From: Clostridia bacterium
Lineage (GTDB): Bacteria; Bacillota; Clostridia; Christensenellales; CAG-138
DNA length: 64,000 bases
Direction of reading: 5' to 3'
Assembly: GCA_017435905.1 (NCBI GenBank)
Contig: JAFSEB010000063.1
Location: 1-64,000 of the forward strand
Shown: positions 1 to 64,000 of the stretch, piece after piece
Numbering within the stretch: the first letter of the stretch is position 1
How the letters are laid out: each line of letters begins with the position of its first letter
Made by a program: the position numbers and the translations under genes
The notes under the pieces: model-generated
Seen by the model: only the letters and a program-made list of their open reading frames with translations
Database searches by the model: none
What the model was told of the DNA's origin: nothing

Positions 1-139
1 ATTCTTCGAATTCCCAGTTTTCAAGCACTCTCACCGTATGCTCTTTTACATCTAACCAGGAGAAGTTCTTTACAAAGTTCAGTAAGTCCTCTGCAAGAGG
101 AGTGCCCTTGTCAACTTTTTGAAGTTCAATTTCTTCCAT
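1..139 (-). CDS. N-terminal fragment of a possible GNAT acetyltransferase
   Basis: Only the first 46 codons are inside the window and the gene runs off the left edge. It starts MEEIELQKVDKGTPLAED and includes SWLDVKEHTVRVLENWEF. The pattern recalls N-termini of Firmicute GNAT N-acetyltransferases, which transfer acetyl from acetyl-CoA to an amine, but the acetyl-CoA loop is not visible, so the family call is a recollection and not shown by a motif. A GAGAGG ribosome binding site sits 7 nt before the ATG at 139. It is transcribed away from everything else in the first 5 kb. Confidence 0.45.
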   Translation of the reverse strand, partial: MEEIELQKVDKGTPLAEDLLNFVKNFSWLDVKEHTVRVLENWEFEE

Positions 140-171
140 TTCCCTACCTCTCGTGTTTATCAAATTCAAGT

Positions 172-201
172 TTGTCGAACTGTTTGTTTTCAGTTTATCA
201 T
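172..201 (+). promoter_or_regulatory. Sigma-A type promoter of a short non-coding unit
   Basis: TTGTCG at 172-177 and TATCAT at 196-201 are separated by 18 nt. The predicted transcript would start near 208 and meet a terminator about 80 nt later without any open frame in between. Confidence 0.4.
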
Positions 202-204
202 GAA

Positions 205-292
205 AAGTGAAGTTCTACAAGAACAGGTACAGCTCAAACCGCTGTGCCTGTTAACTGTCTTATGAGCACCGCCCGTTGGCGGGGCTTTTTTG
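205..292 (+). ncRNA. Candidate small structured RNA with its own terminator
   Basis: This stretch holds no plausible coding frame but has three stems. GTTCT/GAAC closes over ACAA at 212-224. A 12-bp stem AACAGGTACAGC (222-233) pairs with GCTGTGCCTGTT (241-252) with one G-U pair. CCGCC/GGCGG at 269-282 is followed by T6 and is a good intrinsic terminator. The first two stems share bases 222-224, so they exclude each other and could form a switch. It matches no riboswitch class I recognise. It could instead be a leader of the gene starting at 349, but the terminator lies ahead of that gene. Confidence 0.35.
266..291 (+). terminator. Intrinsic terminator
   Basis: The stem CCGCC-CGTT-GGCGG with outer G-C pairs is followed directly by CTTTTTT. 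No protein gene on this strand ends before it, so it must end the short RNA unit described at 205-292 or attenuate the following gene. Confidence 0.55.
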
Positions 293-348
293 TCTATAAT
301 CTCCATCGATCCCGGGCAGAATAGAAAAAATGCTTGGAGGAACAGATC

Positions 349-1521
349 ATGGCAAAATATACCGCACCGAGGGAGATCATATGCGGAAGGGAATGTGTGG
401 AGCAGCTTTCCTGCCTGCGAGGGAAACGGGCAATGGTGATCACGGCAGGGGAGAAGATGGAACAGCGTGGCTTTTTATCACGGGCGCTGCATGCATTGCA
501 GCGAACGGGTATGCAGACGGATCACTATAAGGCGGAAGTCGAAAAGGAACCGGAAGCCCGTGCGCAGGCAGGTGCGGCGGCGATGCGTGCCTTTCTGCCG
601 GATTGGATCATCGCCCTTGGCAGCGAGTCGGTCACAACAGCAAAGCTGATATGGATCTTCTATGAATATCCGGAAGCAACGCTTCTTGATCTTCGTATCC
701 CGGAAAGCATACCGCTGCTGCGGCGAAAGGCACGGTTTGCGGCGATACCGGGGCTTGATCAGACGGTGGAAGCCGCCGCAGCGGCAGCTTCGCTTGACGG
801 TACGGCAGAACAGGCAGCATGGACGGTTTATGACACGGGGCTCGTGCCGGATATGGTTTTCCTTGACCCTGAAATGCTGGCGGCGGAACCTGCCGAGTCT
901 GCTGCCGAGACAGCCGCAGCTGTTTTTGCACGGGCAGCGGATGCATTTTCTGCCCGTGATCATCAGCCGTTTACTTCGCCGCAGGCGGCCGAAGCGGCAC
1001 GCCTTGCGCTTTCCTATGCGAAAGGGGCAATGAACGGGGAAGGGGAAGCGCTCTTTGCGCTGCAGTATGCAGAGACGCTTGCAGGGATCGCATTTTCAAA
1101 TGTGCTGCATGCACCCTCTGCAGCCTTCGCAAGGCAGATCGCAGGCAGGTTCCCCTGCGCCGAAAAACGGCAGGGAACGCTGGCACTTTCCTTTCTGCCG
1201 TATGTGATCCGCTGTTTTGCAGCAAATGAGGAAGCAGCGCAGCGGTATACCGCATTTGCCGCAACGCTGGGCATAAAAGGAAAAACGCAGCTGCAGGCGG
1301 CGCTGAATCTTGCAAAGGCGAGCGAGCGGTTCTTCCTTGAACTCGGTCTTCCCCAAACGCTGCAGGAGATGGGCATTGATGCGGACTGTTTTGAAAGGGA
1401 TCTTGATGTGATCGCAAGCCGCACGGCGGAAGACCTTTATACAGACGGCGGTTTTCGCACGCTCACGCAGGGCGAGGCAAAGGCGGTGCTGCAGGACATT
1501 TTGCAGGCGCAAAAAGATTAG
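349..1521 (+). CDS. AdhE-like iron alcohol dehydrogenase homolog lacking metal ligands
   Basis: The 390-residue protein aligns by eye with the C-terminal iron-dependent alcohol dehydrogenase half of AdhE: AKLIWIFYEYPEA matches the AK-MWLMYEHPE segment, LVPDMVFLDPEM matches the LTPDMAIVDPE segment and GIAFSNV matches GIAFANA. Active enzymes bind the metal through one Asp and three His. Here the Asp is kept (D198, in ADAFSARDH), but the His four residues later is Ala202, and the positions of the other two His in the HSMAHKLG and IPHGLANA motifs are occupied by other residues (Ala/Arg and Glu). The nucleotide motif GGGS is reduced to LGSES. I infer a non-metal or inactive pseudoenzyme. The ATG at 349 has GGAGG 8 nt upstream; an upstream TTG at 334 has none. 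Confidence 0.75.
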   Translation: MAKYTAPREIICGRECVEQLSCLRGKRAMVITAGEKMEQRGFLSRALHALQRTGMQTDHYKAEVEKEPEARAQAGAAAMRAFLPDWIIALGSESVTTAKLIWIFYEYPEATLLDLRIPESIPLLRRKARFAAIPGLDQTVEAAAAAASLDGTAEQAAWTVYDTGLVPDMVFLDPEMLAAEPAESAAETAAAVFARAADAFSARDHQPFTSPQAAEAARLALSYAKGAMNGEGEALFALQYAETLAGIAFSNVLHAPSAAFARQIAGRFPCAEKRQGTLALSFLPYVIRCFAANEEAAQRYTAFAATLGIKGKTQLQAALNLAKASERFFLELGLPQTLQEMGIDADCFERDLDVIASRTAEDLYTDGGFRTLTQGEAKAVLQDILQAQKD

Positions 1522-1548
1522 GATTCCATGAATAATACGAATGTTTCA

Positions 1549-1577
1549 TTGACGTATAACGTGGGAAAGGGTAAAAT
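1549..1577 (+). promoter_or_regulatory. Sigma-A promoter for the E2-like gene
   Basis: TTGACG (1549-1554) and TAAAAT (1572-1577) are spaced by exactly 17 nt, 40 nt before the start codon at 1619. Confidence 0.7.
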
Positions 1578-1618
1578 AGAAACATATTATCATCCTTTTT
1601 TATACGGAGTTATACAAT

Positions 1619-2506
1619 ATGGAACAAACCGCAAAACGCAAACGCCGTCTTGGCGATCGCTACGACGGCAGAAAACTGCGCTCGCTTGACCCGATGTCAA
1701 AGGTCTCGCCTTACATCATGGTCACGCGAAACACCTCCTCAAACAACTTTACCGATACCGTTGATATCGATGAGATCGAGCGCTATATTCGCCACAAGCG
1801 CAACGATGACGGACTTGTGGGCTTCGGTATCATGCATGTGCTCATTGCGGCGTATGTGCGCTGCATTTCCCAGCGCCCTGCCATCAACCGCTTCATCGGT
1901 GGGCAGAAGATCTTTGCACGCAACAGCGTACAGATCAACCTCACGGTCAAGCGCGAAATGAAGTCAGACGGGCTTGAGACCGTGATCAAGATCTCGCCCG
2001 AACGGGATGCCACTGCAGATGAGATCTACGAACTCATCAAGAAAGAGGTAGACCTTTCCAAGGGCGATTCGGAGAGCGATTTTGACGGTGCAGCCAAGGC
2101 ATTGAATTACATTCCCGGTCTGATCCTGAAGTTTGCGGTGTGGGCGCTGAAAACCATGGATTACTTCGGCATCCTGCCGAAATTCCTTGAGAAGCTGAGC
2201 CCCTTCCACGGCTCCATGTTCATCACCTCCATGGGCTCGCTGGGCATTCCGCCCATTTACCACCACCTTTACGACTTTGGCACCGTGCCCGTGTTCTGCT
2301 CCTTCGGCGCAAAGCAGAAAGCGTATGAACTGCAGCCGGATGGCACCGTAAAGGAACGCCGCTTTATTACCCTGATGTGGACCCTTGATGAGCGCATCTG
2401 CGACGGCTTCTACTATGCCACCGCAATGAAAACGCTCCGAAACATCCTTCGCAATCCCTATGTGCTGGATGAAAGACCGGAACAGGTCTTTGAGGATGTG
2501 GAATAA
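1619..2506 (+). CDS. Stand-alone 2-oxoacid dehydrogenase E2-type acyltransferase domain protein
   Basis: This 295-residue protein has the chloramphenicol-acetyltransferase-like fold of E2 catalytic domains and no lipoyl or peripheral-subunit-binding domain. Supporting segments are GSMFITSMGSLGIPPIYHHL, typical of the E2 core, and TLDERICDGFYYATAM near the C-terminus, which matches the DHRxxDG active-site motif. The catalytic His of that motif is Glu here, so classical acyl transfer to CoA is doubtful; I recall the same DERxxDG form in other Clostridia. No E1 or E3 gene is nearby. It is a single-gene unit between its own promoter and a terminator at 2528. Its substrate is unknown. Confidence 0.75.
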   Translation: MEQTAKRKRRLGDRYDGRKLRSLDPMSKVSPYIMVTRNTSSNNFTDTVDIDEIERYIRHKRNDDGLVGFGIMHVLIAAYVRCISQRPAINRFIGGQKIFARNSVQINLTVKREMKSDGLETVIKISPERDATADEIYELIKKEVDLSKGDSESDFDGAAKALNYIPGLILKFAVWALKTMDYFGILPKFLEKLSPFHGSMFITSMGSLGIPPIYHHLYDFGTVPVFCSFGAKQKAYELQPDGTVKERRFITLMWTLDERICDGFYYATAMKTLRNILRNPYVLDERPEQVFEDVE

Positions 2507-2527
2507 ACCATAATCAAATGCAGCAAA

Positions 2528-2556
2528 GGAGATCCTTTCGGATCTCCTTTTTCTTT
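2528..2556 (+). terminator. Intrinsic terminator
   Basis: The stem GGAGATCC-TTTC-GGATCTCC is followed by TTTTTC and more T, 22 nt after the stop of the E2-like gene. Confidence 0.85.
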
Positions 2557-2617
2557 TTCTGTTTTTGCAGGTATCACAAAAGAAGTGTATAAACGGCAGA
2601 AATCGAGCAAATACTAT

Positions 2618-2646
2618 GCAGGGTGCAAAAAATCTGCATCGAATAC
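2618..2646 (+). promoter_or_regulatory. Putative sigma-H promoter of the spoIIA operon
   Basis: GCAGGGTGC at 2618-2626 resembles the sigma-H -35 element RnAGGAwww with one mismatch, and ATCGAATAC at 2638-2646 fits the -10 element RnnGAATww. The 11-nt spacer is in the known range of 11-12. Sigma-H control of spoIIA is established in Bacillus. No good sigma-A promoter is seen here. Confidence 0.55.
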
Positions 2647-2690
2647 ACCTGTGGTACGCCATATATCTTTATGTGAAAGGGGATGCATGT

Positions 2691-3026
2691 ATGCAGATAA
2701 AAACACGCAGAGACGGGGCGGTGCTTGCAGTGCATTTGACGGGCGAGCTCGATCATCACAGCGCTGCGCCGCTTCGGGCGGAACTTGACGCCCTGCTGCA
2801 GGATGATGGGATCGGCCATCTGGTGCTGGACCTTGGCGGCGTGTCGTTTATGGACAGTTCCGGACTTGGTGTGGTGCTGGGGCGCTATAAGATCCTGAAA
2901 GCACGCAGAGGCAGTTTACGGATCATCGGCGCATCAAAGCCGGTGGAGCGGATACTGAAAATGGCAGGTGTGTATGCACTTTTGGGACAGCAGGAGGGTA
3001 TGGAAAGGGGAGCGAGCCATGTTTGA
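2691..3026 (+). CDS. spoIIAA: Anti-sigma F factor antagonist SpoIIAA
   Basis: The 111-residue STAS-domain protein frees sigma-F in the forespore by binding SpoIIAB. The phosphorylation site is the Ser in [16 protein letters not shown], the classic DSSGLG motif of this family. Length and order (antagonist, anti-sigma kinase, sigma) match the spoIIA operon of spore formers. AAAGGGG lies 8 nt before the ATG at 2691; an upstream extension of the frame lacks a ribosome site. The gene overlaps spoIIAB by 8 nt, which suggests translational coupling. Confidence 0.95.
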
Positions 3027-3456
3027 CAATGAGATGCAGGTGAGTTTTTTGGGGATATCGCAAAATGAAGCCTTTGCAAGGATGGCTGCCGCAGCCTTCG
3101 CTTCACAGCTGAACCCCACCATTGAAGAGTTAACGGATATCCGCACAGCTGTCAGTGAAGCTGTCACCAATGCGATCATTCACGGCTACGGCGGCAAGCG
3201 GGGCATTGTTACCATGCGCTGCACCATAAAGGACCGCTGTTTTACCGTCACCGTGCGGGATGAGGGAAAAGGCATTGCCGATGTATCCCTTGCCATGCAG
3301 CCGTTTTATACGAGCATGCCGAATCTGGAGCGTTCCGGTATGGGGTTTGCGGTCATGGAAGCCTTTATGGACAGGGTAACGGTGGAATCGGAACTTGGAC
3401 ACGGCACGGCTGTGACCATGGAAAAACAGATCGCGGCGGTGGGGTGCGATGAATGA
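3019..3456 (+). CDS. spoIIAB: Anti-sigma F factor / serine kinase SpoIIAB
   Basis: This 145-residue GHKL ATPase holds sigma-F inactive and phosphorylates SpoIIAA. Visible motifs are the N-box [14 protein letters not shown], the G1 box RDEGKGIAD and the G2 box SGMGFAVME. It begins with [19 protein letters not shown], which fits SpoIIAB N-termini. The start at 3019 lies inside the end of spoIIAA and has GAAAGGGGA upstream. Its end overlaps sigF by 8 nt. Confidence 0.95.
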
Positions 3457-4189
3457 AAAAATACCGTTTACCCACGAAGAAACAAGGCAGCTGATCGCCC
3501 TTGCGCAGGCAGGGGATGAGGCAGCAAAAGAGCGGCTGACCGTTTCCAATACGGCGCTTGTGCGCTCCGTCGTGCGGCGCTATACAGGCCGCAGCACAGA
3601 GTATGAGGATCTGTTCCAAATCGGCTGTATGGGGCTTGTTAAGGCAATATTGCACTTTGATCTTTCCTATGATGTGCGCTTTTCCACCTATGCCGTGCCC
3701 ATGATCGCAGGGGAGATCAAGCGCTTTCTTCGGGATGACGGCATGATCAAAGTCAGCCGCAGCATGAAGACCCTTGCAGCACAGGCCGCAGCAGCGAAGG
3801 AACAGCTGTGTGCATCCCTTGGAAGGGATGTGGGTATTGCGGAGATCGCCGATGCGCTTCAGGCAGCACCGGAAGATGTGGCGGCTGCGCTTGAGGCGGC
3901 ACGGCCGCACGTATCCATTTTTGAGCCTGCATATGGAGAGGATTCCGATGCGCTTTTGCTTGACAGGGTGGAAGATGGGCAGGATGCGATCGGCTCGACG
4001 CTGAACCGTGTCATGCTCAAGGAATTGATCTCATCCCTTGAACCGAGGGAGAGGACGCTTATCATGATGCGGTATTTTTCGGATAAAACGCAGACGGAGA
4101 TCGCCGGTGTGCTTGGCATTTCACAGGTGCAGGTATCAAGGCTTGAAAACCGCATTCTGCAGAAAATGCGTGCTCAAGCAGAAAAATAA
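3449..4189 (+). CDS. sigF: RNA polymerase sporulation sigma factor sigma-F (SpoIIAC)
   Basis: The 246-residue sigma-70 family factor directs early forespore transcription. Region 2 is clear: [16 protein letters not shown] and [19 protein letters not shown]. Region 4 carries a helix-turn-helix in [20 protein letters not shown]. Being the third gene after spoIIAA and spoIIAB separates it from sigma-G and sigma-E. It overlaps spoIIAB and ends just before a bidirectional terminator. Confidence 0.95.
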
Positions 4190-4192
4190 AAA

Positions 4193-4219
4193 AAGAAGCT
4201 GCACTTGCAGCTTCTTTTA
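4193..4219. terminator. Bidirectional terminator between sigF and the exported PG-binding gene
   Basis: AAGAAGCTGC-ACTT-GCAGCTTCTT forms a 10-bp stem with an A-tract before and a T-tract after it, so it can serve sigF on the plus strand and the gene ending at 4232 on the minus strand. Confidence 0.8.
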
Positions 4220-4231
4220 CTAAACGATTGC

Positions 4232-5023
4232 TTATTTCCCGGCGGCCTTTCGTACCTGTGCGGCATGCTCCACATCCGGCAGTGTGCCGACGTGGGAAAG
4301 GCTTCCCTCAAAGAACATGCAGGCATGTCCTGCCATTTCGTTGGCGGCGATACTGTCCTCGCCGTGGGGGTATCCCTGCAGCGATGCCGCCACCATTGTG
4401 CCGCCCACATTGATCACAACGGGGCGCTTCGAATAATTGTATTCGCCGCCGAAGGTCTCCTTGAATGCGGCGGTATCCACGGTGTTGGCGCACTCCATTT
4501 CCGCATGTCCTTCGCCGCCGCAGTAGACCATGTCAAACTGCGAGCCGGTGTTATAGTCGGTAACGGAATAGGTGATGCCCTCCGTGAGCTTATCCGTTAC
4601 TTCGTTCCAGATCAGCAGCTCGCCGGGAGCGCAGGCGCCGTCCGAAAGCTGCGATCCGATGGGGATGTGGGCTTCGATATCCACCCGTTTGACGCCCGGG
4701 GTAAAAAGCAGCGCACGGGACTGGTCGCCGACGGTGCCGTCGGAAATGATGGGAAGGCCGTTTGCATCCGTTTGGTTCTGCTGGAATTTCTTTGCGGCTT
4801 CCACCGTCATGCTCTGATAGTTTCCGGTGGGCTTGTAATCGAAATAGCCGAGCTCACGCAGGCGCAGCTGGATGCGCACCACCATTTCCCCTGTGGAACC
4901 GTAGCTGATGAGCGGATAGGAACCGGCAGGCAGGGAAGGGGTGGGCGTGGGCTCTGCGTACACAGCCGTATGGGCCGCCAGCAGGATCGCTGCGGCAAGA
5001 AGGAATACAAGGCATTTTTTCAT
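4232..5023 (-). CDS. Exported peptidoglycan-binding protein with C-terminal His/Cys domain
   Basis: The 263-residue precursor has a signal peptide (MKKCLVFLLAAAILLAAHTA, cleavage near VYA-EP), then a short Pro/Thr linker, a PG_binding_1 domain (GSTGEMVVRIQLRLRELGYF), and a C-terminal domain with AGHACMFFEGSLSH followed by DVEH. The same domain, as GHFCIHLYNSLVH, ends the protein at 9347-10507, so the two are paralogs in domain order. I know of no proven activity for this domain; conserved His and Cys suggest a catalytic or metal site, by analogy with L,D-transpeptidases, but that is inference. It lies in a sporulation and wall-synthesis neighbourhood. Confidence 0.75.
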   Translation of the reverse strand: MKKCLVFLLAAAILLAAHTAVYAEPTPTPSLPAGSYPLISYGSTGEMVVRIQLRLRELGYFDYKPTGNYQSMTVEAAKKFQQNQTDANGLPIISDGTVGDQSRALLFTPGVKRVDIEAHIPIGSQLSDGACAPGELLIWNEVTDKLTEGITYSVTDYNTGSQFDMVYCGGEGHAEMECANTVDTAAFKETFGGEYNYSKRPVVINVGGTMVAASLQGYPHGEDSIAANEMAGHACMFFEGSLSHVGTLPDVEHAAQVRKAAGK

Positions 5024-5074
5024 AGCATCAGTATATCATAGCCGACCTTTCTTTTGTATAAAGAAATTGTGACA

Positions 5075-5758
5075 TTACGGCATTTCAGTGGGGATCAGGT
5101 TCAGCATATCCTCCTCCGATGCAACGTTGGTGTAAACCCCGGGCACCTCTCCCACAATGATGCTTTCCGCAATGGCTGCCTCCGCACGGACGCTGACGGT
5201 CTCGGAAACCCCGGGCATCACGAGCCGCACGGAAGCTGTCAGCTCAAGGTTGACCCGATAAAGGGTCTGGTTGATGCCGGAGGAAACGAATTCCGAGCGA
5301 AATTCGCTTTCAACGCTGCCGGCAGGGCTGAAGGATACGCTGATGCCGGGACCTTTTCCCGCCAAAAAGGCGATGCCCGTTACCGTGCCAAGGGGGATCG
5401 AAATACCCTGCTCGCCCATTTGGGCGATCCTTTCCTGGGCGGCCTCCGCACAGTCCGCCGCAAGGATGTTCATTTTGTGGGTATTGGCCTGCAGCATATA
5501 GACCCGGTCTGCGCTTTCGTGGACCTCAATGAGCTTGGCGTAATTGCTCTCGTTTCCCATGGAATCAAGGATGGCATCGTTCATGGCACGGGCGGCTGCA
5601 GCACGGATACGGGCAACGGCAAGGGCGGTCATGGCAGGGCGCATATTGATGCTCAGTACCGCTGCGGATGCGGCAAGCAGGACCGTGAGAAGCAGAAGCA
5701 AAACGGCGGCTTTTTGTACGCTTCGCCTGATCTTCTGTCGGAAGGGCGGCTTTTCCAT
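5075..5758 (-). CDS. yunB: Sporulation protein YunB
   Basis: This 227-residue protein has one N-terminal membrane segment (AAVLLLLLTVLLAASAAVLS) and an extracytoplasmic rest. The segments MGNESNYAKLIEVHESADRV and GPGISVSFSPAGSVESEF, the latter followed by a conserved GINQTLYRV-type stretch, are typical of YunB, a sigma-E dependent protein needed for normal spores in Bacillus subtilis with unknown biochemistry. AAAGGAGG lies 6 nt before the ATG. It is divergent from the penicillin-binding protein gene. Confidence 0.9.
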   Translation of the reverse strand: MEKPPFRQKIRRSVQKAAVLLLLLTVLLAASAAVLSINMRPAMTALAVARIRAAAARAMNDAILDSMGNESNYAKLIEVHESADRVYMLQANTHKMNILAADCAEAAQERIAQMGEQGISIPLGTVTGIAFLAGKGPGISVSFSPAGSVESEFRSEFVSSGINQTLYRVNLELTASVRLVMPGVSETVSVRAEAAIAESIIVGEVPGVYTNVASEEDMLNLIPTEMP

Positions 5759-5822
5759 ACCGGGCCTCCTTTGGAAATAATATGAATGGAATGTTAATTC
5801 AGTATATGCATCCGTACCGATA

Positions 5823-5852
5823 TTGAGCCGCAGCCTTGTTTTGTGCTATAAT
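5823..5852 (+). promoter_or_regulatory. Sigma-A promoter of the penicillin-binding protein gene
   Basis: TTGAGC (5823-5828) and a perfect TATAAT (5847-5852) are 18 nt apart, 27 nt before the proposed start codon. Confidence 0.65.
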
Positions 5853-5878
5853 ATCATCGGATGGGTATAAGGAGAATT

Positions 5879-8716
5879 ATGGAAAAGAAAGATATCATAA
5901 AAAATGAAAACGATCCGAAGCAGCCCTTTGGCGCGCGGATCCGTGAAAAAACAGCAGCGCTTTTTGCGCTGACCGGCAATGCATTCCGGCGCAGGCACGC
6001 TGAAAACCAGCATGAAGACGAGGTGTTTGTGGAACGCAGACGGCCGCGTCCCTTTTTGCTTGCCGTTTTGTTTACAACGCTGAAGCTTCTTCTTGTGTGC
6101 GTGGTGGTATTCGGCTGCGCATGCATGGGTCTTGTGCTTGGCGTTGCAAAGGCATATATCGATACCACGCCCACGCTGGATGTTTCGCTTCTTACAAAGA
6201 GCGACCGCACCTCGTATATTTACGATATGAACGGTGAGCTTATCACCACCTATGCAGGCATCACATACCGGGACTGGGTCAATATCGAAGATGTGCCGGA
6301 TATGCTGATCAACGCCGTGATCGCAGTGGAGGATGTGCGCTTCTACCGCCATGAAGGCGTGGATTTCAAGCGCCTGTTTGCGGCTGTGGTAGGATCGCTG
6401 AGCGCATCGAGCGATGCCGGCGGCAGCACCATTACCCAGCAGCTCGTGAAAAACAAATTGCTCACAAGCGAGGTTTCCTACAGGCGAAAAATACAGGAAG
6501 TGTATCTTTCCCTCGAACTCGAAAAAACCATCGAAAAGGGCGATATCATCGAAGCATACCTGAACGATGTATACCTCGGCAGCGCCAACTACGGCGTGAA
6601 GACCGCCGCAAAGGATTATTTCGGCAAGGAGCTTTCCGAACTGACCATCCGTGAGTGCGCCATGATCGCCGGTATGATCCAGGCGCCGAGCCGCACGGAT
6701 CCCCGTAAAAACACCTATGAGCGTTTTTACGAAAACGGACAGAACAAAATGGATGTCACCGACAAGCGAACGGATGTGGTGATCGAAAAAATGTACGATG
6801 CCGGCTTTATCACCAAGGATCAGCGTGATGCCGCATTGAAGGATAAAGTCAAGATCATCGAAAAATCTCAGCGCAGCGGCGAGGATGATATGCTCTACTT
6901 TGTGGAGTATGCCACGCAGGATGTGGTCGGACGCCTCCTTGAGCAGCGTGGGCTTCTCGATACGAAGACCAACCGCACCGCCATTGAAAACGAGCTGCAG
7001 ACCGGCGGCTACCGCATCTATCTTACTGTGGATACCGAAATGCAGCGTACCGTGCAGCAGACCCTTTCCGAATGGGAGGATTATCCTGCACTTGAAAACG
7101 AAAACGCAGCCACCCGTGTTACCGCAACCAGCGACGGCAAGGAGATCATTGAGCCGGAACCGCAGGCGGCTGCCGTTGTGATCGATCATGCCACGGGCGA
7201 GCTTCGTGCCATCGTGGGCGGCAGGAACGCACCGCAGGTGCTGCGCGGCTGGAACCGTGCCTACCAGAGTGAAACGGAAGTGGGTTCCAGCATCAAGCCC
7301 CTCACCGTTTACGGACCTGCGCTGGAACTCGGTCTTTCACCTGCATCGGTGATCGCAAATCTGCCGCAGGCCATCGAGGGCTGGGATACGGAGGTGGGTT
7401 ATCCCAACATTGGCAGCGAACGGCATATCGGCCTTATCTCCATGCGAAGGGGTATCGTTTCTTCCCTGAACGTGGCGGCGGCACGTATCCTTCTTGAAAA
7501 CGTGACCACGGAGACCGCAGCGCAGTATCTGATCAACCTTGGTGTGGATTCGAGCCGTGTAAGTGCCACAGGCAGCGGCCTTGCCCTTGGTACCACAGGC
7601 ATCACCCCCATTGAGATGGCGGCGGCTTATGCAGCTGTTGCCAATATGGGCGAATATCAGGAGCCGCTTTCCTTCACCCGTGTGGTGGACGGCGAAGGCG
7701 TGGTGGTGCTTGATGCCGACAAGATCCGAAAAGAGCGACAGGTGTTCAAACAGACCACCGCCTACATGCTCGTTGATATGCTCACGGAGGCCGTCAACAG
7801 CGGCACCGGTACCGCCGCCAAGATCCCCGGCATGAGCGTTGCCGGAAAGACCGGCACCAATGCCGACTACAGCAGCGCATATTTTGCCGGTATCACCCCG
7901 TATTACAGCGCCGTTGTATGGGTCGGTCACGATTCTTACGAAGAAAAACTGGTGGAGGGTTCCACCGGCGGTAAAGTCGCAGCACCCCTTTGGCAGGCCT
8001 TTATGAAAAAGATCCATCAGGGAATGATCGATAAGCCTATTATCGATGCTTCTCCCGTGCAGCTTGGGCTTGTGAAGCGCACGGTGTGCGCCGTGTCCGG
8101 TAAGCTGGCAACGGAGGCATGTACCTTTGATGCAGGCGGTCTTGTGCCCATTACGGATTGGTTCGATAAGGAAACCGCACCGACGGAAAACTGCGATATG
8201 CATGTGCTCACGCACATCTGCACGGAGTCCGGTCAGCCGGCATCCGCCTATTGCCCGGCGGTGGAGACAGGCAGCATCCTTCTTGTGCGCAGCAATTCCT
8301 ACCTTGCCGGCTTTGAGCAGACGCTGCTGCAGAAGTACCTTCCCCACGCGGTCTATTCCGATATCACCATCGAGGAATACGATTTGTTTGCTTCCACCAC
8401 ACTTTGCCCGACCCATGCAAAGAGCTGGAGCGGTCTTGTCGGCAGCAGCGGCATCAGCGGCGGAAGCCTCAACGGCTCTTCCACGCAGAATCTCGCTTTG
8501 CAGGCGGCTACTCTTCTCAGCGATGTGGATGCATACCTGCAGGCGGCACAGAATATCACCGATACCGACAGAACCAACCTGATCACCCTTTCGGATGCGC
8601 TGCGTGGCTACCTTGATGCAGGGCAGATGGCAGAGGCGCAGGCCTATTATGACAGGCTGAAGTATTCCTATGAAGTGATATATCAGGAGCATCCGCCCGT
8701 CACGGCGGTGCAGTAA
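5879..8716 (+). CDS. Class A penicillin-binding protein (PBP1A type)
   Basis: The 945-residue bifunctional enzyme polymerises lipid II and cross-links peptidoglycan outside the membrane. After a cytoplasmic stretch and one membrane segment (LLLVCVVVFGCACMGLVLGV) comes the GT51 transglycosylase: VEDVRFYRHEGVDF with catalytic Glu151, GGSTITQQLVKN and LNDVYLGSANYGV. The transpeptidase has SSIK at Ser470, a SSLN motif and KTGT at Lys657. The long C-terminal tail holds several Cys pairs. I prefer ATG 5879 because AAGGAG precedes it; ATG 5861 has no ribosome site. The glycosylase gene follows 9 nt later. Confidence 0.95.
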   Translation: MEKKDIIKNENDPKQPFGARIREKTAALFALTGNAFRRRHAENQHEDEVFVERRRPRPFLLAVLFTTLKLLLVCVVVFGCACMGLVLGVAKAYIDTTPTLDVSLLTKSDRTSYIYDMNGELITTYAGITYRDWVNIEDVPDMLINAVIAVEDVRFYRHEGVDFKRLFAAVVGSLSASSDAGGSTITQQLVKNKLLTSEVSYRRKIQEVYLSLELEKTIEKGDIIEAYLNDVYLGSANYGVKTAAKDYFGKELSELTIRECAMIAGMIQAPSRTDPRKNTYERFYENGQNKMDVTDKRTDVVIEKMYDAGFITKDQRDAALKDKVKIIEKSQRSGEDDMLYFVEYATQDVVGRLLEQRGLLDTKTNRTAIENELQTGGYRIYLTVDTEMQRTVQQTLSEWEDYPALENENAATRVTATSDGKEIIEPEPQAAAVVIDHATGELRAIVGGRNAPQVLRGWNRAYQSETEVGSSIKPLTVYGPALELGLSPASVIANLPQAIEGWDTEVGYPNIGSERHIGLISMRRGIVSSLNVAAARILLENVTTETAAQYLINLGVDSSRVSATGSGLALGTTGITPIEMAAAYAAVANMGEYQEPLSFTRVVDGEGVVVLDADKIRKERQVFKQTTAYMLVDMLTEAVNSGTGTAAKIPGMSVAGKTGTNADYSSAYFAGITPYYSAVVWVGHDSYEEKLVEGSTGGKVAAPLWQAFMKKIHQGMIDKPIIDASPVQLGLVKRTVCAVSGKLATEACTFDAGGLVPITDWFDKETAPTENCDMHVLTHICTESGQPASAYCPAVETGSILLVRSNSYLAGFEQTLLQKYLPHAVYSDITIEEYDLFASTTLCPTHAKSWSGLVGSSGISGGSLNGSSTQNLALQAATLLSDVDAYLQAAQNITDTDRTNLITLSDALRGYLDAGQMAEAQAYYDRLKYSYEVIYQEHPPVTAVQ

Positions 8717-8725
8717 GGAGACACC

Positions 8726-9343
8726 ATGGATAGGCTGCCCGAATTGTACCGGCAGGAAAGGGAACGGCTTTTATCATATGCCGAAAGCGCACCCCGTGCA
8801 GGGGAATACGCTTCTCCCGTCTTCGGGGAGGGGCCAATGGAGTCTGTTCTCATGCTGATCGGCGAGGCGCCGGGAGCGGAAGAATCAAAGAGCGGTCACC
8901 CCTTCGTGGGAAAGGCAGGGAAGCAGCTTGATGCGCTTCTTGCGGCGGCGGATATCAACAGGGAAGCGGTGTTTGTAACAAATACCATAAAATACCGCCC
9001 TGTCAACATCAAACACGGCCGCAGCTCCAACAGAACGCCGTCCCCCGAAGAACTTCGTGCAGGGCTTCCCCTGCTTGCGGCGGAGATCGCTGCCGTCAGG
9101 CCCTGCATCATTGCCACCCTTGGTAATACGCCGCTCAAGGCAATGCTGCTTCTTTCCGGAAATGCACTCCTCACCGTAGGAGAAGCACACGGCAGCAGGA
9201 TGACGCTTTCGCTTGCTGCAGGGCAGGTACAGCTGTTTCCGCTTTACCACCCTGCAAGCGTGATCTACAACAGAAGCCTTGCGCAAACGCTGGAAGAGGA
9301 TATGAAACGCCTCGGACAGATCCTCAAACAACAGGAGGGATAG
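8726..9343 (+). CDS. Family 4-like uracil-DNA glycosylase without Fe-S cysteines
   Basis: The 205-residue protein carries the family 4/5 glycosylase motifs LIGEAPGAEE, GHPFVGKAGKQLDALL, VTNTIKYRP, LGNTPLKAM and LYHPASVIY, so it should remove uracil from DNA. Family 4 enzymes bind a 4Fe-4S cluster through four Cys, two of them near the N-terminus. Here the N-terminus (MDRLPELYRQERERLLSYAE) has none and the whole protein has a single Cys, so the cluster must be absent. AAGGAG precedes the ATG by 5 nt. It sits between the PBP gene and a secreted protein gene, 3 nt from the latter. Confidence 0.85.
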   Translation: MDRLPELYRQERERLLSYAESAPRAGEYASPVFGEGPMESVLMLIGEAPGAEESKSGHPFVGKAGKQLDALLAAADINREAVFVTNTIKYRPVNIKHGRSSNRTPSPEELRAGLPLLAAEIAAVRPCIIATLGNTPLKAMLLLSGNALLTVGEAHGSRMTLSLAAGQVQLFPLYHPASVIYNRSLAQTLEEDMKRLGQILKQQEG

Positions 9344-9346
9344 AAT

Positions 9347-10507
9347 ATGAAACGAAGGACAGGCATGATCAAAGCCGCAGCGTTGCTTCTTTTACTGCTG
9401 TTTCTGCTGCCTTCCGGCACGAACAAGACCTTTGCGGAAGCCGAAGCGCCTGAAATGGGTCAGGTCACTGCGGATCAGGTCAACATGCGTGAACAGCCCA
9501 ACACCGATTGCGAAATCCTGGCAGAAGTGCCAGGCGGCACGGCTGTGGAGGTGCTTGGAAAGGATGGCAACTGGTACCGGGTACTGTATCACGGCACGGT
9601 AGGCTACATCCGGCAGGATTACCTGTTCGTCAACTCCACCGGCAGCCGGGGCGCCTATGTGAAAACGGACGGCGCTGCGCTTCGGGGCGGCCCTTCCGAG
9701 GATTCCTACGTGGTCATGCAGCTTTCCGCAGGTCAGGGCATCAAGGTGAAAGCCCTTGTGGACGGCGAATGGTTCTTCGGTTCCGCCAACGACAAAACGG
9801 GCTTTGTGCATCGCTCTTACCTTGAGATTACATCCTCAAGCACCGCTTCCATCGGCATGCTCAAGCAGGGCATGGAGGGCGATGAAGTGGAAAAACTGCA
9901 AAGAGCGCTCTTTGACAGGGGCTTCCTCAGCAAGACCAACATCACCGGTACCTTCTCCTCCGAAACGAGGAAAGCGGTCTCCGAATTTCAGAAAGCCTGC
10001 GGCCTTTCGGCGGATGGTATTGCCGGCGCACAGACGCTCAACTCCATTTATGACAGCGGCAACAAGATCGAAAAGGACAATGCGGATTATTACAAGCTCA
10101 AAGGCTCCGTGGTGCTGCTCGACTGGTTTGAGGGCGGAAAGGAATGGCTCTATAAGGGCGCAAAATTCACTGTGATCGATGTGCGCACGGGCAAAAGCTT
10201 CCGTGCACGCCGCTTCGGCGGCTGGTACCATGCCGACGTGGAGCCCATCACCACATCCGATACCGCTGTGATGAAGAGCCTTGAAGGTTTTTCCTGGAAC
10301 AGGCGCCCCGTTTGGATCAACTTTAACGGGAAGACCGTGGCGGCCAGCATGCATACCATGCCCCACATGGCGAACCCCACACAGTCCAACGGCTTTGACG
10401 GACATTTCTGCATTCACCTGTACAATTCCCTTGTGCATGAAAACAGCAAGGAATGTCCCCGTCACCAAAGCTGCGTTCACGAAGCCTATAAGGCAGGACG
10501 TGGATAA
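9347..10507 (+). CDS. Exported SH3 / peptidoglycan-binding protein with C-terminal His/Cys domain
   Basis: The 386-residue precursor has a signal peptide ending near TFAEA, two bacterial SH3 domains (VTADQVNMREQPNTDCEIL and VKTDGAALRGGPSEDSYVV), a PG_binding_1 domain (LKQGMEGDEVEKLQRALFD) and a C-terminal domain with GHFCIHLYNSLVH and CPRHQSCVHEA. The last domain is shared with the protein at 4232-5023. The likely role is binding and perhaps modifying cell wall or spore cortex. It is the last gene after the PBP and glycosylase genes and ends before a strong terminator. Confidence 0.8.
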   Translation: MKRRTGMIKAAALLLLLLFLLPSGTNKTFAEAEAPEMGQVTADQVNMREQPNTDCEILAEVPGGTAVEVLGKDGNWYRVLYHGTVGYIRQDYLFVNSTGSRGAYVKTDGAALRGGPSEDSYVVMQLSAGQGIKVKALVDGEWFFGSANDKTGFVHRSYLEITSSSTASIGMLKQGMEGDEVEKLQRALFDRGFLSKTNITGTFSSETRKAVSEFQKACGLSADGIAGAQTLNSIYDSGNKIEKDNADYYKLKGSVVLLDWFEGGKEWLYKGAKFTVIDVRTGKSFRARRFGGWYHADVEPITTSDTAVMKSLEGFSWNRRPVWINFNGKTVAASMHTMPHMANPTQSNGFDGHFCIHLYNSLVHENSKECPRHQSCVHEAYKAGRG

Positions 10508-10535
10508 AAAAGAAAACCGAATAAGCGAAAACAGA

Positions 10536-10576
10536 CGGAAGAGCATCGGGTATATCCCGATGCTCTTCCGCTTTTT
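10536..10576. terminator. Strong bidirectional terminator
   Basis: A perfect 15-bp stem CGGAAGAGCATCGGG / CCCGATGCTCTTCCG with a TATAT loop is followed by CTTTTT on the plus strand. On the minus strand T-rich sequence also follows, so it ends both the gene before it and the small minus-strand gene at 10578. Confidence 0.85.
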
Positions 10577-10577
10577 G

Positions 10578-10760
10578 TTATTTTCGGGGTGCCTGTGGGG
10601 GATGGATGGCGTACAGCTCGCCGTAAGCAAGGGATTCTTCCTCATCAAGCACCGCACTCGGTGTAAGACCGGTGCATTCTGTTGAGGAAGCGGTGCTTTG
10701 CCGCAGCCAAAACGTTCCCTCCGTTAAGTCAGGCGCTTTATGCTTTCGCTTTTCCTTCAC
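10578..10760 (-). CDS. Small conserved Clostridial protein (60 aa), function unknown
   Basis: This 60-residue protein starts at a GTG (10760) that has a perfect AGGAGGT 6 nt upstream, whereas the longer frame from ATG 10778 has no ribosome site. The sequence contains LTEGTFWLRQSTASSTECTG, LTPSAVLDEEES and YGELYAIHPP. I recall similar short CTGL-P-DEEE-Y-IHPP proteins in other Clostridia. It has no signal peptide or membrane segment. It lies in a pocket between two plus-strand genes, opposite the upstream region of the germination operon, and runs into the terminator at 10536-10576. Confidence 0.65.
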   Translation of the reverse strand: MKEKRKHKAPDLTEGTFWLRQSTASSTECTGLTPSAVLDEEESLAYGELYAIHPPQAPRK

Positions 10761-10869
10761 GGTTCCACCTCCTGTCATTCAAACACCGTGTTATGTAGTG
10801 TGGCTTCGGCGAAAAATGCTATGCGGCGTGGAAAAACCAAAAAGAGGAATAAACGGCGGCTTTCTGCAG

Positions 10870-12507
10870 ATGCTTAAAAAAGAGGATTCTCCGGGAAAGG
10901 ATGGGTGGAAAACCGTGTTTGAACAAATATCGGAAATCTTTGGCTTCGGCAAAAACAGCGAAGCCTTTGAATTGCTTGAAACGGAAAGCGGAATGCCGCC
11001 GCCCCTTGGAAGGGCGAAGGATGGGCATCGGGAACGGAAAAAGGAAGCGGAGCGCAGTATCGGCGCCTCCATTACCGAAAACGAAGCGATGATGCGCCGC
11101 TTGTTCCGTGCGGATATCAATAAAGATCTTATTTTCCGCTCTTTTTTGCTCAGCGGCAATATTCCTGCATTCCTTGTTTATGTGAACGGCATGGCGGATG
11201 CAAAGCAGGTAAGCGATTTTATCCTTCGGGATGGAATGGTAAAGGGCTGCATGGATGATGCAAAGGGAGACATCGCTTCCTTTGCCGTGAAGCGTGTGTT
11301 TACGGTGGGGGAAGCCGTAACGGAAAAACGGGAAAACAGGATCAGACAGGCTATCCTTGACGGAAAGACGGCGGTATTTATCGACGGGGCAGACAGCGCC
11401 GTGCTGATGGATACACGGGGCTACGAAAAAAGAACGGTCGGGGAACCGCAGGCGGAAAAGGTGGTGCTCGGGCCGCAGGAAGCCTTTGTGGAAAACCTGC
11501 GAACGAACATCACGCTGCTGCGGCGCATTCTCCGAATGGAGGATCTTGTGTGCGAAATGCGCAGCGCAGGGGGCGAAAACGGCATCAATGCGGCGCTTCT
11601 GTACAGGGAAGGCATTACAAATATCACCCTTGTGGAAGAGATCAAGCGCAGGCTTGCACGGATAAACACGCTGTCCGTGATCGGAACGGGCATCATGCAG
11701 CAGCTGATCGAGGAGCATTCGCTTTCGCCCTTTCCGCAGTTTTTGCAGACGGAGCGGCCGGACAGGGCAGCATCTCTTCTGATGGAAGGGCATGTGATAC
11801 TCCTTCTTGACGGCAGCCCCTACGCAAGCGTGATGCCTGCCACCGTTTTTACCTTGATGACCAGCGCAGAGGATGCCTATATGCGGCGGCCGCAGGCTAC
11901 GGTGATCCGCATCGTACGCTGTATCGGTGCGGTGATCTCCATACTGCTGCCGGCGCTGTTTCTCTCACTGGCGCTGTTTCATCAGGGATTGCTGTCAACG
12001 GAGGTGCTTACCACCGTGATCGCATCAAGAAAGATGGTTTTTGCTCCCATCGGGGCGGAAATGGTATTTCTGCTTCTCGTATTTCAACTGATCCGTGAGG
12101 CAGGCATGCGTGTGCCGGGGAACATCGGGCAGGCGATCGGCATCATCGGCGGTTTGATACTCGGGCAGGCAGCGGTGGCGGCAAACCTTGCAAGCTCCGT
12201 GGTGCTGATCGTGGTGGCGCTGACGGGTCTTGGAAATTTCTGCATACCGGATTATGAAACACAGCTTGCAGCCTCGTTTTTTCGCTTGTCTCTGGCGCTG
12301 GCGGCGTGGGCAGGCGGTCTTCTTGGCGTTGCTTGTCTTGGAACTGTTTTTACGGCATGGCTCACGGTGTTAAAATCCTTCGGGCTGCCCTTTCTTGCAC
12401 CTTTTGCGCCGAAAACAAGGTCAAAACGTCCTATGATCCTCCGGGGAAGGATCCGCATGCATGCCGGGGCGGAGGATATGCTCAATACGAAGGAGGGAGA
12501 TGCATGA
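10870..12507 (+). CDS. Spore germination receptor A subunit (GerA family)
   Basis: About 545 residues. The N-terminal half is soluble (SFLLSGNIPAFLVYVNGMAD, then IEEIKRRLARI-like helices) and the C-terminal half has membrane segments (AVISILLPALFLSLALF, AEMVFLLLVFQLI). RVPGNIGQAIGIIGGLILGQ is the signature of GerA A subunits, which sit in the spore inner membrane and take part in germinant sensing and ion release. The start is uncertain: ATG 10870 gives the usual N-terminus (MLKKEDSPGKDG) but its AGAGGA is about 20 nt away; the frame is open further upstream. It overlaps the B subunit gene. Confidence 0.9.
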   Translation: MLKKEDSPGKDGWKTVFEQISEIFGFGKNSEAFELLETESGMPPPLGRAKDGHRERKKEAERSIGASITENEAMMRRLFRADINKDLIFRSFLLSGNIPAFLVYVNGMADAKQVSDFILRDGMVKGCMDDAKGDIASFAVKRVFTVGEAVTEKRENRIRQAILDGKTAVFIDGADSAVLMDTRGYEKRTVGEPQAEKVVLGPQEAFVENLRTNITLLRRILRMEDLVCEMRSAGGENGINAALLYREGITNITLVEEIKRRLARINTLSVIGTGIMQQLIEEHSLSPFPQFLQTERPDRAASLLMEGHVILLLDGSPYASVMPATVFTLMTSAEDAYMRRPQATVIRIVRCIGAVISILLPALFLSLALFHQGLLSTEVLTTVIASRKMVFAPIGAEMVFLLLVFQLIREAGMRVPGNIGQAIGIIGGLILGQAAVAANLASSVVLIVVALTGLGNFCIPDYETQLAASFFRLSLALAAWAGGLLGVACLGTVFTAWLTVLKSFGLPFLAPFAPKTRSKRPMILRGRIRMHAGAEDMLNTKEGDA

Positions 12508-13622
12508 AACTGTCGGAAGGAAGGATCGGCAATGCAGAGGGGATCGGCTTTCTTGGGATCGCCCTCACGGTGAACGGGCTTTTTGTGCTCGATATTGCAG
12601 AAGACTATCGCCTCGGCAACACGGCTTATCTTGCTTTTCCGGCAGCGATCCTTTTGGGGCTTGCTGTGTTTCTTCTTCTTTGGGGCGCCATGCGCCTTTC
12701 GGGAAAGCAGTCGCTTCCTGCGTTACTTGACCATGCTTTGGGAAAAACAGCAGGAAGCCTTGTGCTTGCTCTTCTGATCGGGCTGCTTTTGTTTGATGCA
12801 TACTGCCTGCTGTCCCGTTTCGTGACGATGGTGCATACCCTCGTTTATGGAAACGATACCGTATTCACGATACTCGTTTGGATCACGGGCACCGCTGCGT
12901 GCATAGCGTTTTTGGGGTTTGAGTGCATCGGGCGGCTGGCAAAATGCTTTGCCCCCGTGCTTCTTTTGCTGCTTCTTTGCGAGCTTGCGATCCCCATCGA
13001 AAGCTATGAAGCATATCGGCTTTTTCCGCTGCCGGAAGATGCGTTTTCCCATGCGGCGGCGGATGCGGTACGGGGCAGCTTTGCCGCCCTGCCGCCGCTC
13101 GTGCTGCTGCTTTGCTTCGGCAATGGGCTGCAGGGGCTGGCAAGCATCAGGCGTATCGGGGTGATCGCAGCGTTATCCGCTGCGGCTTTGACCTGTGCCG
13201 CACAGCTTTGCATCGGCATGGTATTCGGGGCGGATGAACTGCAGAAAACATTCATCCCCCTTTATGAACTTAACATTAAAATGGTGGCGGAAAGCTATTT
13301 CTTCCGCCTTGATAAGGTGGCACTCTTTCTGTGGCTGATCGGCGCTGTCATCACGGCGGCATATGAGACATACGGTGCTGCCAACCTGTTCTGCCGCCGT
13401 TTTTCAAGGTACGATGCAAGACCACCCGTGATCGCTTTTTTTGCGCTGCTGCTGTGCAGCATAGCGGCGGAGCATGCGGGCTGTTATGCGCTTCTTACGG
13501 ACTTGTTTGATTTTGTACACCGCTTCGGTGCGGCGGTGCTGCTGTCTGTGCTTGCATCGGCAGCAGCGGTGTCGCTGCTCAGAAGCGCATGGAAAAGGAG
13601 AAAGCTCCATGAAGCGCAATAA
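12504..13622 (+). CDS. Spore germination receptor B subunit (GerB-type permease)
   Basis: This 372-residue protein has about ten membrane segments and belongs to the GerAB branch of the APC transporter superfamily, which binds the germinant in characterised receptors. It starts KLSEGRIGNAEGIGFLGIA, with segments such as AYLAFPAAILLGLAVFLLLW and GSLVLALLIGLLLFDAYCLL. AGGAGGG lies 6 nt before the ATG. The start overlaps the stop of the A gene as ATGA and its end overlaps the C gene by 14 nt, so the three are one translational unit. Confidence 0.9.
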   Translation: MKLSEGRIGNAEGIGFLGIALTVNGLFVLDIAEDYRLGNTAYLAFPAAILLGLAVFLLLWGAMRLSGKQSLPALLDHALGKTAGSLVLALLIGLLLFDAYCLLSRFVTMVHTLVYGNDTVFTILVWITGTAACIAFLGFECIGRLAKCFAPVLLLLLLCELAIPIESYEAYRLFPLPEDAFSHAAADAVRGSFAALPPLVLLLCFGNGLQGLASIRRIGVIAALSAAALTCAAQLCIGMVFGADELQKTFIPLYELNIKMVAESYFFRLDKVALFLWLIGAVITAAYETYGAANLFCRRFSRYDARPPVIAFFALLLCSIAAEHAGCYALLTDLFDFVHRFGAAVLLSVLASAAAVSLLRSAWKRRKLHEAQ

Positions 13623-14814
13623 ACTCCTGCTTTTGTGCATGCTGCTTCTGTTGCCGCTGTTTTCGGGCTGCCTTGATGCGGTGAGCCTTGATGCGTACGG
13701 CTATGTGCTGTCGATCGGCGTAGATGAAGGGGAAACAAAGACCTTCAACGTATCCTTCCTTTTGCAGAAGGAAGGCACTTCGCAGGAATCGCAGACAGGG
13801 GCAGGTTCCTATGTGATCGGTGCGGAAGGAAACGATCTTTTTGAGGCGGTGCGCATCGCCCATGCAGGCTTACCCTTTGAGCTGAACTTTTCAAGGGTGA
13901 ACTTCCTGCTGTTTTCCGATGCGGTTGCTTCCACCGGACGCATGGATGAATTTCTGCGCTTTTCCTTTGATCTGATGAAGATCCGTCAATCCGCAAAGCT
14001 GCTGGTAGTAAGGGGAAAATGCAGCGATTACCTGCAGGGGCTGTCCTCTGCCGATCAGCCGAATGTAGCAAAGCGGCAGTACAGCTATTTCCGCACCTAC
14101 AAAACGGAGGGCATCATTATGATGACGAACCTTGCGGTGTTTCGGGAAGCGGTCATGAGCGGCACATTCGATGCGCTTGTTCCGGCAGGGGAGGTGGATG
14201 CTTCCATCATGCCGCAGCAGGGGGTGAATACCCGGAAAACGGATCTCCCTATCAACGAAAATGATACAACGGGCGGCGTAAAGCGAACGGGTGGGCTGCG
14301 TTCCTATCTTCTTGAAAGCGCACTGTTTGATGGGGAAAGGCTGGCAGGGTTTATCGATGCGGATGATACGGAAGTGATACTGATGGCGTGCGGTGATTTT
14401 GAACGGGGACATGTGACGCTGCAGGATACATTCGGCACGACGGGGTTTGTTTTGATCGCAGCGGGTGAACCGCAGGTCACACTTACCCTCGGCGATGCGC
14501 CCCATGCTTCTGTGCATGTTCCGCTTTATGCACAGATCGAGCTTGATACGGGAAACACGGCATGGAATCGCTGGGAGAGCGAACTGAAGGCGGAGATCGA
14601 AACGCATCTTGCGGAGGAGATGCATCGGGTTTTTCTGCAGATAAGGGAACTGAATTCCGATGCCATGCGCTTCGGTACCCGTGCGGTGAAGCAGTTCCAA
14701 AGCCATGATGCCTGGCGTGATTATGCGTGGAAGCAAAAATACAAAAGCATGACGGCGGATTTTTCCGTGACCGTCATGCTCAGCGACAGGATCATATCAA
14801 ACAGGGGTGATTAA
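13609..14814 (+). CDS. Spore germination receptor C subunit, lipoprotein (GerC family)
   Basis: The 401-residue protein has a lipoprotein signal peptide with lipobox FSGC (mature Cys followed by LDAVSLDAYGYV), as usual for GerAC proteins on the outer face of the spore inner membrane. The N-terminal part LSIGVDEGETKTFNVSFLLQ and the C-terminal WRDYAWKQKYKSMTADFSV fit the family. AAGGAGAAAG lies before the ATG at 13609, inside the end of the B gene. Confidence 0.9.
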   Translation: MKRNKLLLLCMLLLLPLFSGCLDAVSLDAYGYVLSIGVDEGETKTFNVSFLLQKEGTSQESQTGAGSYVIGAEGNDLFEAVRIAHAGLPFELNFSRVNFLLFSDAVASTGRMDEFLRFSFDLMKIRQSAKLLVVRGKCSDYLQGLSSADQPNVAKRQYSYFRTYKTEGIIMMTNLAVFREAVMSGTFDALVPAGEVDASIMPQQGVNTRKTDLPINENDTTGGVKRTGGLRSYLLESALFDGERLAGFIDADDTEVILMACGDFERGHVTLQDTFGTTGFVLIAAGEPQVTLTLGDAPHASVHVPLYAQIELDTGNTAWNRWESELKAEIETHLAEEMHRVFLQIRELNSDAMRFGTRAVKQFQSHDAWRDYAWKQKYKSMTADFSVTVMLSDRIISNRGD

Positions 14815-14835
14815 TGGGCAAAAGAAAGGAACGGG

Positions 14836-14997
14836 ATGAAAGTGACTTCGATCATGATCCTTGGCGGCGCAGCGCTAATATACTGCGCTGCATATTTTGT
14901 ATACTGCCTTGGCAGGGGCCCGGCGAGGGATGCGATCGGCGCAGCGGTGCTGTGCATGCTTACCGCCGCCGCAGCGGTCTTTCTTGCGGTGTGCTGA
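14836..14997 (+). CDS. Two-pass 53-aa membrane protein, candidate germination D subunit
   Basis: A 53-codon frame begins at ATG 14836 with AAAGGAACGGG directly upstream, 21 nt after the C-subunit stop. The product is almost entirely two membrane segments, TSIMILGGAALIYCAAYFVY and AIGAAVLCMLTAAAAVFLAV, joined by CLGRGPARD. In Bacillus several gerA-type operons carry a fourth gene (gerD-subunit genes) for a short two-segment protein that modulates the receptor. Position and topology fit that role here; sequence similarity cannot be judged at this length. It ends one base before the convergent DUF3006 gene. Confidence 0.6.
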   Translation: MKVTSIMILGGAALIYCAAYFVYCLGRGPARDAIGAAVLCMLTAAAAVFLAVC

Positions 14998-15222
14998 TCA
15001 ATCCGCATCATCCTGTGCGGCAAGAAGCCGCTTCAGCTTCTGCTTTGCCAAAAGACGCCGGTGTTCGGTAGCGCCTGCATTGACCGTGTAGGCGCCGCCT
15101 TCACGGTCAAGCACGTCACCTTCTTTGGCACAGGGGGCGATCAGCTCTTTCGGGATGCGGAGCGTCCCCTCTTCGTTTTCGCAGACCGCATAGCCGTTTT
15201 CAAATCTGTCGATCACCAGCAT
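14998..15222 (-). CDS. DUF3006 family protein
   Basis: The 74-residue protein starts MLVIDRFENGYAVCENEEGT and continues IPKELIAPCAKEGDVLDREG, the pattern of DUF3006. The N-terminal part looks like a small beta-barrel and the C-terminal HRRLLAKQKLKRLLAAQD is a basic helix. The function of the family is unknown. GGGGAGGG lies 7 nt before the ATG. It is convergent with the 53-codon gene, with no room for a terminator between their stops. Confidence 0.8.
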   Translation of the reverse strand: MLVIDRFENGYAVCENEEGTLRIPKELIAPCAKEGDVLDREGGAYTVNAGATEHRRLLAKQKLKRLLAAQDDAD

Positions 15223-15353
15223 GTTGGATCCCTCCCCGTATCATATCGTATTTCGAGCATATCATTTTCGCCTTTTCCACGCAAGAAGAGAAATGAATGT
15301 ACAAGAAAAAACTTTTTTTGCCTTCAAAGGCTGTTCCATAAGGCAAGGGGATA

Positions 15354-15362
15354 TGATACAAT
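15354..15362 (+). promoter_or_regulatory. Extended -10 promoter element
   Basis: TGATACAAT (TGn plus TACAAT) lies 30 nt before the small gene at 15393; the -35 (TTCCAT at 15334, 17-nt spacer) is poor, as is common for extended -10 promoters. Confidence 0.45.
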
Positions 15363-15392
15363 AAACAGGAACATATTAAGGGAGGTCATATT

Positions 15393-15644
15393 ATGGAACG
15401 CTCCTATGGCGAAATGAGAATCACACCTGAATTGTTGGAAGAATTGAAACGAAAAGCAATGATCCTTGAAGATGAGCTTGCGATCGAGGGCGGACGTGTG
15501 TTTGAAGCAACGGGCCGTTTGAATGATCCTGCCATCTGCAAAATGGGCGTTGAATATGAAAACCTGCAATTCGATATCGCAAAGTTCGAAACCCTGCTGA
15601 AAGAGGCAGAGGCTGCCGAATCCGATAAAAAAGGCAACAGCTGA
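15393..15644 (+). CDS. Small helical protein, function unknown
   Basis: This 83-residue protein is predicted almost entirely helical (ITPELLEELKRKAMILEDEL and QFDIAKFETLLKEAEAAESD), acidic and soluble. AAGGGAGG lies 7 nt before the ATG. I do not recognise a family; the SQELD signature of Spo0E-type phosphatases, which are of similar size, is not present. It is a single-gene unit ahead of cdaA with about 110 nt between them. Confidence 0.65.
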   Translation: MERSYGEMRITPELLEELKRKAMILEDELAIEGGRVFEATGRLNDPAICKMGVEYENLQFDIAKFETLLKEAEAAESDKKGNS

Positions 15645-15757
15645 ACAGCCTTTCAGGGATGAATAATCGGTAAACACTTCATGCGCTTCCTTTCTTTTTG
15701 CCCAAAGGGCGTAGTATAATACCACTTGCATTTTGATTGATTGAAAGGAGTTCAGCC

Positions 15758-16612
15758 TTGTCGCTTGATACACTGGTAAAAACGATCACAAGCGGCTTTA
15801 CAGAGATCCGCCTGTGGGATTTTCTGGATATTGCCATCATTGCGTTTTTCCTTTACAAACTGATCGTCTTCACGAAAGAGACCCGCGCCTTTCAGCTTCT
15901 GAAAGGTGTTGCGGTGCTTTTCGTTGCTGCTTTTATCAGCGATCTTCTGCAGCTTCCCACGCTGAGCTGGGTGCTCAATTCCGTGCTTGCCTCCGGTATT
16001 CTTGTGATCGTGGTGCTCTTTCAGCCTGAGATCAGAAAGACCCTTGAACACATCGGCAGGGGCAAGCTGTTCGTCAACGGTATCATTCAGGCTTTCCGCC
16101 CGGAGGATAATGAGATCGTAAACGAAATGCAGCTTGCGATCATGAACCTTGCCAGGCGCCATGTGGGTGCGCTCATCGTCATCGAACAGCGCACGGGGCT
16201 TGGAGAGATCATCTCCACCGGAACGAAGATCAACGGCACGATCTCTGCGCCGCTTCTTGAAAACATCTTTGAACCCAACACGCCGCTTCACGATGGCGCT
16301 GTGGTGATCCGTGACGGTTCCATCGCCGCTGCGGCCTGCTTCCTGCCCCTTGCGGAAGGCATTGCCGTCGCAAGAGAGCTCGGCACACGCCACAGGGCTG
16401 CGCTGGGTGTTTCGTCCGTGTCCGACAGCATCACTATCGTGGTATCGGAAGAGACCGGCGTCATCTCCTTTGCCCGTGACGGCAAGCTCGTGCGTTATGT
16501 AGACCAGAAGGCGCTGCACGATCTCCTTAAATCCATTTTCGTGGGCAAGGAAAATGCCGCAAAGGCCAACACGCTGAATATTCTCAAGCGGAGGGTGAAG
16601 CATGAAAAATAA
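15758..16612 (+). CDS. cdaA: Diadenylate cyclase CdaA
   Basis: The 284-residue membrane enzyme makes c-di-AMP from two ATP. Three N-terminal membrane segments (DIAIIAFFLYKLIVF, GVAVLFVAAFISDLL, LASGILVIVVLF) are followed by a DAC domain with PLHDGAVVIRDG (DGA motif) and GTRHRAALGVSSVSD (RHR motif). I place the start at TTG 15758 because AAAGGAG is 7 nt upstream. CdaR follows with an 11-nt overlap, the conserved cdaA-cdaR order; glmM, which usually comes third, is replaced here by an FAD oxidoreductase gene. Confidence 0.95.
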   Translation: MSLDTLVKTITSGFTEIRLWDFLDIAIIAFFLYKLIVFTKETRAFQLLKGVAVLFVAAFISDLLQLPTLSWVLNSVLASGILVIVVLFQPEIRKTLEHIGRGKLFVNGIIQAFRPEDNEIVNEMQLAIMNLARRHVGALIVIEQRTGLGEIISTGTKINGTISAPLLENIFEPNTPLHDGAVVIRDGSIAAAACFLPLAEGIAVARELGTRHRAALGVSSVSDSITIVVSEETGVISFARDGKLVRYVDQKALHDLLKSIFVGKENAAKANTLNILKRRVKHEK

Positions 16613-17900
16613 TGCGAAAAAGAACCGCTATTGGGATATCATCAAGCAGTGGCTCAAAAGCTTCTTTACAAAAAACATCGCCATCAAGGTATTGTCGCTG
16701 GTGTTTGCCATGCTCCTTTGGGGGTATGTGCTGATGACCGATAATCCCGAAAGGATCAAGACCATCACCGGTGTGCCCGTCAATATCGAGGGCGAAGCGG
16801 ATCTTGCCGCCCGCAGGCTCACGCTGATCGGCGGCCGTGACAGCATCGAGGAGGAGGTCAACGTGCGTGTCCGCACGGCGCTTACCTCCTATGCGGATCT
16901 CAATGCGGATGATATCACTGCGTCCGTCAGCCTGAACGGCATCTCTTCCAAGGGCGCACATTCCCTGATCATTTCCGCCCGTACTTCTTCGGGGCAGGTG
17001 GTCAGCATCTCTCCGAGCACCATTGCGGTGCAGGTGGATAAGCTCGTCAAAAGGCGGATCCCTGTGGAAGTCCGTACGGAAGGCGATCTTCCCGATAATT
17101 ACTGGATGGGTTCCGTGCAGGTGGACCGTACCTATATCGAGCTTGAGGGCGCAGAGTCCGATCTGGCGGATATCGTCAGGGCAGAAGGCGTTATCGATAT
17201 CAATGGCCGCACCGAGTCCTTCAATCAGTCCATTATGCTTACGCTGTATAATGAAGCCGGGGAAGAGGTGGAATCCACCGGTCTCTTTGGTTCCATGGCG
17301 ACCTGCGTTGCAAAACTTGAGATTATGCCCTCCAAGGTGGTGCCCATCGATGTGGAAGGTGCGATCATCGGCCGCTATGCGCTGCCCGAAAATTTTGAGA
17401 TCGCCAGCTACGGAACGGCACTTGAGGAAAATGTGGCACGCATCGTCGGCGATGAGGAGACCCTCGCCAAGATCAGCTCACTTGCTCTTGAAGTCCTTGA
17501 TATTTCCGGCATGACGGAACCTGTGGAAAAGGAACTTGCCATCCTCCTTCCGGAGGATGTGAAGATCATCGGCGATGATACCGTGAAAATGCATGTCGTG
17601 ATCCGTGAAAAAACGGGCACCAGCGCTTTTACGGAACTTCCCATCTCGGTTATCGGCCTTGGTGAGAAGCAGAGCGCCGTTCTTTCTTCGGAAACAGCAA
17701 GCATTCTGCTTGACGGTCGTGTCAGCCTGCTTTCGGGCATCACCCGCGGCGATATTGAAGTGTATGCGGATGTGACCGGTCTTGGCATCGGTGCGCATGA
17801 GATCCAGCTTGCTGTCAGCATCGGCGGGGAAGCGATCCCTTCCGATCTGCAATGCCAGTTCGTATCCGCTGCCGCTGTTTCGGTAACCATTACAGAATAA
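16602..17900 (+). CDS. cdaR: CdaR, YbbR-domain regulator of CdaA
   Basis: The 432-residue protein has one N-terminal membrane segment (AIKVLSLVFAMLLWGYVL, with the typical KNIAIKVLSL start) and about four extracytoplasmic YbbR repeats, recognisable by recurrent segments such as GVPVNIEGEADL, RRIPVEVRTEGDLPD and VVPIDVEGAIIG. CdaR binds CdaA in the membrane and modulates c-di-AMP synthesis. The gene overlaps the end of cdaA. Confidence 0.92.
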   Translation: MKNNAKKNRYWDIIKQWLKSFFTKNIAIKVLSLVFAMLLWGYVLMTDNPERIKTITGVPVNIEGEADLAARRLTLIGGRDSIEEEVNVRVRTALTSYADLNADDITASVSLNGISSKGAHSLIISARTSSGQVVSISPSTIAVQVDKLVKRRIPVEVRTEGDLPDNYWMGSVQVDRTYIELEGAESDLADIVRAEGVIDINGRTESFNQSIMLTLYNEAGEEVESTGLFGSMATCVAKLEIMPSKVVPIDVEGAIIGRYALPENFEIASYGTALEENVARIVGDEETLAKISSLALEVLDISGMTEPVEKELAILLPEDVKIIGDDTVKMHVVIREKTGTSAFTELPISVIGLGEKQSAVLSSETASILLDGRVSLLSGITRGDIEVYADVTGLGIGAHEIQLAVSIGGEAIPSDLQCQFVSAAAVSVTITE

Positions 17901-17911
17901 AAAGGAACACA

Positions 17912-19519
17912 ATGGCACTGATCCTGTCTGAATTGAAAATGCCGCTCCATGCGGAGGAGTCCTCGCTCAAAGAATTTGCGGCGAGGGCTCTTAATATGTC
18001 GGAAAATGCCATCCTTTCCCTTCAGGTGAAGCGCATTTCCCTTGATGCACGAAAGAAGGATGACATTTGCTTCAGCTATACGGTGGAGGTCACGCTGTCG
18101 AAAAAAGACGAGGCACGAGCGCTGAAAAAAGGCGGTCGTGTCGCTGCCGCACCTGAGAAAAAAGCACGGGAACTGACCTTTGGCACGGAGCCGCTTCCTG
18201 CACCCATCGTGGTGGTGGGGCTTGGTCCTGCAGGCCTTTTTGCCGCTTATACGCTTGCAAAGTACGGCTATAAGCCCATCGTAATTGAACGGGGACGGGA
18301 TGTGGACTCCCGCCGTGCCGATGTAGCGGATTTTTGGAAAACCGGCAGGCTCAATGAAAGCAGCAACGCCGTTTTCGGTGAAGGCGGTGCAGGCACGTTT
18401 TCCGACGGCAAGCTGACGACCCGCATCAAAGATCTGCGGTCGCACGATGTGGTGGATATCCTTGCACAATACGGTGCGCCGGAAGAGATCCGTGTGATGG
18501 CAAAGCCGCATATCGGCACGGACAAGCTTGTTTCCGTGGTAAAAAACATGCGCCTTGCGATCCTGCACATGGGCGGAGAAGTCCGCTTTGAGACACGCTT
18601 CTGCGGCGTTGAGCGGCAGAGCGACAGGCTCACCGCTATCTATGCACAAACGCCTGCCGGCAGGGAGCGAATCCCCTGCGCGGCTTGCATTCTTGCAACC
18701 GGGCACGGTGCATCCGATACATATCGCCTTCTTTCCGAAGAAGGGTTTTTGATGCAGGCAAAGCCCTTTGCAATGGGCGTTCGCATCGAACATCCCCGTG
18801 AGCTGATCGACCGTTCGCAATACGGCAAGTTTGCAGGGCATCCCCGGCTTGGTGCGGCGGAATACCACCTTTCCGGGCAAAGCGGAGACCGTGGCGTATA
18901 TACGTTCTGCATGTGCCCCGGCGGACAGGTGGTTGCCTGTTCTTCCGAGCAGGGCGGCATCGTCACCAACGGCATGAGCCATTATGCACGAAATGCGGAA
19001 AACTCCAACGCCGCCGTGATCGTGCAAGTGGATGAGCGTGATTATGATAACAGCGATCCTCTCGCCGGGCTTCGCTTCCGTGAGGAATTGGAGCGGGCCG
19101 CATTTCGCCTTGGCGGTGGTGATTTTGTTGCACCGGCAGCACAGGTGGGGGATTACCTTGCAGGACGCACGTCAAAAGGCTTCGGCAGTGTGAAACCAAG
19201 CTATACACCCGGCGTTAAGCCCTCCGATCTTTCCGCCTGCCTGCCTGATTTTATGGCTGCAGGCATCAGGGACGGTATTCGGGCGTTTGGCCGAAAACTG
19301 AAGGGCTACGATATGCCGGAAGCCGTGATCACAGCGGTGGAAAGCCGTACCAGTGCACCGGTGCGCATTCTTCGCAACGAGCTTGGCGAAGCGCCCACCT
19401 GCAGTGGCTTTTATCCTGCGGGAGAGGGTGCCGGCTATGCAGGCGGCATCGTCAGCGCTGCCGTTGACGGTATGCGTGCCGCAGAGCGTGTGATGGAGAA
19501 GTATAAGCCCTGCGATTGA
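17912..19519 (+). CDS. FAD-dependent oxidoreductase (COG2509 type)
   Basis: The 535-residue protein has an N-terminal domain of about 90 residues and then a dinucleotide-binding motif (IVVVGLGPAGLFAAYTLAKY) and the family segments SSNAVFGEGGAGTFSDGKLT, YTFCMCPGGQVV and YPAGEGAGYAGGIVSAAVDG. These define the uncharacterised FAD-dependent dehydrogenases of COG2509; the substrate is unknown. ATG 17912 follows AAAGGAACACA, 11 nt after the cdaR stop, so it is probably cotranscribed with cdaA-cdaR. Confidence 0.85.
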   Translation: MALILSELKMPLHAEESSLKEFAARALNMSENAILSLQVKRISLDARKKDDICFSYTVEVTLSKKDEARALKKGGRVAAAPEKKARELTFGTEPLPAPIVVVGLGPAGLFAAYTLAKYGYKPIVIERGRDVDSRRADVADFWKTGRLNESSNAVFGEGGAGTFSDGKLTTRIKDLRSHDVVDILAQYGAPEEIRVMAKPHIGTDKLVSVVKNMRLAILHMGGEVRFETRFCGVERQSDRLTAIYAQTPAGRERIPCAACILATGHGASDTYRLLSEEGFLMQAKPFAMGVRIEHPRELIDRSQYGKFAGHPRLGAAEYHLSGQSGDRGVYTFCMCPGGQVVACSSEQGGIVTNGMSHYARNAENSNAAVIVQVDERDYDNSDPLAGLRFREELERAAFRLGGGDFVAPAAQVGDYLAGRTSKGFGSVKPSYTPGVKPSDLSACLPDFMAAGIRDGIRAFGRKLKGYDMPEAVITAVESRTSAPVRILRNELGEAPTCSGFYPAGEGAGYAGGIVSAAVDGMRAAERVMEKYKPCD

Positions 19520-19553
19520 ATCCTTCGAGCATAAACGGCAGAAAGGAGAGACA

Positions 19554-20554
19554 ATGGATCCGTTGATCAGCGTCATCATTCCGGTATATAAAGTTGAGCC
19601 GTATTTGCGTGAATGCGTGGATTCCGTGCTTGCACAAACCTATCAAAATCTGGAGATCATTCTTGTGGATGACGGCTCTCCGGATAATTGCCCTGCGATC
19701 TGTGATGAATATGCGGAAAATGATCCTCGTGTCAAGGTCATCCATAAAAAGAATGGTGGATTGTCGGATGCAAGAAATGCCGGCATGGCATATATGCAGG
19801 GCGCATATGTCGGCTTTGTTGACAGTGATGATTGGATAGAACCGCATATGTATGAAACGCTGCATGCGCTGATGAAGAAATATGATGCGGATATGGCATT
19901 CGGCGGCGTGGCGGACGATGAAATATGCGAGGGGAATACAGTAACGGTACGCTGTTCCGACTATGGCAAAATGCCTTTTGCGGAAGATAGTCTGTCTGCA
20001 ATGAAACGGTATTTTCACGGTTCCTGGGCTGCATGGGACAAGCTATACAAGAGAGAACTGTTTGACGGCATTTGCTATCCGGTAGGGGAGATCAACGAGG
20101 ATGAAGCCATTGTGCTGCACCTGCTTGACCGCTGTAAAACAGTATGTTACACCAACGAAGTTTTGTATCATTATGTGAAACGTGTGGACGGCAGCAACAT
20201 CACTACCGCTTCTTTTTCATTGAAAAAACTTGATTGGGTCAAGCATTGTCGGGAAAACCTTGCTTTTATCCGGCAGCATTATCCTGAACTTGAGGCAGAT
20301 GCCGCTTATCGCTACCGGGGAAGCATTTTGTGGGCAATGCGGGAAATCGCATTGTCGAAAAACGGGTTTTCTCAAGAAACTACCGAACTGATTCGTCAGT
20401 TGAAAGAAAACAAAGCACTTTTTTTCATGTGGGGTTCGTGCATCGCTTTGACCTGCTGCTGCTCATCCTTCTGCTGTTTTTTCCTTTTTGTTTTTTTAAG
20501 ACACTCCTGCGCATCAAACGCTATGCATGGAAGGCTGTAAGGAGAGAAAACTAA
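19554..20554 (+). pseudogene. Family 2 glycosyltransferase with a poly-T frameshift near the C-terminus
   Basis: The GT-A domain is intact: ISVIIPVYKVEPYLRECVDS, ILVDDGSPDNCPAICDEYA, GGLSDARNAGMAY and the metal-binding FVDSDDW. At the T7 run 20419-20425 the frame shifts: as written, the tail becomes an odd Cys-rich stretch ending at 20540. One more T restores ALFFHVGFVHRFDLLLLILL and a basic end (KTLLRIKRYAWKAVRREN) that stops at 20554, overlapping the next gene by one base, as expected in this packed operon. So a one-base deletion, a read error or slippage at the tract is likely. It begins the surface-glycan operon; AAAGGAG precedes the ATG. Confidence 0.8.
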
Positions 20555-21543
20555 TGCGCATTCAACCGCTTGTTACAATTATTATTCCGGTTTATAAGGC
20601 AGAACACTTTCTGAATGAATGTGTCGATTCCATTCTTGCGTAAAGCTATGAAAACCTTGAAGTAATTCTTGTGGATGACGGTTCTCCCGATAATTGCGGT
20701 GTGATCTGTGATCGCTATGCCGATTCAGACAAAAGAGTCCGAGTCGTTCACCAGCCTAATAAAGGTGTGGCTGCAGCAAGAAATGCAGGCCTTCCGCTTG
20801 CAAAAGGTGAGTATCTGTTCTTTGTTGATTCTGACGATTATCTTGCTGAGGGCTGTATTGAAAAACATATTTCCGTTGCACTAATGCATGATGCGGATAT
20901 GGTTTGCGCTCAAAGCTGCAATGTTGATGAAAATGGACTTTTGATCAATAAGAAAACGGCAGAACAGGTTGATCCTGTCGTGATGGATGCAAACAGTGCC
21001 ATGCGCTATTATGCCACCAAAATGTGGGGGCCATGGAATCGTTTGATCAAAAAAGAAGTACATGAGAATATACGATTCCCCCAATATAGGATCCACGAAG
21101 ATGAGGCAATCAAGTTTTTGCTTTTGGAGCGGTGCAGAAAAGTAGTGGAAATCCCGGACATTTTATATATGTACCGGCAGCATGGCAGCAGTATTACAGC
21201 AACCGGCGATGCAGATCGCATGGATATGTTTTATAGCTGTCTGAAAAACTACCAATACCTAGAAGAAAACCATAAGGATATCTGCCGGCTTTTTTTACAA
21301 TCTCTATGTGACAGCGCCTTATTGAATCTATCACTTTTGATCAGAAAGAAGGATCTTGATCGAATCACAGAAATTACTGATTTTGCAAAGCAATATTTTC
21401 TGCGCATCATGATAAGCGGCGGCGTTTCTGTTTCAAGGAAGCTTAGGTTTGTTCTCGTTGCGATTTCAAACTGGAAGAAGGAAATGTGTCTTTACGTTCG
21501 ATTTTATTCCCGGCTTGAAACAATTAGAAAGGAAGCTAAATGA
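20554..21543 (+). pseudogene. Family 2 glycosyltransferase interrupted by a nonsense codon
   Basis: The full frame from ATG 20554 reads VTIIIPVYKAEHFLNECVDS, then at codon 30 a TAA (20641-20643) stands where the neighbour gene and the family have CAA (Gln, in SVLAQTYQNLE). Downstream the frame is intact to 21543, with VILVDDGSPDNCGVICDRYA, GVAAARNAG and FFVDSDDY. A restart at GTG 20671 would lose the first beta-strand and the nucleotide-binding Pro-Val-Tyr, so activity is unlikely. One C-to-T change explains the lesion. The end overlaps the next gene by 4 nt. Confidence 0.85.
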
Positions 21544-22562
21544 AAAAGGCTTGTTTTGTCATTCCTTACTTTGGAAAACTGCCTGCAACTATGCCGGCCT
21601 TTCTACGGTCCTGCAGTGAGAATCCCGATTATAGCTGGCTTCTTGTTACTGATGACCGTACAGAGTATGCGTATCCTGAAAACGTGCAGTGCAAATACTG
21701 CACTTTTTCTGATTTCGTACATCGGGTACAAGCATGTTTTGATTTTCCTATTGCGCTGAATAAGCCATATAAGATTTGTGATTTTCGGGCAGCTTTCGGC
21801 ATTATTTTTGCGGAGGAATTGCAAGAGTATTGCTTTTGGGGTCACTGTGATCTCGATCAGTACTTCGGCAAAATCAGCCGATTTATCAAGGATGAGATAC
21901 TGGACCAATATGATAAGATTCTTTGCCTCGGGCATTTTACGCTTTTCCGAAATACGGAATTCATCAATAACATGTATCTTAATGCAGACATAAAGAACGG
22001 GCAGGGGTACCGTCAGGCTTTTTCCGAAGAAAAGCATTGGATTTTTGATGAATGGCCCGAGGATAATACAAGCATCAACCGTATCATGAAGCAGCAAAAC
22101 GTTAATACATTTTACCGGCATGATGCTTTCTGTGATCTTGTACCGTTTTGCAGCTGCTTTCAGCGTTATATTTTTGATCATACAACGGAAAAATGGATAA
22201 AAGAGAATATTCGGAATACGGTTTTCGTTTGGGATAAGGGCACACTGTACCGCTGTTATTATGATAGAGACAAAGGTCTTGTCAGAGAGGAAACACTTTA
22301 TGTCCATATCAGGCAGAGAAAAATGAAAATGACTGCGTTCAGCAATAATACAGAGGTCTTTGCCATTTCCCCCAATCGGATCGTCTCCCATACAGGGAAT
22401 AAAGCGGTTAATGCAGAATCTTTGCTTTTCAAATCAAAGCTGCGCAGCTTGTTTTTTCCTGATGAACTGAAACGAAGAACGGTATTGCTGTTTGCTTATT
22501 ACCGCGGTGCAGTAAGGAGAGTAAAAAAGATCGTACAAACCATAAAAGGGCAAGAAGTTTGA
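21540..22562 (+). CDS. DUF6625-like polysaccharide biosynthesis protein
   Basis: The 340-residue protein begins KKACFVIPYFGKLPATMPAF, followed by a Rossmann-like stretch (YSWLLVTDDRTEYAYPENV) and a conserved WGHCDLDQYFG motif with the Asp pair expected of a GT-A metal site. These features match the DUF6625 proteins found in capsule and wall glycan clusters, which are probably glycosyltransferases; the donor is unknown. It overlaps the previous gene (ATGA) and the flippase gene (TGATG). Confidence 0.75.
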   Translation: MKKACFVIPYFGKLPATMPAFLRSCSENPDYSWLLVTDDRTEYAYPENVQCKYCTFSDFVHRVQACFDFPIALNKPYKICDFRAAFGIIFAEELQEYCFWGHCDLDQYFGKISRFIKDEILDQYDKILCLGHFTLFRNTEFINNMYLNADIKNGQGYRQAFSEEKHWIFDEWPEDNTSINRIMKQQNVNTFYRHDAFCDLVPFCSCFQRYIFDHTTEKWIKENIRNTVFVWDKGTLYRCYYDRDKGLVREETLYVHIRQRKMKMTAFSNNTEVFAISPNRIVSHTGNKAVNAESLLFKSKLRSLFFPDELKRRTVLLFAYYRGAVRRVKKIVQTIKGQEV

Positions 22563-24067
22563 TGAAGGACAGCAAACAAAAAAAGAATATCATCATCAGT
22601 GCATTCAGCTATATTGTTACTACCGTTACGGCGATCCTGATTCCGAGATTGATCATGGTCAATCTTGGTTCGGAGGCAAACGGGCTTTTGTTGTCCATCA
22701 ACCAGATTTTGGCATATTTAGGCTTGATGGAAGCAGGTGTTGGAACTGTCACGGTGCAGGCGTTGTATAAACCTGTTGCGGAAGACGACCGCAGCGGCAT
22801 CAACGGCATTCTTGCCGCAACGCAAAAGTATTACTGCCGCACAGGGATGTTTTATTTGGCGGCGGTTGCGGTCCTTTCCCTTGTTTATCCGTTTTTGGTT
22901 AAAACGGAGCTTCCGAGGAGTACTGTGATCGCCGTTGCTTTATTGAGCGGCAGCGCAGGCGCACTGAATTACTTTTTTCATGGAAAGTATAGCCTTTTGC
23001 TTCAGGCGGAAGGAAAACAGTATATCGGTACTGGCATATTTATGGTCATTCATGTTTTGATGAATTTGGCCAAGGTGACCCTCCTGCTGTGTGGCCTTGA
23101 TGTGATAGCGGTGCAAACTGCGTATCTGCTTGCAATTGCGCTGCAATCCTGTGCGGTCTGTCTGTACGTGCGTCGGCATTATAAATGGCTTGATATGAGA
23201 TGCAAGCCGAATGAAAAAGCGATCGAGCAGAAACATTCTGTTTTGCTGCATCAAATCTGCGGCCTGATTTTCGGCAATACCGATTCCGTTCTTCTTACAG
23301 TGACATGGGGGTTAAAATATGTCAGCATTTATGCCGTCTATTCCATGATCATCAGTCAGCTTGGCACTCTTACGGGAATACCGTTATCCGGTTTTATGTA
23401 TTCACTCGGACAGAAGTATCAAACTGACTTTGAACGGTTTAAAGAAGAATTTGGATTGTTTGAATTTGGAATAGTGGTTCTTACATTCCTTCTTGGCAGC
23501 GTTTGCGCCGTTATGATCGTTCCGTTTGTCAAACTCTATACTGCCGGCGTTACGGATGTTGACTATCAAAATGCGCTATATCCCGTTCTGTTTCTTGCAG
23601 TTTTTTTGCTTTCGAACATCCGGTTGCCTGCCCAAACGGCTATTACCGTTGCAGGGCATTTCAAGAATACGACAAAGCAGGCTGTTTTTGAAACGGGGAT
23701 CAATATTCTTGTATCGCTTGCATTACTGAAACGGTTTGGCATTGTTGGCGTATTGATCGGGTCCGTTGCTGCATTGCTGTACAGGACGAATGATATGATC
23801 GTTTACTCTGCAAAGATGATCCATAAGCGCAGTATAAAAACAACTTATTTGCGTTTGTTGCGTAATTTTGCTTTGTTTCTTGTTTTCTGTTTCTGGGGAT
23901 GGTTGGCACCGATTTCTTGCAGTTCTTTCTTCGCATTTGTGTTATGGGGAACGGCTGTTTCGGTGGTCGCAGCCGTTGTGTTTGCGGGAGTAAACGCACT
24001 GTGTGAGCGTGATACAGCCGCATCTTTTTGGTCTTCTGTTTGCAAACGCAAAAGTTCATTCTCATGA
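22562..24067 (+). CDS. Wzx-type oligosaccharide flippase
   Basis: The 501-residue integral membrane protein has about 12-14 membrane segments. The N-terminal pattern IIISAFSYIVTTVTAILIPR, NLGSEANGLLLSINQILAYL and EAGVGTVTVQALYKP is typical of the Firmicute branch of polysaccharide transporters (MATE/MVF superfamily), which flip lipid-linked repeat units. It is the last gene of the operon; the start overlaps the preceding stop (TGATG). Base composition from 20.5 to 24 kb is visibly AT-richer than in the flanks, suggesting transfer of the cluster. Confidence 0.88.
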   Translation: MKDSKQKKNIIISAFSYIVTTVTAILIPRLIMVNLGSEANGLLLSINQILAYLGLMEAGVGTVTVQALYKPVAEDDRSGINGILAATQKYYCRTGMFYLAAVAVLSLVYPFLVKTELPRSTVIAVALLSGSAGALNYFFHGKYSLLLQAEGKQYIGTGIFMVIHVLMNLAKVTLLLCGLDVIAVQTAYLLAIALQSCAVCLYVRRHYKWLDMRCKPNEKAIEQKHSVLLHQICGLIFGNTDSVLLTVTWGLKYVSIYAVYSMIISQLGTLTGIPLSGFMYSLGQKYQTDFERFKEEFGLFEFGIVVLTFLLGSVCAVMIVPFVKLYTAGVTDVDYQNALYPVLFLAVFLLSNIRLPAQTAITVAGHFKNTTKQAVFETGINILVSLALLKRFGIVGVLIGSVAALLYRTNDMIVYSAKMIHKRSIKTTYLRLLRNFALFLVFCFWGWLAPISCSSFFAFVLWGTAVSVVAAVVFAGVNALCERDTAASFWSSVCKRKSSFS

Positions 24068-24088
24068 TTTGCGTTATCCCACCTTCCT

Positions 24089-24117
24089 TTGCAAGCAGCC
24101 CTTTCATGTGTTACACT
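24089..24117 (+). promoter_or_regulatory. Sigma-A promoter of the lipoprotein gene
   Basis: TTGCAA (24089-24094) and TACACT (24112-24117) are 17 nt apart, 30 nt before the start codon at 24148. Confidence 0.55.
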
Positions 24118-24147
24118 ATAAAAAAACGGTAAAGGACCATTTGTGAT

Positions 24148-25104
24148 ATGAAACGATTACTGCTCCTGATGCTCGGCGCTCTGCTTTTTGCTGCGGCAGG
24201 GTGTACCGAAGATATCCCGGAGGAGCATCTTGACATCAACGATCCGCAGGAAGGCGTGTATACGAGTGCGGATCTGATCTCCTTTTTTGAAAACGGTGAT
24301 GCGGATACGGTTCGCCTCGGTGCGTCCATTGACCTTGGCGATGCACTTCTTTGCCTTTCAAAAGAGAGAGGTCCCATCACGGTATACGGTGACGGAAATA
24401 GCATCACCGGCAACGGAGACTGCGTGATTCGTCTTGATGACGGCGCATCGCTTCGGCTCGATGATGTGGAGATCATTGCCGGACGTGCCGGGATCGGCTG
24501 CCTCGGCAATGCACGGCTGAGCGGAAGCATGATGATCGTAAGCGTGGCACACTGCATTTACAGTGAAGGAGATCTTGTCATCGGTGAAAAAAGTGCCCTT
24601 CGCCTTGCAAGCAATGTGGGAACGGGCATGATCGCAAAGGGCTTGACGCTTCTTAAGGAAAGCACTTTGGATGCTGTAGGTCCGCTGGGCGGTCTGAATA
24701 TTCGGGGTGATGAGCTGCGCCTTGGCGAAGGCGTTACCGTCTCCGCACAAACGAAGGAAAACTACAATGCGCTTAAGTGTGAAGGCACATTGGCTCTTGA
24801 AGAAGGGGCAATGCTTTCCGTGACCAACACCGGAGAATACCACGGCGCAGAGATTCACGATCTTTCCGTGGAAGGCGTTGCAACGATCGAAGCTGTCGGT
24901 GGGGATAAAGGCGTCGGCATGTTCCTGTTTGAGCAGGAGGCGGATGTATATCTCGTAGGAAGCTGCACACCGGAGCTTCGCTTTGAGGTAGGGAATGGCA
25001 GCATCACCTTTGTTGCAGATGCATCCGATATCCCCGAACCTGAAGCGGAAGAAGCGGAAGAAACGGAAGAATTCGAAGAAACGGAAGAACCCACGGAAGA
25101 ATAA
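24148..25104 (+). CDS. Beta-helix-like lipoprotein with acidic tail
   Basis: The 318-residue protein has a lipoprotein signal peptide (MKRLLLLMLGALLFAAAGC). The body alternates short strands and turns (GPITVYGDGNSITGNGDCVI, DGASLRLDDVEI, GLNIRGDELRLGEGVTV), as in right-handed beta-helix proteins, and the last 30 residues are a Glu-rich tail of EEAEE/EETEE repeats. I do not recognise a named family. It shares its transcription direction with the anchored propeller protein 17 nt downstream; the two may act together at the cell surface. Confidence 0.65.
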   Translation: MKRLLLLMLGALLFAAAGCTEDIPEEHLDINDPQEGVYTSADLISFFENGDADTVRLGASIDLGDALLCLSKERGPITVYGDGNSITGNGDCVIRLDDGASLRLDDVEIIAGRAGIGCLGNARLSGSMMIVSVAHCIYSEGDLVIGEKSALRLASNVGTGMIAKGLTLLKESTLDAVGPLGGLNIRGDELRLGEGVTVSAQTKENYNALKCEGTLALEEGAMLSVTNTGEYHGAEIHDLSVEGVATIEAVGGDKGVGMFLFEQEADVYLVGSCTPELRFEVGNGSITFVADASDIPEPEAEEAEETEEFEETEEPTEE

Positions 25105-25121
25105 CTGTTTTAGGAGGGGCC

Positions 25122-26954
25122 ATGGCAAAGCGGAAACAGACCCGAAGGATCAGCAGGCATGCAGTGCGCCGCCGGAAATTTATCGTGCGCAGGATCGTGC
25201 TTCTTTTGTTGCTGCTGGCGGTGATCGCAGGGCTGACGCTTTTGCTGATCCGTATTTTTTCCGGAGATATTGCGCCCAAGGAGCAGCCGGAAGATCCTCT
25301 TCCCACCGTGATGCCGGAAGCAACACCTGCGCCTACACCGCCGCCGCCCACATCATTGCCTGCGGGGCTTGATGTCACGCCGCAGTCTGCGGACATGCTT
25401 TCCGCCATCGGTTTTCGCGGCGAGATCATGGACAAGCGGGATGAGGTCTCATCCTACATAAGACCGGAGCCCATCAGCTTCGGATCGGGGGATGAATACA
25501 CATCCCTTCGGGGCATTGGCACATACGGTGCGAACAATTACAGAAACAGCTTTACTTACGGCGTGCAGAACGTTTCCACGCAAACCCTTTCCCGTGTGTG
25601 GGATACCACCATCGGCACCCTTGATTGCGGTGAGGATGGCGTCTGGGCAGGCATCGGCTGGACGGGTATGCCCCTTATCGTGCAGTGGGATGAAACCGTA
25701 AGGCCTTTCCTTGGCGTATATGATGAGTTCAAAACAAAAGAAGGGTTTACGGAAGTCATCTATCCCGCCATGGATGGCAATATCTACTTCAAAGAGCTTT
25801 CTACGGGAAAGAATACCCGTGCGCCGCTGTATCTTGGCGTTGTCACAAAGGGTACGGCTACCCTTGATCCCCGTGGATATCCGCTTCTATATACGGGGCA
25901 GGGCATCATGAGCACCAGCGATGAAGGCACCCGGGGCGCCTGGTTCCGTGTCATTTCCCTGATCGATAATTCCGTCATTTGGGATTTCGGCGGACGCGAT
26001 CCCTTCTCGCCCCGCGAATGGCAGGCTTACGATTCCTCCGCCATGGTGGATGCGGAAACGGATACGCTGATCGTTGCGGGCGAAAACGGCGTTCTCTATA
26101 CGGTGAAGCTCAATACCGCATTTGACAGCATCAACGGCACGGTCAGCGTTTCGCCCGATGCGCTCACCAAGTACCGCTACAGCGCAAACGGCTACGGAAA
26201 CGGCGATAATGACAGGCAGTGGGGCATTGAAAGCTCCCCTGTATTCTGGAAGAATTATGCGTTCTTTACCGATAACGGCGGTTATCTGCAGTGTGTGGAT
26301 CTCAATACCATGCAGATCGTCTATGCAAAGGATGTGACCGATGACGGCGACGGCGGCCTTGTGCTGGAAGAAGACTATGAGGCAGGAACGCTGTACCTTT
26401 ATACCGCAAACGCCGTTGCCACGCAGGATGGCATCAGCGGCGGTTATGGCAAGAACTATCACAGAAAAATAAACGCCCTGACGGGCGAGATCGTTTGGGA
26501 AAAGGCGTGGGATGCTTCAAGCGGCAGCAGCACCACCAATGGCGGCACGCTGTCAACGCCCCACGTGGGTCACGGTGCCATCGAGGATCTTGTGATCTAT
26601 AATTCCTCCTGTATTCCCACCACGGTAAACGGGGAAGCGGTGGTCGGCGGCAGGATCGCAGCCTATGACAAAAAGACGGGGCAGGTAGTCTGGAGCCACG
26701 AGCAGGCTGCGGATTACTGGAGCTCACCGGTTGTGATCTACGACGCTGCAGAAAATGCATATTTGCTGCAGTGCGACAGGGGCGGCATCCTGACCATGCA
26801 CGATGCCCGTACCGGCGAAGTGCTCACCACCATTGATCTTGGATCCCGTATCGATGCAACACCTGCCGTATTCAACAACATGCTCGTTGTCGGTACAAGG
26901 GGCACGGGCGGCAGCGGTGAAGCACAGAAGATCATCGGTATCCGTATCGGTTAA
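25122..26954 (+). CDS. Membrane-anchored PQQ-like beta-propeller protein
   Basis: The 610-residue protein has a basic N-terminus, one membrane segment (RIVLLLLLLAVIAGLTLLLI), a Pro/Thr-rich linker (EATPAPTPPPPTS) and an outer domain made of propeller blades: DARTGEVLTTIDLGSRIDAT, IAAYDKKTGQVVWSH and INALTGEIVWEKAWDAS show the repeated Gly-x-x-hydrophobic-Trp blade ends. It resembles PQQ-binding-like repeat proteins of Clostridia; there is no sign of a catalytic site. AGGAGGGGCC precedes the ATG. Confidence 0.75.
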   Translation: MAKRKQTRRISRHAVRRRKFIVRRIVLLLLLLAVIAGLTLLLIRIFSGDIAPKEQPEDPLPTVMPEATPAPTPPPPTSLPAGLDVTPQSADMLSAIGFRGEIMDKRDEVSSYIRPEPISFGSGDEYTSLRGIGTYGANNYRNSFTYGVQNVSTQTLSRVWDTTIGTLDCGEDGVWAGIGWTGMPLIVQWDETVRPFLGVYDEFKTKEGFTEVIYPAMDGNIYFKELSTGKNTRAPLYLGVVTKGTATLDPRGYPLLYTGQGIMSTSDEGTRGAWFRVISLIDNSVIWDFGGRDPFSPREWQAYDSSAMVDAETDTLIVAGENGVLYTVKLNTAFDSINGTVSVSPDALTKYRYSANGYGNGDNDRQWGIESSPVFWKNYAFFTDNGGYLQCVDLNTMQIVYAKDVTDDGDGGLVLEEDYEAGTLYLYTANAVATQDGISGGYGKNYHRKINALTGEIVWEKAWDASSGSSTTNGGTLSTPHVGHGAIEDLVIYNSSCIPTTVNGEAVVGGRIAAYDKKTGQVVWSHEQAADYWSSPVVIYDAAENAYLLQCDRGGILTMHDARTGEVLTTIDLGSRIDATPAVFNNMLVVGTRGTGGSGEAQKIIGIRIG

Positions 26955-27310
26955 TTGATGGGGAGGATCGCAAACAGCAGCACGCCGAACAGATAGGATG
27001 CGCCGTTGAACAGAAGCGAAAGCAGAAACGGTTTCTTTCTTTCGGGAAGAAGGCTGCGCAAAAGGGCTCCTTCGGAAAGGGTGACCGCAGCTTCAAGGGC
27101 AAGCACCAGAAGAAGCGGCGCTGCTTTGCCGCAAAGGATGCCGATCAAACCAAGCACCATATTGAGAAGTGGATTTGTCAAAAGATTGATGAGGAACAGC
27201 AAGTGCTGTTCCTCTTTTTTAAAACGGAAAAGGGCCGCAATGCCCCCCTCGATTAAAACTGTGAGGGCAAGCGGCACAAGATAATACAAGATCGATTGCA
27301 GAAGCTGCAT
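26951..27310 (-). CDS. Small multi-pass membrane protein
   Basis: The 119-residue protein has about four membrane segments (ILYYLVPLALTVLIEGGIAA, LINLLTNPLLNMVLGLIGIL, LLLVLALEAAVTLSEGALL, LLSLLFNGASYLFGVLLFAI). ATG 27310 has AGGAAG 8 nt upstream; ATG 27316 overlaps the previous stop as TGATG but is too close to that site. No family is recognised. It is the last gene of the minus-strand operon that contains an MFS transporter and three short membrane proteins, and converges on the propeller gene, sharing 4 bases with its end. Confidence 0.65.
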   Translation of the reverse strand: MQLLQSILYYLVPLALTVLIEGGIAALFRFKKEEQHLLFLINLLTNPLLNMVLGLIGILCGKAAPLLLVLALEAAVTLSEGALLRSLLPERKKPFLLSLLFNGASYLFGVLLFAILPIN

Positions 27311-27315
27311 CGGCA

Positions 27316-27456
27316 TCACTTCCTGTTTTTCTTACATTTCAAAAAGACCAAAATAGCGGCAAAAACAATGATGATGCCGATCACTGCCAGAAAAACGTCA
27401 TTGTTACCGTCCGATGCAACGGGCGTGGGCATAATGAGATCAAGAAACACGGGCAT
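27316..27456 (-). CDS. Short single-pass membrane protein 1 (46 aa)
   Basis: The 46-residue product starts MPVFLDLIMPTPVASDGNND, then has one membrane segment (VFLAVIGIIIVFAAILVFL) and a basic tail KCKKNRK. The ATG at 27456 is preceded by AGGAAAGGAA. It resembles its two upstream neighbours in length, FLD/MLD motif near the N-terminus, acidic or Pro-rich linker, membrane segment and Lys-rich end, so the three probably arose by duplication. It is predicted N-out, C-in from the positive tail. Function unknown. Confidence 0.6.
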   Translation of the reverse strand: MPVFLDLIMPTPVASDGNNDVFLAVIGIIIVFAAILVFLKCKKNRK

Positions 27457-27480
27457 AAAAGCAGATTCCTTTCCTGGGGC

Positions 27481-27621
27481 TTACTTTTTGTTCTTTTTGA
27501 TGGCACGGATAATAAAGTATGCAGCAACAGCAACGATCCCAATGCCAAAGAGGATCGGCAGCAGAGCGAAAGCAAGGATCAGCCCCGGGGCAGCAACGTC
27601 GAGCATAATGGGAAGCAGCAT
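27481..27621 (-). CDS. Short single-pass membrane protein 2 (46 aa)
   Basis: The 46-residue product starts MLLPIMLDVAAPGLILAF and continues with a membrane segment (LLPILFGIGIVAVAAYFIIR) and the tail AIKKNKK. The last twelve residues (FIIRAIKKNKK) closely match those of protein 3 (FIIRALKKRK). AAAGGAG lies 6 nt before the ATG. It follows protein 3 by 15 nt. Confidence 0.62.
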   Translation of the reverse strand: MLLPIMLDVAAPGLILAFALLPILFGIGIVAVAAYFIIRAIKKNKK

Positions 27622-27636
27622 GGCGGTCTCCTTTCC

Positions 27637-27780
27637 TTATTTGCGTTTTTTCAGCGCACGGATAATGAAAAACAGCGCTGCCAGCACAACGATAACGCCG
27701 ATGTAAATGGGCAGCGGAGAATAAAGCAGCATGTCGATGGCGCTTGGCTCCGCAGCGTCAAGGAAAACGGGGTACAGCAT
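27637..27780 (-). CDS. Short single-pass membrane protein 3 (47 aa)
   Basis: The 47-residue product starts MLYPVFLDAAEPSAIDMLLY, then has a membrane segment (PIYIGVIVVLAALFFIIR) and the tail ALKKRK. AAGGAGG lies 7 nt before the ATG. The gene follows the MFS transporter gene by 12 nt and is the first of the three tandem short genes. Confidence 0.62.
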   Translation of the reverse strand: MLYPVFLDAAEPSAIDMLLYSPLPIYIGVIVVLAALFFIIRALKKRK

Positions 27781-27792
27781 AGTGGATCCTCC

Positions 27793-28857
27793 TTATTGCA
27801 TGGATTGTTCCTGAGGGAAAAACTCGTCTGCAGGCAAAACGGCGGCAGACTGTTTTGGACGAAGGGAGAAAAAGAGAAGAAACGCCGCAAAAAGCGTCAA
27901 TGCAGCCATCATTGGCAGGGATGCTTTGTAACCGTCCGGCAGCGCATAAAGCGGTGCGCTGCCAAGGAACAACGCCAGCGTTGTCAGCCCAAAGCCAAAG
28001 CCCGCATGGCCGGGCAGCGCAGCCATGACGGCAGAAAGGGTGAGGGGCATTGCAAGGTTGAAAAGGAAAATGCCGCCATAGGTCACAGCGTTTGCAGGGA
28101 AAAAGGCCATCACCAAGCCGCCGATGCCAACGCCAAGAAGCCCTACGATGCGGTAGGGGATCCCCCTTGTGAGGATGCCGCCGAGAAACTTTCCGAAAAA
28201 GGAGGCAGTAGCACCGAGGAGCACAAACATGGCGGTACCGCTCAGCGTTTCTACCGTAAAGCCCGCAAAGGAACGGATGCCGATGGAAACAAGGCAGCAC
28301 ATGATCGCACCGGCGCCAATGTGATCCATCGGGGAGGGGAGACGGATCTCCTCGCAGTGCCGTGGTGCGCCGCTGCCTCCCAGCCAAATACAGCCGATGG
28401 CAGCAAGAAGCAGCAGCACCAAAAACAGCGGGGAAAGCAGGCCGCCCTTGCCGGAAAGCGTACCAAGGGCGACGCCAAGGGCACCCGGTGCCACAAAGAT
28501 GCCTGCAAACAGCGCATCACCCGGGCGATGGCGGAGGGAAGTGACGGCACCGCCCACATGGAAAAGGGCATTGCCGACGCCAAGCAGCACCACGCTGACA
28601 ATGGGATAGGCAAGGGAAAGCACACCCCATGCCACAAGTCCGCAGCCAAGCACGGTATAGGGACGGGCATCATCCGTGCGGTCGATGAGCGCACCGAGGG
28701 GTGCCTGCAAAGCGAATGCAAGAAAGTTATAAAGAAGGATCAGAACGGGTGCATGCTCTCCACGCAGGGCGGCGGACCAAAACGCAAAAAAGCAGGAAAG
28801 ATCCACCGTAAAGTGTGCTGCGGCATGAAACGCAAGCCGTCTTTTTTCGCCGGTCAT
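27793..28857 (-). CDS. MFS transporter
   Basis: The 354-residue protein has ten to twelve membrane segments and the loop motif LGALIDRTDDARPY, a variant of the MFS motif A (G-x-x-x-D-R) between segments 2 and 3. Other segments are VLSLAYPIVSVVLLGVGNAL and YGGIFLFNLAMPLTLSAVMA. It resembles the small MFS proteins of gut Clostridia with no assigned substrate. ATG 28857 has GGAGG 5-6 nt upstream; the longer frame has no ribosome site. It is the first gene of the operon with the three short membrane proteins. Confidence 0.8.
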   Translation of the reverse strand: MTGEKRRLAFHAAAHFTVDLSCFFAFWSAALRGEHAPVLILLYNFLAFALQAPLGALIDRTDDARPYTVLGCGLVAWGVLSLAYPIVSVVLLGVGNALFHVGGAVTSLRHRPGDALFAGIFVAPGALGVALGTLSGKGGLLSPLFLVLLLLAAIGCIWLGGSGAPRHCEEIRLPSPMDHIGAGAIMCCLVSIGIRSFAGFTVETLSGTAMFVLLGATASFFGKFLGGILTRGIPYRIVGLLGVGIGGLVMAFFPANAVTYGGIFLFNLAMPLTLSAVMAALPGHAGFGFGLTTLALFLGSAPLYALPDGYKASLPMMAALTLFAAFLLFFSLRPKQSAAVLPADEFFPQEQSMQ

Positions 28858-28936
28858 AAAGCCTCCTTCACTGACAGTATCTATTTCAATAAACGTACGG
28901 TGAGATAAAACGGTTCCGGGAAATGTACTTTCGTGT

Positions 28937-28945
28937 ATTATACCA
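28937..28945 (-). promoter_or_regulatory. Extended -10 promoter of the MFS operon
   Basis: On the minus strand TGGTATAAT gives a TGn extended -10 with a perfect TATAAT (plus-strand 28937-28942), about 80 nt before the MFS start codon. No good -35 is seen. Confidence 0.5.
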
Positions 28946-29079
28946 TACGCAATGTGAAAAGTATTTGAAATCAAAAGAAATCGTTGGCGTTTTTGCTGCC
29001 GATGCGGTAACATGTACACAGGAAACAAACGGCAGAATACTATCCTTACAATCGGTTTCCCGAAACGGAGGAAGGCTTT

Positions 29080-29175
29080 TTGAAGAAATCAATGCGGATC
29101 CTTTGCCTTGTGCTGGCTGGAATATTTGTTGCATCCCTTCTCATTACCATCGTGATGAGCTTCACCATGATCTGA
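29080..29175 (+). CDS. 31-aa single-pass membrane peptide
   Basis: A TTG at 29080 has GGAGG 9 nt upstream and opens a 31-codon frame for MKKSMRILCLVLAGIFVASL followed by LITIVMSFTMI, a single hydrophobic segment with a basic N-terminus. It ends 22 nt before the start of the aminotransferase gene, so it could be a short coupled peptide or an unprocessed signal-like membrane peptide. Evidence is limited to the ribosome site, the hydrophobic pattern and the context. Confidence 0.4.
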   Translation: MKKSMRILCLVLAGIFVASLLITIVMSFTMI

Positions 29176-29197
29176 TCGTCCAAAGAGGGAGTATCAA

Positions 29198-30320
29198 ATG
29201 AAGAAAAAAACATATCCCCCTTGCAACGCCGCATATGTCGGCAGAGGGGTACGAGCTTGCGTACATCCGGGATGCGTTTGAGAAAAACTGGATCGCACCG
29301 CTCGGGGAAAATGTAAATGAATTTGAAGCGGCACTTTGCGGCTTTACGGGTGCTCCCCATGCGGTGGCGCTTTCTTCCGGGACCGCTGCGCTGCATCTTG
29401 CGCTGCTGCTTCTCGGTGTAGGGGCAGGGGATACGGTCTTTTGTCAGGATCTGACCTTTGCGGCAACGGCAAACCCCATCGTATACTGCGGCGCAAAGCC
29501 TGTTTTTATCGATTCGGAAGAAGACAGCTGGAATATGTCTCCCGCTGCGCTGGAACGTGCGTTTCATGAATATGGCGTGCCGAAGGCTGTGATCGTTGTG
29601 CACCTTTACGGCAACCCTGCAAAGATGGAAGAACTGCTTTCCCTTTGCACACGCTACGGCACCGTTCTGATCGAGGATGCAGCAGAAGCGCTTGGCAGCG
29701 TATACCGGGGCATTCCCTGCGGTGCGCTGTGCCGCTTCGGTGTGCTTTCCTTCAACGGAAATAAGATCATTACCACATCGGGCGGCGGTGCACTGCTTTG
29801 CGGTGACGGGGAAGAGGCAAAGCATGCGCTGAAGCTTGCCACGCAGGCAAGGGAGCCCTTTCCCTGGTATGAACATGAGGAGATCGGCTATAACTACCGT
29901 CTCAGCAATATTGCAGCCGGCATCGGCCGTGGGCAGATGCGTGTGCTTGCCGACCGTGTGGAGCGGAAACGGGAGATCTATGAATTGTACCGACAGCTGC
30001 TGCAGGATGTGCCCGTTTTGATGCAGCAGGAGCTTCCGGATGCGGTTTCCAACAGATGGCTGACAGCACTGCTTCTTCCGAAAGGCGGTCCTGCGCCCGA
30101 TGAAGCCATTGCCGCTTTGCGCAAGGCGGATATTGAAGCAAGGCACATGTGGAAACCCATGCATATGCAGCCTGTCTTTGCAAACGCTCCCTTTGTCGGC
30201 GCAGAGGAAAGCGCCGTCAGCGAAATGCTGTTTTCCCGCGGCATATGCCTGCCCGGCGATACAAAACTGACGAATGATGATATCGGCCGGGTGGCTGAAA
30301 CGTTAAAAAGCGTGTTTTAA
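29198..30320 (+). pseudogene. DegT/DnrJ/EryC1 aminotransferase with a poly-A frameshift at codon 4
   Basis: From 29211 on the frame encodes a full PLP enzyme: HIPLATPHMSAEGYELAYI, ENWIAPLG-type start, SGTAALHLAL, and the PLP lysine in LSFNGNKIITTSGGGALL. These aminotransferases make 4-amino sugars such as those in surface glycans. The only start with a ribosome site (AGAGGGAG, ATG 29198) is out of frame because of the A7 run 29204-29210; with A6 it reads MKKKHIPLATPHM, the family N-terminus. The internal ATG 29235 has no ribosome site. The lesion may be a read error, a true mutation, or a slippage site. Confidence 0.8.
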
Positions 30321-30337
30321 CAAGCGCTCATAAAAAA

Positions 30338-30369
30338 CAAGAGCCCGAAACATCCGTTTCGGGCTCTTG
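30338..30369. terminator. 14-bp terminator hairpin between convergent genes
   Basis: CAAGAGCCCGAAAC-ATCC-GTTTCGGGCTCTTG is a perfect 14-bp stem. A run of A precedes it, so the T-tract is on the minus strand (end of the nitroreductase gene); on the plus strand it lacks T but follows the aminotransferase gene. Confidence 0.8.
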
Positions 30370-30387
30370 CTGTTGCTGAAAGGTGTC

Positions 30388-31127
30388 TTATTCCTGCTGT
30401 CCGGGGGCAAAATCGCGGAGATACTGCCGCACGGAACGGGTCATCTCTCTTGAAAAGTCGGAATTGTATTTGCGCTTGCAGAAGGCATGGATCCAGCCGT
30501 CATATGATTCCTCCGTGCAGTTTTTCACAAGCATGTCATGAAGCTCCTGTTCACCCAGCTGCCTGTATGTGTTTTCATGCACGATGTATTCCATTTTGCA
30601 GCGGGGGCGCTTTTCACGCTGCTTCTGCTGCGGGGTAGGGTAACCGAAAACCAGCATTGCGGCAGGAAAACGTATTTGGGAAGGTTGAGCACTTTGCGGT
30701 GGATCTCCGCATTTTCCATCACATCACCGATATAGCATGAACCAATGCCGTAGGATTCTGCAGCCACCACCGCATTCTGTGCGGCGATGAGCGCATCGTC
30801 AACCGCAAGCATCAGATCACCCTCGCCGGGCAGCCGGGGCTCACAGCCCGCAAAACGGTATGCGGTATACCATTTCAGGCAGTCTGCCAAAAAGATGAGT
30901 ACCAGCTTCGCATCTGCAATAAAGGGTTGGTGATCGCAGCTTTCGCTGAGGGAGCGCTTCAGCTCCTCATCCGTAATGCGCAGAATGGTATAAAGCTGCT
31001 GATTGCCGGCGGTGGGGGCCATGGCGGCAGCGGTCAGGATCTCCTGCACGATTTCCTCATCTATTTCTCTGTCTTCATATACACGCACGGATTTTCGCAT
31101 ATACAGTTGCTCGATCGTTTTGTTCAC
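30388..31127 (-). pseudogene. Nitroreductase-family protein split by a one-base deletion
   Basis: The N-terminal part is typical of FMN nitroreductases: LYMRKSVRVYEDREIDEEIV, AAAMAPTAGNQQ (FMN binding) and AAQNAVVAAESYGIGSCYIG. At the A4 run 30667-30670 (T4 on the coding strand) the frame changes: LPKYVF is followed by nonsense, while the other frame gives the expected PAAMLVFGYPTPQQKQREKR and a C-terminal extension to 30388. One more T restores the whole protein. GTG 31127 has CGGAGG upstream. Substrate unknown. Confidence 0.8.
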
Positions 31128-31185
31128 GGCAGTACCTCCGTTCGGATGTGTTTTTTATGGTATGACAGCATATCGATCAGCACAA

Positions 31186-31214
31186 ATTATAGCATCCTTT
31201 TATGTGCAAAACAA
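31186..31214 (-). promoter_or_regulatory. Sigma-A promoter of the nitroreductase gene
   Basis: On the minus strand TTGTTT (31209-31214) and TATAAT (31186-31191) are 17 nt apart, 59 nt before the GTG at 31127. Confidence 0.6.
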
Positions 31215-31315
31215 TCATACCGCTGAAAGAGTGCGTGTATTGAAGGGGGAAACTGCGATGCAAAAAGTGAAAACATCCATTGAAATATATTATATATAAT
31301 TTGCCTAAAAGCATG

Positions 31316-31344
31316 TTGACACGCTTCGGCTGCGGCGTTATACT
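31316..31344 (+). promoter_or_regulatory. Strong sigma-A promoter of the leader peptide / ABC transporter operon
   Basis: A perfect TTGACA (31316-31321), a 17-nt spacer and TATACT (31339-31344) make this one of the best promoters in the window. It drives the leader frame at 31388. Confidence 0.85.
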
Positions 31345-31387
31345 ACAGAAAAATTGATCCGGCTGCCGGAAGAAAGGAGAAAACACC

Positions 31388-31504
31388 ATGTTCAATACTC
31401 GTGCAAATGTGCAGCATGTTTCGTTCAACTCCTTTTTCGGCTTTACCAAGGTCCGCTTTGCGGGCCGTTTGGTCGTGGAAAAAATGCCGGTTGATGCAGC
31501 ATAG
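31388..31504 (+). CDS. Phe-rich 38-codon leader peptide
   Basis: ATG 31388 follows AAAGGAG with 8-nt spacing and opens a 38-codon frame with six Phe, five of them within codons 13-24 (SFNSFFGFTKVRF). The sequence has no membrane segment or recognised domain. Placed between a strong promoter and a terminator, with a set of mutually exclusive stems overlapping its 3' half, it fits a transcription attenuation leader in which ribosome stalling at Phe codons relieves termination. It could alternatively be a small functional protein. Confidence 0.65.
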   Translation: MFNTRANVQHVSFNSFFGFTKVRFAGRLVVEKMPVDAA

Positions 31505-31560
31505 TCAGCATACATTTGCGTATTGCGGCTCTGCCTCTAAGGCAGGGCCGTTTTTATTTT
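31450..31560 (+). promoter_or_regulatory. Transcription attenuator (1:2, 2:3, 3:4 stems)
   Basis: Region 1 GGTCCGC (31450-31456) pairs with region 2 GCGGGCC (31460-31466) over a TTT loop. Region 2 extended (GCGGGCCG, 31460-31467) can instead pair with region 3 CGGCTCTGC (31526-31534) with one bulged T. Region 3 CGGCTCTGCC (31526-31535) pairs with region 4 GGCAGGGCCG (31541-31550) and T5ATTTT follows, an intrinsic terminator. A ribosome stalled at Phe codons 16-19 (31433-31444) would cover region 1, free region 2 and favour the antiterminator. Confidence 0.65.
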
Positions 31561-31576
31561 GTAAAACGCGTTTTAC
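31561..31576. repeat. Perfect 16-bp palindrome after the attenuator
   Basis: GTAAAACGCGTTTTAC is a perfect palindrome between the terminator T-tract and the ribosome binding site of the substrate-binding protein gene. It could be a repressor site or simply a second hairpin. Confidence 0.5.
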
Positions 31577-31619
31577 CACGTTTTAATACATTCAAAAGAT
31601 TTCTGAAGGAGAAAAAACA

Positions 31620-32585
31620 ATGAAAAAGGTACTTGCAATGATCCTTGCGGCAATGATGCTCGTTGCCATGACTGCCTGCGGCAATGCCGCCGGAAACGAA
31701 GCGGAAGACGGCACTTATTCCGTCGGTATCGTCCAGCTGATGGAGCATGTGGCTCTTGATAAGGCGACTCAGGGCTTCCGGGATGCGCTGACTGAGAAGC
31801 TTGGCGACAAGATCACCTTTGATGTACAGCTTGCAGGCGGCGAAGCCACCAACTGCACCCCCATCGTCACCAAGTTCATCAATGACGGCGTAGACCTCAT
31901 CATGGCCAACGCCACTCCCGCTGTCATCGCTGCAAAAGAAGCTACTTCCACCATCCCGATCGTCGGCACCTCTGTTACCGATTATGTTGCGGCGGAAGCT
32001 GCCATTGTAGAATCCAACGAAAAGCCCGGCGGCAACGTCACCGGCTATTCCGACCTCAGCGATATCGCTGCCCATGTGGAGCTGACCAAGAAGCTTTGCC
32101 CCGATGCAAAGACCGTTGCCATCCTTTACTGCTCCGCAGAGCCCAACTCCGTCATTCAGGGCAATCAGGCTGAAGAACTGTATGCTGCTGCCGGTCTTAC
32201 TACCGTTACTTTGACCGCCAGCGACATCACCACCCTTTCCGGCGTTGTGACCTCCGCCTGTGAGCAGGCCGATGTCATCTACATCCCCACCGATAACCTC
32301 TTCGCCGAAAACATGGAAGCTGTGAAGAACATCGCTGTTCCTGCCAAGGTGCCCGTGATCACCGGTGAAGGCGGCATGGTGGAGACCGGCGGCACCGCAT
32401 CCGTTGCCATCGATTACTACACCCTTGGCTACCGTGCAGGCGAAATGGCCTACTCCATCCTTGCAGAGGGCGCCGATCCTGCCACCACCCCCATCGGCTT
32501 CATGACCGCTGATGATATGGAACTTGTCATCAATCAGGAAAATGCGGACGCCATGGGTCTTGTGATCCCCGAAGATCTGCAGTAA
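31620..32585 (+). CDS. ABC transporter substrate-binding lipoprotein (TrpX / PF04392 type)
   Basis: The 321-residue lipoprotein has a signal peptide with lipobox MTAC and the two-lobed periplasmic-binding fold of the ABC_sub_bind family: VGIVQLMEHVALDKATQGFR, VDLIMANATPAVIAAKEATS, IPIVGTSVTDYVAA and NVTGYSD. The family includes TrpX of the streptococcal tryptophan transporter, but its members are often annotated without substrate. The Phe-rich leader upstream points to an aromatic amino acid. GAAGGAG precedes the ATG. Permease and ATPase genes follow. Confidence 0.85.
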   Translation: MKKVLAMILAAMMLVAMTACGNAAGNEAEDGTYSVGIVQLMEHVALDKATQGFRDALTEKLGDKITFDVQLAGGEATNCTPIVTKFINDGVDLIMANATPAVIAAKEATSTIPIVGTSVTDYVAAEAAIVESNEKPGGNVTGYSDLSDIAAHVELTKKLCPDAKTVAILYCSAEPNSVIQGNQAEELYAAAGLTTVTLTASDITTLSGVVTSACEQADVIYIPTDNLFAENMEAVKNIAVPAKVPVITGEGGMVETGGTASVAIDYYTLGYRAGEMAYSILAEGADPATTPIGFMTADDMELVINQENADAMGLVIPEDLQ

Positions 32586-32601
32586 GCAAAAACAGGATAC
32601 T

Positions 32602-32646
32602 TGATGCTGCCGCAGCAGGCGATCGCCTGCTGCGGCATACGCATCA
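32602..32646 (+). other. Large intercistronic hairpin
   Basis: TGCCGCAGCAGGCG at 32608 pairs with CGCCTGCTGCGGCA ending at 32637 in a 30-nt perfect palindrome, extended by TGATGC/GCATCA. No T-tract follows, so it is not a simple terminator. Between binding-protein and permease genes, such stems commonly protect the upstream mRNA so that more binding protein is made. Confidence 0.75.
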
Positions 32647-32706
32647 AAACGGAAAAAGCAAAACAAAGCAAATGCCGCACCGCTGCGGCAGAACGGAGAA
32701 GTTGTT

Positions 32707-33633
32707 ATGGATCTGATTTCCTCGATGCTGCGCATGATGCCCGATGCGGTGGCGCAGGGCCTCATTTGGGGCATTATGGCACTTGGCGTGTACATCACCT
32801 ACAAAGTGCTTGATTATTCCGACCTGACGGTGGACGGCTCCATCTGTACAGGCGGTGCGGTCGCCGCCCTTTTGATCCTCAACGGTGTGCCGATGGCCGT
32901 TGCCATCCTTGCCGCATTCGTTGCAGGTGCACTTGCAGGCCTCATCACGGCGCTGCTTCATACCAAAATGGGAATTCCGCCTATCCTTTCCGGCATTCTG
33001 ACGCAGCTTGCACTTTACTCCATTAACCTTCGCATCATGGGAAAAGCCATGCTGGCTGTAAGCGTTGACAAGTTTCCGCTTCTTGTCAGCGTGCGTGATC
33101 AGGGCGCATCCTGCCTTGTGGGCGCTGCTTTTGTGGTGGTGATCATTGCGCTTCTTTACTGGTTCTTCGGTACGGAGCTCGGCTGTGCCATCCGTGCAAC
33201 AGGCGCCAACCCCAACATGAGCCGTGCGCAGGGCATCAACGACAATACCATGAAACTCTTCGGCCTCGTGCTCGGAAACGGCCTTGTGGGCATCAGCGGT
33301 GCGCTGTATACCCAGTATCTTGGCAGCGTGACCGTCAACATGGGCCGCGGTGCCATCGTCATCGGCCTTGCGGCGGTGATCATCGGCGATGTGCTCTTCG
33401 GAAAGATCTTCCGCAATTTCTCCCTCAAGCTGTTGAGTGTTGTACTCGGTGCGATCATCTACTATATGGTCACGGCTTTTGTCATTCAGCTTGGTCTTAA
33501 TACCGATGACCTCAAGCTCTTCAGCGCAGCGTTTGTGACCGTTGCCCTCTTCCTGCCTTACTGGAAAGACAGACACCATAAAGAAAAACACCGCAAAAAA
33601 ATGATGCAGGAAGGAGGAAAAGCCGATGCTTAA
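32707..33633 (+). CDS. ABC transporter permease (TrpY type, BPD_transp_2)
   Basis: The 308-residue protein has about nine membrane segments, including GLIWGIMALGVYITYKVLDY at the start, which is typical of this branch with its DYSDLTVDGS motif. The cytoplasmic loop GTELGCAIRATGANPNMSRA is the conserved coupling segment of branched-chain amino acid and sugar type permeases. It would form the membrane channel with the ATPase whose gene overlaps its end by 8 nt. Confidence 0.88.
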   Translation: MDLISSMLRMMPDAVAQGLIWGIMALGVYITYKVLDYSDLTVDGSICTGGAVAALLILNGVPMAVAILAAFVAGALAGLITALLHTKMGIPPILSGILTQLALYSINLRIMGKAMLAVSVDKFPLLVSVRDQGASCLVGAAFVVVIIALLYWFFGTELGCAIRATGANPNMSRAQGINDNTMKLFGLVLGNGLVGISGALYTQYLGSVTVNMGRGAIVIGLAAVIIGDVLFGKIFRNFSLKLLSVVLGAIIYYMVTAFVIQLGLNTDDLKLFSAAFVTVALFLPYWKDRHHKEKHRKKMMQEGGKADA

Positions 33634-34420
33634 AGTCGAAAACATCCGCAAAACATTCAACCCGGGCACCATCAATGAGAAGACTGCCCTAAGCGGCGTT
33701 TCCTTCCATCTTCGTGAAGGCGAATCCGTTTCCGTTATCGGCGGCAACGGCGCCGGCAAGTCCACCCTCCTGAATGCGGTGGCGGGAACGCTTACCGTGG
33801 ATTCCGGCTCTGTCAATCTCGGCGGGCTCAATATCACCCATCTGCCGGAGCATAAGCGTGCCAAGTACATCGGCCGTGTATTTCAGGACCCCATGATGGG
33901 CACCGCTGCCACCATGCAGATCGAAGAAAACCTTGCCCTTGCGCTTCGCCGCGGGCAGCACAGGACCTTCCGTGCAGGCATCACCAAGGCGGAACGGGAC
34001 ATGTTCCGTGATATGCTCAAGATCCTTGACCTTGGCCTTGAAGACCGCCTTACCGCAAAGGTGGGTCTGCTTTCGGGCGGCCAGCGCCAGGCGCTGACGC
34101 TCCTGATGGCAAGCCTTGTTAAGCCGAAACTTCTCCTTCTTGACGAGCATACCGCAGCGCTCGACCCGAAAACCGCCGCAAAGGTCATGGAAGTGACCCG
34201 GCGCATCGTGAACCGTGACCAATTGACGACCCTGATGATCACCCATAACATGCGTGATGCCATTGAATACGGTGACAGGCTGTTCATGATGTATGAAGGC
34301 CGCATCGTGATCGATATCGCAGGCGAAGAAAAACAGAAGCTGACCGTGCCGGATCTTCTTGAACTGTTCAGCAAGGTGAGCGGCAGCACCGAAGCCAACG
34401 ATAAACTGCTCATGTCCTGA
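33626..34420 (+). CDS. ABC transporter ATP-binding protein (TrpZ type)
   Basis: The 264-residue ATPase has Walker A GGNGAGKST, Q-loop VFQDPMMG, signature LLSGGQRQAL, Walker B LLLLDEHTAALD and the H-loop in LMITHNM. It energises uptake by the permease encoded just upstream. The family usually has Glu or His after the Walker B Asp; here DEHTA keeps the catalytic Glu. AGGAGG lies upstream of ATG 33626, inside the permease gene. A terminator follows. Confidence 0.93.
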   Translation: MLKVENIRKTFNPGTINEKTALSGVSFHLREGESVSVIGGNGAGKSTLLNAVAGTLTVDSGSVNLGGLNITHLPEHKRAKYIGRVFQDPMMGTAATMQIEENLALALRRGQHRTFRAGITKAERDMFRDMLKILDLGLEDRLTAKVGLLSGGQRQALTLLMASLVKPKLLLLDEHTAALDPKTAAKVMEVTRRIVNRDQLTTLMITHNMRDAIEYGDRLFMMYEGRIVIDIAGEEKQKLTVPDLLELFSKVSGSTEANDKLLMS

Positions 34421-34431
34421 CAAAACAACAT

Positions 34432-34459
34432 AAAAAAGACCGCATCTGCGGTCTTTTTT
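34432..34459 (+). terminator. Terminator of the ABC transporter operon
   Basis: GACCGC-ATCT-GCGGTC flanked by A6 and T6 forms a symmetrical stem that can work on both strands; the minus-strand lipoprotein gene ends at 34471. Confidence 0.85.
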
Positions 34460-34470
34460 GCTGTTTTTTA

Positions 34471-34941
34471 TCATGCGGTGGGGGAGGCGGCATCATAAAT
34501 GCTGTCGAACAGCGCTGTGATTTCGGCGGCAGCTTCGCTGTAGTTTTCGGGCCACTTCATGAAGCCCTTCGCCTTGATGCTGCTGCCGTTGTCCATGTAT
34601 ATTGTCAGGCGGAAAGACCTGCCGTCCATCGCACTTTTGCTTGCTTTGTCAAACCCGTTCCAGCGCCCCATTTCGTATTTTTCCGCAATGGCGTAAAGCT
34701 GTTCCATCAGGGCGGTATCCGTTGCCGCAGTGAGCGCATCTTCTTCCGCCATGCCGTCTTTTTGGATGGTGACGGTGGTAACGCCTGCTTCCGTAATAGC
34801 CTGATAGGAAAAACCGCTGTTCATCACGGAACCCGTTTCCGAAAAGGAAAAGGAAGTAAAGGGAGCAAGCTCAGTATTCTTGCAGCCGCTTATCAGGAAC
34901 AGGGCGGAAATACAAAGTGCCAGAGATAGAAATTTTGTCAT
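34471..34941 (-). CDS. Small lipoprotein, function unknown
   Basis: The 156-residue protein has a lipoprotein signal peptide with lipobox ISGC. The mature part contains TSFSFSETGSVMNSGFSYQA, YEMGRWNGFDKASKSAMDGR and FMKWPENYSEAAAEITALFD. The pattern (strand-rich centre, a GWNGFDKS-like turn, a P-x-N motif) recalls small Clostridial lipoproteins of unknown role. AAAGGAG precedes the ATG. It is divergent from the MerR-type gene and could be its neighbour target. Confidence 0.7.
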   Translation of the reverse strand: MTKFLSLALCISALFLISGCKNTELAPFTSFSFSETGSVMNSGFSYQAITEAGVTTVTIQKDGMAEEDALTAATDTALMEQLYAIAEKYEMGRWNGFDKASKSAMDGRSFRLTIYMDNGSSIKAKGFMKWPENYSEAAAEITALFDSIYDAASPTA

Positions 34942-35120
34942 AGCGGCTTCTCCTTTATATCGGTATGATATGGAACAGCCGGTGCTGTCAGGCTGTCCTT
35001 TACAGTATCATAGCATACGGGAATGAGAATGAAAACACCGGAATCGGACGACCCTGTATGCAAAAAGGGTGAAAAATGCGGTAAAATAAGATCATAGAAA
35101 AAATCCCCCTGCGTCAGGGG

Positions 35121-35151
35121 TTGCTCGTGACGCTGCGTGATGTTGTATGCT
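35121..35151 (+). promoter_or_regulatory. MerR-type promoter with 19-bp spacer
   Basis: TTGCTC (35121-35126) and TATGCT (35146-35151) are separated by 19 nt, the lengthened spacing typical of promoters remodelled by MerR proteins. The spacer contains a small dyad ACGC-T-GCGT. This suggests autoregulation by the gene at 35175. Confidence 0.55.
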
Positions 35152-35174
35152 GACACCGTAAGGAGGTGAAAACC

Positions 35175-35894
35175 ATGTCCCATTACACGACAGGAGAGAT
35201 CGCAAAGCTTTGCGGTGTCACGGTACGCACCGTGCAGTACTATGATACACGTTTGCTGCTCATCCCCAGCGAGCTGACGGAAGGCGGAAGGCGTCTTTAT
35301 ACGGAAGAAGATGTAAAGAGGCTCAGGACCATCTGCTTCCTGCGGGAAGCAGGGCTGTCCATCAATACCATTTCTTCTCTTTTGCAGGAGGAAGATCCGG
35401 GCAGCGTGATCGGCATACTGATCGACCGGCAAAAGGTACAGCTGCAGCATGAGATCAGCGAAAAGGAAGGGCAGCTTGCACGGCTCGATGCACTGGAACA
35501 GGCGGTGAAAGCAACTGTGAATTTCTCCGTTGAAACCATTGGGGATATGGTGCACGTTATGGCAGACAAAAAGAAAATGAATCGGTTTTATATGAAACTT
35601 GTTGTGATCGCCCTTCCGCTTGAACTTGCGGAGATCGCGGCGCTCATCGCCGCAATCAAAACGGGTCATTGGTGGATCTTTGCGATTTGGTTTGCTTTGA
35701 TGATCCCCATAACGGCGCTGTTCGTCCGTTACTATTACAGGCGTGTGAAGTACATCTGTGCGCAATGTCATGAAACCTTCCGCCCGTCATATAAGGAGTT
35801 TTTCTTTGCGAACCATACCCTGCGCACCCGCAAACTCACCTGCACCTGCTGCGGTCACAAAGGCTTTGCGGTGGAAACGCTGAGTGAGGAGTAA
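35175..35894 (+). CDS. MerR-type regulator fused to membrane hairpin and zinc ribbon
   Basis: Residues 1-75 are a MerR DNA-binding domain (TTGEIAKLCGVTVRTVQYYD, GGRRLYTEEDVKRLRTICFL). A coiled-coil region follows, then two membrane segments (FYMKLVVIALPLELAEIAAL, WWIFAIWFALMIPITALFV) and a C-terminal zinc ribbon with CAQCHETF and CTCCGHKG. Soluble MerR proteins lack the last two parts, so this 239-residue protein is probably a membrane-bound regulator. AGGAGGTG lies 6 nt before ATG 35175. The nearby target is probably its own promoter. Confidence 0.8.
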   Translation: MSHYTTGEIAKLCGVTVRTVQYYDTRLLLIPSELTEGGRRLYTEEDVKRLRTICFLREAGLSINTISSLLQEEDPGSVIGILIDRQKVQLQHEISEKEGQLARLDALEQAVKATVNFSVETIGDMVHVMADKKKMNRFYMKLVVIALPLELAEIAALIAAIKTGHWWIFAIWFALMIPITALFVRYYYRRVKYICAQCHETFRPSYKEFFFANHTLRTRKLTCTCCGHKGFAVETLSEE

Positions 35895-35921
35895 AGGGAA
35901 AAGAAAAAAAGGATGCGTTCA

Positions 35922-35955
35922 AAAAAGCGGCATGATTCGGGTCATGCCGCTTTTT
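35922..35955 (+). terminator. Intrinsic terminator
   Basis: AAAAAGCGGCATGA pairs with TCATGCCGCTTTTT over a TTCGGG loop, 28 nt after the stop of the MerR-type gene. Confidence 0.85.
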
Positions 35956-36069
35956 CGTTCATAACGCCGGACGTATTTCGTTTCAGGAATAATCGCCTTT
36001 GGTGAGCGCTTTAGAGTTGTTTTCGAGCGCATCCACCCACCGGCTGCCCCTTTTGTCATGGCTCTTTTT

Positions 36070-36702
36070 TTACTTTTGAATTTTGATCAAAAGCAGCTTT
36101 CCCTGTTTGACCGATACGGTCGCCGTTTCACCGGGCAGCACTTCGTTGCTTATGCCGTACTGATACTCACAGGTGATCTCGCCGTCATGAAGCGGATACT
36201 TTGCGCCGGTAACGGTGATGCCTTTTGCACAGCCTGTGATGTTCAGAAGCGAAAAGAACGCATACCGGTCACAGATGGATACGGGTTTATCCGATACGAT
36301 CTCCATTTCGGAATAGTCGTCTGTGATGCTGCCTTTCTTACCAAGGGAGTCGAGGTACAGAAGGATCGACACATTGCCGAGGGTATGGTCAAGCCTTGCC
36401 CCGACAACGCCGATCAAAAGAAAAGTATCAAACCCTCTTTTAACGGCTTCCTTGACGGCAAAGACGGTGTCGGTATCATCCTTTTCACAGGGGAGCACGA
36501 TGGTCTCCACATCAAGGTGCGGATTTTCGTGGGAATCGAAATCACCGACGATCAACCCCGGCTTCACTTGCAGCCGACCCAAATGCTTCAGACCGCTGTC
36601 GCAGAAAACCACATAGTCATCCGCACACAGCTTTTCACGGATGAAATCATAATTGTTGATGTCCGCACCGCCCACGATGACACAGCGTTTCATTTTCCTC
36701 AT
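36070..36702 (-). CDS. thiN: Thiamine diphosphokinase ThiN
   Basis: The 210-residue enzyme transfers pyrophosphate from ATP to thiamine, giving thiamine diphosphate. Motifs typical of the family are CVIVGGADINNYDFI, FCDSGLKHLG, LIVGDFDSHENPH, DDTDTVFAVKEA and GVVGARLDHTLGNV. ATG 36702 has AGGA 6 nt upstream and lies one base after the cytX gene, so it is the last gene of the thiamine operon. Confidence 0.93.
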   Translation of the reverse strand: MRKMKRCVIVGGADINNYDFIREKLCADDYVVFCDSGLKHLGRLQVKPGLIVGDFDSHENPHLDVETIVLPCEKDDTDTVFAVKEAVKRGFDTFLLIGVVGARLDHTLGNVSILLYLDSLGKKGSITDDYSEMEIVSDKPVSICDRYAFFSLLNITGCAKGITVTGAKYPLHDGEITCEYQYGISNEVLPGETATVSVKQGKLLLIKIQK

Positions 36703-36703
36703 C

Positions 36704-37876
36704 TCATTTCCTGTCTTTTCTTTTTATTTTGCTGACTGCAGCACACAGTGCGATCGTAATAAGCATATCGGGCAGGGTGTTTCCGACGACGATATCCACC
36801 TGCATCAGCAGCCTGTAAACCACAAAACCCACAAGCCAGATCATCAGGTTGCACATGTTGAAGGCACTTGCTTCCGTATTCTGCTTCAGAATAAAGAAGT
36901 CAGCGATCTCTATGGCGATCATCGGTGCGAACACAGATCCGATAAAATACAGGAAATCCGTAATATCGGCGAGGGGCAGAAAGATCGCACCGACCGTACC
37001 GATCACTGTCACGGCAACGGCGACCCACTTTCCGTTGATCTTGACTGACAGCGATTCGCTGGAAATACCGGCGGAATATGCATCAAGGAAAGTCGTTGTA
37101 ACGGTAGAGAATATCACGGTCAGAAGTCCCGCAATGCCAAGTCCGGCTTTTACCATGATCCGGGCAATATCGGATTCGCCGGTAAAGATGGCAGCACCCA
37201 TACCGATCATATACATCCAGCAGCTGACCAAGCCGTATGTAAGAGCGCTGACCGCCGTCGCCTTGACGGGCTTTTTGGCTTCTCTGGTATAGTCGCTGAT
37301 CAGCGGCAGCCAGGAAAGGGGCATGGCAACGGAAAGCTCCACAGCGGCGCCGAATGTCATGCCATCACCGCCGGTATGCAAGGCACTGCCGTTGCCGAAG
37401 ATCACAAAACTGAGGATGACCGTCAGGACAAACAAAGCGCCCATTGCAGCGGTGTTGACTTTGCCGAGGTTCCTGATGCCGATCAGGATCCAAAGGATGA
37501 TGAGCGCACCGATCACGACGCACCAGATCCAGCTGCCGATATCCAAAATACCGTTGACTGCCAAAGCACCGTCATAGATCATGATGCCGGTCCAGCCGAC
37601 AAGCTGAATGATGTTCAGCAAGGAGAAAAGCATAGCTCCCTTGCTGCCGAAGCTCATCTTTGCTGTTTCCATTGCGCTTTTGCTCACCTTGCCGCCGATC
37701 AGACCGGCAAGGAAAAGCATCGCACAACCGATGATGTGACCGATCAATATTGCAAGCAAGCCCTTTGAAAAGCCGAGAGGGGCAAAATATGTGCCGGTCA
37801 GGATCTCGGCGATGGAGACAGCGGCGCCAAACCAAATCAAGCCGTTTTCAAATACAGAGGTGCGTTTTTCTTCCAT
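36704..37876 (-). CDS. cytX: Hydroxymethylpyrimidine transporter CytX
   Basis: The 390-residue nucleobase-cation-symport-1 permease has about eleven or twelve membrane segments. Key parts are GLIWFGAAVSIAEILTGTYF, a family start, MPLSWLPLISDYTREAKKPV, and TTTFLDAYSAGIS. CytX proteins are found in thiamine operons under TPP riboswitches and are thought to import HMP. AAAGGAGG precedes ATG 37876. The gene starts one base after the thiD stop. Confidence 0.9.
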   Translation of the reverse strand: MEEKRTSVFENGLIWFGAAVSIAEILTGTYFAPLGFSKGLLAILIGHIIGCAMLFLAGLIGGKVSKSAMETAKMSFGSKGAMLFSLLNIIQLVGWTGIMIYDGALAVNGILDIGSWIWCVVIGALIILWILIGIRNLGKVNTAAMGALFVLTVILSFVIFGNGSALHTGGDGMTFGAAVELSVAMPLSWLPLISDYTREAKKPVKATAVSALTYGLVSCWMYMIGMGAAIFTGESDIARIMVKAGLGIAGLLTVIFSTVTTTFLDAYSAGISSESLSVKINGKWVAVAVTVIGTVGAIFLPLADITDFLYFIGSVFAPMIAIEIADFFILKQNTEASAFNMCNLMIWLVGFVVYRLLMQVDIVVGNTLPDMLITIALCAAVSKIKRKDRK

Positions 37877-37877
37877 T

Positions 37878-38690
37878 TTACCGTACCTCCTTTGCGTATT
37901 CACCCTGCAGGTCAAAAGCATGATACATCGGACCGGAACCCTTCCCCAAATCGAGCATTGCCGCCAAAGCGCCGGAGATATAGCTCTTTGCTCTCCGAAC
38001 AGATTCGGCGAGAGAAAAACCCTTGGCAAGATTGGCTGCGATGGCACTTGAAAGCGTACAGCCTGTGCCATGGGTGTTGGGATTGTCAATGCGCTTGCCC
38101 TCAAACCAAACCGGTTCTCCGTTTGCGTAAAGAAGGTCGTTTGCATCGTTGACGCTGTGACCGCCCTTGAGCAAAACGGCACAATGATAGCTGTCTCCGA
38201 TCTGCTTTGCAGCGGCGATCATATCCTCTTTCGTTTCAATGGGCATACCGGAGAGGATCTGCGCTTCCGGAATGTTTGGCGTCACAAGGGTTGCAAGGGG
38301 CAGCAATTCTTCGATAAGGGTCTGTACTGCGCCGTTTTTCATCAGCGCTGAACCGCTTGTTGCCACCATCACGGGGTCAATGACCACATTCTTTGCACCG
38401 TAGAAGCGGAGCCTCTCTGCGATCACACGGATCAGCTCGCAGGATGCTGCCATACCGATTTTGACGGCATCGGGATCAATGTCCTCGAATACCGCATCGA
38501 TCTGTTGCTTCAAAAAATCCGGTGTTGATTCCTGAATTGCTCTTACGCCGGTCGTGTTCTGTGCCGTCAGCGCTGTCACTGCGCTCATGGCATAAACACC
38601 ATTCATGGTCATTGTTTTCAAATCTGCCTGAATGCCGGCGCCTCCACTGCAGTCGCTTCCTGCAATGGTCAATGCTGTTTTCTTTTTCAT
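37878..38690 (-). CDS. thiD: Hydroxymethylpyrimidine / phosphomethylpyrimidine kinase ThiD
   Basis: The 270-residue ribokinase-family enzyme phosphorylates HMP twice to HMP-PP. It shows TIAGSDCSGGAGIQADLKTM, DPVMVATSGSALM, TPNIPEAQILSGM and the anion-hole segment NTHGTGCTLSSAIAANLA with its catalytic Asp/Gly-rich loop. AAAGGAG lies 7 nt before ATG 38690. With CytX it forms a module for uptake and activation of HMP. Confidence 0.95.
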   Translation of the reverse strand: MKKKTALTIAGSDCSGGAGIQADLKTMTMNGVYAMSAVTALTAQNTTGVRAIQESTPDFLKQQIDAVFEDIDPDAVKIGMAASCELIRVIAERLRFYGAKNVVIDPVMVATSGSALMKNGAVQTLIEELLPLATLVTPNIPEAQILSGMPIETKEDMIAAAKQIGDSYHCAVLLKGGHSVNDANDLLYANGEPVWFEGKRIDNPNTHGTGCTLSSAIAANLAKGFSLAESVRRAKSYISGALAAMLDLGKGSGPMYHAFDLQGEYAKEVR

Positions 38691-38777
38691 CGTGTTGCTC
38701 CTTTCTTTTTTCAGCATTGTTTTCTATAGCGGCATAAGGTGGTGCCCCCAATCTGCCGCTTGAAGCTGTCGGCGAAT

Positions 38778-39434
38778 TTATGCCGAAGCAAACTTCCAAA
38801 AAGGTGTCAGATCAAAATAGTCCCGGAGGTAAATATCGGTAAGATACTGCAGTTCCTCTTGTCTGCTTTCGTGCGGATCGTATACACCGACAACCGCAAA
38901 GCCATCCTGTTTTGCCGTGTAAGCAGCATGGTAAGAATCTTCGATCACAGCCGTGGTGCTGCGATCCGTTTTAAGATGCGCCATTGCGCTGCGGAAGATC
39001 TCAGGGCTGTCCTTTCCGCTTCCAACTTCGGTACAGGTGAAGATCCCGGAGAAGAAGTGCCGCATCCCCGAGCGCTGCAATGCCGCCTCTGCCTGATAGC
39101 GCTCGGTTGCAGTTGCAATGCACATCCCGATATTCCTGCGCTGCAGTTCCTCCAGAAAGGCGGCCACGCCCGGTTTCGGTTCGACCGTATGAAAAAAGAA
39201 GCCTTCCACGGTGCGGTTGATCCCATTCATGATGTCTTCTGTAGAAAGTGGGAGATGATACTTTGCCTGAAGGTATTCGGCAGACTGCAATAAGCTCATG
39301 GGCTTTAAAAGCGTCTGCAGTTCGGCTTCCGGTTCCTTTCCGACGGAACGAAGAAATTCTTTGCCGGCGGTATCCCACACGAACATGGAATCAAACAGCG
39401 TCCCGTCAAAGTCGAAAATAACGCCCTTCAGCAT
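38778..39434 (-). CDS. HAD-family phosphatase, possible thiamine monophosphate phosphatase
   Basis: The 218-residue HAD hydrolase (beta-phosphoglucomutase-like group) has motif I FDFDGTLFDSM with the nucleophilic Asp, motif II CIATATERY, Lys in SGKDSPEIF and motif IV VIEDSYHAAY. It overlaps thiE by 7 nt in a thiamine operon, so its substrate is probably a thiamine intermediate. A phosphatase acting on thiamine monophosphate would supply the thiamine that ThiN needs. That role is inferred from context only. Confidence 0.8.
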   Translation of the reverse strand: MLKGVIFDFDGTLFDSMFVWDTAGKEFLRSVGKEPEAELQTLLKPMSLLQSAEYLQAKYHLPLSTEDIMNGINRTVEGFFFHTVEPKPGVAAFLEELQRRNIGMCIATATERYQAEAALQRSGMRHFFSGIFTCTEVGSGKDSPEIFRSAMAHLKTDRSTTAVIEDSYHAAYTAKQDGFAVVGVYDPHESRQEELQYLTDIYLRDYFDLTPFWKFASA

Positions 39435-40063
39435 AGACCGAGTTCCTGCGCTCTTGCCTTCAGTTCTGCCGCTGCGGCCTCGGGATCCTTCGCTTTCATG
39501 ATGGCGGAGACCACACAGATGCCGGCAATGGGGATCCCCGCAAGAATATCGATGTTATCCTTGTTGAGACCGCCAATGGCACCGACGGGGATCGGTACGG
39601 CATGGCAAATATCACGGAGCGTATCGGTGGAGGTCAAAACCGTCTTTACCTTTGTGGTGGTGGGATAAATTGCGCCGACACCGAGATAGTCGGCGCCTTG
39701 TTCGTACGCTTCCTTTGCCCGGGGAACGGTTTTTGCCGTTGCACCGACGATCTTATCATCACCCATCAGCCTTCTTGCGGTCGAAACAGGCATGTCGGCA
39801 GCGCCTACATGAACGCCCTCCGCATCGATGGCGAGCGCCACATCCACACGGTCATCGATGATCAGCGGTACACGGTATCGCTTTGCAACGGCGTGCACCT
39901 TCTCGGCAAGCCGGATATACTCCCGGGTGCTCTTGTCCTTTTCCCGAAGCTGAAGGAGGGTCGCACCGCCCTTGAGCGCCTGTTCCACCCGGAAAAGGAA
40001 CTCTTCCTCCGTGCAGCCGGTGCTGTCCGTGATGAAATATAAACCGGGATCAAAGTCTTTCAT
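39428..40063 (-). CDS. thiE: Thiamine phosphate synthase ThiE
   Basis: The 211-residue TIM-barrel enzyme joins HMP-PP and thiazole phosphate to thiamine monophosphate. Motifs are LYFITDSTGCTEEEF, GGATLLQLREKDKSTREYI, PLIIDDRVDVALAIDAEGVH, DYLGVGAIYPTTTK and PVGAIGGLNKDN. AAGGAG lies 6 nt before ATG 40063. Confidence 0.95.
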   Translation of the reverse strand: MKDFDPGLYFITDSTGCTEEEFLFRVEQALKGGATLLQLREKDKSTREYIRLAEKVHAVAKRYRVPLIIDDRVDVALAIDAEGVHVGAADMPVSTARRLMGDDKIVGATAKTVPRAKEAYEQGADYLGVGAIYPTTTKVKTVLTSTDTLRDICHAVPIPVGAIGGLNKDNIDILAGIPIAGICVVSAIMKAKDPEAAAAELKARAQELGLC

Positions 40064-40073
40064 GTTCGTCTCC

Positions 40074-41327
40074 TTATACATATACGTAGTCATTCAAAAC
40101 CGGCTGCAAGCCTTCGCCGGACATATCCTTGTACATGGCTTCAAAGCTGCGGTCATCATCGATCTCAAACTGTTCATCGCCTTTGGCGGCATCATCTTCC
40201 TTGCCGGTGTATTTGCTTTCATGGTCGCCGATGCCGGTGGAAACGCCTGCCGAAACCTTTGTCGCAGCGATCTTTACGATGCCGTTGCGAAACGCTGCAC
40301 TTTCACGGGAGGATACCGTGATGCCCACAAAGGGCAGGAAGATGCGGTAGGCGCAGAGGATCTGGCACAGCTGCTTTTCGCCCACATCAAGAGGGTTGAT
40401 CTTATCGTTGTTGATGATCGGTCGAAGTCTCGGACAGGACAGGGACATTTCCGCATGGGGATACTTGCGCTGCAGGTAATACACATGAAGTGCGCTTGCC
40501 AAAGCATCCTTCCTGAAGTCAGACAGACCGAGAAGTGCAGAAAAGGCGACGCCGCGCATGCCGCCCCGGAGCGCCCGTTCCTGTGCGTCAAAACGGTAGG
40601 GCCATACTCGCTTATGCCCGAACAGATGGAGCGTTTCGTATTTGTCTGCATCGTAGGTCTCCTGAAACACGGTAACATAATCGGCGCCACACTCGTGGAG
40701 GTATTTGTATTCATCGGTGTTCACAGGATAGATTTCCAAACCCACCATGCGGAAATACTTTCTTGCCAGCTTACATGCTTCACCGATGTATGCTACATCG
40801 CTCTTGGCACGGCTCTCACCGGTCAGGATCAGGATCTCCTCCATGCCGGAATCGGCAATGACCTGCATTTCATGCTCGATCTCCGCCATGTTCAGCTTCA
40901 TGCGGTTGATGTGGTTATAGCAGTTGAAACCGCAGTACACGCAGTAATTCTCGCAGTAATTGGCAATGTACAGAGGGGTAAACAAGTAAACGGTGTTGCC
41001 GAAATGCTTGCTTGTCTCCATACGGGCTTTCTGCGCCATTTGCTCAAGGAAAGGCTCTGCGGCAGGGGATAGAAGCGCCTTGAGATCCTCAATGGAACAA
41101 GTACTGTGATCAAGGGCCGTACGGACATCACGGGCGGTATAGGCGGAAGGATCAAAAGAATTCATCTGCGACAGCACCTGCCGACAGACGTCGGATTCGA
41201 TGATCTCCATGCCCGGCAGGTATTCCATATGATCTTTGCGGCTGGATGGGTCTGATTCGAGCTTGTGTTTTTTCTCCAGAGCCTCCGGCGAGAGATGTCC
41301 GGAATCGACAAAAAATCGGTTTTCCAT
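40074..41327 (-). CDS. thiH: 2-iminoacetate synthase ThiH
   Basis: The 417-residue radical SAM enzyme splits tyrosine to give dehydroglycine for the thiazole ring. The cluster motif CENYCVYCGF has the CX3CX2C spacing. Further family segments are TPLYIANYCENY, EEILILTGESRAKSDVAYIG, YVTVFQETYDADKYETLH and SLSCPRLRPI. GAGGAG lies 7 nt before ATG 41327. Use of ThiH instead of ThiO fits an anaerobe. Confidence 0.95.
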   Translation of the reverse strand: MENRFFVDSGHLSPEALEKKHKLESDPSSRKDHMEYLPGMEIIESDVCRQVLSQMNSFDPSAYTARDVRTALDHSTCSIEDLKALLSPAAEPFLEQMAQKARMETSKHFGNTVYLFTPLYIANYCENYCVYCGFNCYNHINRMKLNMAEIEHEMQVIADSGMEEILILTGESRAKSDVAYIGEACKLARKYFRMVGLEIYPVNTDEYKYLHECGADYVTVFQETYDADKYETLHLFGHKRVWPYRFDAQERALRGGMRGVAFSALLGLSDFRKDALASALHVYYLQRKYPHAEMSLSCPRLRPIINNDKINPLDVGEKQLCQILCAYRIFLPFVGITVSSRESAAFRNGIVKIAATKVSAGVSTGIGDHESKYTGKEDDAAKGDEQFEIDDDRSFEAMYKDMSGEGLQPVLNDYVYV

Positions 41328-41338
41328 GGGTATTCTCC

Positions 41339-42112
41339 TCAATCACGCAGGAAGCCGGTCAGCGGATCGGAAGCGGAAGCACCGCGGGTCAGCACACGGC
41401 CAAGGCCGGAAAGATATGCTTTTCTTCCCGCTTCGATCGCCTGCCGGAAAGCGGATGCCATCAGCGGCAGATCACCGGCGGTCGCAAGGGCGGTATTTGC
41501 CATAATGGCTGCCGCACCCATTTCCATGGCTTCACAAGCCTGAGAGGGCCTGCCGATACCGGCATCCACAATGATGGGCAGGTCGATCTCATCGATCAGG
41601 ATTTGAATGAACTCACGGGTTGCGAGCCCCTTGTTGGAGCCGATGGGGGAGGCCAAAGGCATAATGGTAGCGGCACCGGCGCTGACCATGTCACGGGCTG
41701 CGTTCAGGTCGGGATACATATAGGGCATGACCACAAAACCCTCGTTTGCAAGTATTTCGGTGGCTTTGACGGTTTCCTGATTGTCGGGGAGAAGATACTT
41801 GCTGTCACGCATGATCTCCACCTTCACGAAATTACCGCAGCCAAGTTCTCTTGCAAGGCGGGCAATGCGGACGGCTTCCTCCGCATTTCTCGCCCCGGAG
41901 GTGTTGGGCAGCAGGGTGATGCCTTCGGGAATGTAGTCCAGAATGTTTTCATGCTCCTTGGTGTTGGCACGGCGAACCGCAAGGGTGATGATCTCCGCAC
42001 CGGCATCCTTGATCGCTGCGTCAATGAGCTTCATGGAATACTTGCCGGAGCCGAGAATAAAACGGGAATTGAATTCGTGACCGCCAATGACGAGCTTATC
42101 GTTGTGAATCAT
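41339..42112 (-). CDS. thiG: Thiazole synthase ThiG
   Basis: The 257-residue enzyme forms the thiazole ring from DXP, dehydroglycine and ThiS thiocarboxylate. Segments seen are [48 protein letters not shown] (Schiff-base Lys), [13 protein letters not shown] and [18 protein letters not shown]. Start ATG 42112 is preferred to 42115 because AAGGA is then 6 nt away. Confidence 0.95.
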
Positions 42113-42128
42113 CATAAATCCTTCTTTC

Positions 42129-42764
42129 TTATACTTCATATTCGCCTGCAAGAATGCGCAGGACGGTGTGTGCCTGATGTGCGGCGCAAAGCATAACACG
42201 AGGAGCCAGCAGACCGATGGCGCTTGCCGCATCGCTGACTTCATCGCCGCACAGGTAAAACCGTTTCGTAACTTTTCTTGTCCTGATGGTGTTCGGGGTG
42301 TCCATTCCTGCCATGCCGGAGGCTGCAACCAAATAACGGTCGGGTAATTGTTCCAAAACTCCGTTTGCAAGCATTGCCTTAGCCTCTGCACTGTCGAAGG
42401 CTTCGCAGACAATATCCGCATCTTTCAGGAGACTAACCATATTTTCTCCGGTGATCTTTTCCGTCACAGCCTTGATTTCCGTATACGGAGCGATCTCCAA
42501 CAGGTTTTCAGCAAGCGCCTCCGCCTTATAGCGGCCGATTTGATCTGCCTTGTATTGCTGACGGTGCAGGTTGGTAATGTCCACACGGTCAAAATCAATT
42601 AGAATCAGCCTGCCGATACCGGCCCTTGCCAATGCAACGGCGATGTTCGATCCTAAGCCGCCAAGGCCGCAAATCGCAACAGTTGCGGAAGAAAACCGTT
42701 TGTGAAGGGCTGATCCGTGGCGGGTGATCAAGGCGTCCGTCCATTCTTTTTTAGATGGGATCAC
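42129..42764 (-). CDS. thiF: ThiS adenylyltransferase ThiF
   Basis: The 211-residue E1-like enzyme activates the ThiS C-terminus. It has the nucleotide motif [38 protein letters not shown] and the [13 protein letters not shown] segment of the short Clostridial ThiF form, which lacks the CXXC zinc sites. The start is GTG 42764, which overlaps the ThiS end region: GGGAGGTGGTTAAGTG serves as ribosome site, ThiS stop and start. Confidence 0.92.
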
Positions 42765-42959
42765 TTAACCACCTCCCACAAAGCTGACGATCTCCAGACT
42801 GTCGCCATCTTCAAGAACGGTAACATCATACCGGGACTTAAATACGATGTTGCCGTTGCGCTCTACTGCGATCCGTTTGGGATCGTAGTCCGTTGTCTTT
42901 AGATATGCCGCTACCGTTTTTCCTGCAATATCCAGCTCTGTTCCGTTTACTTTTACCAT
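42765..42959 (-). CDS. thiS: Sulfur carrier protein ThiS
   Basis: The 64-residue ubiquitin-like protein carries sulfur as a C-terminal thiocarboxylate. It starts VKVNGTELDIAG and ends VLEDGDSLEIVSFVGGG; the Gly-Gly end is the functional site, here with a third Gly. AGGAGGTG lies 6 nt before ATG 42959. It is the first gene after the riboswitches. Confidence 0.95.
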   Translation of the reverse strand: MVKVNGTELDIAGKTVAAYLKTTDYDPKRIAVERNGNIVFKSRYDVTVLEDGDSLEIVSFVGGG

Positions 42960-42975
42960 GAATGCACCTCCTGAA

Positions 42976-43013
42976 ATAAAAAACGGGAAATCTTCGATTT
43001 GGAAGATTCCCGT
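42976..43013 (-). terminator. Expression-platform terminator of TPP riboswitch B
   Basis: On the minus strand CGGGAATCTTC pairs with GAAGATTTCCCG over a short loop and is followed by TTTTTTATTT, just before the thiS ribosome site. Confidence 0.85.
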
Positions 43014-43026
43014 GATGTTCACAAAA

Positions 43027-43108
43027 GTCCCTACGTTGGCATTATCCAAATCAGGTATATGGGTCGAAGGTCACACCTTCCTCTCAGCCTGCAAACACAA
43101 GCTCCCCG
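43027..43108 (-). ncRNA. TPP riboswitch B (proximal to thiS)
   Basis: On the minus strand the element reads GGGGAGC, then GGCTGAGAGGAAGG, GACCCATATACCTGATTTGG and ATAATGCCAACGTAGGGA, matching the THI-box consensus (CTGAGA, ACCTGAT--GGATAATGCC, GTAGGGA). It binds thiamine diphosphate and controls the terminator at 42976-43013. Confidence 0.95.
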
Positions 43109-43122
43109 CATATGAAATTGTG

Positions 43123-43160
43123 CAAAAAAACAGGAGACCACCCCTTGGGATGCCTCCTGT
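43123..43160 (-). terminator. Expression-platform terminator of TPP riboswitch A
   Basis: On the minus strand ACAGGAG and CTCCTGT pair around a partly paired inner part and T7 follows. It lies between the two aptamers, so transcription must pass two separate terminators. Confidence 0.85.
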
Positions 43161-43177
43161 AAAAAATCCGAAAAGAT

Positions 43178-43263
43178 GACTTCCTACGGCGGCATTATCC
43201 GCATCAGGTTATAGGGTCGAAGTTTGGTTACTTCCTCTCAGCCTGCAAACACAAGCTCCCCTG
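43178..43263 (-). ncRNA. TPP riboswitch A (distal, first transcribed)
   Basis: On the minus strand it reads GGGGAGC, GGCTGAGAGGAAG, GACCCTATAACCTGATGCGG and ATAATGCCGCCGTAGGAA. It is nearly identical to riboswitch B in the first arm (GAGCTTGTGTTTGCAGGCTG in both) and differs in the P3 and P4 arms. Confidence 0.95.
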
Positions 43264-43280
43264 TATTTCTTTCGCTTAAC

Positions 43281-43309
43281 AGTATACAGCCGATTTCATG
43301 AAAAAACAA
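43281..43309 (-). promoter_or_regulatory. Promoter of the thiamine operon
   Basis: On the minus strand TTGTTT (43304-43309) and TATACT (43281-43286) are 17 nt apart, about 15 nt before riboswitch A. Confidence 0.7.
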
Positions 43310-43364
43310 CGGCTTTTTTAAACATAAAAAATTCGCCGGGAATCGTGCAATAGTTACTGAAAAA

Positions 43365-43406
43365 GGCGATGCCTGGTTGTGAAACCAAGTATCGCCGCAT
43401 TTTTTT
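43365..43406. terminator. Bidirectional terminator at the left edge of the accessory region
   Basis: GGCGATGCCTGGTT pairs with AACCAAGTATCGCC with two weak positions, with T7 on the plus side and T5 on the minus side. It ends the minus-strand lipoprotein gene at 43496. Confidence 0.7.
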
Positions 43407-43495
43407 GTCATCTCCTGCAGAGCAGTTACTCTGCGCACATACTGTCTTACTTGAACACTGCGAAAAGTGGGATGGTTTTATTGTTGATGCTCAAT

Positions 43496-44106
43496 TCAGA
43501 AAGTAATGGAAAGAGTGTCGCTGTCTGCGATGGTATCCCAACTTTCGGTTTCAAAAATATGGAATGCAAGCTCAATGCTTTCGATTTGTGTGATGGCATT
43601 ATCTTCAAGGTCGGAAGACATAAAGGTAATGGCATCAACAGCATGCTTTTTTGCTACAATGTCCGAAGAAAATAGCGGATCGATCATGAAGCCGTTTATT
43701 GAGACATCACGGGCCTGCACGGTAACGTTGTCATCGCTGTTGTTTTCGATGTAAACGATAACGCCGGGTCCAAAGATAGAATCGTCTTCGGAAAGCCCCT
43801 TAATTACGATTTTAATACCATTTTCATCGTAAGCAACATCGCCGCTGTCATCAAAGACATACTCAAAACCTTCTGTGGCCGTTGTATGAATTGTAAAAAG
43901 CTGTGTATCCAAATAAGTTTCCCAATCTTCGGATGTATAAATATGGAAAGAAAACTCCATGTCTGCGATTACGTCAATGCTTGTGCGGTCGGCGTTGTTG
44001 TTGACACACTACTGGGAGGGGTCAATTCTTCTTCCGGAAGGCTTCCGCATGCCGTAAAAGATACGACAAGCACCAGAACAAGGGCTGTCAACAGCGGTTT
44101 TTTCAT
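43496..44106 (-). pseudogene. Lipoprotein with repeated beta-rich domain, one-base frameshift
   Basis: The start (ATG 44106, AAAGGAG 8 nt upstream) encodes a lipoprotein signal MKKPLLTALVLVLVVSFTAC and a Ser/Thr/Pro linker, then stops at TAA 43969-43971. The next frame continues DVIADMEFSFHIYTSEDW and runs to 43496 with IKIVIKGLSEDDSIFGPGVI, NNSDDNVTVQARDVSINGF and LAFHIFETESWDTIADSDT. One extra T near 43976 joins the two parts. I recall the joined form in Clostridial lipoproteins. The ending repeats the motif of the joint (SFHIY-SEDW against AFHIF-ESW), so the protein has two related modules. Confidence 0.75.
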
Positions 44107-44128
44107 TTTCTTAAACTCCTTTGTAAAA

Positions 44129-44158
44129 ATTATAATGGGGTCAGACAGGTAAATACAA
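44129..44158 (-). promoter_or_regulatory. Promoter of the broken lipoprotein gene
   Basis: On the minus strand TTGTAT (44153-44158) and TATAAT (44129-44134) are 18 nt apart, 23 nt before the ATG at 44106. Confidence 0.6.
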
Positions 44159-44160
44159 TA

Positions 44161-44184
44161 ATTTGCACCTATATAAGTGCAAAT
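44161..44184. promoter_or_regulatory. Inverted-repeat operator candidate
   Basis: ATTTGCAC-N8-GTGCAAAT is a perfect 8-bp inverted repeat. It lies next to the minus-strand lipoprotein promoter and 69 nt before the XRE gene at 44253, the usual place for an operator of a divergent repressor. Confidence 0.55.
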
Positions 44185-44252
44185 AAAGCTTACCATTTGC
44201 ATAGAATTGAGTCAAGGAAAATGTTCCGAAACAGGTGCAACGGTAGGTTCGA

Positions 44253-44483
44253 ATGAATAAAGCAATTGAGAAAAAGGTTGGAGAAAACATCAGGGCTTTG
44301 CGTGAACAAAGAAAGATGACGCAGGATCTTCTTGCGGCAAAAATGCAGCTTCAGGGATGTGAAATCACCAGGAGTGCGATTGCAAAGATCGAGGTTGGAC
44401 AACGGCATCTTTATCCCGATGAGGTCATTTTGATCAAAAAAATATTGAATGCCAGTTATGATGATATTTTCAAAGGAAACTGA
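44253..44483 (+). CDS. Small XRE-family DNA-binding protein
   Basis: The 76-residue protein is almost only a Cro/C1 helix-turn-helix: VGENIRALREQRKMTQDLLA, EITRSAIAKIEVGQRHLYPD and LIKKILNASYDDIFKGN. It should bind DNA as a dimer; the inverted repeat at 44161-44184 is a candidate site. The ribosome site is weak (GGTAGG, 5 nt). It is divergent from the broken lipoprotein gene. Confidence 0.85.
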   Translation: MNKAIEKKVGENIRALREQRKMTQDLLAAKMQLQGCEITRSAIAKIEVGQRHLYPDEVILIKKILNASYDDIFKGN

Positions 44484-44518
44484 TCCCTTCGTTCTGCTTG
44501 TTTGATGGGATCAGTTTT
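44480..44518 (+). terminator. Terminator of the XRE gene
   Basis: CTGATCCC (44480-44487) pairs with GGGATCAG (44507-44514) over a long loop and TTTT follows. Confidence 0.6.
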
Positions 44519-44955
44519 ACTTTGCCATTGCATCCGCTGTGCCACAGCACAAACCGCAAAAAGTTGGCAGCGAAAGCAAGCCGTTGCGAGGGCGTTTACA
44601 ACCGAGCAGGCGAGCCGAGCGTGACTTTTTGCGGAAAAGGAGCTGCAACAGAATGAGTGAGAAGTGACTTAAAAAAGTCGCTGCGAACGATATACCGTCC
44701 GCAGCGACAAGGAGCGACTGGAGGGATATCTTCGGCTCATATCAGCCATGCGTGCTTGCGCTCCGCACTGCGCACTTGGGCTTATTCGCCGAAGCCGGCT
44801 GCTAAAAACGCTGCACGGCAGCGTTTTTTCCTCGCATACGCTCGGACGCAGCTTCAAATCCCTTCATTGTGTATGACCAAATAAAAAACACCCCCGTGAG
44901 GTAGCTCGTAATAAGACAGGTTTATAAAGGTTTGATTGAACAGCGTGGCGTAAAG
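44519..44955. other. Hairpin-rich non-coding stretch
   Basis: No convincing coding frame is seen on either strand. It holds CCGCAAAAAGT (44554-44564) facing ACTTTTTGCGG (44624-44634), GTCGCTGCG facing CGCAGCGAC (44678-44708), TTCGGC facing GCCGAA, and a terminator-like AAAACGCTGC/GCAGCGTTTT near 44806-44826. It may be the terminal region of the mobile element whose recombinase gene begins to the right, or a structured RNA. Confidence 0.4.
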
Positions 44956-46870
<1,915 letters not shown>

Positions 46871-47055
46871 TTTCCACCTTCCTTTTCGCTTGAAAGACTA
46901 AGGGTTTGGGATATCCCAATGATAAAAAATCTTCGAGTGTGGCAACAACGGATGTGCTTGCTATTCTGCAAGCCATACGGAACGACATCACGCGGATTTT
47001 TGCAAGTGTACATACACTTGCTGTGCTTGCTATTCTGCTAATTTCCCCAAACCCA

Positions 47056-47084
47056 TTGACAAATCGCTCGATTTTGCCTATAAT
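47056..47084 (+). promoter_or_regulatory. Strong promoter of the second XRE gene
   Basis: A perfect TTGACA (47056-47061), 17-nt spacer and perfect TATAAT (47079-47084). Confidence 0.85.
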
Positions 47085-47164
47085 ATGGGCAAGATATTTG
47101 CCTAATTGTAGTATAAGCAAGTAAGGTTCCTCTGTCAATAGGTTTAGGCAAAATAATAGGCAAA
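47073..47164. promoter_or_regulatory. Operator array TTTGCCTA / TAGGCAAA
   Basis: TTTGCCTA occurs at 47073-47080 (overlapping the -10) and 47097-47104; its reverse complement TAGGCAAA occurs at 47145-47152 and 47157-47164. Four identical 8-bp half-sites between promoter and gene strongly suggest autorepression by the XRE protein at 47190. Confidence 0.65.
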
Positions 47165-47189
47165 TTATTTTCCAGGTGAGGTTTTCGAT

Positions 47190-47615
47190 ATGAAGTTTGG
47201 AGAAAAGGTAAGACTGCTGCGAAATGAAAAGAAGTTGTCCCAGACGGAACTGGGGAAAATATGTGGTCTGTCCCTGCGGACGATCCGCAATTATGAGGTG
47301 GACGGACGCTATCCGAAGCAACGCGAGGTTTACGCCAAACTTGCCGCCGCACTTGGATGTGAGATAAACTTCCTGCTTTCCGAAGACGAAGAATTTGTTC
47401 TTCAGGCACAACAGAGCTACGGCTACAAAGGTGCCAAGGATGCCGAAGAATTGGTTGCCGGTGTGTCTGCGCTCTTTGCCGGTGGTGAATTGTCCGAGAA
47501 TGACAAGGATGCTGTGATGCGCGCCTTGCAGGATGCCTACTGGATGGCGAAAGAACGGAACAAAGAAAAGTACACACCGAAGAAATATCGGAAAGATAGT
47601 GAGGAAATGGAATGA
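47190..47615 (+). CDS. XRE-family repressor of the mobile element
   Basis: The 141-residue regulator has a C1-type helix-turn-helix (RNEKKLSQTELGKICGLSLR, TIRNYEVDGRYPKQREVYAK) and a C-terminal part (AEELVAGVSALFAGGELSEN, then DKDAVMRALQDAYWMAKERN) common in regulators of integrative elements. AGGTGAGG lies 8 nt before the ATG. Its end overlaps a 15-codon frame and then a truncated J-domain frame in ATGA-type overlaps. Confidence 0.88.
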   Translation: MKFGEKVRLLRNEKKLSQTELGKICGLSLRTIRNYEVDGRYPKQREVYAKLAAALGCEINFLLSEDEEFVLQAQQSYGYKGAKDAEELVAGVSALFAGGELSENDKDAVMRALQDAYWMAKERNKEKYTPKKYRKDSEEME

Positions 47616-47655
47616 TGGGAAAGTCTAACAAATCTCGCGAAAAGGATGTGATGGC

Positions 47656-47748
47656 ATGACATATTATGAAATTTTAGAAGTACGCGAAAATGCATCCGAA
47701 AGGACACCATATACAGCTCATTCAAAAGACCTCTCATATATTCCATAG
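47656..47748 (+). pseudogene. Truncated J-domain protein
   Basis: The 30-codon frame starts MTYYEILEVRENASER, the first helix of a J domain, and then loses similarity at about 47697, well before the HPD motif. It is coupled to a short frame (47612-47659, MMGKSNKSREKDVMA) that itself overlaps the XRE stop. A deletion probably fused the start of a J-domain gene of the element to unrelated sequence. Confidence 0.5.
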
Positions 47749-48067
47749 ATACGGAATTACAAAAAATATCCTCGGCAAGTGTTACGGCATTTTTGGATTC
47801 AAAGAAACCCCGCTGAAAGAGATCGGCATTTACCACATGATGAAGGAGTCTGCCGTGGGAAAGGCAAAGGACCGCGCCATCAAAAAACTCGAGAAGGCAT
47901 ATCCGGGCAGTAAGCTTCAGCTTTGGAAGACCGTCTATCGGATGATGCGGCGACCGATCCTGCCGCCGGATGATGATACTGAGCTGCGAGTCCAATTTCC
48001 CAGATATGTTCACGCGCTGGCGGAGGTCTATGGTGTGCTGCACGAAGCTACCGCAGATAATACATGA
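47690..48067 (+). CDS. Hypothetical protein after the deletion joint
   Basis: The frame of up to 125 codons includes KAKDRAIKKLEKAYPGSKLQ, MMRRPILPPDDDTELRVQF and RYVHALAEVYGVLHEATADN. The second half looks coding (charged, helical), but the first 30 codons overlap the truncated J-domain frame and no ribosome site is seen. It may be the 3' part of another gene cut by the same deletion. No family recognised. Confidence 0.35.
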   Translation: MHPKGHHIQLIQKTSHIFHRYGITKNILGKCYGIFGFKETPLKEIGIYHMMKESAVGKAKDRAIKKLEKAYPGSKLQLWKTVYRMMRRPILPPDDDTELRVQFPRYVHALAEVYGVLHEATADNT

Positions 48068-48070
48068 CCT

Positions 48071-48111
48071 AAAAAAGCCGGGCAGTACGGATTTGTTTCC
48101 GTACTGCCCGG
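48071..48111 (-). terminator. Terminator of the exported-protein operon
   Basis: CCGGGCAGTACGGA pairs with TCCGTACTGCCCGG in a 14-bp stem; the A6 before it gives a T6 tract on the minus strand, 7 nt after the stop at 48118. Confidence 0.85.
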
Positions 48112-48117
48112 TGCTGT

Positions 48118-48477
48118 TTAACCCATGCTTCCGATTTTATTGCCGTTCTCGTACATATCCTCGGCGTATTCGACATGATTAGGGCCCTGGCTCTCCAGCC
48201 AGCCGAAACCCTCCACATAGACCATATTGTCTGGAGAGGTCTTTGGTGATGCTGGGGCCACTTCTGATTCTTGCTTTGGCTCTGGGATAGGGATTACTAC
48301 TTCAGTTTGCTCCGGCTCCATTGTCTCAGCATTCTCTTCCTCCGGCTTTGTGGCGACTACTGCGGGCGGCGTGGGTAGTGCGGGATTTTCCCCGACTGGT
48401 TCGTTCTGCGGCCACACAGCGGCACACAGGGCCAGACAGGCGGAGAATGCCGCGGCAGTGATGATTCGTTTCCTCAT
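48118..48477 (-). CDS. Exported Pro/Glu-rich protein (DUF6550-like)
   Basis: The 119-residue protein has a signal peptide (RIITAAAFSACLALCAAVW), a long Pro/Glu/Thr linker and a conserved C-terminus: MVYVEGFGWLESQGPNHVEY, then AEDMYENGNKIGSMG. I recall this ending in proteins of Firmicute mobile elements annotated DUF6550; that label is from memory. AAAGGAAG lies 7 nt before the ATG. It overlaps the previous gene by 4 nt and is last in the operon. Confidence 0.6.
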   Translation of the reverse strand: MRKRIITAAAFSACLALCAAVWPQNEPVGENPALPTPPAVVATKPEEENAETMEPEQTEVVIPIPEPKQESEVAPASPKTSPDNMVYVEGFGWLESQGPNHVEYAEDMYENGNKIGSMG

Positions 48478-48794
48478 GTTGCATCTTCCTTTCTGGACAT
48501 GGAAAGAACGCTCATTCCCTTCGCCATACAGCGAGAGACTGAGCGTTCTTTTTCATATTGATTCAGTTCTGCAGAGAGTCGCCACGCCAGCGCAAATCCA
48601 GAGATAAAGCTGTCGATGGAAGTATCCTCCACGATGCGGTCTTTGGCATCGATGATCTGCAGTACCAAGCGCCGCTCCGGTTTGTCCAGTACTTCAATGA
48701 GTGCCTGATGGCACCCCTCGATTTCCCGCTTCTGAGCCGGGAGTTCCGGCGGGATGTAGAAGCAGTCGTACAGGTCTTTTAGTAGTTTGTTCAT
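48474..48794 (-). CDS. Small helical protein, possibly DUF6809-like
   Basis: The 106-residue cytoplasmic protein starts MNKLLKDLYDCFYIPPELP and contains ERRLVLQIIDAKDRIVEDTS and FISGFALAWRLSAELNQYEK, an arrangement (short N-terminal helix, YIPPE, long helices, F-x-x-G-F motif) seen in phage and element proteins such as DUF6809. AGGAGGTG lies 6 nt before ATG 48794. It overlaps the following exported-protein gene. Confidence 0.5.
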   Translation of the reverse strand: MNKLLKDLYDCFYIPPELPAQKREIEGCHQALIEVLDKPERRLVLQIIDAKDRIVEDTSIDSFISGFALAWRLSAELNQYEKERSVSRCMAKGMSVLSMSRKEDAT

Positions 48795-48921
48795 GTGTTG
48801 CACCTCCTGGTAGCAACACACATTACCACAGGTTGACAAAAATAGCTACTGTTATCTAAATCTTCTGCGCTGCAGAAGATCAGTACTTGGCTGGATAAAA
48901 AGAAACAATGGATTTGGAAAC

Positions 48922-49704
48922 TCAGCTCATGGGAATGTTGCTATAGGCGCAAACCTGCAGATCATTGGACAAATCCTTTGCCGCGACGCTTCCATATACC
49001 TCGGCCATCATGGTGAATTCAACATCGCTGTTAGCCGCAGGCTTGTCTATGATCTCGGTAAAGAAGCACACGGGCTTTCCACTCTTGTCATAACCGACAC
49101 AGGTCATCGTGACATCTGCGATCCCTTCCGCCAGATCGCCGCAGTGCAGCGTACCGCTCAGGTACAGAAGGTCTCCGTCATCACTGTCTGCGACCTGCAC
49201 ATCGGACACCTGATGGAACACATGCAGGGGATCTTCTCCCAACCGCATCGCATCATCCACTTCCGGGACACAGACCGCCTGTTCTTCCTGCTGAAGATCC
49301 TCGGTGGTAGTATAGTCATACAGGTAAAAGGTCTCTCCCGGTTCTACTTCATGATCCGAAACCCAGTTGAAGTAACCCTCGTCCAAAACTGTCCCATCGG
49401 TCTTGGTCAGCGTGTAAGAGTTCAGCGAACCGACATAGATTGCCTCATCGCTTACGTTCTTCACCTCCACAAAAATGCGGAGATGAGCCCAGCCACCCAT
49501 GTGAGAAATCATATCCACCTGATTGTAGACCACCTCAACGGCCTCCGGAGTAATGTCGCCCAACTGGTCAAAATAGATGCTTTCCTGCTCGGGTGCGGGA
49601 GTCGCTTCCGGTTTATTCGCAGGAGCACCGGAACTGCTCGAACCGCAGGAAACCAGAGACAGACACATCAGTGCGCAGCAAAGGACTGCAAGTGCTTTTT
49701 TCAT
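48922..49704 (-). CDS. Lipoprotein with FxLYD-like domain
   Basis: The 260-residue precursor has lipobox LVSC and a Ser/Gly/Pro linker. The mature part holds AHLRIFVEVKNVSDEAIYVG and GETFYLYDYTTTED, similar to the DUF4352/FxLYD group of immunoglobulin-like lipoproteins, and a second similar half (IADVTMTCVGYDKSGKPVCF). Its partner is unknown. AAAGGAG lies 8 nt before the ATG. The gene follows the 783-residue exported protein by 23 nt. Confidence 0.65.
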   Translation of the reverse strand: MKKALAVLCCALMCLSLVSCGSSSSGAPANKPEATPAPEQESIYFDQLGDITPEAVEVVYNQVDMISHMGGWAHLRIFVEVKNVSDEAIYVGSLNSYTLTKTDGTVLDEGYFNWVSDHEVEPGETFYLYDYTTTEDLQQEEQAVCVPEVDDAMRLGEDPLHVFHQVSDVQVADSDDGDLLYLSGTLHCGDLAEGIADVTMTCVGYDKSGKPVCFFTEIIDKPAANSDVEFTMMAEVYGSVAAKDLSNDLQVCAYSNIPMS

Positions 49705-49727
49705 TGAAATCGCTCCTTTTTTCTTTG

Positions 49728-52079
49728 TTATCGGGTCATTCTGATGCTGTCCAGAACTCCCGGAATATCCGCTTCCATATCACTGTAGGCGTTCTGCATC
49801 TGCACGTCGTTCAGGTCAAACTGTGCACAGATGGGGAAGCCCGCCAGAAGCATAAACCCTTCGGCCCAGTACCCCAAAACCTGGTAATGAGGCTCGTCGA
49901 TATCCTCTTCCCGAACGTATTCACTCATATAAACATGGAACAACTCTCCGCCAAAACCGGCCTCGTAATTTCGTTTTTCATAGACGATAAATCCCCGATC
50001 TTCGTCTTTCACAACAAAGTTCGGGCCCCAGGACCCCGGGACGGTCATGACGAACAGTCCGTCCAGCGCCGTGACCTCAAAGACGTCGCCCCACTCGTCC
50101 CCTGTGTTCGCTTCAAGGGGCACCCGGCCGACCGGCTCCAGCAGATACCACCCGTCCAGAGAGATTTCCTGTTCCTTCTCAGGCGGACACAGCATACCGC
50201 CTACAACATCGCAACTCGTCCAGTAGATGGCGTCGGCGCGTTCCCGGTTTTCCAGAATCAAACCGGTCTTACGGTCATTTCCGTAAACCCCAAGGCTGAC
50301 GCCGTTACAGCGAATGCTGCCGCTGTAAACGACCTCACTTCCATCTCCCGAAAACAGCTGAACTTCACCGTTGGCGGTGCTGCATCCTGTCCAGACGATC
50401 AGATCGTCGATCCCGTCCCGATCCGCATCATAGAAGTAGAACTCTCCTTCGCCGTATCCGACGGCAAGTTCCTCCCGAAGATATTCATCCTTTACAAACG
50501 GGATATACCCTTCTTCCCGGAGGAACCGAAAATACAGGTCATGATGCAGGCCCTCATTCCCGGTTGGCACATCCTTTTCGCCGTGAAAACTTAAAATTCC
50601 CACAGGAAGCGGCTCGTTGGGTTCCACACAGAACATACCGTCGGAAAACCCCGACAGAAGGATCAACTCTTCGTCGATCTGTTTCTGTACCCGCTTGATG
50701 GCTCCCGCAATGCTGTCATCAAAGGAGCCGGAATCATAGGCGACCCATGCGCTTTTCAGGCACAGCATGGCCGCATCCCGCAGCATCAGCGCTGCCTGGG
50801 CATCCGCAGCAGTTGTCACCGAGCCTTCATATGCCTCACGGAACAGATCCTGAATCTGGGCACACATGGTGATATTGCGCACGCAGTCATTCTTCTTCAG
50901 CGTCTTCAGGGTGCAGCTGTCCGTGACCTCCAGCAAAAACTTCGTCACATGACCGGCCGGCGACATCGCAATCCCCGCACCGTTCAATGCGCCGGATACG
51001 ACATTTTCTCCGATGGCATGGGCGATATCTTCTGCCGTGGTCAGGATTCCTTCCGCCACAAGCCGACCACGGCTGTCTGTCATGTGATCCTCGTAGATTC
51101 GAACGATCTGGTTTCCCTGTCTGACGATGGCGGAATCATCGTATTTGATTTCGGGAGCTTCCAGCACGCGGGCCAGGGCATCGGCATAGATGGACTGTAC
51201 ACTTTTGATCTCATGTACATAGGCGGTGGCTGAGATGAGGTCGGAAATTTTTATTCCGGCGTTCCCCAATTCGTCCACAGCCTCCATGGTCTCGCGCAGC
51301 GGCCCGCTTCCTTCGGCTCCAAACAGCAGATATCCGCCGCCGGGGACCACCTCTTTCCGGTCCCTATAAAACGTTTCATACTCCTTTTGTGCTTTCAGCA
51401 CAAATCCGGAGACCTTTTCCGTAAAAGCAGTCCCGTTGGCAAGTATGGTCAGCAGACTGTCATTGTCCCCGTGATGCTTGAGCATTTCCAGCAGCAAGGC
51501 ACTGATGTCATCCTCATAGCCTTCCCCGGTCAGCATGTCGAAACGCTGGTTCCAAACCACATCAAAGGCAAAGGCAAACCCGGCAGTCACGATCCCCAGC
51601 AGAGGCATATTGCTCAGCAGATCTGCCTCATATCCGCCGTTGACCATGATACGTTCGGTCTCTTCCATCAGGCGGTCCTGATTGATGGGAAGGGAATTGT
51701 AAAGGATCTCACCGTCGGCGGCCAGAATGGCTGTGTCCAGTTCCGTCATGATCTGCTCCAGGGCGTACCACTTCTCCCCATTGCGGGTGATATACTCCAG
51801 TCCGTCTGTATTGGGGCGGAGGGACACATGCGCATTGGGGGCAAAATAGTCGCCGCCCACGTGGATCAGCCCCACCATGCGGATGGCATCGTCAAACGTG
51901 ATGTAATATCCGTCCTCCGTTTCCAGAACGGATACGGTTTTTTCCTCTTCCTCCCGGAAAATATCCCGGCAGGTGACGGTCGGTTCGGTTCCCGCCTCTT
52001 CCGCAAAGGCGGCGGGCAGGGGCAGAAGCAGCAGGGCCAGCAGACATGCTGCTATGCGGCGGAATGGTTGTCGCTTCAT
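49728..52079 (-). CDS. Large exported protein (783 aa), function unknown
   Basis: The precursor has a clear signal peptide (IAACLLALLLLPLPAAFAEE). The first part resembles a beta-rich N-domain (VLETEDGYYITFDDAIRMVG, then FAPNAHVSLRPNTDGLEYIT). The middle is mostly helical with a hydrophobic stretch (LLGIVTAGFAFAFDVVW). The last third has a VCBS/FG-GAP-like unit FYFYDADRDGIDDLIVWTG. No catalytic motif is seen. It overlaps the upstream gene by 4 nt and has GGGAGG upstream. It is the largest member of the exported-protein operon. Confidence 0.65.
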   Translation of the reverse strand: MKRQPFRRIAACLLALLLLPLPAAFAEEAGTEPTVTCRDIFREEEEKTVSVLETEDGYYITFDDAIRMVGLIHVGGDYFAPNAHVSLRPNTDGLEYITRNGEKWYALEQIMTELDTAILAADGEILYNSLPINQDRLMEETERIMVNGGYEADLLSNMPLLGIVTAGFAFAFDVVWNQRFDMLTGEGYEDDISALLLEMLKHHGDNDSLLTILANGTAFTEKVSGFVLKAQKEYETFYRDRKEVVPGGGYLLFGAEGSGPLRETMEAVDELGNAGIKISDLISATAYVHEIKSVQSIYADALARVLEAPEIKYDDSAIVRQGNQIVRIYEDHMTDSRGRLVAEGILTTAEDIAHAIGENVVSGALNGAGIAMSPAGHVTKFLLEVTDSCTLKTLKKNDCVRNITMCAQIQDLFREAYEGSVTTAADAQAALMLRDAAMLCLKSAWVAYDSGSFDDSIAGAIKRVQKQIDEELILLSGFSDGMFCVEPNEPLPVGILSFHGEKDVPTGNEGLHHDLYFRFLREEGYIPFVKDEYLREELAVGYGEGEFYFYDADRDGIDDLIVWTGCSTANGEVQLFSGDGSEVVYSGSIRCNGVSLGVYGNDRKTGLILENRERADAIYWTSCDVVGGMLCPPEKEQEISLDGWYLLEPVGRVPLEANTGDEWGDVFEVTALDGLFVMTVPGSWGPNFVVKDEDRGFIVYEKRNYEAGFGGELFHVYMSEYVREEDIDEPHYQVLGYWAEGFMLLAGFPICAQFDLNDVQMQNAYSDMEADIPGVLDSIRMTR

Positions 52080-52585
52080 CCCAATTCCTCCCTTTCCAGC
52101 ACGAACCCGTCCAGATAGGTCAGCAGTCCGCCGTACATGGCATCCACAAACTCCCGGGATTCGATCATCTTGCCGTTTTCATCCAAGTCCACGGTCAGTG
52201 TCGTGGTTTTGGTCGGAACATTCTCCCCGTTCAGCCTATTCAGGATATCCTGCGCGGTTGCGCCGTTTTGATCCGCCTGCTCTAAAATGGCCGCCATATC
52301 GGGAGCGGTGATCTCCAGCGTTACCCGGTTGTCGGCCTGCTCCAGAACGGTATACTTCACCCGGTCGATGATGGCGGCTTCCGCCTCAGTTCCGGCCGTA
52401 TCCAATTCCGTCGGTTTTTCCGACACAGTTTCCTCCAGATATTGGGTGAACTCCTCCGCGGGGGATTGGGACGGTTTCACAGCGGGGACGCTTGGTTTCA
52501 ACAACGTATTTACCACCAGACAGAGCAAAACAAGCACTACGATTACAGGAAAAACCAACCTGCGTTTTTTCTTTTCGGTCGTCAA
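52076..52585 (-). CDS. Membrane-anchored protein, function unknown
   Basis: The 169-residue protein has one N-terminal membrane segment (LVFPVIVVLVLLCLVVNTLL) and an outer domain with VKYTVLEQADNRVTLEITAP, TAQDILNRLNGENVPTKTTT and LTVDLDENGKMIESREFVDA, resembling small anchored alpha/beta domains of Clostridia. The start is TTG 52585 with GGGGTG 7 nt upstream. It overlaps the gene for the 783-residue protein. Confidence 0.6.
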   Translation of the reverse strand: MTTEKKKRRLVFPVIVVLVLLCLVVNTLLKPSVPAVKPSQSPAEEFTQYLEETVSEKPTELDTAGTEAEAAIIDRVKYTVLEQADNRVTLEITAPDMAAILEQADQNGATAQDILNRLNGENVPTKTTTLTVDLDENGKMIESREFVDAMYGGLLTYLDGFVLEREELG

Positions 52586-52628
52586 TTTAATTCACCCCGC
52601 ACAAAATACCAAAAGCGTTTACACACTA

Positions 52629-53951
52629 TTAATTGGTTCCCACATAAGTAAAGTCCAGAACCTCAGAGCCATCTGTGTAAACCACCAGAGAGGCAAGTTT
52701 TACCCAACTGTCACAGATGGTTCCGAAGTTGTAGTGAGATTCTATCACGCGGTCATTGTCAAAATCGATCTCAATTCCCAACTCAACGTGGTGTTTCCGG
52801 ATCAAATCTATTTTCCGTTTCCAGAGCGTCATTTCAAAGTTTTCACTGCCATAAACTGTGAAGGAATACGGATCATATCCAATCGCACCCGAGCCGAAGT
52901 CCTCCATCGTTCCGCTGTCGATTTTGCGGGTAACATCTCCATCCAGCGCATCCAGTAAATCGGGGTGCAAATATTCCGCAGCAGCCTCAAACTCACACTG
53001 CGCGATACACATGGCGAATTCATCCGCGTCAGAGACTGCATAGTCCGATGTAAACTCCACATATCCATGAGGCAACCTGGGAACAGAGCTATCCCAAGCT
53101 TCCGGCATGGTCTCGTCGGGACCCGGATCACTCCAGTCCTCGGACATGGTCTCATCGGGACCCGGATCACTCCACTCCCCATAGTCGAACAGGGCATCCA
53201 TGGGGTTGGCGGGATACTGCGCCTGCCGATCCGTATGGCTCCAGGAGTTCTTATCCTCCATCAGAATATTTTCATCCGCGCAGCAGACCAGAACATTTTC
53301 GGCGGACATCCAGTCCCAGTAGAAGTCAATCTCCAAAAATTCCTCCGCTGTCCCAGCAAAGTGAATTTCCTCCAGGGCGTCGCACCCATCCAGTGCCCCC
53401 GGATGAATGGTTGTCAGCGTTTCCGGCAAGTAGATGACCTTTAGGCTTGTACAATCCCGAAATACTTCCCGACCCAGAGTGTCCAGTTCTCCCTCAATCA
53501 CTACCGTTTTCAGCGAGCTGCAATCAGCGAAGGCCCACAGCTCCATGTCGATGACTCCGGCGGGAATGTGGATCTGCTGCAGCGCAGTGCAATTGGAAAA
53601 GGCACCGACCCAAATCCTTGTCAGACTCTGAGGTAAATTGACCGACTCCAGAACAACACAATTGGCAAATGCAGCCGTGCCGATCTCCTCGATTCCCTCT
53701 GAAATCGTTACCGTGCTCACATCTGAATCTTTAAAAGCGCTGCTGCCCACATACTGCACGGCCGTTCCATTGACATCGGCAGGGATCTCCACCTGCCCAA
53801 CAGCGTTCTCGGGCTTCGCAAACCCATAACAGGTATAACCATCGTCGCCTTTTTCCAATTTCATATGGAATGGGGTCGTTTCTTTTCCTCCACAGGCGCA
53901 AAGAGTACACAGCATCGTCAGCGCCGTGATCGCGGCAAACCATTTTTTCAT
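52629..53951 (-). CDS. BspA-type leucine-rich-repeat lipoprotein
   Basis: The 440-residue lipoprotein (lipobox LCAC) carries five to six LRR_5 repeats of the BspA type: VGSSAFKDSDVSTVTISEGI, IGTAAFANCVVLESVNLPQS, LRRIW-like WVGAFSNCTALQQIHIPAGV, LGREVFRDCTSLKVIYLPET. These usually bind ligands or host surfaces. A 13-residue tandem repeat (WSDPGPDETMSED) follows and then a C-terminal domain with SDADEFAMCIAQCEFEAAAE. Its ATG overlaps the stop of the ribbon-helix-helix gene, tying it to that regulator. Confidence 0.85.
   Translation of the reverse strand: MKKWFAAITALTMLCTLCACGGKETTPFHMKLEKGDDGYTCYGFAKPENAVGQVEIPADVNGTAVQYVGSSAFKDSDVSTVTISEGIEEIGTAAFANCVVLESVNLPQSLTRIWVGAFSNCTALQQIHIPAGVIDMELWAFADCSSLKTVVIEGELDTLGREVFRDCTSLKVIYLPETLTTIHPGALDGCDALEEIHFAGTAEEFLEIDFYWDWMSAENVLVCCADENILMEDKNSWSHTDRQAQYPANPMDALFDYGEWSDPGPDETMSEDWSDPGPDETMPEAWDSSVPRLPHGYVEFTSDYAVSDADEFAMCIAQCEFEAAAEYLHPDLLDALDGDVTRKIDSGTMEDFGSGAIGYDPYSFTVYGSENFEMTLWKRKIDLIRKHHVELGIEIDFDNDRVIESHYNFGTICDSWVKLASLVVYTDGSEVLDFTYVGTN
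53106..53174 (-). repeat. 39-bp tandem repeat inside the LRR lipoprotein gene
   Basis: Two copies 39 nt apart (from 53106 and 53145) differ by one base over their first 30 nt and encode WSDPGPDETM plus three residues twice. Confidence 0.75.
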
Positions 53952-54124
53952 TCCTTTTCGCTCCCCTTCGTTTCTTCATTCATTTTTTCCATGCCCAGCC
54001 GGATCAGGTCCCAATAGATCTCCGAATAGGGCCGGTCATAATAGGTCGTCTTTTTGAGCCGCTCGATCTCTGCTTCGATATCCGTGGGAACCGAGATCAT
54101 GATACGATTCATGTTGGTTGCCAT
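53948..54124 (-). CDS. 58-aa ribbon-helix-helix regulator heading the exported-protein operon
   Basis: The protein has a ribbon (NRIMISVPTDIEAEIERLKK) and two helices (YSEIYWDLIRLGMEKMNEE), the Arc/MetJ/CopG fold. It should act as a dimer on short palindromes such as ATCASTGAT found in its own promoter. GGGAGGG lies 6 nt before ATG 54124. It overlaps the LRR gene by 4 nt and is the first of seven minus-strand genes. Confidence 0.8.
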   Translation of the reverse strand: MATNMNRIMISVPTDIEAEIERLKKTTYYDRPYSEIYWDLIRLGMEKMNEETKGSEKE

Positions 54125-54145
54125 AGTAATCCCTCCCAGAAGTTC

Positions 54146-54241
54146 ATCACTGATACACCATAAGTATAGTTCATCAGTGATACACCTGTCAACACATTCC
54201 AATACAACCATCTTTACAAAAGTGATACACTGATGTAAAAT
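54146..54241. promoter_or_regulatory. Divergent promoters with shared ribbon-helix-helix operators
   Basis: Minus promoter: TTGACA (54187-54192) and TATACT (54163-54168) with an 18-nt spacer. Plus promoter: TTTACA (54213-54218) and TAAAAT (54236-54241) with a 17-nt spacer. ATCACTGATACACC (54146-54159) and ATCAGTGATACACC (54173-54186) are repeats 27 nt apart; AGTGATACACTGATG (54221-54235) is a third. The second lies in the minus spacer and the third in the plus spacer, so binding would block both promoters. Confidence 0.75.
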
Positions 54242-54260
54242 GGGTTCGAGGTGATTGACT

Positions 54261-54437
54261 GTGGCCACTGAAAAACCCCGTTTCTGCATTACCGTGGATG
54301 ACGATCTGATGAAAGAGATCGATGATTTCCGTTTTCATAATCGATATTCCAGTCGTTCTAAAGCAACGATCGAACTGATCCGCCTTGGGCTGGCCGCGTT
54401 AAAAGACAAGACCGACGACTCGTCCAAAGATGACTGA
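54261..54437 (+). CDS. Second 58-aa ribbon-helix-helix protein
   Basis: The protein has KPRFCITVDDDLMKEIDDFR, YSSRSKATIELIRLGLAALK, again the ribbon-helix-helix pattern. GTG 54261 has GAGGTG 7 nt upstream, better than TTG 54255. It is divergent from the other ribbon-helix-helix gene, equal in length but different in sequence, and ends before a terminator. Confidence 0.8.
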   Translation: MATEKPRFCITVDDDLMKEIDDFRFHNRYSSRSKATIELIRLGLAALKDKTDDSSKDD

Positions 54438-54442
54438 AGCAG

Positions 54443-54476
54443 TATGGCACAGGCTATGTCCCTGTGCCATATTTTG
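54443..54476 (+). terminator. Terminator
   Basis: TATGGCACAGG pairs with CCTGTGCCATA over a 7-nt loop and is followed by TTTTGC. Confidence 0.75.
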
Positions 54477-54532
54477 CTATTCTGACCCACTTTTGTTTTA
54501 CCATGTTTTATTGAAGAGAACGATTTCAGATA

Positions 54533-54565
54533 CATAATCCGCACGATTTTCTGCATAATCCGCAC
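54533..54565 (+). promoter_or_regulatory. Direct repeats upstream of the AgrC/A-like pair
   Basis: CATAATCCGCAC occurs at 54533-54544 and 54554-54565, 21 nt apart start to start. Two full helical turns is the spacing used by LytTR regulators such as AgrA, so these are probable binding sites of the regulator encoded at 55875. Confidence 0.6.
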
Positions 54566-54588
54566 ACAGGGAGGAGTTGTCTGTCTCT

Positions 54589-55878
54589 ATGAACCAAGTC
54601 AATTCATTTACATTTTTTGTTGGGTTCATCCACTACTGCATTTGGATGTCAGCCCTTAATCACGTACTGACCCAAAAATTCAGCCGGAGAACCATGCTGT
54701 TATTGGAGTTGCTCTGGTATCCGGTCATCTACTTCGTTCAGGTATTAGCGCTGCCCTACCTTTCAATTCTTCGTTCCATGGGTGGCCTGCTGACATTAGG
54801 GATCCCGGTCGCCTTCTTATATAAGGACCGTTTCAGCCGCCGGTCAATGGTATTGATTATTGTGCTGGCAACTACACTTCTGGTCGAATTGATTCTGGCA
54901 TTTATTTTTCCGTCGCAAATTTTGGAAGAGGGACTTGCTCAGCAACCCCTTGCTACACAGATCTATGGGCAAACCGTTTATATTTTTATTTTGGGACTGG
55001 CCATGTTTGTGGAGGCGCAGCTTCTCCGCCGATATGAAAGTAGCCTTTCCCGCCGCGAACTGTTGTTGTACACTCTTTTTCCATTAAGTCACCTGGTGCT
55101 GCTGGCAGGATGGTTCCGTTTTTTAGCCATCAATCCCAAGGAGAATTATCTTCTCTTTTTGGAACTGGCCTTCGTGTTGTGCGTCATAGCCGATGTGGCG
55201 ATGTTCTATACGCTGAAAACGACCGCCCAAAGAGCACGACTTCAAGCGGAAAATGATTTGTTGGCACGGCAAATTGACATTCAAAAGAGCCATTATGCAG
55301 GTCTTGCCGCTCAATATGAAGGGATTCGGCGGATGCGCCACGACATTGACAGCCATTTACACACCATACATATCCTGCTGCAACAAGGGCAGGTGAATGA
55401 AGCTGCTCAATTTGCTTCTGTGCTGAAAGAGCAGCGGAGCAAACAAAGTCTTTCCCACTATTGCGAGCATCCCGTTGCAGATGCTTTTCTTCTTCATCGG
55501 TTACAGGAGCTGCGGGAACAGGGCATACCAGTGGATGTTCAAGTCTCCATCCCCGCCAATACGACGATCTCAAATATTGACCTGATCCGCGCCCTCGGCA
55601 ATCTGTTGGATAACGCGGCAGAGGCTTGCCGCCCTCTGCCGCATCAACATCTCCGCCTGCGCACATATATGTCAAAGGGCTTCCTGGTCATGGAAACAGA
55701 AAATCCCTTTTCAGGGAAAGCTTTAGAAACAAAAAAACGCCGCATTCCGGAGATGGAACGCGGCGTGGGTTTCCGAATTCTGAAAGAACTGGCCCAACAG
55801 TACGACGGGCATTTTTCCTGGAGAAATCAAGCGGGAATATTCTATGTATCTCTATCCTTGAGGGGGAGTAACCAATGA
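54589..55878 (+). CDS. AgrC-like sensor histidine kinase
   Basis: The 429-residue protein has six to seven N-terminal membrane segments (FFVGFIHYCIWMSALNHVLT, SMVLIIVLATTLLVELILAF, LEPLSHLVLLAG-like) and a GHKL kinase end. The phospho-His is in YEGIRRMRHDIDSHLHTIHI; the ATP site has LIRALGNLLDNAAEACRPLP and a short G-box (MERGVGFRILKELAQQYDG). The pattern is that of quorum or peptide-sensing kinases of the HPK10 family. GGAGG lies 12-13 nt before ATG 54589. The regulator gene overlaps its end. Confidence 0.88.
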   Translation: MNQVNSFTFFVGFIHYCIWMSALNHVLTQKFSRRTMLLLELLWYPVIYFVQVLALPYLSILRSMGGLLTLGIPVAFLYKDRFSRRSMVLIIVLATTLLVELILAFIFPSQILEEGLAQQPLATQIYGQTVYIFILGLAMFVEAQLLRRYESSLSRRELLLYTLFPLSHLVLLAGWFRFLAINPKENYLLFLELAFVLCVIADVAMFYTLKTTAQRARLQAENDLLARQIDIQKSHYAGLAAQYEGIRRMRHDIDSHLHTIHILLQQGQVNEAAQFASVLKEQRSKQSLSHYCEHPVADAFLLHRLQELREQGIPVDVQVSIPANTTISNIDLIRALGNLLDNAAEACRPLPHQHLRLRTYMSKGFLVMETENPFSGKALETKKRRIPEMERGVGFRILKELAQQYDGHFSWRNQAGIFYVSLSLRGSNQ

Positions 55879-56597
55879 TGCGATACATTGCCATCTGTGA
55901 TGATGAGCCGTTACATTTGGAGTATACCAGCACCCTGATTAAAAAAATATTGCCTTCAATAGGATTTGAGGTGGATTCTTTCTCCACTGCCGACTCCCTG
56001 TTGCAAGCTATGAACGTCGGAGATTATTGCCCTGACGTTGCTGTTCTGGATATCCGCATGGATGGTTTGGATGGGATCGATCTGGCGAAAGAACTCAATG
56101 CTCGTGCCCCAAGCTGCAAGATCATTTTCCTCACCAGTTATCTGGACTATGCCACGGAAGTCTATGAGGCAGAGCACATCTATTTCGTTCTGAAAAGTGA
56201 TATGGAACATCGATTAGTGGTTGCCCTAAAAAGGGCTTTAGAAAGTTCGACTGCTTCCGACTGCATTCAAGTCAAACAGACGAAAGGAACTCTTCTTATT
56301 TCCATAAATCAGATTCTCTTTCTGGAACGAAAAGGTCGAAAAACAAGGATTCAAACAGAGGATGCAGAAGTGCAGACCACCCAACCACCTCAGGAACTGT
56401 TGACAACTGCTCCTCCAGAACAGTTTATCCGCTGCCACCAAAGCTATTGGGTACAAACTCAAAAGATTCTCGCCTTAAAAAACAATGATTTTTATTTGCA
56501 AAATGATTATCGCATTCCGCTCAGTCGTACCTACCGGCAGAAAGCAAAGGAGCAGTTTTTTGCTTCTCTGAAAAATCTATCTTTATTTAACGAGTAG
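55875..56597 (+). CDS. LytTR-family response regulator (AgrA-like)
   Basis: The 240-residue regulator has a receiver domain (AICDDEPLHLEYTSTLIKKI, phospho-Asp in VAVLDIRMDGLDGIDLAKEL, IIFLTSYLDYATEVYEAEHI) and a LytTR DNA-binding domain (LISINQILFLERKGRKTRIQ, QFIRCHQSYWV, FYLQNDYRIPLSRTYRQKAK). It should bind direct repeats upstream of its targets, here those at 54533-54565. Overlap with the kinase gene is 4 nt. Confidence 0.92.
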   Translation: MMRYIAICDDEPLHLEYTSTLIKKILPSIGFEVDSFSTADSLLQAMNVGDYCPDVAVLDIRMDGLDGIDLAKELNARAPSCKIIFLTSYLDYATEVYEAEHIYFVLKSDMEHRLVVALKRALESSTASDCIQVKQTKGTLLISINQILFLERKGRKTRIQTEDAEVQTTQPPQELLTTAPPEQFIRCHQSYWVQTQKILALKNNDFYLQNDYRIPLSRTYRQKAKEQFFASLKNLSLFNE

Positions 56598-56944
56598 ACA
56601 AAGGCAGTTATTCTTGCTCCAACATTCCAGCGCATTCCATTCAATGAGTGAAGGTTCCACCGCCAGAACTCCGTTCCAGTAGTTTAATCCTCTCACCTTG
56701 GTATGTCCTGATATTATAAAAGGTCTAAACTTGAAAAAACATCCACGAGTTATCACATTCGATAACTCGTGGATGTTCTGTTTTCCCGTACCAGCATTAT
56801 ACCCACGGTTCACAAATTGTACCTATGGGAAGTAACACTTAAGATACATACCTTTGTTGTCAGCAACTCTTGCATGGCAACTGCCATAATTCTTGTTTTG
56901 TAAAACCTGTTTTATGAACAGCTACCATGGGGTGCTTTTTTATT
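56598..56944. other. Intergenic region between regulator and tRNA gene
   Basis: Apart from the long hairpin at 56738-56777 and a short stem CTGTT/AACAG at about 56908-56922 that may end the tRNA transcript, I see no gene, repeat or promoter here. Confidence 0.5.
56738..56777. terminator. 17-bp hairpin after the AgrA-like gene
   Basis: AACATCCACGAGTTATC pairs perfectly with GATAACTCGTGGATGTT over ACATTC, with A-rich sequence before and CTGTTTT after. It lies 141 nt after the regulator stop. Confidence 0.7.
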
Positions 56945-57027
56945 TGGTGCGGCTGGAGGGATTTGAACCCTCAAGCTTTCGCCGACGGATTTTAAGTCCG
57001 TTGTGTATGCCGTTCCACCACAGCCGC
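56945..57027 (-). tRNA. tRNA-Leu (anticodon UAA)
   Basis: The minus-strand sequence starts GCGGCTGTGGTGGAACGGCA, has the anticodon arm CGGACTTAAAATCCG (anticodon TAA), a variable arm of the class II type, the T arm GAGGGTTCAAATCCCTC and the acceptor end CAGCCGC followed by A and an encoded CCA. Confidence 0.95.
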
Positions 57028-57076
57028 ACAACAATTAATTATACCGCCCCAACTGTGCTTCGTCAACGCTGCGGTT

Positions 57077-58609
57077 TTACATCAGCGGTGCAAAAATACG
57101 CAGAATGCTTTGGAGCAGCTGCACAAATCGGGATGCCTCGCAGCTTTCCTTTGTGATGGGGGTGGAATCCTGTGCCACACGGAGAAAATCATCACGCATG
57201 TCCGCAATGATGCTGTCGCCGTAAAAAACGGCGCCGCATTCATAGTGAAGATACAGGCTTCTGTAATCAAGGTTTACCGTGCCCACCGTGGCAATGGTGT
57301 CATCCGACACGAAGGTTTTTGCGTGGTTATAGCCGCCCGTGTATTCATAGATCTTGATGCCGGCGGCGATCAGGTCACGGTAGTAGGAACGGGTAGTCAT
57401 ATGCACAAATTTATTGTCGCCGATCTCCGGCGTCAGAATGCGCACATCCACGCCGCTTTTTGCGGCAAGTGTCAGCGCAAGCACCATCGTATCGTCGATG
57501 ATCAGATACGGCGTGCTGATATAGAGATAATCCTTTGCTGATTGGATGATGTGCAGATATACGTGCTCGCCTGTTTTGTCATCATCAAGGGGCACATCCG
57601 CATAGGGTTGTACAAAGGCGCTGCTTTTAGGTGCTGCGGCGGTTTTTGGGCGAAGGCTGTCAAGGTCATCCTTCTCACCGGAAGCGGACTGCCAAAGCGT
57701 CAAAAAGATGACCGTCAGGTTCCATGCGGCGCTGCCGGTCACGCTTACGGCTGCATCACGCCAGCGGCCGTGTTTTTCACGGCGGTTGATGTATTCGTCT
57801 GCCAAATTCACGCCGCCCGTAAAGGCGATCCTTCCGTCGATCGAAGCGATCTTTCTGTGGTCACGGTTGTTGTGCAGCACGGACAGAACGGGCAAAAACG
57901 GCATAAATACCTGACATTTGATCCCAAAGGAGCGCAGATGATCGGGATAATCCTTAGGCAAAGTCAAAAAACAGCCCATGTCGTCATACATCACACGCAC
58001 ATCGACGCCTTCTGCCGCTTTACGCTTCAGGATTTCGAGGATAGAATTCCACATGACGCCGTCTTCGATGATGAAGTATTCAAGATAAATGTACTTTTCT
58101 GCCGTTTCAAGCGCTTGGAGGAGCGCATCGAAAAAAGTCTCTCCGGAAGGATAATATTTTGTTTCCGAATCGAAGGAAACAGGGAAACCCGCATGGTCGG
58201 AAAGGTAACGGAGCATCGGTCTGCAGGCGGGGAAGGCGGCTTTGGCAGCTTCTTCCGCAGCCGGATCTTTGCTGAAATGGCATGCTTTCTCACGGCTGAT
58301 GCGGTCGAAATGCTGTTTCGCATACAAACTGCCTGTCTGCCGTGTGGCAATAAGGTAAAAAAGCCCGCCAAACACAGGAAAAACCAGCACAAGCAGCAGC
58401 CAGGTGATCTTAAATCCCGGTCGTGATTCTGCGCTGATCACATGCAGGCATACAAGCACGCTGACAAGGGAAAGAAAATGGGAGATCCATTTGGACGCTG
58501 CGTTTCCGGACAGGATGAGGAAAAGAAGGAGTGCCAGCTGCACCACAAGCAGCACGGCGACAAGCAATCGCCGTGCCAATGCCTTTTTGATGGAGTGACG
58601 CTTTTTCAT
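57077..58609 (-). CDS. cls: Cardiolipin synthase
   Basis: The 510-residue membrane enzyme joins two phosphatidylglycerols into cardiolipin. It has two N-terminal membrane segments (RLLVAVLLVVQLALLLFLIL, ITWLLLVLVFPVFGGLFYLI) and two phospholipase D motifs: NNRDHRKIASIDGRIAFTGG and YNHAKTFVSDDTIATVGTVN, each with HxK(x)4D. Length and order fit Firmicute Cls. Confidence 0.93.
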   Translation of the reverse strand: MKKRHSIKKALARRLLVAVLLVVQLALLLFLILSGNAASKWISHFLSLVSVLVCLHVISAESRPGFKITWLLLVLVFPVFGGLFYLIATRQTGSLYAKQHFDRISREKACHFSKDPAAEEAAKAAFPACRPMLRYLSDHAGFPVSFDSETKYYPSGETFFDALLQALETAEKYIYLEYFIIEDGVMWNSILEILKRKAAEGVDVRVMYDDMGCFLTLPKDYPDHLRSFGIKCQVFMPFLPVLSVLHNNRDHRKIASIDGRIAFTGGVNLADEYINRREKHGRWRDAAVSVTGSAAWNLTVIFLTLWQSASGEKDDLDSLRPKTAAAPKSSAFVQPYADVPLDDDKTGEHVYLHIIQSAKDYLYISTPYLIIDDTMVLALTLAAKSGVDVRILTPEIGDNKFVHMTTRSYYRDLIAAGIKIYEYTGGYNHAKTFVSDDTIATVGTVNLDYRSLYLHYECGAVFYGDSIIADMRDDFLRVAQDSTPITKESCEASRFVQLLQSILRIFAPLM

Positions 58610-58622
58610 TGCATGTGTCCTT

Positions 58623-59480
58623 TCAGGAAAGATGCTGGATCCCGATGCCGATGAGACCCGGACCGGTATGGACGCCGAGCGCAGGGCTTACCTGCGTGCG
58701 GATGAAGGAACGCGCGCCGGCGATCAATCCGGAAAGCTGCGCTTCAAAGTGGGCAGCAAGCTCCGGAACGCCGCCGTGGGCAATGGCCATGTGGTATGCA
58801 TTTCCTTTTTTGGCATAGGAAACGGCGTTTTCAATGGCGGTTTTATATGCCCGAGCAGCGCCCCGTGCTTTTTGCACGGTATAATATACGCCCTCCTCGT
58901 TGCAGGAAATAACGGGCCTTACATCAAGGATGGAACCGACCGCTGCCGTAACTTTACCGATGCGGCCGCCCTTTGCAAGGTACTCGAGTGTCTGCAGGCA
59001 AAAGAAGACCTTGGTGTTTTTTACGAGTTCACGGAGCCTGCTTTCGATGGTGTTAACATCAAGACCTTCCTGTACCATTTCGGCAGCACGCATCACGGTA
59101 AAACCGGCGCCGATGCCGATGTTTCTTGTATCAATGAGCCTGCAGTCGAGCGTTGGATATTCCGCTGCGCAGATCCGCATCAGGTTGTATGTGCCGCTCA
59201 GCGCACCGGAAATGGTGATGATGAATACCGTTTCATTGCCTTCCGCCTGCAGCGCCGCAAGCGTATTGCGCACGGTTTCCGCTGCGGGCAGGGATGTTTT
59301 GGGAAGCTCAAAGGGAAGGCGGCGGTAGACCTCTTTCGGCGATATGGTAACGCCGTCAAGGTATTCACCCTCCGAAAAACGGACGGAAAGGGGCAAGATG
59401 CGGATGCCGTGCATACGGGCGAAATCCACGGGTACATCCGTGCCGGAATCGGTAAGGATCGCAATGGTGTGCCGGTTCAT
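58623..59480 (-). CDS. DegV-family fatty-acid-binding protein
   Basis: The 285-residue protein shows the DegV pattern: AILTDSGTDVPVDFARMHGI, SEGEYLDGVTISPKEVYRRL, TSLPAAETVRNTLAAL, ITISGALSGTYNLMRICAAE and EYLAKGGRIGKVTAAVGSIL. Related FakB proteins present fatty acids to the kinase FakA; fakA is not in the window. AGGAGG lies 6 nt before ATG 59480. It lies 13 nt upstream of the cls gene on the same strand. Confidence 0.9.
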   Translation of the reverse strand: MNRHTIAILTDSGTDVPVDFARMHGIRILPLSVRFSEGEYLDGVTISPKEVYRRLPFELPKTSLPAAETVRNTLAALQAEGNETVFIITISGALSGTYNLMRICAAEYPTLDCRLIDTRNIGIGAGFTVMRAAEMVQEGLDVNTIESRLRELVKNTKVFFCLQTLEYLAKGGRIGKVTAAVGSILDVRPVISCNEEGVYYTVQKARGAARAYKTAIENAVSYAKKGNAYHMAIAHGGVPELAAHFEAQLSGLIAGARSFIRTQVSPALGVHTGPGLIGIGIQHLS

Positions 59481-59721
59481 TGTATTCCTCCTGCGGAAAA
59501 GAACATTGTCGCCTTTATTATAGGTTTTTCCGGTTTTGCGGCGCAATATCAAACCGGAAATGTTGCATTTGCTTTGCAAAACTTTGATTTTTTGCCAAAG
59601 TTTGAAAAAGCCTGTTTTACATTCCACCGGTTTCGGAGTATACTGTAGGCAATGTTTTTTATCAGAGAAGCCCTGCGCTTTCGAAATTATGATACAAATC
59701 TTACGGAAAAGGGGAAAAACC

Positions 59722-60783
59722 ATGCAGATCAGCATTACCAAAACCACCTGCCCCATGCAGAAACCAGATCCTTCCACGCTTTCCTTCGGTACTGTTTTTT
59801 CCGATCATATGTTTTTGATGGAGTACGATCCCGAACAGGGCTGGCATGATGCCCGTATTGTGCCCTATGCGCCCATCCCTCTTTCTCCCGCCGCTGCGGT
59901 ATTCCATTACGGTGCGGAAGTGTTCGAAGGGCTCAAGGCCTATCGTACTGCGGATGGCAGCGTGCAGATGTTCCGCCCCATGGAAAACCTCAAGCGCATG
60001 AATGACTCTGCAGAGCGCATCTGCCTGCCTCAGTTTGATAAGGAATTTGTGCTTGAAGCCATGCGGCAGCTTGTGGAACTTGATGCGGACTGGGTACCGA
60101 ATGCACCCGGCACATCCCTCTATATTCGCCCCTTCCTGTTTGCAACGGACCCCGATCTTTCCTTGCACGGCATCTCCCATGCCATTTTCTGCATCATCAC
60201 CTCGCCCGTGGGCAGCTATTATAAGGAAGGCATCAACCCCGTGCGCATCATGATCGAAACGGAAGATGTGCGTGCGGTGCGCGGCGGCACCGGCTATGCA
60301 AAGTGCGGCGGCAACTATGCTGCGGCGAACCGTGCCGGCGACAGGGCTGCGAAGAAGGGCTTTTCGCAGGTGCTGTGGCTTGACGGTGTGGAACGCAAGT
60401 ATATTGAAGAAGTCGGAAGCATGAACGTGATGTTCAAGATCGACGGCACCGTTGTAACGCCGAAGCTCACCGGTTCCGTGCTTCCCGGCATTACCCGTAA
60501 AAGCTGCATTGCGCTGCTGAAGGAATGGGGGATCCCCGTGGAAGAACGCCTTCTCAGCGTGGATGAGCTGGTGGAAGCCATGCAGGCAGGCACTCTTGAA
60601 GAAGCTTTCGGTGTGGGTACCGCAGCGGTGGTATCGCCCATCGGCGAGCTCCATTACGGCGACGTGAGCGTAACTGTCAACGGCGGTGAAGTCGGCGCAC
60701 TGACCCGCCGCCTGTATGATGAGATCACCGGCATCCAGTCCGGCAGGATCGAAGATGCCCACGGCTGGGTATATAAAGTATAA
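59722..60783 (+). CDS. ilvE: Branched-chain amino acid aminotransferase
   Basis: The 353-residue class IV PLP enzyme interconverts Leu, Ile, Val and their keto acids. Key segments: VFHYGAEVFEGLKAYRTADG, FRPMENLKRMNDSAERICLP, RGGTGYAKCGGNYAAANRAG with the PLP lysine, VLWLDGVERKYIEEVGSMNV, GSVLPGITRKS and EAFGVGTAAVVSPIGEL. ATG 59722 has AAAGGGG upstream; the open frame upstream is AT-rich and lacks other starts with a ribosome site. Confidence 0.95.
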   Translation: MQISITKTTCPMQKPDPSTLSFGTVFSDHMFLMEYDPEQGWHDARIVPYAPIPLSPAAAVFHYGAEVFEGLKAYRTADGSVQMFRPMENLKRMNDSAERICLPQFDKEFVLEAMRQLVELDADWVPNAPGTSLYIRPFLFATDPDLSLHGISHAIFCIITSPVGSYYKEGINPVRIMIETEDVRAVRGGTGYAKCGGNYAAANRAGDRAAKKGFSQVLWLDGVERKYIEEVGSMNVMFKIDGTVVTPKLTGSVLPGITRKSCIALLKEWGIPVEERLLSVDELVEAMQAGTLEEAFGVGTAAVVSPIGELHYGDVSVTVNGGEVGALTRRLYDEITGIQSGRIEDAHGWVYKV

Positions 60784-60794
60784 ACAAAATAATG

Positions 60795-60829
60795 AAAGCC
60801 GCCTGCAGGGTCTGCAGGCGGCTTTTGTA
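60795..60829. terminator. Terminator between convergent genes
   Basis: AAAGCCGCCTGCAG-GGT-CTGCAGGCGGCTTT forms a 14-bp stem followed by T; the minus-strand gene ends at 60834. Confidence 0.85.
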
Positions 60830-60833
60830 TCCA

Positions 60834-61574
60834 TTAAATCAGGTAAGAACGCATCTCTTCTGCCACAACGGTATCGGGGAACCGGGCGGATGCTTCTTTG
60901 AGCGTTACATCCGGCACGGGACCGCCGCCCCAAAGGTGGGTGCAGATGAGCTGCTTGACGCCTGCCTCCCTTGCAATGCGCCCTGCCTCCGATGCGGTCA
61001 GGTGGGCGCTGACGCCAAATTTTCTGTCTGCATCCGTAAAGCAGGTATCCGCAAGAAGCAGATCTGCACCACGGCAAAGCTCCGCAAGATCTTCACGCCA
61101 GCCCGTATCGCCGGTATAAAAGAGGCAACGCCCCTCGTGGGTGATGGAAAAAGCGTAGGTGGGAACGGGATGGGTCATGCGGTGCAGCGTTACGGTGATA
61201 TCGCCGATCCTTGCACGCAGCTTATCCTGTGCGGCGGTAATGTCAAATACGCCGGATGTGCTCAACAGCCGGAACTCTTCCTCGGGAGAATCCGGTGCGA
61301 TCACCGTAAGCGGCACGGGAACATCCTGCCCGTGGGACTGCAGCTGCTGCAGTGCATAGCGAAGAATGAGCATATCCGCCATGTGGTCGCTGTGCAGGTG
61401 GGAAAGCAGCACCGCATCGATCTTCAGATCTACCTGCAGCTGAAGCAGCCTTGAAAGCGTGCCGCTGCCAAGGTCCAGCAGAAGTTTTCTTCTGCCGCAT
61501 TCAAGAAGATAGCCCGAACAGGCGCCGCCGGGGGCAGGGAAGGGGCCGTATTTTCCAAGTACCGTCAATTTCAT
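60834..61574 (-). CDS. Metallo-beta-lactamase-fold hydrolase (RNase Z-like)
   Basis: The 246-residue protein has the metal motif LLSHLHSDHMADMLILRYAL (HxHxDH), a further DTCFTD-type Asp region (FYTGDTGWREDLAEL) and the C-terminal CTHLW His, all typical of the MBL fold group near RNase Z and arylsulfatases. It starts KLTVLGKYGPFPAPGGACSG. The substrate cannot be told: many such proteins are phosphodiesterases. GGAGG lies 6 nt before ATG 61574. Confidence 0.85.
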   Translation of the reverse strand: MKLTVLGKYGPFPAPGGACSGYLLECGRRKLLLDLGSGTLSRLLQLQVDLKIDAVLLSHLHSDHMADMLILRYALQQLQSHGQDVPVPLTVIAPDSPEEEFRLLSTSGVFDITAAQDKLRARIGDITVTLHRMTHPVPTYAFSITHEGRCLFYTGDTGWREDLAELCRGADLLLADTCFTDADRKFGVSAHLTASEAGRIAREAGVKQLICTHLWGGGPVPDVTLKEASARFPDTVVAEEMRSYLI

Positions 61575-61708
61575 GCGGTTCCTCCGTTCCAAAGGGGAGA
61601 ACCTCCCGCTTTGCCGTTATTTTCTCCGAAAAGATGCTTTACTATTCACATGGAACATGATACCATATCCGTGAGCGGAAAAACATCGTAAAACTGTGAA
61701 AATCCCTG

Positions 61709-61738
61709 TTGACAGGGGTCTTTTTTATGTGTTAAAAT
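61709..61738 (+). promoter_or_regulatory. Promoter of the rplU operon
   Basis: TTGACA (61709-61714) and TAAAAT (61733-61738) are 18 nt apart. Confidence 0.8.
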
Positions 61739-61741
61739 GCT

Positions 61742-61822
61742 TTGGTGAGCCGCTCTGCGACGGCTTTGTAAGCGTGGGTTTTTCCAACGCCGTATCGCGG
61801 GCGAGATTGGTAAGAGGAGGTG
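61742..61822 (+). ncRNA. L21 ribosomal protein leader RNA
   Basis: The leader reads TTGGTGAGCCGCTCTGCGAC, then GGCTTTGTAAGCGTGGG, TTTTTCCAACGCCGTATCGC and GGGCGAGATTGG before AAGAGGAGGTG. This matches from memory the L21 leader of Firmicutes, to which ribosomal protein L21 is thought to bind to repress its operon. Confidence 0.8.
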
Positions 61823-61829
61823 CAGGACA

Positions 61830-62135
61830 ATGTATGCAATTATCCGTACTGGCGGCAAGCAGTATAAGGTAGCGGTTGGTGACGAAGTTCTCGTCGAAAA
61901 ACTCGATGCCGAAGTTGGTGCTGAAGTCGCGTTTGAAGTGCTGATGCTTTGCGGCGAAGAAGGCGTTCAGGTTGGCAAGCCCGTTGTTGAGGGCGTTGCT
62001 GTTAAGGCCGAGGTCGTCGAGCATGGCAAGGGTAAGAAGGTCGTCGTCTTCAAGTATAAGCCCAAGAAGAACATCCGCAAGAAGACCGGTCATCGTCAGC
62101 CGTATACCAAGGTTAAGATCAACGCGATCGGCTAA
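61830..62135 (+). CDS. rplU: 50S ribosomal protein L21
   Basis: The 101-residue protein starts [20 protein letters not shown] and ends [31 protein letters not shown], as in L21. AGGAGGTG precedes the ATG by 8 nt. It binds 23S rRNA in the large subunit and leads the rplU-prp-rpmA operon. Confidence 0.98.
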
Positions 62136-62141
62136 GGTCAT

Positions 62142-62471
62142 ATGACAAAGGTGACTCTTTTCCGCCAAAACGGCAGAATCTGCGGCTTTTCCACGAAAGG
62201 CCACAGCGGCTTTGCAGAGGAAGGGGAAGACATCGTCTGCAGTGCGGTCAGCGCACTGACGCAGACGGCGGTGATGGGTATCACCGAGCTTCTCAAACTT
62301 TCCGCAGCGGTCGAGATCAAGGATGCATGGCTTTACTGCATGCTTGAACGCAACATTGCCGAAGCTGACTGGCAGAAGGCGGAACTCATTTTAGAAACGA
62401 TGGCGTTGGGGCTTTGCTCCATCGCAGATTCCTACAGCGATTACCTCAAGATAATTGATAGGGAGGTGTAA
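62142..62471 (+). CDS. prp: Ribosomal-processing cysteine protease Prp
   Basis: The 109-residue protease has the family core [20 protein letters not shown], with catalytic His and Cys twelve residues apart, and the C-terminal [17 protein letters not shown]. It cuts the N-terminal extension of L27, whose gene follows. The position between rplU and rpmA is conserved. Confidence 0.95.
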
Positions 62472-62475
62472 CACG

Positions 62476-62766
62476 ATGATGAAGATCAATCTTCAGCTTT
62501 TCGCGCACAAAAAGGGCGTAGGTAGCTCCCGCAACGGCCGCGACAGCGAATCCAAGCGTCTCGGGCCCAAGCGTGCTGATGGTCAGTTCGTTCTCGCAGG
62601 CAACATTCTTGTGCGTCAGCGCGGCACTCACTTCCATCCCGGCACCAACGTTGGCATCGGTAAGGATGACACCCTTTATGCGAAGGTCGACGGCGTTGTC
62701 CGTTTCGAGACCAAGCGCATGGGCCGCAAGCAGGTCAGCGTCTACGAAGTAGAAGTTGCCGACTGA
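62476..62766 (+). CDS. rpmA: 50S ribosomal protein L27 with Prp-cleaved extension
   Basis: The 96-residue protein starts [20 protein letters not shown]. The extension before HKKG, with LQLFA at the expected cut site, is the Prp substrate type (consensus LQFFA). [14 protein letters not shown] and [20 protein letters not shown] are typical L27. ATG 62476 has GGGAGGTG 7 nt upstream. Confidence 0.98.
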
Positions 62767-62778
62767 TTTATGCGAAAC

Positions 62779-62815
62779 AAAAAAAGCCTATTCTGAAAAG
62801 AATGGGCTTTTTTTA
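62779..62815 (+). terminator. Terminator of the rplU operon
   Basis: AAAAAGCCTATTCT-GAAA-AGAATGGGCTTTTT has a 9-bp core stem with one G-T pair and A and T tracts. Confidence 0.85.
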
Positions 62816-62845
62816 TCACAGACGGTTTTGTTTGGGGAGGCTCTT

Positions 62846-63598
62846 ATGGAGAAAAAGCAAGGTCTCAGCGCAAATGCGCTCAAGCTGATCGCGATCATTG
62901 CCATGACGGTGGATCATCTTACCTGGGTGATCTTTCCCGGCTATCAGACGGCGCCCGGCATCCTGCTGCTGCACAGCATCGGCCGCATCACCGCACCCAT
63001 TATGTGCTTTTTCATTGCGGAAGGGTATCGGTATACACGCAATATCAAAAAGTATGCGCTGCGGCTGTTTGCTTTTGCGGTCATATCCCACTTTGCCTAT
63101 AACTTTGCCTTTGGCATCCCCCTTGTGCCCTTCAAGACCGGCATACTGAATCAAACGGGCGTGATGTGGGCACTTGCATGGGGTCTTGCTGCCCTTGTGC
63201 TCATGGAAAGCGAAAAGCTGACTACGCTCCAAAAGACCCTTGCGCTTATTGCTATCTGCGTCGTATCGTTCCCGGCGGATTGGAGCTGCATTGCGGTGCT
63301 TGTGATCGTCAGCTTCGGTACCAATCGGGGAAATTTCAAAAAAAAGGCGCTTTGGATGCTCTTTTATGTGGCAATGTATGCGGCGGTATTTTTCTTTGCC
63401 ATCGACAAAACCTACGGCATCCTGCAGATGGCGGTGGTGCTTTCGCTGCCGCTTATTCGCGTGTATAACGGCGAAAGAGGCAAATATCGGGGCATGAAGT
63501 GGCTCTTTTACTGGTATTATCCGCTGCACCTGATCGCATGCGGCATATTGCGGATCCTGCTGCACGGAAATATCGGCGTTCTTGCAGGGGGCATATAG
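62846..63598 (+). CDS. TraX-family membrane protein
   Basis: The 250-residue protein has about eight membrane segments and the TraX pattern: LSANALKLIAIIAMTVDHLT with the conserved Asp-His, GRITAPIMCFFIAEGYRYTR, ISHFAYNFAFG and the C-terminal WLFYWYYPLHLIACGILRIL. TraX proteins are acyltransferase-3-like; F-plasmid TraX acetylates pilin, but the chromosomal Clostridial forms have no known substrate. GGGGAGG precedes ATG 62846 by about 5 nt. Confidence 0.85.
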   Translation: MEKKQGLSANALKLIAIIAMTVDHLTWVIFPGYQTAPGILLLHSIGRITAPIMCFFIAEGYRYTRNIKKYALRLFAFAVISHFAYNFAFGIPLVPFKTGILNQTGVMWALAWGLAALVLMESEKLTTLQKTLALIAICVVSFPADWSCIAVLVIVSFGTNRGNFKKKALWMLFYVAMYAAVFFFAIDKTYGILQMAVVLSLPLIRVYNGERGKYRGMKWLFYWYYPLHLIACGILRILLHGNIGVLAGGI

Positions 63599-63609
63599 AA
63601 ATAAAAATG

Positions 63610-63638
63610 GGGCGGTACTGCTGTACCGCCCGTGTTTT
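63610..63638. terminator. Terminator between convergent genes
   Basis: GGGCGGTAC-TGCT-GTACCGCCC is a 9-bp perfect stem followed by GTGTTTTT; the A-rich upstream side gives T on the minus strand for rsmA. Confidence 0.85.
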
Positions 63639-64000
63639 TATGAATGGATCGATTTTTCCCATGCACCTGCAAGCCGCACGAACGCCTCCGTGGGGAGCGC
63701 TTCTGCCCGTGCGGAAGGGGGAATGCCTGCTTCTGCAAGCAGTGTCTCCGTTTCCTCCTTTGAAAAACCTGCTGCCTTGACGTTGTTGAGCATGGTCTTG
63801 CGGCGCATGGCAAAGGCAGCATCAAGGGCACGGGGCAGGAGGGGAAGGAGCGCAGCATCCTTTTTTCTTGTAAGCAGGATAACGGAGGAGTCCACCTCAG
63901 GCTGCGGATAATAGCTTTGCGGTGACAAAGACATCAGCGGCGAAACATCGTAATAATACCTTGCAAGCACGCTGAGCGGCCCGTATTGCCGGGAAGAGGG
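63638..64000 (-). CDS. rsmA: 16S rRNA dimethyladenosine transferase RsmA/KsgA, C-terminal part
   Basis: The last 120 codons lie in the window and the start is beyond the right edge. The segment GPLSVLARYYYDVSPLMSLS, PQSYYPQPEVDSSVILL and FAMRRKTMLNNVKAAGF match the C-terminal part of KsgA, which dimethylates two adenines near the 3' end of 16S rRNA. Confidence 0.93.
   Translation of the reverse strand, partial: PSSRQYGPLSVLARYYYDVSPLMSLSPQSYYPQPEVDSSVILLTRKKDAALLPLLPRALDAAFAMRRKTMLNNVKAAGFSKEETETLLAEAGIPPSARAEALPTEAFVRLAGAWEKSIHS

Follow-up and report, generated by a model that had tools for sequence, protein, structure and literature searches.

A small two-helix membrane protein encoded behind gerC as a probable fourth subunit of A-B-C-order germinant receptors in Clostridia

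Most descriptions and models of germinant receptors show an A-B-C complex and treat D as an optional extra; D subunits have been described for some Bacillus receptors, whose sensitivity they modulate (PMC4661057). GerUD of B. megaterium is a 76-residue protein whose topology, measured in E. coli, places an outward loop of ~20 residues between termini that lie in the core; it works even when reversed, a single helix of it suffices, and its authors proposed that it acts as a chaperone (PMC4661057). A second D subunit, GerID, has been placed in the GerI protomer by AlphaFold 3 (PMC13170314). For C. botulinum there is mention of a 74-residue GerX(x) and of a small conserved protein encoded next to type 2 receptors (PMC5083711). 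Our literature search, most subscription papers being outside its scope, found no paper naming this protein's family and no experiment on any of its members.

The locus lies in a 64,000-nucleotide stretch of DNA (the window) from a Clostridia bacterium. Below, D2 is our label for the protein encoded at 14836-14997 and its relatives, labels beginning with G are genomes and those beginning with L are loci, and counts for the window's family refer to the taxonomic family of the source genome (G000). The features of the operon are as follows.

10870-12507, plus strand: gerA, GerA-type germinant receptor A subunit, 545 residues, start codon uncertain (PF03323, E-value 4.5e-141)
12504-13622, plus strand: gerB, B subunit, Spore_permease/GerAB, 372 residues (PF03845, E-value 5.8e-19)
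13609-14814, plus strand: gerC, C subunit, Ger(x)C, 401 residues (PF25198, 7.1e-22; PF05504, 3.3e-16; TIGR02887, 1.2e-36)
14825-14835, plus strand: Shine-Dalgarno-like AAAGGAACGGG, read in the sequence directly 5' of the D2 ATG
14836-14997, plus strand: D2 gene, 53-residue two-helix membrane protein, the operon's fourth gene (from position, motif, dN<dS and a predicted helical hairpin)

The start of gerB overlaps the stop of gerA, and the start of gerC overlaps the end of gerB. The gerC stop (TAA, 14812-14814) is followed after 21 nt by the D2 ATG at 14836, which opens a frame of 53 codons ending in TGA (14995-14997) with the translation MKVTSIMILGGAALIYCAAYFVYCLGRGPARDAIGAAVLCMLTAAAAVFLAVC; a preliminary description of the window had reported this 53-residue frame 21 nt 3' of the C-subunit gene, and its coordinates, stop and start read exactly so. 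The window's D2 protein has no match in Pfam or NCBIfam, and the gerA of this operon is the only GerA gene found in the source genome (2.24-Mb assembly G000, contig C53). Two other frames over the same DNA were considered and set aside: a plus-strand frame at 14814-15071 (85 residues, joined to gerC by a TAATG overlap) has no Pfam match and is not kept in three of four same-genus relatives, and a minus-strand frame at 14811-15023 (70 residues) is no more conserved than the sense frame would predict. Downstream, a convergent DUF3006 gene (14998-15222, minus strand) meets D2 stop codon to stop codon (junction 14995-15000), and an 83-residue frame lacking Pfam and NCBIfam matches lies at 15393-15644 (plus strand), between the DUF3006 gene and a cdaA-ybbR pair.

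We put at roughly 0.7 the probability that the product of 14836-14997 is a small accessory subunit, the fourth, of the GerA-type receptor whose genes lie just upstream. The GerC protein had homologues in 35 relatives besides G000, from which 30 loci of other genomes were taken, 29 of them with readable DNA 3' of gerC. The preliminary description had proposed looking for short two-pass frames in related ger operons, and a hydrophobic two-helix frame of 50–62 residues was present at the same place in 28 of these 29, starting between -20 and +32 nt relative to the gerC stop; conservation in close relatives, on which that description let its proposal stand or fall, was thus what we found. The sole exception (G028, locus L017) has no such frame, its next gene being MscL-like. 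The aligned family sequences share Y-x3-Y-x2-[YHF]-[CS], followed by lysines or arginines and then the second helix; the motif of D2 is Y-x3-[YF]-x2-[YHWF]-x2-[KR]. In the D2 frame dN was below dS in ten of ten same-genus pairs (dN 0.3–0.56, dS 0.9–3.75, dN/dS about 0.1–0.5, the ratios being rough as the pairs are divergent and dS is near saturation); in the +1 forward frame this held for a minority of pairs, and the relation was mostly the reverse. By these comparisons D2 is under purifying selection; with the recurrence of the frame in 28 of 29 relatives, this shows that 14836-14997 is a real, conserved gene.

To follow D2 further we used a search profile built from 28 sequences of the window's family only and run over whole genomes; in the source genome itself it matched at 6.0e-14, this D2 sequence being part of the profile. 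Matches were found in 82 of 103 genomes of the window's family (two of them, in G601 and G657, in long frames and probably spurious), in 70 of 391 genomes of the class and in 12 of 398 of the phylum, the window included. When the best 40 matches outside the family, none of which had contributed to the profile, were fetched, 37 adjoined a GerC gene (27 of 29 in the class, 10 of 11 in the phylum), the other three being a 124-residue frame, a 146-residue frame and a match with an internal stop. Altogether 149 distinct D2 members were collected, 143 of them at gerC (a figure partly by design, most loci having been taken around receptors), with a median ATG offset of 4 nt. Copies also occur in Negativicutes, in Desulfotomaculaceae/Desulfallaceae and in one genome of Bacilli, Siminovitchia thermophila (a weak match, 1e-3); other named carriers are Clostridium homopropionicum, C. 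manihotivorum, C. folliculivorans, C. oryzae, Pelosinus propionicus, Pelotomaculum terephthalicicum and Thermoclostridium caenicola. Scanning public data with the A subunit gave 80 loci, 61 with D2, the named carriers among them; eight had downstream DNA and no D2 call, a D2-like hairpin frame being visible by eye in L279 and L300, and the frame is missing from at least five of the named A-B-C loci. In three loci (L317, L333 and L336) the order is A-C-D2-B: gerB has moved to the end and D2 still stands behind gerC.

The type of receptor with which D2 occurs proved to be restricted. We annotated 140 of the best 150 GerC places listed in the class search, together with the window; these had been picked on GerC score and not on D2. 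In this GerC-chosen sample D2 accompanied 34 A-B-C operons and none of 83 A-C or A-C-B operons, and 17 A-B-C operons carried neither D2 nor a second two-helix protein of ~70–79 residues, here D1, which was found in 63 of 72 A-C-B, 6 of 11 A-C and two A-B-C operons. A FastTree phylogeny of 144 A subunits, 20 of them added from the window's family, placed the D2 operons in a single clade (51 of 52 rows; support 99; two changes needed), the support being local and the placement of long rows unsure; the clade operon without D2 is L249. D2 is nearly fixed in one clade of A-B-C-order receptors across Clostridia; given L249 and the at least five named A-B-C loci without the frame, it is not essential everywhere. 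Some genomes, G343, G227 and G417 for example, have one receptor of each kind, A-C-B with D1 and A-B-C with D2. This one clade of receptors across Clostridia thus probably possesses a fourth subunit that has escaped notice until now. The fuller proposal, that a major clostridial receptor clade is four-subunit, with D2 near-fixed and vertically inherited (one gain, rare loss), its topology opposite to that of GerUD and DUF3953 (see below) the recognised tip of its family, we hold with somewhat better than even confidence.

D1, which carries the motif IPSP (A-C-B loci within L097-L236, e.g., L102, L106 and L121), is class-wide, and its profile matches small proteins of receptor operons of Bacilli (L351 and L349; 1.9e-9 and 5e-8); the D1 members scanned had no match in Pfam or NCBIfam. 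Behind gerC in L215 and L232 lies a third type of small two-helix protein, with that of L125 similar by eye; the L232 protein matches NCBIfam NF042414 (the CLC_0170 family), which suggests that this family, too, is receptor-linked.

A hydrophobicity profile of the window's D2 protein shows two segments, and AlphaFold2 gave helices at residues 3–27 and 30–52 (mean pLDDT 76, pTM 0.47), so that the protein is predicted, with moderate confidence, to be a helical hairpin of two transmembrane segments joined by a loop. With these predictions and the 28 of 29 relatives, the earlier suggestion of a two-pass product encoded by the fourth gene of a receptor operon is well supported. Among the 149 distinct members a tyrosine occupies match position 12 in 123, and tyrosine or phenylalanine position 16 in 148. 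Mean net charge was +2.4 for the loop and 0.26 and 0.40 for the tails, and the loop exceeded both tails in 114 of the 149 and fell below one tail in 13; the loop of the window's own member is weakly positive (R, R, D). Applied to all 149 members, the positive-inside rule predicts that the loop faces the core and that the two ends lie outside.

We propose that D2 is made together with its receptor in the forespore and would form a two-helix hairpin in the inner membrane of the spore, with the short positive loop in the core and the ends outside. Helix 1 would then pack with its conserved aromatic face (Y-x3-Y/F-x2-aromatic) on the membrane domain of A or B, and D2 would tune the assembly or the gating, that is the germinant sensitivity, of its receptor. 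Which surfaces meet and which way the effect goes are guessed by analogy with the genetics of GerUD and GerKD and with the AlphaFold 3 placement of GerID in GerI. As single or reversed helices suffice in GerUD, the role of D2 may be one of loose packing or chaperoning and not of a precise interface.

The source genome encodes Spo0A and SpoIVA; SpoVAC and SpoVAEB were not found in its assembly, and the absence of SpoVAC is likely an assembly gap because all four genus mates have it. Across the window's family D2 and SpoVAC are associated (77/3/12/11, Fisher p 1.7e-6, shared ancestry ignored). All eight genomes of one genus, g11 (G014, G035 and G654-G659), are without SpoVAC and without a credible D2, and SpoIVA is absent where listed, as expected of a lineage that has lost sporulation. 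A scan with a simple sigma-G pattern 5' of gerA found it at one of 33 loci against 1.2 expected, i.e., no enrichment.

Of the other readings, the one that survives best, while still unlikely at perhaps one chance in a few, is that D2 is a very distant true member of the D1 family of D subunits (~73 residues), shortened at its C-terminus. Both proteins are hairpins with a short positive loop between two transmembrane segments, both are encoded at receptor operons, and the two are nearly mutually exclusive by receptor clade; however, neither profile hits the members of the other, and the conserved IPSP segment of D1 is absent from D2. An hhalign comparison scored 16.7 (probability about 21%) against 16.6 for a reversed-D1 control, and since the scores are equal the match reflects a hydrophobic pattern only, and no homology is shown. 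A little less plausible still is that D2 acts as a chaperone or assembly factor, helping for instance GerC to insert or A and B to fold, and is absent as a stoichiometric component from the mature receptor: it always stands beside gerC, even where gerB moves, and for GerUD a chaperone role has been proposed and a single helix suffices (PMC4661057), but AlphaFold 3 puts GerID, though a D subunit of another type, inside the receptor protomer (PMC13170314).

Very improbable is a chance linkage to the receptor of a holin-like or toxin-like two-helix protein that has nothing to do with germination; isolated weak Pfam matches to Phage_holin_2 and others would fit this, yet they concern single members at E-values above 0.005, the association is vertical and confined to one receptor clade, and a tblastn search of plasmids and phages with a DUF3953-type D2 member found nothing. 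Least credible, and already disproved to the extent that sequence allows, is a spurious frame or translation-coupling element giving no functional protein, which the short, hydrophobic character of the frame and the openness of the same DNA elsewhere (85 residues from 14814, 70 on the minus strand) might suggest, but against which stand a motif and position kept across classes, dN below dS in the D2 frame, and alternative frames that are unconserved and broken by stops in most relatives.

If the clade is nearly always four-subunit, as our preferred reading of D2 as an accessory receptor subunit would have it, reconstitution, structural models and heterologous expression done without D2 may be incomplete; the clade in question occurs in gut, rumen and soil sporeformers. 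What is gained is a gene family that can be defined, a setting in which to place DUF3953, and non-pathogenic carriers for testing, e.g., C. homopropionicum and C. manihotivorum.

As to known families, a Pfam/NCBIfam scan of 110 aligned D2 members found one recurring family, the Pfam family of unknown function PF13129 (DUF3953), matched by six of the 110 (best 8.1e-15, L216, at a receptor operon). Single scans gave L216 54.7, L290 36.2 and L177 24.5 bits against a cut-off of 22 bits; the window's D2 protein has no DUF3953 match, and most members fall below detection. From these matches D2 includes DUF3953 and supplies its context. A search of PDB sequences with the D2 profile returned nothing. 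The CLC_0170 family (NF042414) is likewise small, with two transmembrane segments, and its gene directly follows gerC in some A-B-C operons, but the L232 protein is 70 residues long, differs in sequence and belongs to another receptor clade than D2. D1 resembles D2 in its two transmembrane segments, positive inter-helix loop and receptor operon, yet D1 has a conserved IPSP and a C-terminal segment, both missing from D2, and occurs in Clostridia in A-C-B operons as well as in L351 (Cytobacillus) and L349 (Peribacillus).

For the comparison with characterized D subunits we used GerUD, taken as the frame at L032:4602-4832 on the minus strand and identified by its 76 residues and the positions of its segments. 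GerUD matches neither the D1 nor the D2 profile, and hhalign of D2 against GerUD gave a probability of 0.2%, i.e., no profile similarity. The likeness to Bacillus D subunits drawn in the preliminary description therefore holds for a D-like fourth gene with a two-pass product and fails for size, predicted topology and detectable similarity to GerUD; it is, on this comparison, a likeness by analogy only. GerUD has 76 residues, a long outward loop and termini in the core, whereas D2 mostly has 50–62 residues and a short positive loop predicted to lie in the core, a topology that is opposite to that of GerUD if the positive-inside prediction holds. D2 also stands, unlike the Bacillus D subunits, directly behind gerC in an A-B-C clade; it shares with GerUD, GerKD and GerID the character of a small protein with two transmembrane segments whose gene lies within or next to an operon for a GerA-type receptor.

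Follow-up and report, generated by a model that had tools for sequence, protein, structure and literature searches.

Three tandem genes for 46–47-aa membrane proteins, here called s1, s2, and s3, are conserved members of an operon that also encodes an MFS transporter and a four-helix membrane protein, TNP (named after its N-x-x-T-N-P motif). Judging from sequence, we give about even chances to the reading that s1–s3 are small single-pass subunits of a three-part system composed of a divergent MFS transporter, TNP, and a single-pass partner. The broader proposal of a new three-component system, in which an MFS transporter and a new, duplicated four-helix family are joined by exchangeable partners ranging from SH3b proteins to 46-aa docking-only forms, is put forward more tentatively, at somewhat less than even chances. 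The cassette itself is not an artefact; a literature search found nothing describing an MFS/TNP/partner cassette, which is, as far as the literature is searchable, undescribed.

Gene Organization of the Locus

The window is the whole analyzed stretch of DNA (64,000 nucleotides, Clostridia bacterium). As read from the sequence and the ORF list, five genes on its minus strand form a tight operon in the order MFS, s1, s2, s3, TNP:

27793..28857, minus strand: gene for a divergent MFS transporter (P0005, 354 aa), with homologs present in 47 of the 103 genomes from the family
27788..27793, minus strand: Shine–Dalgarno sequence AGGAGG of s1, overlapping the MFS stop codon (direct sequence reading)
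27637..27780, minus strand: s1, 47-aa mini-protein, MLYPVFLDAAEPS... followed by one transmembrane segment, end KKRK; ortholog in genome G053
27628..27633, minus strand: Shine–Dalgarno sequence AAGGAG of s2 (direct sequence reading)
27481..27621, minus strand: s2, 46-aa mini-protein, MLLPIMLDVAAPG... followed by one transmembrane segment, end KKNKK; kept in 5 of 5 genus members
27467..27472, minus strand: weak Shine–Dalgarno-like site AAAGGA of s3 (direct sequence reading)
27316..27456, minus strand: s3, 46-aa mini-protein, MPVFLDLIMPTP... followed by one transmembrane segment, end KKNRK; the most diverged copy
26951..27316, minus strand: TNP, four-helix membrane protein of 121 aa (start 27316) or 119 aa (start 27310)

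The intergenic gaps down the operon are 12 nt (MFS/s1), 15 nt (s1/s2), and 24 nt (s2/s3); the s3/TNP junction is a TGATG overlap, and the TNP stop codon is overlapped by the stop of a convergent PQQ-like gene. The sequence-only reading had claimed three tandem 46–47-aa genes between an MFS and a multi-pass protein gene, which is confirmed (47, 46, and 46 aa), and good ribosome sites for all of them, which holds for s1 and s2 but not for the weaker site of s3.

The Rfam scan gave no RNA element close to the operon, and the sigma-70 promoter scan found none, an absence that is not informative. On the plus strand, a stem of 10 pairs closed by a 4-base loop, with six T after it (27191–27214; GAGGAACAGCAAGTGCTGTTCCTC TTTTTT), resembles a plus-strand terminator; it lies inside the coding region of TNP, some 240 bases beyond the convergent PQQ-like gene. 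Elsewhere in the window, tandem TPP riboswitch aptamers are seen at positions 43011–43118 and 43164–43272 of the minus strand (65.2 and 65.7 bits), with 45 bases between them.

Conservation and Paralogy of the Mini-Genes

The frames of the mini-genes are kept in related genomes and show a synonymous bias there. Compared with the nearest relative, G053, pN/pS is 0.34 for s1, 0.17 for s2, and 0.64 for s3; the values of TNP and MFS are 0.36 and 0.21. Pairs involving s2 or its G053 ortholog range from 0.17 to 0.34; s3 shows weak constraint (0.55 to 0.65); and every ortholog pair of mini-genes has pN/pS below 1. By these sequence comparisons, s1, s2, and s3 are all confirmed to be under purifying selection and to be real conserved genes. 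Short open frames are frequent by chance, and many are present in the ORF list of the window; however, the proposal that the small frames arose in this way is refuted by their conservation, by the ribosome sites, and by the motif and position conserved across 32 species, which leaves it a negligible probability. As for the earlier suggestion that these genes are too short for usual gene finders, a length of 140 nt is not under the usual cut-offs. An antisense open frame overlapping the mini-genes was rejected, as it is not kept in all relatives.

The paralogy suggested earlier is borne out by identities of 51% between s1 and s2 and 35% between s1 and s3. Across five genus members the mini-gene is present in 3, 3, 2, 2, and 1 copies, and in the window's genome s1–s3 are the sole short-gene matches of the mini-protein profile, with weaker matches inside long frames. 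The shared plan that had been noticed (FLD or MLD, Pro, a single membrane segment, and a tail rich in Lys) is indeed present: of the 57 mini-proteins that lack a signal peptide, 52 carry the Asp..Pro motif, versus 15.6 in shuffles, its Asp being mostly at positions 4–8. The mean number of Lys and Arg residues around the helix is 0.53 before and 5.19 after it, which suggests an Nout–Cin orientation. Mini-proteins of three loci (L009, L054, and L064) have a signal peptide that ends ahead of the Asp..Pro motif or its variant.

Distribution and Composition of the Cassette

TNP adjoins MFS in 30 of 30 loci read. With TNP profiles, matches came from 43 of 297 genomes for the order and 23 of 398 for the phylum, and the three-component set is found outside the order too (L064, L077). 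A genome-contig scan with the MFS protein gave one relative only, and tblastn against phage and plasmid collections gave no TNP homolog.

Cassettes were counted as one locus per species, with 49 free-standing TNP loci. The adjacency holds over many species, with an MFS gene on the same strand in 48 of the 49 loci, L059 being the exception; since 30 of them were found via MFS and 19 via TNP, this count is not independent for the former 30. A third component is likewise present in 48 of 49, the sole exception being L071, where the locus stops at a contig end. In 32 loci it consists of mini-proteins, with 1 to 5 copies each, and in 22 it is, by profile, an SH3-type protein, some loci having both kinds; in L038 the SH3-type match is probably only to the shared membrane segment and tail. 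In genome G021 (L059/L120), TNP is accompanied by a mini-protein with a signal peptide, and there is no MFS within 9 kb.

Three architectures are observed: (i) mini-protein(s) with MFS and TNP, in either order; (ii) MFS and TNP together with an exported protein of some 245–400 aa, whose ectodomain is followed by a membrane segment and a basic stretch and whose mature N-terminus is typically ADVIxEP; and (iii), in 26 loci with no MFS nearby, a signal peptide, an outer domain, and TNP in one protein. The fused proteins mostly have a signal peptide followed by ADVGPKPS or ANSAEPPS, or a variant. A mature N-terminus similar to that of the mini-proteins is thus joined to TNP where MFS is absent, which links the mini-proteins to TNP as well as to MFS. 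Two loci (L121 in G077 and L122 in G033) come from genomes that have both an MFS cassette and a separate fused exported-domain–TNP protein, hence, the two are not simple replacements of each other.

SH3-Type Partners as Relatives of the Mini-Proteins

In the operon of L106 the order is MFS, TNP, a mini-protein with a signal peptide, and two SH3-type proteins. Here, the mini-protein shares 47 of 75 residues with the SH3-type protein next to it, almost all of them at one or the other end, and the final 100 nt of the two genes are 82% identical. These shared ends suggest that a mini-protein may be an SH3b partner without the outer domain, by loss or gain, with the direct evidence coming from L106 only. 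More generally, mini-proteins and SH3b partners are alike in their N-terminal Asp..Pro, their membrane segment, and their tail rich in Lys. In L106, the second SH3-type gene is immediately followed by a gene for a 403-aa membrane protein (L106:2092–3303, minus strand).

SH3-type partners of two lineages match Pfam SH3_3 (2e-21 and 3e-18). The AlphaFold2 model of the main SH3-type protein (pLDDT 84) is matched by Foldseek to the SH3b domains of lysostaphin and endolysin and to InlB (probability up to 1.00, E about 0.001–0.06), and by this model the ectodomain consists of two SH3b (cell-wall-binding) folds. In the PDB sequence search, the SH3-type profile gave chance matches only, many against membrane segments. 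The mini-proteins were rejected as SH3b proteins themselves: 46–47 aa leaves no room for the domain and there is no Pfam SH3 match, so they are relatives instead. Tandem SH3-type proteins with a membrane segment and a basic tail are also found away from MFS and TNP (L107, L108, and L109 in G101); in this one genome, the SH3-type partner can thus act elsewhere.

The mini-proteins might alternatively be stand-alone regulators of MFS alone, similar to AcrZ with AcrB or MgtS with PitA and MgtA, TNP being an operon passenger. Many such regulators are known (PMC10710835), the mini-proteins fit in size, in having one helix, and in their place in the operon, and they lie between MFS and TNP in several lineages besides the genus of the window. 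However, the fused proteins join such an exported segment to TNP with no MFS nearby, L059 has a mini-protein and TNP with MFS absent, and the known regulators were not seen here with large SH3b-domain relatives in the same slot; we consider this alternative unlikely. The sequence-only reading had proposed subunits or regulators of the transporter: the transporter link stands, through adjacency, while the reading is incomplete, because the fused proteins tie such an exported segment to TNP and because the mini-proteins are relatives of the SH3b partner, which that reading could not see.

A further alternative is an envelope sensing or wall-anchoring device, in which MFS would move an envelope lipid or precursor and the partners would sense it or position it at the wall. 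SH3b ectodomains of known proteins bind cell walls. MFS lipid transporters in cell-wall synthesis exist, e.g., LtaA, which flips the lipoteichoic-acid anchor (PMC8866510). On the other side, the loci read show no conserved lipid-synthesis genes next to the cassette. Such a device, which we regard as very doubtful, is compatible with the three-part system rather than opposed to it.

TNP and Family Assignment

Seven residues are invariant in 49 diverse TNP sequences: E21, N42, T45, E73, E80, N102, and S105. The triads E21-N42-T45 and E80-N102-S105 have near-equal spacing, and hhalign scores the two halves at 19.3, versus at most 12.0 for control segments, which together point to an internal duplication. 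The AlphaFold2 model has four helices (pLDDT 91.6). Lys and Arg are concentrated in loops 1–2 and 3–4, hence, both ends are likely to face out, in agreement with the fused proteins. No TNP family or model was found in Pfam or NCBIfam; in the PDB, the TNP profile gave nothing by sequence, and the fold search gave no Foldseek match with E below 1.7; the best VIA-align Z of 5.9 is at the level of common helical bundles, TNP being a small bundle.

The MFS protein P0005 scores 8.9 bits against Pfam MFS_1 (cut-off 33.4; E 0.86), and four of its eight aligned relatives match MFS_1 at E up to 0.1, the best at 1.9e-7. P0005 is thus a putative MFS member by homology to these relatives, not by its own score. 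The MFS profile gave nothing in the PDB by sequence.

No valid Pfam or NCBIfam family was obtained for the mini-proteins, the main SH3-type partner, or the fused proteins; the PHROGs scan gave nothing valid for the mini-proteins and TNP; and PADLOC gave no defence-system match for the five operon proteins up to E 0.01. Two candidate assignments were rejected and a third was set aside. TIGR01167 (LPXTG) matches s3 (P0003) at 17.5 versus 15.9, but over profile positions 8–34 only, and s3 has neither an LPXTG motif nor a signal peptide; the MgtS-like family PF22865 scores s3 at 14.6 bits versus 27; and a type I toxin-like reading does not fit the conserved operon and the SH3b relatives.

As substrates of an MFS/TNP unit, the mini-proteins would be peptides for export or display (signal, adhesive, or similar to leaderless bacteriocins); this would explain the tandem arrangement, the copy number of 1 to 5, the fast change of s3, the Lys-rich ends, and the transporter neighbour. 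Against this stand the conserved plan of an anchor whose Lys tail is of cytoplasmic type; the 245–400-aa anchored SH3b protein that alternatively occupies the same slot; the lack of any cleavage motif or immunity gene in what was seen; and the absence of any peptide family at cut-off in PHROGs, Pfam, or NCBIfam, bar the partial LPXTG-anchor match without the motif. This makes a substrate role distinctly unlikely.

Proposed Mechanism

For the preferred three-part system, we propose that TNP and MFS form one unit. The mini-protein, with its N-terminus facing out and its Lys tail in, would pack on TNP through the Asp..Pro segment and helix, and through TNP on MFS; such docking may shape or stabilise MFS transport. 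Small membrane proteins can insert post-translationally (PMC7549839). The invariant intramembrane Glu/Asn/Thr/Ser set of TNP would be a working centre, and its acidic and amide residues suggest that it may bind an ion. In its long form, the partner would use SH3b to hold the complex at the cell wall or couple it to the wall; a mini-protein would retain the docking part and drop the wall-binding part; and several paralogs may yield interchangeable complexes. Several points count against this system: gene adjacency by itself does not tell a subunit apart from a substrate expressed with it or from an envelope protein that acts independently, SH3-type proteins also stand away from MFS and TNP in G101, the species of L059/L120 has a mini-protein and TNP but no MFS, s3 is weakly constrained, and the Foldseek E-values for SH3b exceed 0.001.

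The analysis gives a family to small membrane genes previously without one and ties it to TNP and to a larger SH3b relative, in what would be a clear case of a small and a large protein differing by the loss or gain of an entire outer domain. TNP itself is a membrane family of wide occurrence, with no model found in Pfam or NCBIfam, and the putative three-part membrane system occurs in many Clostridia. If the partner docks on TNP, the role of a small protein in Gram-positive MFS transport becomes directly testable.

Comparison With Known Systems

TNP resembles the CrcB/Fluc fluoride channel in length and in having four helices, with a weak NCBIfam match (E 0.039); it was rejected as a member, since the CrcB equivalog model scores 14.6 bits versus a cut-off of 119. 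Relatives of P0005 match the major facilitator superfamily (MFS_1, PF07690), from which P0005 differs by the company of TNP and a single-pass partner. The long partner of the cassette, with two outer SH3b folds in its model, is similar to bacterial SH3 proteins (SH3_3, PF08239; the SH3b domains of lysostaphin and InlB), whereas the mini-proteins of the window have no SH3b domain and retain only the ends.

There is also a likeness to small proteins with a single pass that contact transporters and tune them, an established class that includes AcrZ, MgtS, and their kin: about 30–50 aa, with one helix, they tune a large transporter via direct contact (PMC10710835). By analogy, the cassette may work in the same way, the mini-proteins being putative members by likeness. 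Unlike AcrZ and MgtS, they occur as several paralogs per operon, share Asp..Pro at the N-terminus as well as a Lys tail, and are only predicted to make contact; their slot is also filled by large SH3b-domain relatives.

Follow-up and report, generated by a model that had tools for sequence, protein, structure and literature searches.

The window, i.e. the whole stretch of 64,000 nt that was analysed (genome G000), carries on its forward strand, in this order, a promoter, a ribosome-binding site, a short leader ORF, a terminator and a three-gene ABC importer operon. The promoter is of the sigma-70 type (TTGACA-N17-TATACT, positions 31316-31344) and was called perfect in the original prediction; as 11 of its 12 consensus positions are matched, near-perfect is the better description. 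The ribosome-binding site AAAGGAG (31373-31379) precedes a leader ORF of 38 codons (31388-31504) that encodes MFNTRANVQHVSFNSFFGFTKVRFAGRLVVEKMPVDAA* and has a homologue at another locus, L039; this ribosome site and the conservation of the frame suggest that the ORF is translated. Phe codons occupy positions 2, 13, 16, 17, 19 and 24, so the five that had been announced between codons 13 and 24 are all there, along with Phe2. At the Phe frequency of the window, five or more Phe in 12 residues have a probability of about 3e-5 for one preset stretch. The putative control codons Phe16, Phe17, Gly18 and Phe19 (TTT TTC GGC TTT, 31433-31444) are the same codons in L039.

Downstream of these codons, the RNA can adopt mutually exclusive pairings. 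The control-codon strand CGGCUUU can pair with a downstream AAA(AU)GCCG to give an outer pause (1:2) structure (31438-31489), although a different pairing of this strand is preferred in the minimum-energy fold of the window sequence. The inner pause hairpin GGUCCGC-UUU-GCGGGCC (31450-31466) shares every one of its 14 stem bases with L039 and coincides with the stem predicted between GGTCCGC (31450-31456) and GCGGGCC (31460-31466). In the folding model, GCGGGCCG (31460-31467) pairs with CGGCUCUGC (31526-31534) as an antiterminator of eight pairs with one bulge, exactly as had been proposed for GCGGGCCG and CGGCTCTGC at those positions. The intrinsic terminator, expected at 31526-31560, was found as a 12-pair stem (31525-31551) followed by a T-rich tail (31525-31560 overall); three terminator-like sites were obtained in the scan against 0.6 expected. 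The fold of the RNA from 31388 to 31576 reached -68.3 kcal/mol (z = -4.8), a value matched by none of 200 shuffles. No Rfam 15 family, amino-acid leaders included, gave a gathering-score match at the leader, the matches within the window being limited to TPP (two) and tRNA (one), and the T-box model RF00230 gave no covariance-model match upstream of the importer operon in the window.

The operon itself (31620-34420) encodes a binding protein of the ABC_sub_bind family (31620-32585; PF04392, E 7e-63; PDB relatives 6hni, 3lft and 3lkv), a permease of the BPD_transp_2 family (32707-33633; PF02653, E 4e-29) and an ATPase (33626-34420; PF00005, E 4e-27) whose gene overlaps that of the permease by 8 nt, all on the plus strand. 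By sequence comparison, the importer is a relative of the TrpX type, with a score of 231.8 bits against the TrpX model NF041285 that falls short of the curated cut-off of 390 required for TrpX identity. The closest solved relative of the binding protein is 6hni (CD0873; E 1e-49), and the ligands of the solved relatives are Tyr for CD0873 (6HNI), Phe for VC_1101 and Trp for SP1069 (PMC6816091). Loss of a related Clostridioides difficile importer was associated with lower uptake of both Tyr and Phe (PMC5951980). Near the importer, three ORFs (34471-34941 and 34938-35771 on the minus strand, 36058-36735 on the plus strand) matched nothing in Pfam at a cut-off as loose as E 0.1, and some of them may not be genes. 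Elsewhere in the window, the minus strand carries a CytX-type hydroxymethylpyrimidine transporter gene (36704-38182) and two tandem TPP riboswitch aptamers (43011-43118 and 43164-43272).

To model the choice between the alternative pairings, a ribosome was placed with a chosen codon in its A site, the RNA beneath it was taken out and the remainder was folded up to position 31541, short of the terminator's 3' arm. With Phe19 in the A site, all footprints of 13-18 nt gave the antiterminator as the minimum-energy fold; with Phe17 it appeared at the 18-nt footprint only, and with codon 13, 16 or 24 it never formed. A stall anywhere in Phe codons 16-19 had been proposed to allow the antiterminator; this holds in the model for Phe19, and for Phe17 at the longest footprint, but not for Phe16, so that within the proposed stretch there is a single decisive codon, Phe19, as far as the model goes. 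The antiterminator appeared only when GGUCCGC lay under the ribosome, and without a ribosome the pause structure and the terminator coexisted. When the complete terminator was present, it was always more stable than the antiterminator, which must therefore win kinetically, as it does in classical attenuators.

A scan of GTDB species genomes with the binding protein yielded seven near orthologues, with 76-89% identity in the matched segments. The sister operon L039 is preceded by a homologous leader, MQNYNINNVYANINSFFGFMKVRYAGHVVIHKVG*, whose codons 1-33 can be aligned gap-free with those of the window leader, and by a promoter at the equivalent place (TTGACT-N17-TATACT). Codons 14-19, 21-23 and 25-26 are identical in both leaders (11 of 11), Phe16, Phe17 and Phe19 among them, against an operon background in which 55% of identical amino acids use the same codon and 52% of third positions are identical; the rest of the leader has mostly diverged. 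The inner hairpin, outer pause and terminator pairs are all kept in L039 and none is broken, with four consistent one-sided changes, three of them in the terminator and one from G-C to G-U in the outer pause. The L039 antiterminator is shorter (GGGCC/GGCCC, five continuous pairs), and in the model a stall at Phe19 likewise frees it. Both leaders fold with z of about -5. The suggested search of related genomes thus uncovered the same leader, with Phe codons and stems preserved, in front of one further importer operon.

L039 comes from G127, evidently the same genome as G238, which falls into a different family within the order; the importer operon has therefore probably moved between lineages. 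A search with the leader peptide found no second copy in 103 genomes of the window's family, and a covariance model of the leader, R1, run against a sample of the order plus the family of G238, matched only the window genome and G238/L039. The exact leader type is thus known from two sequences, whose own pair changes are few and all one-sided, and its breadth was then sought through orthologues of the importer, since these leader and R1 searches had given few matches.

In the close orthologues L036, L037 and L040, whose binding proteins are 79-80% identical, the place of the leader is taken by a T-box whose specifier aligns to UUC, a Phe codon (GAA-G-UUC-A). As a T-box reads the identity of its tRNA through an explicit codon, an unrelated device agrees on phenylalanine. 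In the binding-protein tree, the window and L039 are joined with a support of 96 and L036, L037 and L040 form a clade with a support of 99, both within one group. Further orthologues carry T-boxes with UUC (L043, L062, L066, L079, L108, L004, L022 and L008) or with the Tyr codon UAC (L045, L089, L083 and L007), some of these specifiers having been read by pattern instead of by model. A T-box label given to L041 by a regular expression was wrong, as none was present in its upstream sequence or in the Rfam scan. Mapped on the tree, the leader label changes eight times, of which at least six changes are forced by well-supported branches, by a quick method and with the tree still carrying the wrong label of L041. 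For two other near orthologues, L035 and L038 (78-80%), neither leader nor T-box was found upstream of the binding protein; they may be controlled by a promoter lying further upstream, because other coding sequence is found a short distance ahead of them. At L010 and L011, from same-genus genomes (G004 and G003), GAA-UUC-A followed by GAA-UAC-A upstream of the binding protein suggests that a Phe T-box and a Tyr T-box stand in tandem ahead of a single importer; only one T-box per locus reached the Rfam threshold.

Leader ORFs rich in aromatic residues turned out to be widespread upstream of this importer. Within the family of the window, the orthologues L002, L003 and L006, which lack a T-box, have a Phe/Tyr-rich leader ORF and a terminator, and in another family of the order, f4, a Phe-rich leader was found at 27 of the 30 orthologue loci fetched. 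The Phe codons of the f4 leaders lie 3' of a hairpin, and an antiterminator forms between CCC[A/G]UCUG and CGGAUGGG of the terminator. Across the 27 sequences, the hairpin and antiterminator were 89.5% paired and had nine pairs in which both partners had changed, while pairing in the terminator reached 97%, with five such pairs; none of 500 shuffles reached these values in either case. Examples of covarying antiterminators are CCCAUUUG/CGAAUGGG in L156 and CCGUCUG/UGGACGG in L177. Overall, a Phe/Tyr/Trp-rich ORF with a ribosome site and a terminator was present in 32 of 141 importer upstream regions, most of them related and hence not independent, compared to 4 of 1500 random segments of 420 nt. 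The statement in the original prediction that no such leader was known for this transporter family therefore has to be revised, such leaders being common in this bacterial order.

A model built from the 27 f4 leaders, R2, had no match at E <= 0.01 in the window genome, and common descent of the f4 and window leaders is therefore not claimed; the two nevertheless appear to work alike. Weak R2 matches were left out of account; at L218 (E 4e-10), the inspection covered the ORFs.

The window genome also encodes prephenate dehydratase (pheA), so the organism is probably not a Phe auxotroph. This gene, for a chorismate mutase/prephenate dehydratase (locus L183, G000:C75), has upstream of it a promoter, a leader encoding MHLQRGEKMNVFAFTAKFFAGFFAAYFFCFNRLSHGPDRVVLA* (L183 1010-1141, in reverse-complement coordinates) and a terminator, and a similar leader precedes the pheA copy at L213, from the same genus. 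At most other pheA loci of the window's family no Phe-rich leader was seen, and such a leader is therefore no general feature of pheA. About ten T-boxes lie elsewhere in the window genome, and leader peptides and T-boxes thus coexist in it. A simple specifier pattern yielded no dependable specifier for these T-boxes or for those of G238. Genome G346 has a DAHP synthase gene (PF00793) that is preceded by an f4-type leader rich in Phe and Trp, AARFFSALRVFFFGWWSW (L228:1428-1589, plus strand).

Taken as a whole, the locus combines what characterizes attenuators of the pheL/trpL kind: a promoter with a short ORF, clustered cognate codons, exclusive stems (by the folding model) in register with a stall, and cognate downstream genes. 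Together with the L039 leader, the Phe T-boxes, the other Phe-rich leaders and the pheA leader, this makes it very probable that a ribosome-mediated attenuator of that kind renders a phenylalanine importer inducible by a shortage of charged Phe-tRNA. According to the mechanism proposed, the leader RNA would be made from the promoter at 31316-31344. With plentiful Phe-tRNA, the ribosome would pass codons 16-24 without stalling, the control-codon strand and GGUCCGC would re-pair with the downstream strand, locking up GCGGGCC, and the terminator (31525-31560) would stop transcription. Under a shortage of Phe-tRNA, a ribosome stalled with Phe19 in its A site would cover GGUCCGC, the freed GCGGGCCG would pair with CGGCUCUGC, which forms the terminator's 5' arm, and RNA polymerase would continue into the importer genes. 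That transcripts end or are extended in cells in this way, in response to Phe-tRNA charging, is predicted from the model. A feature that counts against the attenuator reading is that the leader stop codon lies 3' of the 1:2 hairpin, unlike in trpL and pheL, which makes the behaviour of a terminating ribosome less clear. As for the substrate, uptake of phenylalanine or related aromatic compounds, as originally suggested, gains support from the Phe T-boxes on close orthologues, the Phe-rich orthologue leaders, the pheA leader and the Tyr-, Phe- and Trp-binding relatives, and we infer that the importer transports Phe; phenylalanine is thus a likely substrate for an importer branch otherwise named after tryptophan.

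The conservation of residues 14-19, 21-23 and 25-26 in two leaders whose N-termini have diverged would also be expected if the nascent peptide itself, NSFFGFxKVR[FY]AG, arrested the ribosome on free phenylalanine or another ligand in the manner of TnaC, with the RNA switch following. However, conservation extends to synonymous positions, and codons 17-19 and 21-26 are part of RNA stems, so that RNA pairing explains much of this conservation, and the leaders elsewhere in the family share aromatic richness and stems while their peptides differ widely. In addition, close orthologues use a Phe T-box, a sensor of tRNA charging and not of free Phe, and a free ligand would turn expression on, the reverse of what one would expect for an importer; such an arrest seems to us quite unlikely. 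A general sensing of aromatic residues, with Phe and Tyr both monitored and both carried by the importer, is unlikely as well, although it draws on the Tyr at codons 4, 10 and 24 of the L039 leader, on orthologues with UAC specifiers or mixed Phe/Tyr leaders (L002 and L003) and on the C. difficile association with Tyr and Phe uptake (PMC5951980): the window leader has neither Tyr nor Trp codons, and its productive stall register holds only Phe codons.

Resistance genes also employ short leader ORFs with stalling-dependent antitermination (for example, PMC10314930), but control of the present operon by antibiotic-induced stalling is very improbable, as the downstream genes encode an importer with a binding protein, neither an exporter nor an ABC-F protein, and in close orthologues the place of the leader is taken by Phe T-boxes. 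That a Phe-rich ORF came to lie by chance before the ordinary terminator of an unrelated short transcript is hardly credible: such frames do arise in the control segments (4 of 1500), but the 32 qualifying regions among 141, the conservation in L039 and the z of about -5 in both leaders all speak against it. A wider reading, towards which the data lean without great assurance, is that the Phe regulon (importer, pheA and, in some genomes, DAHP synthase) is run by fast-diverging Phe leader attenuators that have repeatedly been exchanged with Phe/Tyr T-boxes, the sensed signal, Phe-tRNA charging, remaining unchanged, in an order of mostly uncultured gut Clostridia.

Leader-peptide attenuation has long been ascribed to Proteobacteria and Actinobacteria, and its classical form would here extend to a large, mostly uncultured lineage of Clostridia in which T-boxes also operate. 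With the proteobacterial pheL-pheA and trpL systems, the window leader has in common a promoter, a short ORF of cognate codons, exclusive pause, antiterminator and terminator structures and a downstream gene for the same amino acid; it differs in being longer (38 codons), in spanning the whole 1:2 hairpin and stopping after it, in its importer target and Clostridia-type host and in having no Rfam match. In bacilli, His leader peptides before hisS/hisZ replace T-boxes (Naville and Gautheret, 2010; PMC2965389), likewise a leader-peptide attenuator of Firmicutes at the site of a T-box in relatives, but for His and synthetase-type genes, whereas in the window system the amino acid is Phe, the target is an ABC importer and the operons between which the swap is seen have binding proteins with about 80% identity. 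The candidate uORFC-13-1 motif proposed before aroF in Acholeplasma (PMC8632094) is likewise non-proteobacterial and combines a Phe-codon uORF with a terminator upstream of a gene for aromatic amino acids, although RNA, host group and gene are all different. The TrpXYZ importer of Streptococcus suis (PMC9382623) belongs to the same importer family and is also subject to tRNA-responsive transcription attenuation, but through a Trp T-box instead of a Phe leader peptide, and the window protein scores below the TrpX cut-off (231.8 vs. 390). CD0873 (PMC6816091) and the Tyr/Phe importer (PMC5951980) share the aromatic amino acid importer family, and the available parts of both sources report no leader attenuator.

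In a literature search that took in a minority of subscription journals, no description of a Phe leader upstream of this importer was found; relative to the literature searched, the association with these genes, how widespread it is and the clean swap between Phe T-box and Phe leader appear to be new. Operons about 80% alike in their binding protein, in which the same tRNA is sensed by two unrelated RNA devices, offer a natural comparison, and the pair of T-box and leader makes attenuator replacement a testable question.

In Enterococcus, a Phe/Tyr-rich leader ORF (QLNNFYFSYFR*) was found at seven of eight importer loci, with a terminator in the leader region. At L097:3665-3858 and L085:3788-3963, the importer's leader region coincides in part with a match to the Rfam family RF02863 ('Enterococcus sRNA 2410'), which may be a 5' leader attenuator instead of an sRNA.

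Follow-up and report, generated by a model that had tools for sequence, protein, structure and literature searches.

The stretch of DNA analysed here (the window, 64 kb in all) carries on its minus strand a leader in which two TPP riboswitches stand in series before thiS. Our analysis makes it very probable that this leader is a pseudo-cooperative tandem TPP riboswitch repressing a thiazole-synthesis and HMP-salvage operon, and that its two copies belong to old, position-specific lineages. Two TPP riboswitches in series before thiS in Bacillota are already known, and the window confirms this known architecture. What is newly added is the assignment of the copies to lineages by position across 80 further tandem leaders.

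A cmscan search of the window with RF00059 returned exactly two TPP aptamers, both full length (model positions 1-105) and both on the minus strand. Copy 1 (43164-43272) scored 65.7 bits (E value 1.1e-10) and copy 2 (43011-43118) scored 65.2 bits (E value 1.5e-10), each above the Rfam gathering score of 54.3. This agrees with an earlier note on this DNA, which had placed two complete THI-box aptamers before thiS; its intervals, 43178-43263 and 43027-43108, fall inside the matches. The aptamers are 45 nt apart, and the sensor words GCTGAGA, ACCTGAT, GGNTAATNCC, and CGNAGG are present in both. Copy 1 is of the GC-GC/GGAA type, with GCTGAGA, ACCTGAT, GGATAATGCC, and CGTAGG intact, and copy 2 is of the TT-AA/GGGA type. 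An intrinsic terminator follows each aptamer, as the note had also proposed: terminator 1 at 43130-43160 (-18.9 kcal/mol; U tract TTTTTT, 43124-43129) and terminator 2 at 42983-43013 (-14.8 kcal/mol; U tract TTTTT, 42978-42982). A consensus scan agrees with both on the minus strand. The AGGAGG ribosome-binding site of thiS (42967-42972) lies outside terminator 2. Two aptamers of the same class, each with its own expression platform and without an intervening gene or promoter, constitute the arrangement that has been termed pseudo-cooperative for TPP riboswitches in series (PMC9481103).

The distribution of such leaders was surveyed with a strict tandem pattern that requires the 3' half of copy 1 and the 5' half of copy 2 to be intact and the spacing to be limited. 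The pattern has one match in the window and none in 100 shuffles. Across 84,980 species, each represented by one genome, it was found in 82 stretches, mostly from metagenome assemblies named Oscillospiraceae or Clostridia and also from Floccifex, Aerococcus, Kandleria, and a Fretibacterium MAG. The aptamer halves outside the selection are almost always intact (GCTGAGA of copy 1 in 81/82, the 3' half of copy 2 in 79/82). Because halves and spacing are selected for, the figure is an undercount, and the tandem of L033, described below, was missed. Of the 82 parsed loci, 81 were used, L080 being left out since the first half of its copy 1 was not recognised; the 80 further loci compared are L042-L121, of which L045 and L101 share an isolate name. 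The survey also bears on whether the tandem could be a misassembly. The window comes from a draft genome of 83 contigs, but its two copies have different 3' halves and terminators, and 80 other parsed loci show this arrangement with copies homologous to them, which leaves misassembly with a negligible probability.

Directly upstream of aptamer 1 lies the presumed leader promoter, consisting of the -35-like hexamer TTGTTT (43304-43309, 3/6 consensus), a 17-nt spacer, and the -10-like hexamer TATACT (43281-43286, 5/6 consensus). The two hexamers total only 8/12. Related thiS leaders have TTGTAT or TTGTTT and TATAAT in the same place and with the same spacing. The earlier note had named a promoter between the two aptamers as an observation that would count against its reading. 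No site of at least 9/12 was found between the copies on the minus strand of the window, where the best reached 7/12. Among the 78 of 81 loci with enough upstream DNA, 69 have a promoter-like site of at least 9/12 upstream of copy 1 and none has one between the copies, so that, as far as sequence tells, the second riboswitch has no promoter of its own.

The operon behind the leader, all on the minus strand, has the order thiS-thiF-thiG-thiH-thiE-HAD-thiD-cytX-TPK. It comprises thiS (42765-42959, TIGR01683), thiF (42129-42764, TIGR02354), thiG (41339-42118, PF05690), thiH (40074-41342, TIGR02351), thiE (39428-40093, TIGR00693), an HAD-family hydrolase (38778-39434, PF13419), thiD (37878-38717, TIGR00097), the putative HMP transporter gene cytX (36704-38182 for the ORF as listed, with the family match starting at residue 112; TIGR02358), and thiamin pyrophosphokinase (36070-36702, PF04263 and PF04265). 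We did not find thiC in the window's genome, which is 93.75% complete, and thus the operon probably makes thiazole and imports HMP through CytX. The HAD hydrolase is a candidate thiamin-phosphate phosphatase, an activity that would be required since the last gene of the operon encodes thiamin pyrophosphokinase. An HAD-like ORF with a similar start sequence occupies the same place, between thiE and thiD, in the operon of G034 (L130, 3313-3972).

The way in which the two terminators may be controlled was analysed by folding. When the window transcript is cut before the 3' terminator arm, the partition function pairs the 5' arm of terminator 1 with the pyrophosphate-sensor arm of aptamer 1 (43148-43160 with 43186-43200, predicted antiterminator 1). 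It likewise pairs TCCAAATC, in the 5' arm and loop of terminator 2 (42996-43003), with its complement GATTTGGA on the aptamer-2 side (43045-43052, predicted antiterminator 2). Across 78 loci, the mean pairing tends to involve the same regions. Terminator-like hairpins, defined as -6 kcal/mol or better plus a U tract, follow copy 1 in 78/81 loci (4/81 in a mononucleotide-shuffled control), copy 2 in 68/81 (16/81 in the control), and both copies in 66/81. After copy 2, such a hairpin is often missing from the tandem leaders of the thiamine-binding-protein class.

The pairing partners at the second gate are specific to the copy in many loci. Terminator 2 contains an exact 5-mer complement of the variable word of its own aptamer in 37 of 67 loci and of the copy 1 word in 3 of 67; 30 of the 67 hairpins have no exact complementary word. 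Permuting the words between loci gave a mean of 12.3 own matches and a maximum of 22 in 5000 permutations, a comparison in which kinship of the loci inflates the result, and the own matches span the word types CCAAA, CCACA, CCATA, CCGTA, and CCACG. Terminator 1 showed no own preference in the same test (9/78 own, 9/78 cross), so the case for gate 1 comes from folding and duplex energy. Own duplexes were stronger than cross duplexes in 58/78 loci for terminator 1 (-13.7 vs -11.7) and in 56/67 loci for terminator 2 (-13.9 vs -11.1). Taken together, the frequent complementarity of terminator 2 to its own aptamer and the energetics of both hairpins support the prediction that each copy has a separate antiterminator, gate 2 by copy-specific complementarity and gate 1 by folding and duplex energy.

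We infer from these features that both copies bind TPP, that both hairpins terminate transcription, that the gates act independently, and that RNA polymerase would start at about 43275, just before aptamer 1. TPP on aptamer 1 would hold the pyrophosphate-sensor arm and the closing stem, antiterminator 1 would be blocked, and terminator 1 would stop transcription. Transcripts that escape would meet aptamer 2 with its own antiterminator and then terminator 2, and thiS would be reached only by those passing both gates. Readthrough would then approximate the product of two probabilities, so that the leak would fall, less TPP would suffice for half-repression, and the curve would become modestly steeper. 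In ideal mathematics, two equal gates in series reduce the 90-10% range from 81-fold to 40-fold and place half-repression at 0.41 K. The predicted steeper or lower-leak response agrees with the published model, and in the ideal case the gain would be modest.

Two equal gates cannot be assumed, since a re-analysis of Bacillus anthracis RNA-seq data reports activity, under the conditions studied, for only the upstream member of a tandem TPP pair (PMC12121620). That one re-analysis would suit a device with two thresholds, and a device with two inputs, in which one copy senses thiamin or TMP, finds some encouragement in the statement that thiamin or TMP is the preferred ligand of certain RNAs assigned to the TPP class and that its tandem members need to be sorted (PMC9481103). 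The copies do differ consistently by position, but they do not differ in any of the conserved sensor words, and the antiterminator accounts at least partly for the differences of copy 2. We therefore give a second ligand or a clearly different threshold a minor, though not trivial, probability, and favor two TPP-responsive gates.

The closest known counterpart is the tenA leader of B. anthracis (Welz and Breaker 2007, as described in PMC2258182, PMC9481103, and PMC12121620), in which, as here, a single thiamine-gene operon is preceded by two complete TPP riboswitches that follow one another and have an intrinsic terminator each. The window differs in its operon, thiSFGH-E-D-cytX-TPK, and in that its copies represent, by sequence comparison, two position-specific lineages whose function is inferred. 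Contiguous TPP-TPP riboswitches of Bacillota have also been reported before thiS, thiG, and thiF (PMC12452182), and they share the gene association and the transcriptional mechanism of the window. The operon listed in that work on 5,418 genomes is tenA-...-thiS-thiG-thiF-thiD, and the passages of it consulted do not describe the gut Clostridia type with thiSFGH immediately behind the leader. Tandem TPP elements made up less than 1% of leaders in 2007 (PMC2258182), and 213 members have since been counted (PMC9481103). Our own counts fit the statement of the earlier note that they are known but rare. A similar tandem pattern was matched in 4 of 297 sampled genomes of the window's order, and two close TPP matches occur in 2 of 103 genomes of its family. 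Of 26 genomes that encode a related ThiH, 2 have a tandem immediately ahead of the operon and 19 a single riboswitch, and in 5 there is none or the contig ends; this sample consists of 24 genomes of the class with ThiH identity of at least 78% (G472, with a partial gene, left out) together with G034 and G031.

A third known system has a different second element. TPP/HMP-PP tandem riboswitches likewise place two serial terminators before thiazole genes, but the second of their elements is an ON switch responding to HMP-PP (PMC6478431), whereas the second element of the window is a full TPP aptamer. One could suppose that terminator 2 is itself an HMP-PP ('thiS motif') riboswitch forming a TPP/HMP-PP logic gate, as riboswitches of this class take the form of a terminator hairpin with a conserved loop and in about 30% of cases lie just downstream of a TPP riboswitch (PMC6478431), and the loop of terminator 2 is conserved in the thiS class. 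In the known systems, however, the TPP riboswitch has its own terminator first (PMC6478431), and here terminator 2 is the only one that aptamer 2 has. In other operons the loop also varies together with the TPP aptamer next to it, and a scan at E values up to 5, with a library that may lack the HMP-PP model, gave no match. The stem of terminator 2 has no run of four G-U wobbles such as has been described for HMP-PP riboswitches, and on these grounds terminator 2 was rejected as a member of that class; we judge the logic gate very improbable. The approximately 200-nt gap before thiW in relatives was scanned for a third element at 12 loci, and the only matches to another Rfam family were glycine riboswitches on the opposite strand of L043. 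At 10 of these 12 loci both TPP copies attained the gathering score, as against one copy in L082 and none in L117.

That the two copies are distinct is indicated by comparison across the tandem leaders. Copy 1 is nearly constant, its inner P4/P5 dinucleotides being GC-GC in 63 of 81 loci and its last A being preceded by another A (GGAA) in 78. The dinucleotides of copy 2 vary with the downstream gene class, being TT-AA before thiS (32/34 loci), GT-GC before one thiW-like group (10/11), and GC-GC before thiM (6/9), where classes were set by short protein motifs, with ThiW and the thiamine-binding protein checked by Pfam in one member each. In a tree of all copies, the position label changes 14 times, compared with 54 for shuffled labels, although few branches are well supported. 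Copy 1 of the window is 99% identical to copy 1 of L052, and copy 2 is up to 96% identical to copy 2 of L086. By sequence, then, the copies are position-orthologous, with copy 1 near constant and copy 2 varying with the downstream operon. Where other genomes have a single leader before this operon, it most resembles copy 2 in 15 of 19 cases and copy 1 in 4 (loci with a copy of at least 110 nt were left out of the copy-type comparison, which kept 76/81). Since such single leaders are mostly of the copy-2 type, the comparison suggests that the window's pair is old and heterotypic, made of two distinct riboswitch lineages rather than by a fresh duplication.

The earlier note had drawn the opposite conclusion from the almost identical first arms. 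The similarity itself stands, in that a 31-nt first-arm block of copy 1 (43231-43261) is identical to that of copy 2 (43077-43107), and a recent homotypic case does exist: L171 (G566) has a TT-AA pair of nearly identical copies before thiS, which by its sequence is a separate, independent recent duplication. The step from shared arms to duplication is not supported in the form given, because on alignment with relatives the copies pair by position across genomes, as the identities to L052 and L086, the tree labels, and the GC-GC and TT-AA dinucleotides, which differ as they do in relatives, all indicate. Outside the block the window's two aptamers differ in part, and the nearest copy-2 relatives have a different P3 in the first arm. 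The two copies have the same P3 in 7 of 81 loci, compared with 0.35% of between-genome pairs, and for this reason the 31 identical bases appear better explained by later local homogenisation. A recent in-place duplication that left two functionally redundant aptamers is accordingly improbable. We found nothing relevant on riboswitch gene conversion among the literature matches listed. The single thiS leader L161 (G648) joins a copy-1-type aptamer to a copy-2-kind terminator, as expected from recombination between copies, and is likely a collapsed tandem. In the family relative G012, the tandem of L033 (12739-13009, minus strand) has a copy-1 aptamer and terminator much like those of the window and precedes a thiW operon with thiamin pyrophosphokinase instead of thiS.

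The leader and operon are patchily distributed and have probably moved together horizontally. Of 103 genomes in the window's family, 3 have a ThiH above the family cut-off, and the 4 other members of its genus in that set have none. The window's ThiH shares 93% identity with its counterpart in Pseudoflavonifractor gallinarum (L060), an Oscillospiraceae member, 87-89% with the closest sampled genomes in other orders, and 85% and 77% with the two family members. RpoB shows the opposite trend, falling from 93% in the genus to 83-84% in the family (75-86% for partial G034 pieces), 75% in the order, and 68-72% in other orders. DNA identity to L060 is 83.7% over 40078-43309, from thiH to the -35 hexamer, and homology ends at 43309. 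Both copies may have come down together with the operon, in part by horizontal transfer, and have now and then been homogenised locally with each other.

A more general possibility, which we put forward tentatively, is that the gut Clostridia tandem is a transferable module put together from two riboswitch lineages. In it, a near-invariant general gate (copy 1) would stand ahead of an operon-specific gate (copy 2, for thiS, thiW, thiM, or the thiamine-binding protein), the two would have different TPP thresholds, and gene conversion would keep the ligand arms similar. The leaders described above form a natural series of single copy-2-type and copy-1-type riboswitches, heterotypic tandems, a homotypic duplication, and a copy-1 aptamer on a copy-2-type terminator. 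This series lets one ask why a second riboswitch was added and whether the two gates are tuned alike.

Further observations concern mobility and the rest of the genome. The loci L047, L052, L056, and L097, from Floccifex porci and from MAGs labelled Peptoniphilaceae, Clostridia, and Ruminococcaceae, share a tandem leader and a thiW-like ORF with approximately 89-90% DNA identity over 1.7-5 kb, and wide horizontal transfer of this thiW-like tandem is probable. A large serine recombinase (44956-46689, minus strand; Resolvase, Recombinase, and DUF4368 domains) is encoded 1.6 kb upstream of the window's leader, with HTH ORFs nearby at 44253-44483 and 47190-47615, and these genes are possibly a mobile element beside the probably transferred operon. 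Elsewhere in the same draft genome there is one more TPP riboswitch, a single copy at 21417-21517 of contig C10, approximately 40 nt ahead of an ORF carrying a Thia_YuaJ domain (thiamine transporter gene).
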